Below, in pieces: positions 1-9,528 of a DNA stretch of 9,528 nt. Both the position numbers and the translations under genes were made by a program. The notes below the pieces were generated by a model. It was not told the DNA's origin, searched no databases, and worked only from the letters and a program-made list of their open reading frames with translations. Position 1 is the stretch's first letter; every line of letters begins with the position of its first letter. The stretch spans positions 1 to 9,528 of the forward strand of contig JAHIPW010000005.1 of NCBI GenBank assembly GCA_018903055.1. The letters run 5' to 3'. Origin of the DNA: DRGV01 sp018903055 [NCBI: bacterium] (GTDB lineage Bacteria; UBP18; UBA7526).

Positions 1-4
1 ACCT

Positions 5-60
5 TTCTCATTCTGACCATCTGAATTCTCATTCTGATGTTCTGATATACTGATATTCTA
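5..60. repeat. Degenerate TTCTGA-word repeat cluster
   Basis: This stretch lies downstream of the aminotransferase stop and has no convincing gene. The 12-base word TTCTCATTCTGA occurs at 5-16 and again at 26-37. Shorter variants (ATCTGA, TTCTGA, ACTGA) fill the rest. Bases 61-82 between this cluster and the next repeat show nothing recognisable. No terminator hairpin with a T-run is visible for the operon in the minus direction before the window ends. Confidence 0.6.
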
Positions 61-82
61 CGGCTTTGTTGGTTACTGTAAA

Positions 83-114
83 CTTTTACTCTTCTACTCT
101 TCTACTCTCCTACT
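83..114. repeat. Four-copy 8-base tandem repeat overlapping a gene end
   Basis: On the plus strand the units are CTTTTACT, CTTCTACT, CTTCTACT and CTCCTACT, each 8 bases with one or two substitutions. On the coding (minus) strand this reads as AGTAGAAG units. The first units supply the last codons and the TAG stop (102-104) of the aminotransferase gene. Because the period is 8, copy-number change would shift the frame and alter the protein's C-terminus. Confidence 0.8.
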
Positions 115-1244
115 CTCTGATATGCTTCCTTTGCTCTTCTAATTGCCTCTCCCCTCTTTAATCTGTGGCCGAGGCTCAATAATGTCTTCTCCAGTGATCC
201 TAAAGCAACCAAGATATCCTTAAACTGAATATAGCCCATATGGCCGATGCGAAAGATTTTGCCCTTTAACTGCCCCTGACCACCAGCTAAGGTTACTCCA
301 TACTTCTCCCTTAATCTTTTTAAAATTTCTAATCCATCTATATTCTCTGGAATTTTGATGGCTGTCACCCCATTAGAGAAACTGCCCTTTGCCAATAGTT
401 GTAAGTCAAGCCCCTTCACTCCTTCCCTGGTTGCCTGGGCTAATCTCTTCTGGCACTCCCAGACCTTCTCCATCCCCTTCTCTCTTATCATCTTCAAGGC
501 CTCATCCAGACCGAAAACTAAAGAAACGGGCGGGGTATAGGGGGGCTGCCCCTTCTCCAAGAATTCCCTGTAGGCTTTGAAGTCCCAGTAAAACCTGTAG
601 ATCCGTGAGGTCTCGCTCGCCTCCCAGGTCCTTTCGCTTATACTAATAAACGATAGTCCAGGAGGGGTCATCAATCCTTTCTGAGAAGCAGAGATGACCA
701 CATCCACTCCCCAATCGTCTGTCCTTAGTTCTTCCACCCCTAGTCCACTCACCGCATCAACGACCAGAAGGGTCTTGCGTTCTCTACATATCTTACCCAA
801 AGATCTGATATCGCTTACCACTCCAGTTGAAGTCTCAACCAGGGTAGCAAAGACCGCCCTTATATCCCTATTCCTATCTAATTCTCTGGCAACTAATTTG
901 GAATCGATTACCTCTCCCCATTCACACCTTAGAGGTATTACTTCTACCCCAAAACTTTTCAGTATCTTAACGAACCTCTCACCAAAGGCGCCACCTGCTA
1001 AGGCAATCGCCTTATCACCCGGAGAGAGAAGATTTACAATGCTCGCCTCCATTCCCCCAGTACCGGAAGAGGAGAAGACCAGGATGTCATTTTCGGTCTG
1101 AAAGACATATTTTAAGTTCTCAAATACTCTCTTTAAAATTTCGCTATACTCTGGGCTCCTATGGCCGATCATAGGCTGGGTCATGGCCTTTGAAACCCGC
1201 GGAGGAATGGGCGTCGGCCCTGGGATTAAGAGATACTTTTTCAC
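102..1244 (-). CDS. Class V PLP aminotransferase (alanine/serine-glyoxylate type)
   Basis: This 380-residue protein looks like a fold-type I, PLP-dependent class V aminotransferase of the alanine-glyoxylate / serine-pyruvate group, acting in the cytoplasm. The N-terminus has the LIPGPTPIPPRV signature and the HRSPEY segment. SSSGTGGMEA (about 58-67) fits the cofactor phosphate site, D163 in VVDAVS the residue facing the pyridine nitrogen, and K189 in SASQKGLM the Schiff-base lysine. R332 in FRIGHMG is the likely substrate-carboxylate arginine. Length is normal for the family. The start is GTG at 1242-1244, overlapping the TPR gene's stop in a GTGA junction, with a GGGGG tract upstream. Relatives often sit beside serA, which would lie beyond the left edge if present. 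The last five residues come from an 8-base tandem repeat. The substrate (alanine, serine or aspartate with glyoxylate or pyruvate) cannot be decided here. Confidence 0.9.
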   Translation of the reverse strand: MKKYLLIPGPTPIPPRVSKAMTQPMIGHRSPEYSEILKRVFENLKYVFQTENDILVFSSSGTGGMEASIVNLLSPGDKAIALAGGAFGERFVKILKSFGVEVIPLRCEWGEVIDSKLVARELDRNRDIRAVFATLVETSTGVVSDIRSLGKICRERKTLLVVDAVSGLGVEELRTDDWGVDVVISASQKGLMTPPGLSFISISERTWEASETSRIYRFYWDFKAYREFLEKGQPPYTPPVSLVFGLDEALKMIREKGMEKVWECQKRLAQATREGVKGLDLQLLAKGSFSNGVTAIKIPENIDGLEILKRLREKYGVTLAGGQGQLKGKIFRIGHMGYIQFKDILVALGSLEKTLLSLGHRLKRGEAIRRAKEAYQRVGE

Positions 1245-1876
1245 TTTAGTTCCCCCTTACTTTTGATGCTCTCAATCCTTCTCTTGGCCTGTACGGCTCG
1301 CTTACTATCTGGAAATCTTTTGACAATCTTTTCCAATTCCCTGATTGCCCAATCCGGTTCCTTAAAGTGCTCGCAGTAAATATCTGCCAGGCGATTGATA
1401 GTAAAAGTCCATAGCTCATCATCCGGGTTTCTATTCAAGACCTCACGGTATTCTGTAGCTGCCTGGCTATAGTTCTTTAGTTTGAAGTAACAAATATCTG
1501 CGATCTCAAATTGAGCAGTAACATCCTTGGGATCCTCTTCCAACATCTTATGATACTCTTTAACTGCTTCCTCGTATTTCCCTTTAGCATAGTAACTCTT
1601 AGGAAGACTATAGGATTTGGCTATTCTTACACCCACAGCAGAGTATAAAAATCCAGTAAACTTTTGGGTTATGAAGTCAGTGATCGGAGGGACGATTAAA
1701 GCGCCAAGAATAGCGACAAAAAAGATATAGACTGCGAAAGAGCCGAAAGCGCCAAGTTTATCTCCTATAATGGAAAATTTTTTACCAGTAAAGAGCATAC
1801 CTATTATTAAAACCAGAATCAAAATTATGGCCAAACTCCTGATAATAGTAGCCAGGTCATTCTGGGTTATCTTCAT
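1241..1876 (-). CDS. Membrane-anchored TPR protein
   Basis: This 211-residue protein has two hydrophobic segments near the N-terminus (about residues 13-30 and 45-65). A soluble C-terminal part follows with three tetratricopeptide-like helical repeats from about 94 to 205. Recognisable TPR features are YYAKGKYEEAVKEYHKML, then EDPKDVTAQFEIADICYFKL, then an outer-membrane-lipoprotein-like repeat ending KRFPDSKRAVQAKRRI. It therefore probably sits in the inner membrane as a protein-binding scaffold. It overlaps the upstream pilT stop by 4 bases (ATGA) and the downstream aminotransferase start by 4 bases (GTGA), which suggests translational coupling. Its position after two PilT ATPases makes a role in pilus assembly or retraction possible, but this is inference. 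I do not recognise a named family. Confidence 0.85.
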   Translation of the reverse strand: MKITQNDLATIIRSLAIILILVLIIGMLFTGKKFSIIGDKLGAFGSFAVYIFFVAILGALIVPPITDFITQKFTGFLYSAVGVRIAKSYSLPKSYYAKGKYEEAVKEYHKMLEEDPKDVTAQFEIADICYFKLKNYSQAATEYREVLNRNPDDELWTFTINRLADIYCEHFKEPDWAIRELEKIVKRFPDSKRAVQAKRRIESIKSKGELK

Positions 1877-2922
1877 AGTTCTCTAAACTCTTTGGGGTCC
1901 TTTGCCTTGGCAATAGCATCCTCATACCTTATAGCCCCATTCTGGTAAAGTTCCTTCAAAGACTTATCCATGCTCTGCATACCGGACTCTGCTCCCGTCT
2001 GGATGAGAGTAGGTATCTGCTCTGTCTTATGTTCCCGGATTAGATTGCGTACCCCAGGAGTAGCGATTAGGGTCTCCACCGCTACCACCCTTCCCTTCCC
2101 ATCTGCGCTGGGAAGTAAGAGCTGGGAGATGATGCCCTGAAGAGCACTAGCTAACTGAACCTGAATCTGACGCTGCTGTTGGGGAGGAAAAACATCGATT
2201 AAACGATCGATAGTCTGAGGGGCATCCGGAGTATGGAGGGTGCTTAAGACTAAATGGCCTGTTTCCGCAGCAGTAATTGCGGTGGATATGGTCTCTAAGT
2301 CTCTCATCTCACCTACCAGTATAACGTCTGGGTCCTGGCGCAGGACATGTTTCAGGGCCTGGGCAAAAGACCTGGTATCAGAGTAGACCTCCCTCTGTTT
2401 TACGATGCTTTTCTTATTATGGTGAAGGTACTCTATAGGGTCTTCAATGCCTATTATCAGACAGCGCCTCTCGTTATTTATGAGGTCGACCATAGCCGCC
2501 AGGGTAGTAGTCTTACCCATTCCGGTTGGTCCGGTGACCAGAACTAGGCCATTCGGTCTGCGCGCCAGATCCTTCACCACTGGGGGAAGACCCAGCTCTT
2601 TAATAGACCTAACCTCTAAGGGGACGATGCGCAGGGCAACCTCCACATTCCCCTTCTGTATATGAGCGTTTACCCGAAAACGGCTGATACCGGGAACGCT
2701 TAAGGAAAAGTCGAGTTCTAATTCCTCCTCAAACCTCGCCTTCTGCTCATCGTTTAAGATACTATAGACTAACCTTTTGGTGTCGGCGCTGGAAAGTTTC
2801 CCCAGATTGGTAAATACCAACTCACCATCAATCCTCAAGACAGGAGGTGTCCCTTCCGTAATGTGTAAATCTGAGGCTTCTTTCTCTACTACCATTTTTA
2901 ATAATTCTTTCATCTCCAGCAT
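1873..2922 (-). CDS. pilT: Type IV pilus retraction ATPase, PilT family (copy 2)
   Basis: This 349-residue secretion ATPase of the PilT class should form a cytoplasmic hexamer at the base of a type IV pilus and drive retraction by ATP hydrolysis. The N-terminal PAS-like domain shows the conserved ASDLHITEGTPPVLRIDG. The Walker A motif GPTGMGKT is at 131-138 and the Asp box is IGIEDPIEY (about 158-165). Walker B lies within ILVGEMRD (201-208), and the His box AETGHLVLSTLHT is at 219-231. The C-terminal GMQSMDKSL resembles the PilT retraction motif region. Start ATG 2920-2922 lies one base after the preceding stop. An in-frame ATG three codons in is a less likely start because its only purine tract is too close. 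All catalytic motifs look intact, and this copy is closer to canonical PilT than its upstream neighbour. Confidence 0.93.
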   Translation of the reverse strand: MLEMKELLKMVVEKEASDLHITEGTPPVLRIDGELVFTNLGKLSSADTKRLVYSILNDEQKARFEEELELDFSLSVPGISRFRVNAHIQKGNVEVALRIVPLEVRSIKELGLPPVVKDLARRPNGLVLVTGPTGMGKTTTLAAMVDLINNERRCLIIGIEDPIEYLHHNKKSIVKQREVYSDTRSFAQALKHVLRQDPDVILVGEMRDLETISTAITAAETGHLVLSTLHTPDAPQTIDRLIDVFPPQQQRQIQVQLASALQGIISQLLLPSADGKGRVVAVETLIATPGVRNLIREHKTEQIPTLIQTGAESGMQSMDKSLKELYQNGAIRYEDAIAKAKDPKEFREL

Positions 2923-2923
2923 T

Positions 2924-4024
2924 TTAGGTTTTTCCTTCCGCTTTAATTGATTTCTGACCAGAGTAGATGCCTTCGATACTCAATTTTAATTCATCCGTGC
3001 TATCTGCGGCAGATAGAATTGTCTCATAATCAACTAATTTTTTAGTATAAAGTCTAATTAGTGCCTGGTTAAAGGTCTGCATGCCGAATAGTTCACCGGC
3101 CTCCATAGCAGCCGGAATCTGGGTGGTCTTTCCCTCTAGAATCAGTTTCTTTACTGTGGGGGTAGAGATCAGGACCTCCACTGCCGGGATGCGCCCTTCT
3201 CCCTTTGCCCGGGGTAGAAGTCTAAGAGAAATTACCCCCTTCAAAATGAGGGAGATCTGCATCCTGACCTGGCCATGAAGATAGGGAGGAAAGTAGTTAA
3301 TAATTCTTTCTACTGCCTGAGCGGCATTTACGGTATGCAGGGTGCTCAAGACCAGGTGTCCCGTTTCTGCCGCCATTATGGCGGCCTCCATAGTCTCCTG
3401 ATCCCTCATCTCGCCAATAAGAATAACATCCGGGCTCTGGCGAATGACATGCTTTAGCGCCTCATTAAAAGAGTGGGTATCTAGGCCCACCTCCCTCTGA
3501 CTGATGATGCTCTTCTTATCCTGATGAACAAACTCAATGGGATCCTCAATAGTGATGATATGCCCTTTCTTGTTCTCATTTATATAATCAATCATGGCTG
3601 CCAAAGTAGTAGACTTCCCACTCCCCGCCACTCCGGTAATGAGTACCAACCCCCGGGTTTCGAGAGAAAGTTTTTTTAAAACCTCTGCGGGGAGGTTCAG
3701 TTCTTCGAAAGAGGGTATCTTTCTTCTCACCTCGCGCAATACAATCCCCACCGAATTACGTTGATAGAAGATATTTACTCTGAAGCGACCCAGATCTGGT
3801 ATCTCATAGGCCAGATCCATCTCTCTCTTTTTGTTGAAATCCTGGCTTTGTCTTTCACTCATAATCTCCTGGGCTATTCTTTCTGTATCCTGGGGGGTTA
3901 ATTTCTTTTCTTCAAGAGGAGTTAATCTGCCATCGATGCGTAGACAAGGGGGGCTGCCCACTTTGAAATAGAGATCAGAAGCCTCTTTCTTAATCATGAG
4001 ATTCAATAGTTCTTTAATCTTCAT
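2924..4024 (-). CDS. PilT/PilU-like secretion ATPase (copy 1)
   Basis: This 366-residue paralogue of the downstream PilT has the same domain order: N-terminal ASDLYFKVGSPPCLRIDG, Asp box ITIEDPIEF (about 158-165), ILIGEMRD (201-208) and His box AETGHLVLSTLHT (219-231). Its Walker A is GVAGSGKS at 131-138, so the usual Pro-Thr of GPTGSGKS is replaced by Val-Ala while the catalytic Lys-Ser is kept. The C-terminal FGMQTFNQAL replaces the more typical GMQTMDQSL, and a basic tail of about 20 residues follows. The start ATG (4022-4024) shares one base with the lon TAA in a TAATG junction. GGAGAAGG lies about 9 to 16 bases upstream, which implies coupling to lon translation. The tandem arrangement resembles pilT-pilU, where the second ATPase assists PilT, but which copy plays which part cannot be settled from sequence alone. 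Confidence 0.9.
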   Translation of the reverse strand: MKIKELLNLMIKKEASDLYFKVGSPPCLRIDGRLTPLEEKKLTPQDTERIAQEIMSERQSQDFNKKREMDLAYEIPDLGRFRVNIFYQRNSVGIVLREVRRKIPSFEELNLPAEVLKKLSLETRGLVLITGVAGSGKSTTLAAMIDYINENKKGHIITIEDPIEFVHQDKKSIISQREVGLDTHSFNEALKHVIRQSPDVILIGEMRDQETMEAAIMAAETGHLVLSTLHTVNAAQAVERIINYFPPYLHGQVRMQISLILKGVISLRLLPRAKGEGRIPAVEVLISTPTVKKLILEGKTTQIPAAMEAGELFGMQTFNQALIRLYTKKLVDYETILSAADSTDELKLSIEGIYSGQKSIKAEGKT

Positions 4025-6393
4025 TAGGAAACCTTCTCCTTTTCTAAGGCCACTTTTAATACCTCATCCATATTCTCAACCAGGACAAACTTTATTCTTC
4101 TCTTGATATTGGCGGGAATCTCAGTCAGTTCCTTCTCATTCTCTTTGGGAAGGATGACAATGGGAATGTTTGCCCGATGAGCGGCTAGGACTTTCTCTTT
4201 TACTCCACCGATCTCTAAGACTCTTCCTCTTAGAGTGATCTCGCCAGTCATGGCCACATTATTCTTGACCCTCCTCTTGGTTAAAGCAGAGGCCAGGGCA
4301 ACAGCCATGGTGATTCCGGCAGAGGGTCCATCTTTGGGGATGGCTCCCTTGGGGACATGAATATGGATATCCACATTCTTATAGAAGTCGCTCGCTATGC
4401 CCAGAGACTCTGCTCGGGAGCGGATATAGGATAGGGCGGCCCGGGCAGACTCCTGCATGACCTCCCGTAATCTACCGGTTAATACAAGTCCTTCCTTCTC
4501 CCCTTTGCCACTCATTACTGTGGCCTCAATAGTAGCCAGCTCTCCTCCTGCTGGTCCTATGACCAGTCCCGTGGCGACCCCAATCTCCTTCTTTTCCAGG
4601 GCTTCTTCTGGACGATACTTCGGAGGTCCGAGAAACTTTTCGATAGCCTTCGTTCCCACCCGAAGCCCGAAGCTCTTATCCTTCCTCGCTACTTCTTTAG
4701 CCACCTTCCGGCATATAGTTGCGATTTCTCTCTCCAGATTCCTTACCCCAGCCTCCATGGTATATCTGTTAATGGTATGGAGGAGACTGGTTGGGGAGAA
4801 AGAAAGGTTCTTCTTGGTCAGCCCATGGGCCTGGAGCTGTTTGGACACCAGGAACTCTTGGGCGATCTTCAGTTTCTCCTCCTGGGTATAACCAGGGAAC
4901 TCGATGATCTCCATCCGGTCCAAGAGGGTGGGATGGATGAAGTCTCTTATATTTGCGGTGGTAACGAATAGTACCTTAGAGAGGTCGAAGTCCACTTCAA
5001 GGTAATGGTCACCAAAGGCCTTATTCTCCTCTGGATCCAGGACCTCTAAGAGAGCCGCTGCTGGATCTCCCCGAAAGTCCTTCCCGACTTTATCTATCTC
5101 GTCCAGAAGGAAGACCGGGTTTCTGCTCTTGGCCTTCTTCATAGCCTGAATGACTCTCCCCGGTAAAGCACCGATATAGGTTCTTCTATGACCCCTGATC
5201 TCTGCTTCATCCCTTACCCCGCCCAAAGAGATGCGAACAAAGTTTCTACCCAGGGCCCGGGCGATGGATCTCGCTAAGGAGGTTTTGCCACATCCTGGAG
5301 GACCCACGAAACATAGGATGGGTCCCTTCATCTTCTCCACTAATTTTCTCACCGCTAGGTACTCTAATATCCTTTCCTTGGGTTTCTTCAGGTCATAGTG
5401 GTCCTCTTCCAATATTTTTTCCGCCTCTGTGATGTCCAATTTATCCTGGGTCTCAATCGCCCAGGGCAAGGATATGAGCCAGTCAACATAGTTTCTAATC
5501 ACTGCTGCCTCGGCGCTCAGGGAGGGCATCTGGGAGAGCCGTTCCACCTCTTTCAAGGCGTTCTCCTGAGCCTCTTTGCTCATCTTGGCCTTCTTAATTT
5601 TATTCTTTAGTTCTGTAAATTCGTCTATTACCCCGCCCTTTCTTCCCAACTCTTTCTGGATGGCTCTTAGTTGTTCACTTAGATAATACTCCTTCTGAGT
5701 GGTGGTCATCTGCTTCTTCACTCTCTCCCGGATCCTCTTCTCAATCCCCAGGATCTCATTCTCCCGGTTCAAGATCTGGGCTAACCTCTCCAGTCTCTCT
5801 GTGGGATCCAGGGCCTCTAAGATAACCTGCTTATCCTTTGTCTTCAGTGTGAGGTGAGCGGCAATGGTATCTGCCAATCTTCCCGGTTCCTCAATATTGA
5901 TGACACTCATCAGGGTTTCGGGAGGAACCTTTCTATTGAGTCTCACATAATCCTCAAACTGGGAGGTGACCGACCTCATGAGACCCTCCATCTCCGCAGT
6001 TTTCAGAATGGTCTCGTCCGTCCTTTCTATCCTCACCTGAAAGAACTTCTCCTGCAAGAGATACCTCATTATCTTTGCCCGAGAGATTCCTTCCACTAAT
6101 ATTTTGGTTGTGCCATCAGGAAGTTTTAAGAGTTGCAGGACCTCGGCCACAGTACCGATATCAAAGATATCATTCGGAGTAGGTCTCTCAATATTCCCTG
6201 CCTTCTGAGCCACTAAGAGGATGAAACGCTCATGGAGCATGGCCTCATCTAAAGACTTGAGGGATTTCTCCCTACCTACGAAGAGAGGAATGATCATATG
6301 GGGGAAGACCACCATCTCCCTTAATGGTAGAAGGGGTAGGGTAAAAGGAATCTTTACCTCTCTCTTTTTCTTTCTTTCAAATCTCTCTGCCAT
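4024..6393 (-). CDS. lon: ATP-dependent Lon protease
   Basis: This 789-residue LonA-type protease forms cytoplasmic hexamers that unfold and degrade misfolded and regulatory proteins. The N-terminal substrate-binding domain (about 15-210) begins with the typical [16 protein letters not shown] charged coiled-coil region follows (about 210-300), then the AAA+ domain with Walker A GPPGCGKT (364-371) and Walker B VFLLDE (427-432). The C-terminal Ser-Lys protease domain has the nucleophile S691 in [10 protein letters not shown] and the partner K734 in GGVKEK, at the same 43-residue spacing as E. coli S679/K722. Length is normal and all catalytic residues are present. AGGAG lies six bases before the ATG. 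The gene follows clpP across a 224-base repeat-bearing spacer and leads directly into the pilT pair. No CIRCE or other heat-shock operator is visible upstream. Confidence 0.97.
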
Positions 6394-6492
6394 TCTTTAC
6401 TCCTAATTCAAAAAACTCGTTATTTGGTTAAGGTTACGAATCCCGTTCCGTCTAACAGTTACGGTTACGTTATTCTTTGTTGTGAGGTTTAG

Positions 6493-6594
6493 GGGTGAGT
6501 TGTGTGTTGTGTGTCGGGTTGTGGGGATGGGGTTGGGTTTTCTTATTACCTCACCCTCACAACTCATCCCCGACCCACTACTCACTACCCATCC
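6493..6594. repeat. Imperfect inverted repeat of G/T-rich words
   Basis: The left arm (6493-6518) is G/T-rich and the right arm (6569-6594) is C/A-rich. Read as reverse complement, the right arm aligns with the left at about 20 of 26 positions, including an exact GTCGGG core (6513-6518 against CCCGAC at 6569-6574). Most mismatches are T against A at regular word positions. The right side also repeats GGGGATGAG twice on the minus strand. In the clpP-lon transcript this could form a long imperfect hairpin. Confidence 0.6.
6516..6537 (+). other. Predicted G-quadruplex motif
   Basis: Four G-tracts of 3, 4, 4 and 3 bases are separated by loops of 4, 2 and 2 bases (TTGT, AT, TT), starting at 6516 and ending at 6537. 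This fits the usual G3+ N1-7 quadruplex pattern. It lies on the plus strand, which is the template strand for lon and clpP transcription, so a fold would form in DNA rather than in the mRNA. Function is unproven. Confidence 0.55.
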
Positions 6595-6617
6595 TCATCC
6601 CCCTATAGACATAACCT

Positions 6618-7220
6618 TTATCTCTTAGTAATTACCTTGTCGATGAGCCCGTAGGCCTTGGCTTCTTCAGCACTCATCCAGAAGTTCCTTGCTGTATCCT
6701 TTTCGACCTTCTCTATTGATTGACCGGTATGTTTTGCTAAGATCTCATTCAGTCTCTTTCTGGTTTTCATCAATTCCCTGGCTTCAATGTCGACATCTAT
6801 TGCCGTGCCTATTGCCCCTCCAGAGGGCTGATGAATCATAATCTTGGCATTGGAGAGGGCAAACCTCTTCCCCTTCTTCCCTGCTGCCAAAAGCAAAGCA
6901 CCAGCTGAGACTGCCTGGCCAACGCAGATGGTCGAGATATCGGGCTTAATATACTGGATGGTATCATAGAGAGCAAGCATTCCCGATACTGCTCCCCCTG
7001 GTGAATTGATGTATAGAGCAATATCTTTATCAGGATCTTCTGCCTCCAGATAGAGGAGGCGGCCGATGAGGCGATTGGCATCGATATCGGTCACTATTGG
7101 TCGGCCCTCTTGGTCCACAGAACTGGCACCCAAGAAAAGGATGCGGTGTTTCATGAGACCCACAAAGATATTGGCCAGTTCCTCCAACTTCCATCTCTCC
7201 TTCAATTCCCCTTCATTCAT
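6618..7220 (-). CDS. clpP: Clp protease proteolytic subunit with Asn in the triad
   Basis: This 200-residue ClpP-family serine peptidase would form double-heptamer barrels fed by a Clp ATPase in the cytoplasm. The nucleophile is S105 in GQAVSAGA and the base is H130 in MIHQP. The third triad position, 49 residues after the His as in E. coli (S97/H122/D171), is N179 in [12 protein letters not shown], and the codon is AAC. Between FLG and LYLEAE the protein has about 8 residues more than E. coli ClpP (the region around [13 protein letters not shown]). The other conserved blocks, YINSPGG and YGLIDKV, are intact. A perfect AAGGAGG lies six bases before the ATG. The gene follows tig by 59 bases and is probably co-transcribed. 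Asn at this site occurs in some ClpPs (for example Listeria ClpP1, from memory), where activity is conditional. It could be a ClpP2-like or attenuated subunit. The family call is firm; the activity level is not. Confidence 0.95.
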
Positions 7221-7226
7221 TTCTTT

Positions 7227-7233
7227 CCTCCTT
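7227..7233 (-). promoter_or_regulatory. Strong Shine-Dalgarno site of clpP
   Basis: The minus strand reads AAGGAGG, a full match to the anti-Shine-Dalgarno sequence, with a six-base spacer to the clpP ATG at 7218-7220. It fixes the clpP start and suggests strong initiation independent of tig translation. It lies just outside the repeat block that fills the rest of the tig-clpP gap. Confidence 0.85.
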
Positions 7234-7238
7234 TCTAT

Positions 7239-7351
7239 ACGCAGATTGCCGCTGATTGACAGCGCAGATTTTCGCAGATTTATCTGCGGTCATCTGCGTC
7301 CCTATTCCGTTTACTCTTCCTTACCATCTGCGCTAATCTGCGTTTTTGCGT
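7239..7351. repeat. Interspersed ATCTGCG/CGCAGAT repeat cluster
   Basis: The words CGCAGAT and ATCTGCG recur about eight times in both orientations across the tig-clpP junction. The centre is a perfect 7-bp palindrome, CGCAGAT (7273-7279), TT, ATCTGCG (7282-7288). The tig stop codon (7280-7282) sits at its dyad. Bases 7280-7351 are also read as the last 23 codons of tig. In RNA the palindrome is a compact hairpin, but no U-run follows, so it is not a typical terminator. Confidence 0.85.
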
Positions 7352-8629
7352 TACTTCTTTTATTCTTGCTTCATTTATAATGAAATCTAAGGCTTTCTTT
7401 AATCTTATCTCTTCTTTCAAGCCAGCGAGATGGCTTCTCTCTTTATTAAAAAAGTCTCTCAAATCTTCTTTCTTCTGGCCGGTGCTTAAAGCCATCTCCT
7501 GGATTCTTTTCTCTATCTCTTCTTCATTTACTTCAATATTCTCTTGCTTGGCAATTTCTTCTAAAATGAGGGTATTCTTTACTTTTCGTTCCGCGCTCGG
7601 CCGATACTTTTCCTTTAACTTCGTCTCTTCAATCCCCATCCTCTTAGTATCTATACCTGAATAGCGCATTCTGGTTAAGGCTTCTTCAATCATGGCCTCT
7701 AATTCCCTCTCAACCATGGCCTGGGGAAAAGGAAAAGAAGTTTTTCTTATCAGCCAATCCATTAGGTTATCTCTCAAAATCCTTTCGCTATGTTCTCTTT
7801 CATATCTCTCTAAATCTTCTCTGATCCTTCTTTTTAGTTCCTTTAAGCTACTGGACTTTAAATCTTTGGCAAATTCATCATTGATTTCAGGGAGATTCTT
7901 CTCCTTAATCTCCTTTAAGTTTACCTTAAAGAGAACCTCTTTCCCAGTCAATTCCTCATTGTGATAATCTTCAGGAAATTTTACTCTGACCTCCTTTTCC
8001 TCTCCCTTTTTTAAACCAATCAACTGATCTTCAAAGTCGCCAATCAAAGTCTTGGAGCCAATCTCTAAGGAGAAGTTCTTGGCCTCATTATCCTTGAAGG
8101 GTTTTCCCTCCATACTGCCCACAAAGTCAATGATTACCCAGTCCCCCTTCTTAGTCGGCCGATTCTCTACAGTAATAAATTCTACATGCCTTGATGCAAG
8201 CCTTTCCAGGGCACGATTTACATCCTCCTCTGTAATTATCTTAATAATCCTTTTTGCCTTGAGTCCTTTGTACCTCTTTAGTATGATCTTTGGTTTTATC
8301 TCCACCGTGGCCTTAAAATTCAAGGGCTTATTATCTTCATACTTTACTTCTTCTATCTTGGGCTGGGAACAAGGAATAAAATCATTCTCTTTTAGGGCCT
8401 TCTGGTAGGCATCAGGAATGAGTCTATCTAGGGCATCTGCCCTGATACTTCTTTCAAAGTAGGTCTTCAGGACATCGAGAGGAACCTTTCCTCTCCGGAA
8501 TCCGGGTAGATTGGCTTTCTTCTGCAGGTCATTATAGAGTTTATCGAGTTCTTCTCTAACTTTATCTGCGGGAACTTCTATCTTTAAGGCTACCTTGCAT
8601 TCTTCCAGTCTCTCTACTTCTGCTTTCAT
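7280..8629 (-). CDS. tig: Trigger factor (ribosome-associated chaperone/PPIase)
   Basis: This 449-residue trigger factor binds the ribosome exit tunnel and holds nascent chains. The N-terminal ribosome-binding domain carries the signature [11 protein letters not shown] (about residues 40-50). A central FKBP-type prolyl isomerase domain runs from about 150 to 245 ([17 protein letters not shown], then [20 protein letters not shown]). The helical C-terminal substrate-binding domain follows. The start is ATG 8627-8629, chosen because GGAAGGA (8635-8641) lies five bases upstream. An upstream in-frame TTG at 8647 would place that site inside the gene. E. coli trigger factor has 432 residues. Here the final 23 residues (from TQKRRLAQM to the end) are highly basic and are encoded by the CGCAGAT repeat, so the original stop was probably lost or overwritten. 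It heads the tig-clpP-lon block, downstream of the tRNA cluster. Confidence 0.96.
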
Positions 8630-8634
8630 AAGAA

Positions 8635-8641
8635 TCCTTCC
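8635..8641 (-). promoter_or_regulatory. Shine-Dalgarno site that sets the tig start
   Basis: The minus strand reads GGAAGGA with a five-base spacer to ATG 8627-8629. This supports that ATG over the upstream in-frame TTG (8645-8647), which has no comparable site. Confidence 0.8.
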
Positions 8642-8650
8642 AAGCAAGCC

Positions 8651-8751
8651 TCACAGATTAGCACGGATTGACTGAACTGATTAGCACAGATTTGGTAGTG
8701 ATGAGAATCGGTGCTAATCCGTGTCTTTTAATCTGTGCCCATCCGTGTAAT
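8651..8751. repeat. Interspersed AATCCGTG / AATCTGTG repeat cluster
   Basis: The block upstream of tig contains CACAGATTAGCACGGATT (8652-8669), GATTAGCACAGATTT (8679-8693), GGTGCTAATCCGTGT (8710-8724) and AATCTGTGCCCATCCGTG (about 8730-8747). GATTAGCAC at 8656-8664 and 8679-8687 is complementary to GTGCTAATC at 8711-8719, so alternative hairpins can form in the tig leader. The words resemble, but are not identical to, the CGCAGAT family at the other end of tig. Any tig promoter must lie in or just beyond this block; none is clear. Confidence 0.8.
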
Positions 8752-8773
8752 TATTGAAATGCGGACGGAGGGA

Positions 8774-8853
8774 CTTTCACCCCGTTAGAAGTCCCCGATA
8801 AAATCGGGGCATCCGTCCCCTTTAGGGTCGGATTACTTCTAACGGGGCGGGCC
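8774..8853. mobile_element. Small palindromic element, copy A (13-bp arms)
   Basis: A perfect 13-bp inverted repeat, CCCCGTTAGAAGT (8780-8792) and ACTTCTAACGGGG (8835-8847), encloses 42 bases. Inside is a second hairpin, CCCCGAT-AAA-ATCGGGG (8793-8809). The outer ends are CTTTCACCCCG (8774-8784) and CGGGGCGGGCC (8843-8853). Both 11-base ends recur exactly in the element around tRNA-Lys, although the inner arm sequences differ. No coding capacity is present, so any movement would need an enzyme encoded elsewhere. Calling it mobile is inference. Confidence 0.55.
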
Positions 8854-8898
8854 CCCAAGCCGTAAGGCATACGGTCCTAAGCCGTAGCGCCCCGCCCC
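8844..8898. repeat. GC-rich hairpin containing a tRNA-Leu anticodon-arm look-alike
   Basis: GGGGCGGG (8844-8851) pairs with CCCGCCCC (8891-8898). Between them CCGTA (8860-8864), TACGG (8870-8874) and CCGTA (8882-8886) allow two alternative 5-bp hairpins. The second has the 7-base loop TCCTAAG on the plus strand, or CTTAGGA on the minus strand. That is exactly the anticodon loop of the adjacent tRNA-Leu, closed by a different but fully paired stem. Confidence 0.6.
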
Positions 8899-8924
8899 CA
8901 TTTCCCCTACCTTATATTGCATTG

Positions 8925-9006
8925 TGGGCGAGAAAGGACTCGAACCTCCACGGGTTTCCCCACATGGTCCTAAGCCATGCGCGTCTACCAGTTCCGCCAC
9001 TCGCCC
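8925..9006 (-). tRNA. tRNA-Leu(UAG)
   Basis: Read on the minus strand, the acceptor arm GGGCGAG pairs perfectly with CTCGCCC. The anticodon arm is CATGG-CTTAGGA-CCATG (plus strand 8963-8979) with anticodon TAG. A long variable arm (GGGG-AAA-CCC) marks a class II tRNA, and the T-loop is TTCGAGT with a wobble-rich T-stem. The discriminator is A. CCA is not encoded. It decodes CUA and related Leu codons and is the last tRNA before tig. Confidence 0.95.
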
Positions 9007-9033
9007 AAAATTACTTATTGTTCGATTAATGAA

Positions 9034-9136
9034 TGGGGCGGGGTAAATCTACCCTGTCTGCCGACAGGCAGGCAATGGAGTTTATCCTGCCCCGATTTAT
9101 CGGGGCGGGGCCACGTCCGCAGATGGCTCGCCATCC
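9034..9136. repeat. GC-rich palindrome block between tRNA-Leu and tRNA-Lys
   Basis: Three compact foldable units lie here. CTGTC-TGCC-GACAG competes with an overlapping CTGCC-GACA-GGCAG hairpin (about 9053-9071). CCCCGAT-TT-ATCGGGG lies at 9090-9105. GATGG-CTCG-CCATC lies at 9122-9135. GGGCGGGGTAAA near 9036-9047 can also pair, with G-U wobbles, to TTTATCCTGCCC at 9081-9092. No open reading frame or RNA gene is visible. Confidence 0.7.
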
Positions 9137-9179
9137 GAAGCCTGCTATCTTAAAAATTCAGAAATAAGGCGAAGGATGG

Positions 9180-9195
9180 TACCCCCACCAGGGCT
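9180..9195 (-). pseudogene. 3' fragment of an interrupted tRNA-Lys
   Basis: On the minus strand this is the 3' side of the T-loop, the T-stem CCTGG, the acceptor strand TGGGGGT and discriminator A, identical to the intact tRNA-Lys. The next three bases (9179-9177) read CCA, unlike the intact copy. It forms the missing end of the 5' fragment at 9309-9361, with the TTCG of the T-loop lost at the junction. Confidence 0.75.
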
Positions 9196-9310
9196 TTCAC
9201 CCCGCACCTTTTAGTACCCCCACCAGGGCTCGAACCTGGGACACCCTGATTAAGAGTCAGGTGCTCTTCCAACTGAGCTATGGGGGCTCAGGAAAGGTGC
9301 GGGGCGGGCC
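9194..9310. mobile_element. Small palindromic element, copy B, enclosing tRNA-Lys
   Basis: A perfect 12-bp inverted repeat, CCCCGCACCTTT (9200-9211) and AAAGGTGCGGGG (9293-9304), surrounds 81 bases that are almost entirely the intact tRNA-Lys. The outer ends CTTTCACCCCG (9194-9204) and CGGGGCGGGCC (9300-9310) match copy A exactly. The element separates the two parts of another tRNA-Lys at its T-loop. Exact borders are ambiguous by a few bases because the element ends and tRNA sequence share letters. Confidence 0.55.
9215..9287 (-). tRNA. tRNA-Lys(CUU), intact copy
   Basis: On the minus strand the acceptor GCCCCCA pairs with TGGGGGT, with a G1-U72 wobble. The D-arm is GCTC...GAGC, and the anticodon arm is CCTGA-CTCTTAA-TCAGG with anticodon CTT. 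The T-arm is CCAGG-TTCGAGC-CCTGG and the discriminator is A. CCA is not encoded. All tRNA elements are complete. It lies in the loop of the 12-bp inverted repeat of copy B. Confidence 0.93.
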
Positions 9311-9361
9311 TGGGACACCCTGATTAAGAGTCAGGTGCTCTTCCAACTGAGCTATGGGGGC
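9309..9361 (-). pseudogene. 5' fragment of an interrupted tRNA-Lys
   Basis: These 53 bases are identical to 9235-9287 and cover the 5' acceptor strand, D-arm, anticodon arm with CTT, variable loop and the 5' strand of the T-stem. The sequence then departs at the T-loop into CCCGCCCC of palindromic element B. The 3' remainder is found 114 bases further on, at 9180-9195. Confidence 0.85.
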
Positions 9362-9383
9362 ATAGTAATCATCCATGCTTTAG

Positions 9384-9457
9384 CGCCTCCGGAGGGAGTC
9401 GAACCCCCAACTTTGTGGTCCGAAGCCACACGCTCTATCCAATTGAGCTACGGAGGC
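9384..9457 (-). tRNA. tRNA-Arg(UCG)
   Basis: On the minus strand the acceptor GCCTCCG pairs perfectly with CGGAGGC. The D-arm is GCTC...GAGC, and the anticodon arm is TGTGG-CTTCGGA-CCACA with anticodon TCG. The T-arm contains GGGGG-TTCGACT-CCCTC and the discriminator is G, as common for tRNA-Arg. CCA is not encoded. It decodes CGA-type Arg codons. Confidence 0.95.
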
Positions 9458-9490
9458 ATTGGGGTGGCTGATCCCGATTTTAATTATTGG

Positions 9491-9528
9491 GGTGAGCGAG
9501 GGGATTCGAACCCCCGGCCACTTGAGCC
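9491..9528 (-). tRNA. Partial tRNA, probably tRNA-His(GUG), cut by the window edge
   Basis: The minus strand shows a T-arm GGGGG-TTCGAAT-CCCCT, acceptor 3' strand CGCTCAC, base 73 = C, and then CCA (9490-9488). Counting back from base 73 places the first visible base at position 36 = G. GGC would end the anticodon loop and TCAAG would be the 3' anticodon stem. C73 and G36 fit tRNA-His with anticodon GTG, which typically pairs C73 with an extra G at -1. The 5' half lies outside the window. A class II tRNA such as Ser, with GGCT/GGCC as a variable arm, is the alternative. Confidence 0.65.

What the first reader, a model, noticed from the sequence alone, without database searches (positions are those of the whole stretch)
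9180..9361. A complete tRNA-Lys nested inside the T-loop of a second, split tRNA-Lys
The outer tRNA-Lys is intact from its 5' end to the T-stem (9309-9361, 53 bases identical to the inner copy) and resumes at 9195-9180 with the rest of the T-loop, T-stem and acceptor. Between the parts lies a 12-bp perfect inverted repeat whose loop contains a complete tRNA-Lys. Only TTCG of the outer T-loop is missing. In RNA the outer T-stem (CCAGG/CCTGG) could still form and continue into the long element stem, giving a tRNA with a second tRNA grafted onto its T-arm. Either a processing intermediate or a frozen duplication/insertion event is possible. The outer copy keeps an encoded CCA, the inner does not, which weakly suggests the outer is older.
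Basis: partly seen in the sequence, partly recalled or inferred. Interest (0 to 1): 0.78.

Follow-up and report, generated by a model that had tools for sequence, protein, structure and literature searches.

The report
Replacement tRNA inside a broken tRNA
In an uncultured bacterium a working lysine-tRNA gene sits inside the broken remains of an older lysine-tRNA gene, apparently one case of a recurrent process in which small mobile DNA elements invade a tRNA gene and leave a substitute copy of the same tRNA.

Summary
The nested tRNA-Lys is real and not a one-off. Three relatives carry one plain tRNA-Lys; G003 shares the 3' flank of the outer copy, so the outer copy is the resident gene. In this genome and five relatives, all 19 enclosing split tRNAs found enclose an intact tRNA for the same amino acid (about 15 separate insertions). 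The cassette's 12-bp arms are the ends of a dispersed inverted-repeat element; a 374-bp copy with the same ends in G003 encodes a GIY-YIG nuclease. Similar nuclease genes lie between a tRNA remnant and an intact tRNA of the same kind at Asn (G004) and Ser (G000). In other genomes, 25 of 69 GIY-YIG loci have an intact tRNA within 600 nt, and in 15 the nuclease separates it from a fragment of the same kind. Best reading: a homing-type element breaks a tRNA gene and supplies a substitute; the Lys cassette is a nuclease-less relic. Cutting and homing are inferred. The outer copy can fold with a tRNA on its T-arm, but is most likely dead.

The parts
9309..9361 (-). outer (resident) tRNA-Lys(CTT), 5' part, positions 1-53
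   Evidence: 53/53 identical to the inner copy and to the single tRNA-Lys of G003, G004 and G005
9305..9308 (-). junction tetramer CCCG
   Evidence: same CCCG/TGAA junctions at the T-loop element of the outer tRNA-Leu in this window; CCTG/TGAA at a D-loop element of tRNA-Val in G000
9293..9304 (-). left arm CCCCGCACCTTT of the cassette
   Evidence: 12 bp perfect inverted repeat; pattern CCCCGCACCTTY has 30 matches in the own genome and 0 for the reversed control
9215..9287 (-). inner complete tRNA-Lys(CTT), no encoded CCA; the only intact tRNA-Lys(CTT) found in this incomplete genome
9200..9211 (-). right arm AAAGGTGCGGGG of the cassette
9196..9199 (-). junction tetramer TGAA
9177..9195 (-). 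outer tRNA-Lys 3' part, positions 58-76 with encoded CCA
   Evidence: 19/19 identical to G003 tRNA-Lys; the 27 nt that follow also match G003
9110..9120 (-). outer tRNA-Leu(TAG) 5' part (positions 1-11) of the second nest
   Evidence: intact gene in G004 and G005
8924..9006 (-). inner tRNA-Leu(TAG), a different allele from the outer one
8852..8886 (-). outer tRNA-Leu(TAG) anticodon and variable region remnant
   Evidence: 97% to positions 28-62 of G005 tRNA-Leu
8780..8847 (-). 68-bp inverted-repeat element (CCCCGTTAGAAGT ends) in the T-loop of the outer tRNA-Leu, flanked by CCCG and TGAA
8760..8775 (-). outer tRNA-Leu(TAG) 3' remnant
   Evidence: 16/16 to positions 67-82

Best explanation
The resident tRNA-Lys gene was interrupted in its T-loop by a small inverted-repeat mobile element that carried a complete tRNA-Lys; the resident copy died and the carried copy is now the working gene, presumably transcribed from the resident promoter. 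This is one case of serial same-tRNA replacement in this group of genomes. Full elements encode a small GIY-YIG nuclease; I infer that it cuts the tRNA gene and that repair copies in the nuclease plus a substitute tRNA (natural break-and-replace), after which the nuclease can be lost but the tRNA cannot. Insertion into any other essential tRNA gene would be lethal, which explains why inner and outer tRNA match. Shown: the nest, empty sites in relatives, the same-tRNA rule, shared element ends, nuclease genes next to tRNA remnants. Inferred: cutting, homing, former presence and loss of a nuclease at this locus, death of the outer copy.
For: Empty site: G003, G004, G005 have one intact tRNA-Lys. 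All 19 enclosing split tRNAs found enclose a tRNA for the same amino acid, 12 of them with the same anticodon as the closest reference of the outer one. At tRNA-Leu the outer pieces match the working gene of G004/G005 while the inner tRNA is a different allele. Arms CCCCGCACCTTT are ends of dispersed elements; 20 of 33 paired element rows from 37 stretches of G000 and G003 have perfect 4-bp direct repeats (10 stretches gave no pair). A 374-bp element with these ends, and an orthologous pair with CCCCGCCCCCATT ends, hold a GIY-YIG gene. GIY-YIG gene between a tRNA remnant and an intact tRNA of the same kind: Asn (G004), Ser (G000). Other genomes: 17 of 40 loci have a tRNA within 600 nt, at 13.8 times the tRNA density of DNA over 2 kb away; ORF between an intact tRNA and a same-strand fragment for the same amino acid in 15 of 69 loci. 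Nine aligned group proteins share ten invariant columns, among them Y, Y-x-G, R, H and E (that these include the catalytic residues is recalled).
Against: No nuclease gene in the Lys cassette itself. Inner and outer Lys are identical where they overlap, so the inner one could be a local duplicate, and nothing explains why it would escape cutting (same at the Cys anticodon arm). Only the 3' flank of G003 matches the outer copy; the 5' flank does not. The 4-bp duplications of dispersed elements are absent at tRNA insertions (CCCG/TGAA, TTCA/CAAG), so tRNA insertion may use another route. 10 of 19 outer copies can be read as a tRNA for the right amino acid by at least one of 961 trial joinings, Lys among them, so not all are provably dead. 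44 of 69 GIY-YIG loci elsewhere have no tRNA within 600 nt. No activity data.
Confidence: 0.6

Rival explanations
1. Plain MITE story: an unlinked transposase moved inverted-repeat elements that happened to have captured tRNA genes; selection kept only same-tRNA insertions. GIY-YIG genes are passengers.
For: Element ends and 4-bp direct repeats look like transposition. The same-tRNA rule follows from lethality alone.
Against: No match to PF01609 or PF01797 transposases in 6 of 6 incomplete genomes (other families not searched). Direct repeats are absent at tRNA insertions. Does not explain the GIY-YIG and tRNA association in other genomes.
Confidence: 0.2
2. The insert is an intron-like or processed segment: the outer tRNA is made functional at RNA level, with the inner tRNA as an extra product.
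For: The transcript folds as tRNA on tRNA, mean acceptor pairing outer-outer 0.96 and inner-inner 0.98. Some joining of the outer halves is read as a tRNA for the right amino acid in 10 of 19 cases, exactly at the fragment ends for Gly in G004.
Against: No intron family in the window (Rfam, E up to 1). TTCG with T54-T55-C56 is lost at Lys. 9 of 19 outer copies give no tRNA for the right amino acid at any of 961 joinings, a permissive test.
Confidence: 0.1
3. Remnant of integration by a tyrosine-recombinase element that uses tRNA genes as attachment sites and restores them.
For: Anticodon loop and T-loop are the usual crossover sites of such integrases (recalled). Duplications of one tRNA half occur beside GIY-YIG genes.
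Against: The insert is 113 nt with no integrase; a complete tRNA lies inside with remnants on both sides, not one restored gene plus one fragment.
Confidence: 0.06
4. Assembly artefact from short reads over repeated tRNA sequence.
For: Assembly in 191 contigs; the window end itself is a fork, its tRNA-His end occurs on two contigs.
Against: The same architecture in several separate genomes, one nest group on a 144-kb contig whose length equals that of a named record, with element-specific linkers.
Confidence: 0.04

Closest known systems
Fungal mitochondrial mobile ORFs (mORFs) in atp6, atp9, cox2, nad3 (PMC3630166, passages seen)
   Same: An endonuclease gene (LAGLIDADG; GIY-YIG in atp9) inserted in an essential gene brings a foreign replacement part; the native part is left behind.
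   Different: Here bacteria, tRNA genes, a whole replacement gene instead of a C-terminal part, inverted-repeat ends, and often no nuclease left.
[quoted passage not shown] that paper itself not seen)
   Same: Nuclease-driven invasion of tRNA anticodon loops.
   Different: Introns splice themselves out; here no intron core was found in the window and a second tRNA does the work.
GIY-YIG-encoding insertions in rRNA genes of CPR bacteria (PMC11270868, passages seen)
   Same: GIY-YIG genes in insertions that match no intron; most insertions lie at tops or bases of stem-loops of a structural RNA gene.
   Different: rRNA, not tRNA; no replacement copy described in the passages seen.
Dada transposons of fish (PMC8869645, passages seen)
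   Same: Insert into the anticodon arm of tRNA genes; flanking target bases can be replaced by other ones.
   Different: Eukaryotic DNA transposons with 6-7-bp duplications that rely on multicopy targets; no rescue tRNA in the passages seen.
Engineered cleave-and-rescue gene drives (recalled, no call)
   Same: Break an essential gene and supply a working copy.
   Different: Artificial; no cutting shown here.

Membership tests
GIY-YIG homing element | encodes a GIY-YIG nuclease | tested here: not met
   Not met in the Lys cassette (no ORF of 60 aa in it). Met in other elements of the group: 9 proteins hit PF01541 at E 7.3e-11 to 1.9e-18; hits to the group I intron endonuclease model TIGR01453 stay below its cut-off.
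GIY-YIG homing element | insertion-free allele of the target exists in relatives | tested here: met
   single intact tRNA-Lys in G003, G004, G005; intact Leu in G004 and G005
GIY-YIG homing element | the nuclease cuts the empty target and the element is copied in | not testable with these tools
   needs a cleavage or homing assay
MITE (terminal inverted repeat element) | terminal inverted repeats shared with dispersed copies | tested here: met
   CCCCGCACCTTY: 11 to 60 matches in each of 6 genomes, 0 for the reversed control
MITE (terminal inverted repeat element) | target-site duplication | tested here: not met
   CCCG/TGAA at Lys; 20 of 33 dispersed element rows do have 4-bp repeats
MITE (terminal inverted repeat element) | autonomous transposase in the genome | tested here: inconclusive
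   PF01609 and PF01797 without match in 6 of 6 genomes; other families not searched, genomes incomplete
tRNA intron (group I, group II or archaeal type) | intron core or splice-compatible exons | tested here: not met
   no Rfam intron in the window; TTCG lost at the junction
tyrosine-recombinase genomic island at a tRNA | integrase gene in the insert | tested here: not met
   113-nt insert without ORF of 60 aa

The most novel reading that the evidence does not exclude
Bacterial tRNA genes are a standing target of a broad class of tiny GIY-YIG break-and-replace elements that need no splicing because they carry or leave a substitute tRNA; in this group (probably candidate phylum UBP18) they have been replacing the tRNA set gene by gene, giving tRNAs nested in tRNAs, at one locus apparently three deep.
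Probability: 0.5. Interest if true: 0.9.

Novelty: new variant of a known kind. Interest (0 to 1): 0.8.

Why it matters
The textbook ways for a homing element to live in an essential gene are self-splicing introns and inteins, or restoring part of the gene (recalled). An element that brings a whole substitute tRNA would be another solution, a natural counterpart of cleave-and-rescue drives. It could explain abrupt replacement of tRNA alleles between close relatives and give a role to the many small orphan GIY-YIG genes of bacteria. It is directly testable in E. coli with cloned tRNA genes.

Tried and rejected
RNA clamp role of the arms: shuffling the 3' arm 60 times lowered the mean inner cloverleaf pair probability only from 0.657 to 0.554, and mixed outer-inner acceptor pairing stayed at zero; weak. 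Joining test: a first run printed three examples per locus and counted any tRNA (13 of 19); the full recount gives the exact anticodon in 9 and the right amino acid in 10 of 19 (six outer copies were labelled by amino acid only). With 961 joinings per locus it is permissive, and it made me raise the splicing rival slightly. Transposase search: PF01609 and PF01797 none. A flank test with 260-nt flanks mixed in remnants of neighbouring nests (35 flanks same isotype, 34 other), so I used enclosing pairs, where overlapping weaker pairs were dropped and pairs needed a summed score of 48 bits and a gap of 10-450 nt. Of these the Thr pair of G004 mixes pieces of two remnants. Control: 82 tRNAs in 34 loci of other genomes gave 8 flanks of 26 or more, 1 of the same isotype (L012 Ser) and one strong foreign one (L153). 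The pattern TTCA-CCCCG..CGGGG-CAAG matched only 3 places in 2 of 6 genomes. PADLOC gave only weak partial hits, among them to homing endonuclease models for one protein. Literature: of which I saw listings plus passages of five papers, showed no account of tRNA nested in tRNA or of tRNA-invading small GIY-YIG elements with a substitute tRNA; the library holds open-licence papers only.

Full report
WHAT IS THERE. On the minus strand the window holds a tRNA-Lys(CTT) whose T-loop is replaced by a cassette: 53 nt of the outer tRNA (9361-9309), CCCG, the arm CCCCGCACCTTT (9304-9293), five nt, a complete tRNA-Lys (9287-9215), CTA, the arm AAAGGTGCGGGG (9211-9200), TGAA, and the rest of the outer tRNA with CCA (9195-9177).

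EMPTY SITE. The genome (G000, 1.09 Mb in 191 contigs, 85% complete) has five held relatives in its family, and these six are all that is held of its phylum. Three of them (G003, G004, G005) have one intact tRNA-Lys, matching the inner copy over 75 of 75 nt, without the arms. In G003 a 46-nt match at 98% covers the last 19 nt of the tRNA and the 27 nt after the outer copy; by eye it goes on to about 9119. The 5' flanks do not match. So the outer copy is the resident gene. A trigger-factor search found a record titled UBP18_UBA7526 at 78% identity over residues 325-437; two other records have the contig lengths of G003:C35 and G004:C8 (CSMAG_2709, CSMAG_2758). The host is therefore probably of candidate phylum UBP18; this is an inference.

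NOT A ONE-OFF. 186 tRNA genes were read from stretches of the six genomes, of 195 Rfam hits. Searching for a 5' and a 3' piece of the same tRNA in order gave 19 pairs; all 19 enclose an intact tRNA for the same amino acid, 12 with the same anticodon as the outer one's closest reference; none encloses only another tRNA or nothing. They are Leu, Lys, Val, Met (G000); Val, Glu, Thr (G001); Arg (G002); Leu, Arg, His, Pro, Arg (G003); Thr, Gly, Arg (G004); Cys, Arg, Glu (G005). Leu is shared by G000 and G003, one Arg by G003, G004 and G005, and Glu by G001 and G005, so I count about 15 separate insertions. The neighbouring tRNA-Leu in the window is one of them: intact in G004 and G005, split in G000 and G003 by an insertion with a different tRNA-Leu allele, and in G000 split once more in the T-loop by a 68-bp element with the same CCCG/TGAA junctions as Lys. 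In G004 a tRNA-Thr lies in a split tRNA-Thr that is followed by the 3' piece of a third; I did not find the 5' piece of the third (my reading of the sequence). At tRNA-Glu one allele is inside the other in G001 and the reverse in G005, with nearly the same arms; in G004 only the 5' side and in G002 only the 3' side of the remnants is left. A control of 82 tRNAs in 34 loci of other genomes gave one same-isotype flank fragment. By the rule, which misses some nests, tRNAs with a same-isotype remnant lack an encoded CCA in 13 of 27 cases, others in 27 of 159 (Fisher P 0.00075); this fits a foreign origin of some inner tRNAs.

THE ELEMENT. CCCCGCACCTTY occurs 11 to 60 times per genome, in the listed rows mostly in facing pairs, and never as the reversed control pattern (the list was cut). 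From 37 stretches of G000 and G003 around such arms, 27 gave 33 paired rows (some overlap), 20 of them flanked by perfect 4-bp direct repeats such as TTCA or TCAA; 10 stretches gave no pair by my rule. Elements in tRNA remnants have unequal tetramers instead. No DDE_Tnp_1 or Y1 transposase matched in the six genomes. A 374-bp element with the same ends in G003, and an orthologous pair with CCCCGCCCCCATT ends in G003 and G004, contain a GIY-YIG gene.

NUCLEASE AT tRNA GENES. In G004 a 12-nt 5' piece of tRNA-Asn (by eye) is followed by a GIY-YIG gene, an intact tRNA-Asn and a 3' piece of the outer tRNA-Asn; G005 has an intact tRNA-Asn of the outer type. In G000 a 35-nt 5' piece of tRNA-Ser(GGA) is followed by a GIY-YIG gene and a different intact tRNA-Ser(GGA), where the contig ends. 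In G004 the same 5' piece with the start of such a gene ends one contig, and the gene with an intact tRNA-Ser begins another. Other GIY-YIG genes lie beside a tRNA-Ala 3' piece, tRNA-Pro and tRNA-Glu. Of the 18 rows I count 11 as small GIY-YIG genes (two may be one gene on two contig ends): 8 at a tRNA or tRNA piece, 3 between arms. I left out 7 rows: five in frames of 164 aa or more, which I took for UvrC and the like without testing, and two weak partial ones.

BEYOND THE GROUP. From a scan of 290 genomes I took the 29 loci returned outside the group and the next 40 rows of the list (leaving out one row of the group; one row beside a returned locus had no locus of its own). 65 of the 69 are in open frames of at most 159 aa. 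Several genomes give two or three loci. Among the 40, 17 have an intact tRNA within 600 nt: 27 tRNAs in 47 kb against 18 in 432 kb further than 2 kb away (13.8 times, binomial P 1.8e-16, with clustered tRNAs not independent), and tRNA fragments of 30 bits or more number 19 near and 5 far (0.5 expected near). Among all 69, 25 have a tRNA within 600 nt and 44 do not; in 15 the nuclease gene lies between an intact tRNA and a same-strand fragment of a tRNA for the same amino acid; 12 further fragments within 600 nt do not fit that arrangement or add to it. L281 is a full nest with the nuclease inside.

MECHANISM. Shown: insertion in tRNA genes, mostly at loops; same-tRNA rule; empty sites; shared ends; nuclease genes at full-length cases. 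Inferred: the nuclease cuts the tRNA gene; repair brings in the element with a substitute; only same-tRNA insertions survive; the nuclease later decays and the substitute stays. With 21 nt between the outer half and the inner tRNA there is little room for a promoter, so the inner tRNA probably uses the outer one's. Unsolved: why the inner Lys and Cys copies would escape cutting, and why junctions differ from those of dispersed elements. That the outer copies are dead is likely, not proven: 10 of 19 can be joined in some way into a tRNA for the right amino acid.

KNOWN OR NEW. The logic resembles fungal mitochondrial mORFs, GIY-YIG insertions in CPR rRNA genes and tRNA-targeting Dada transposons. 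The searches named in Tried and rejected showed no account of nested tRNAs or of tRNA-invading small GIY-YIG elements with a substitute tRNA. In the passages seen of a survey of the GIY-YIG superfamily (PMC1564403) tRNA genes are not named as targets.

Noticed in passing
window 9459-9528 and L044 8015-8120: The contig ends inside a tRNA-His followed by an outer tRNA-His 3' end; the same pair occurs on another contig of the genome, an assembly fork.
   Followed up: partly
L071 692-1462 (G003): A 202-aa ORF with a sub-threshold PIN match sits between a 35-nt 5' piece of tRNA-Glu(CTC) and an intact tRNA-Glu(CTC): perhaps another nuclease-like gene at a tRNA.
   Followed up: partly
L259, L260, L270, L273, L277, L285, L286: tRNA remnants beside GIY-YIG genes in other genomes carry short palindromes in their anticodon or D arms (seen by eye).
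   Followed up: no
L085 756-1103 (G004): The GIY-YIG frame runs into the following tRNA-Asn and stops in its anticodon region.
   Followed up: no
L044 after 6766 (G000): tRNA-Pro(TGG) is followed by what reads by eye like the C-terminus of a tyrosine recombinase.
   Followed up: no
window 8652-8748: Repeats of the type CACAGATTAGCACGGATT between the tRNA-Leu remnants and the trigger-factor gene.
   Followed up: no
window 9214-9287 and 9383-9457, plus strand: Sub-threshold hits to Rfam Plastid-ycf2 are the complements of tRNA genes.
   Followed up: no
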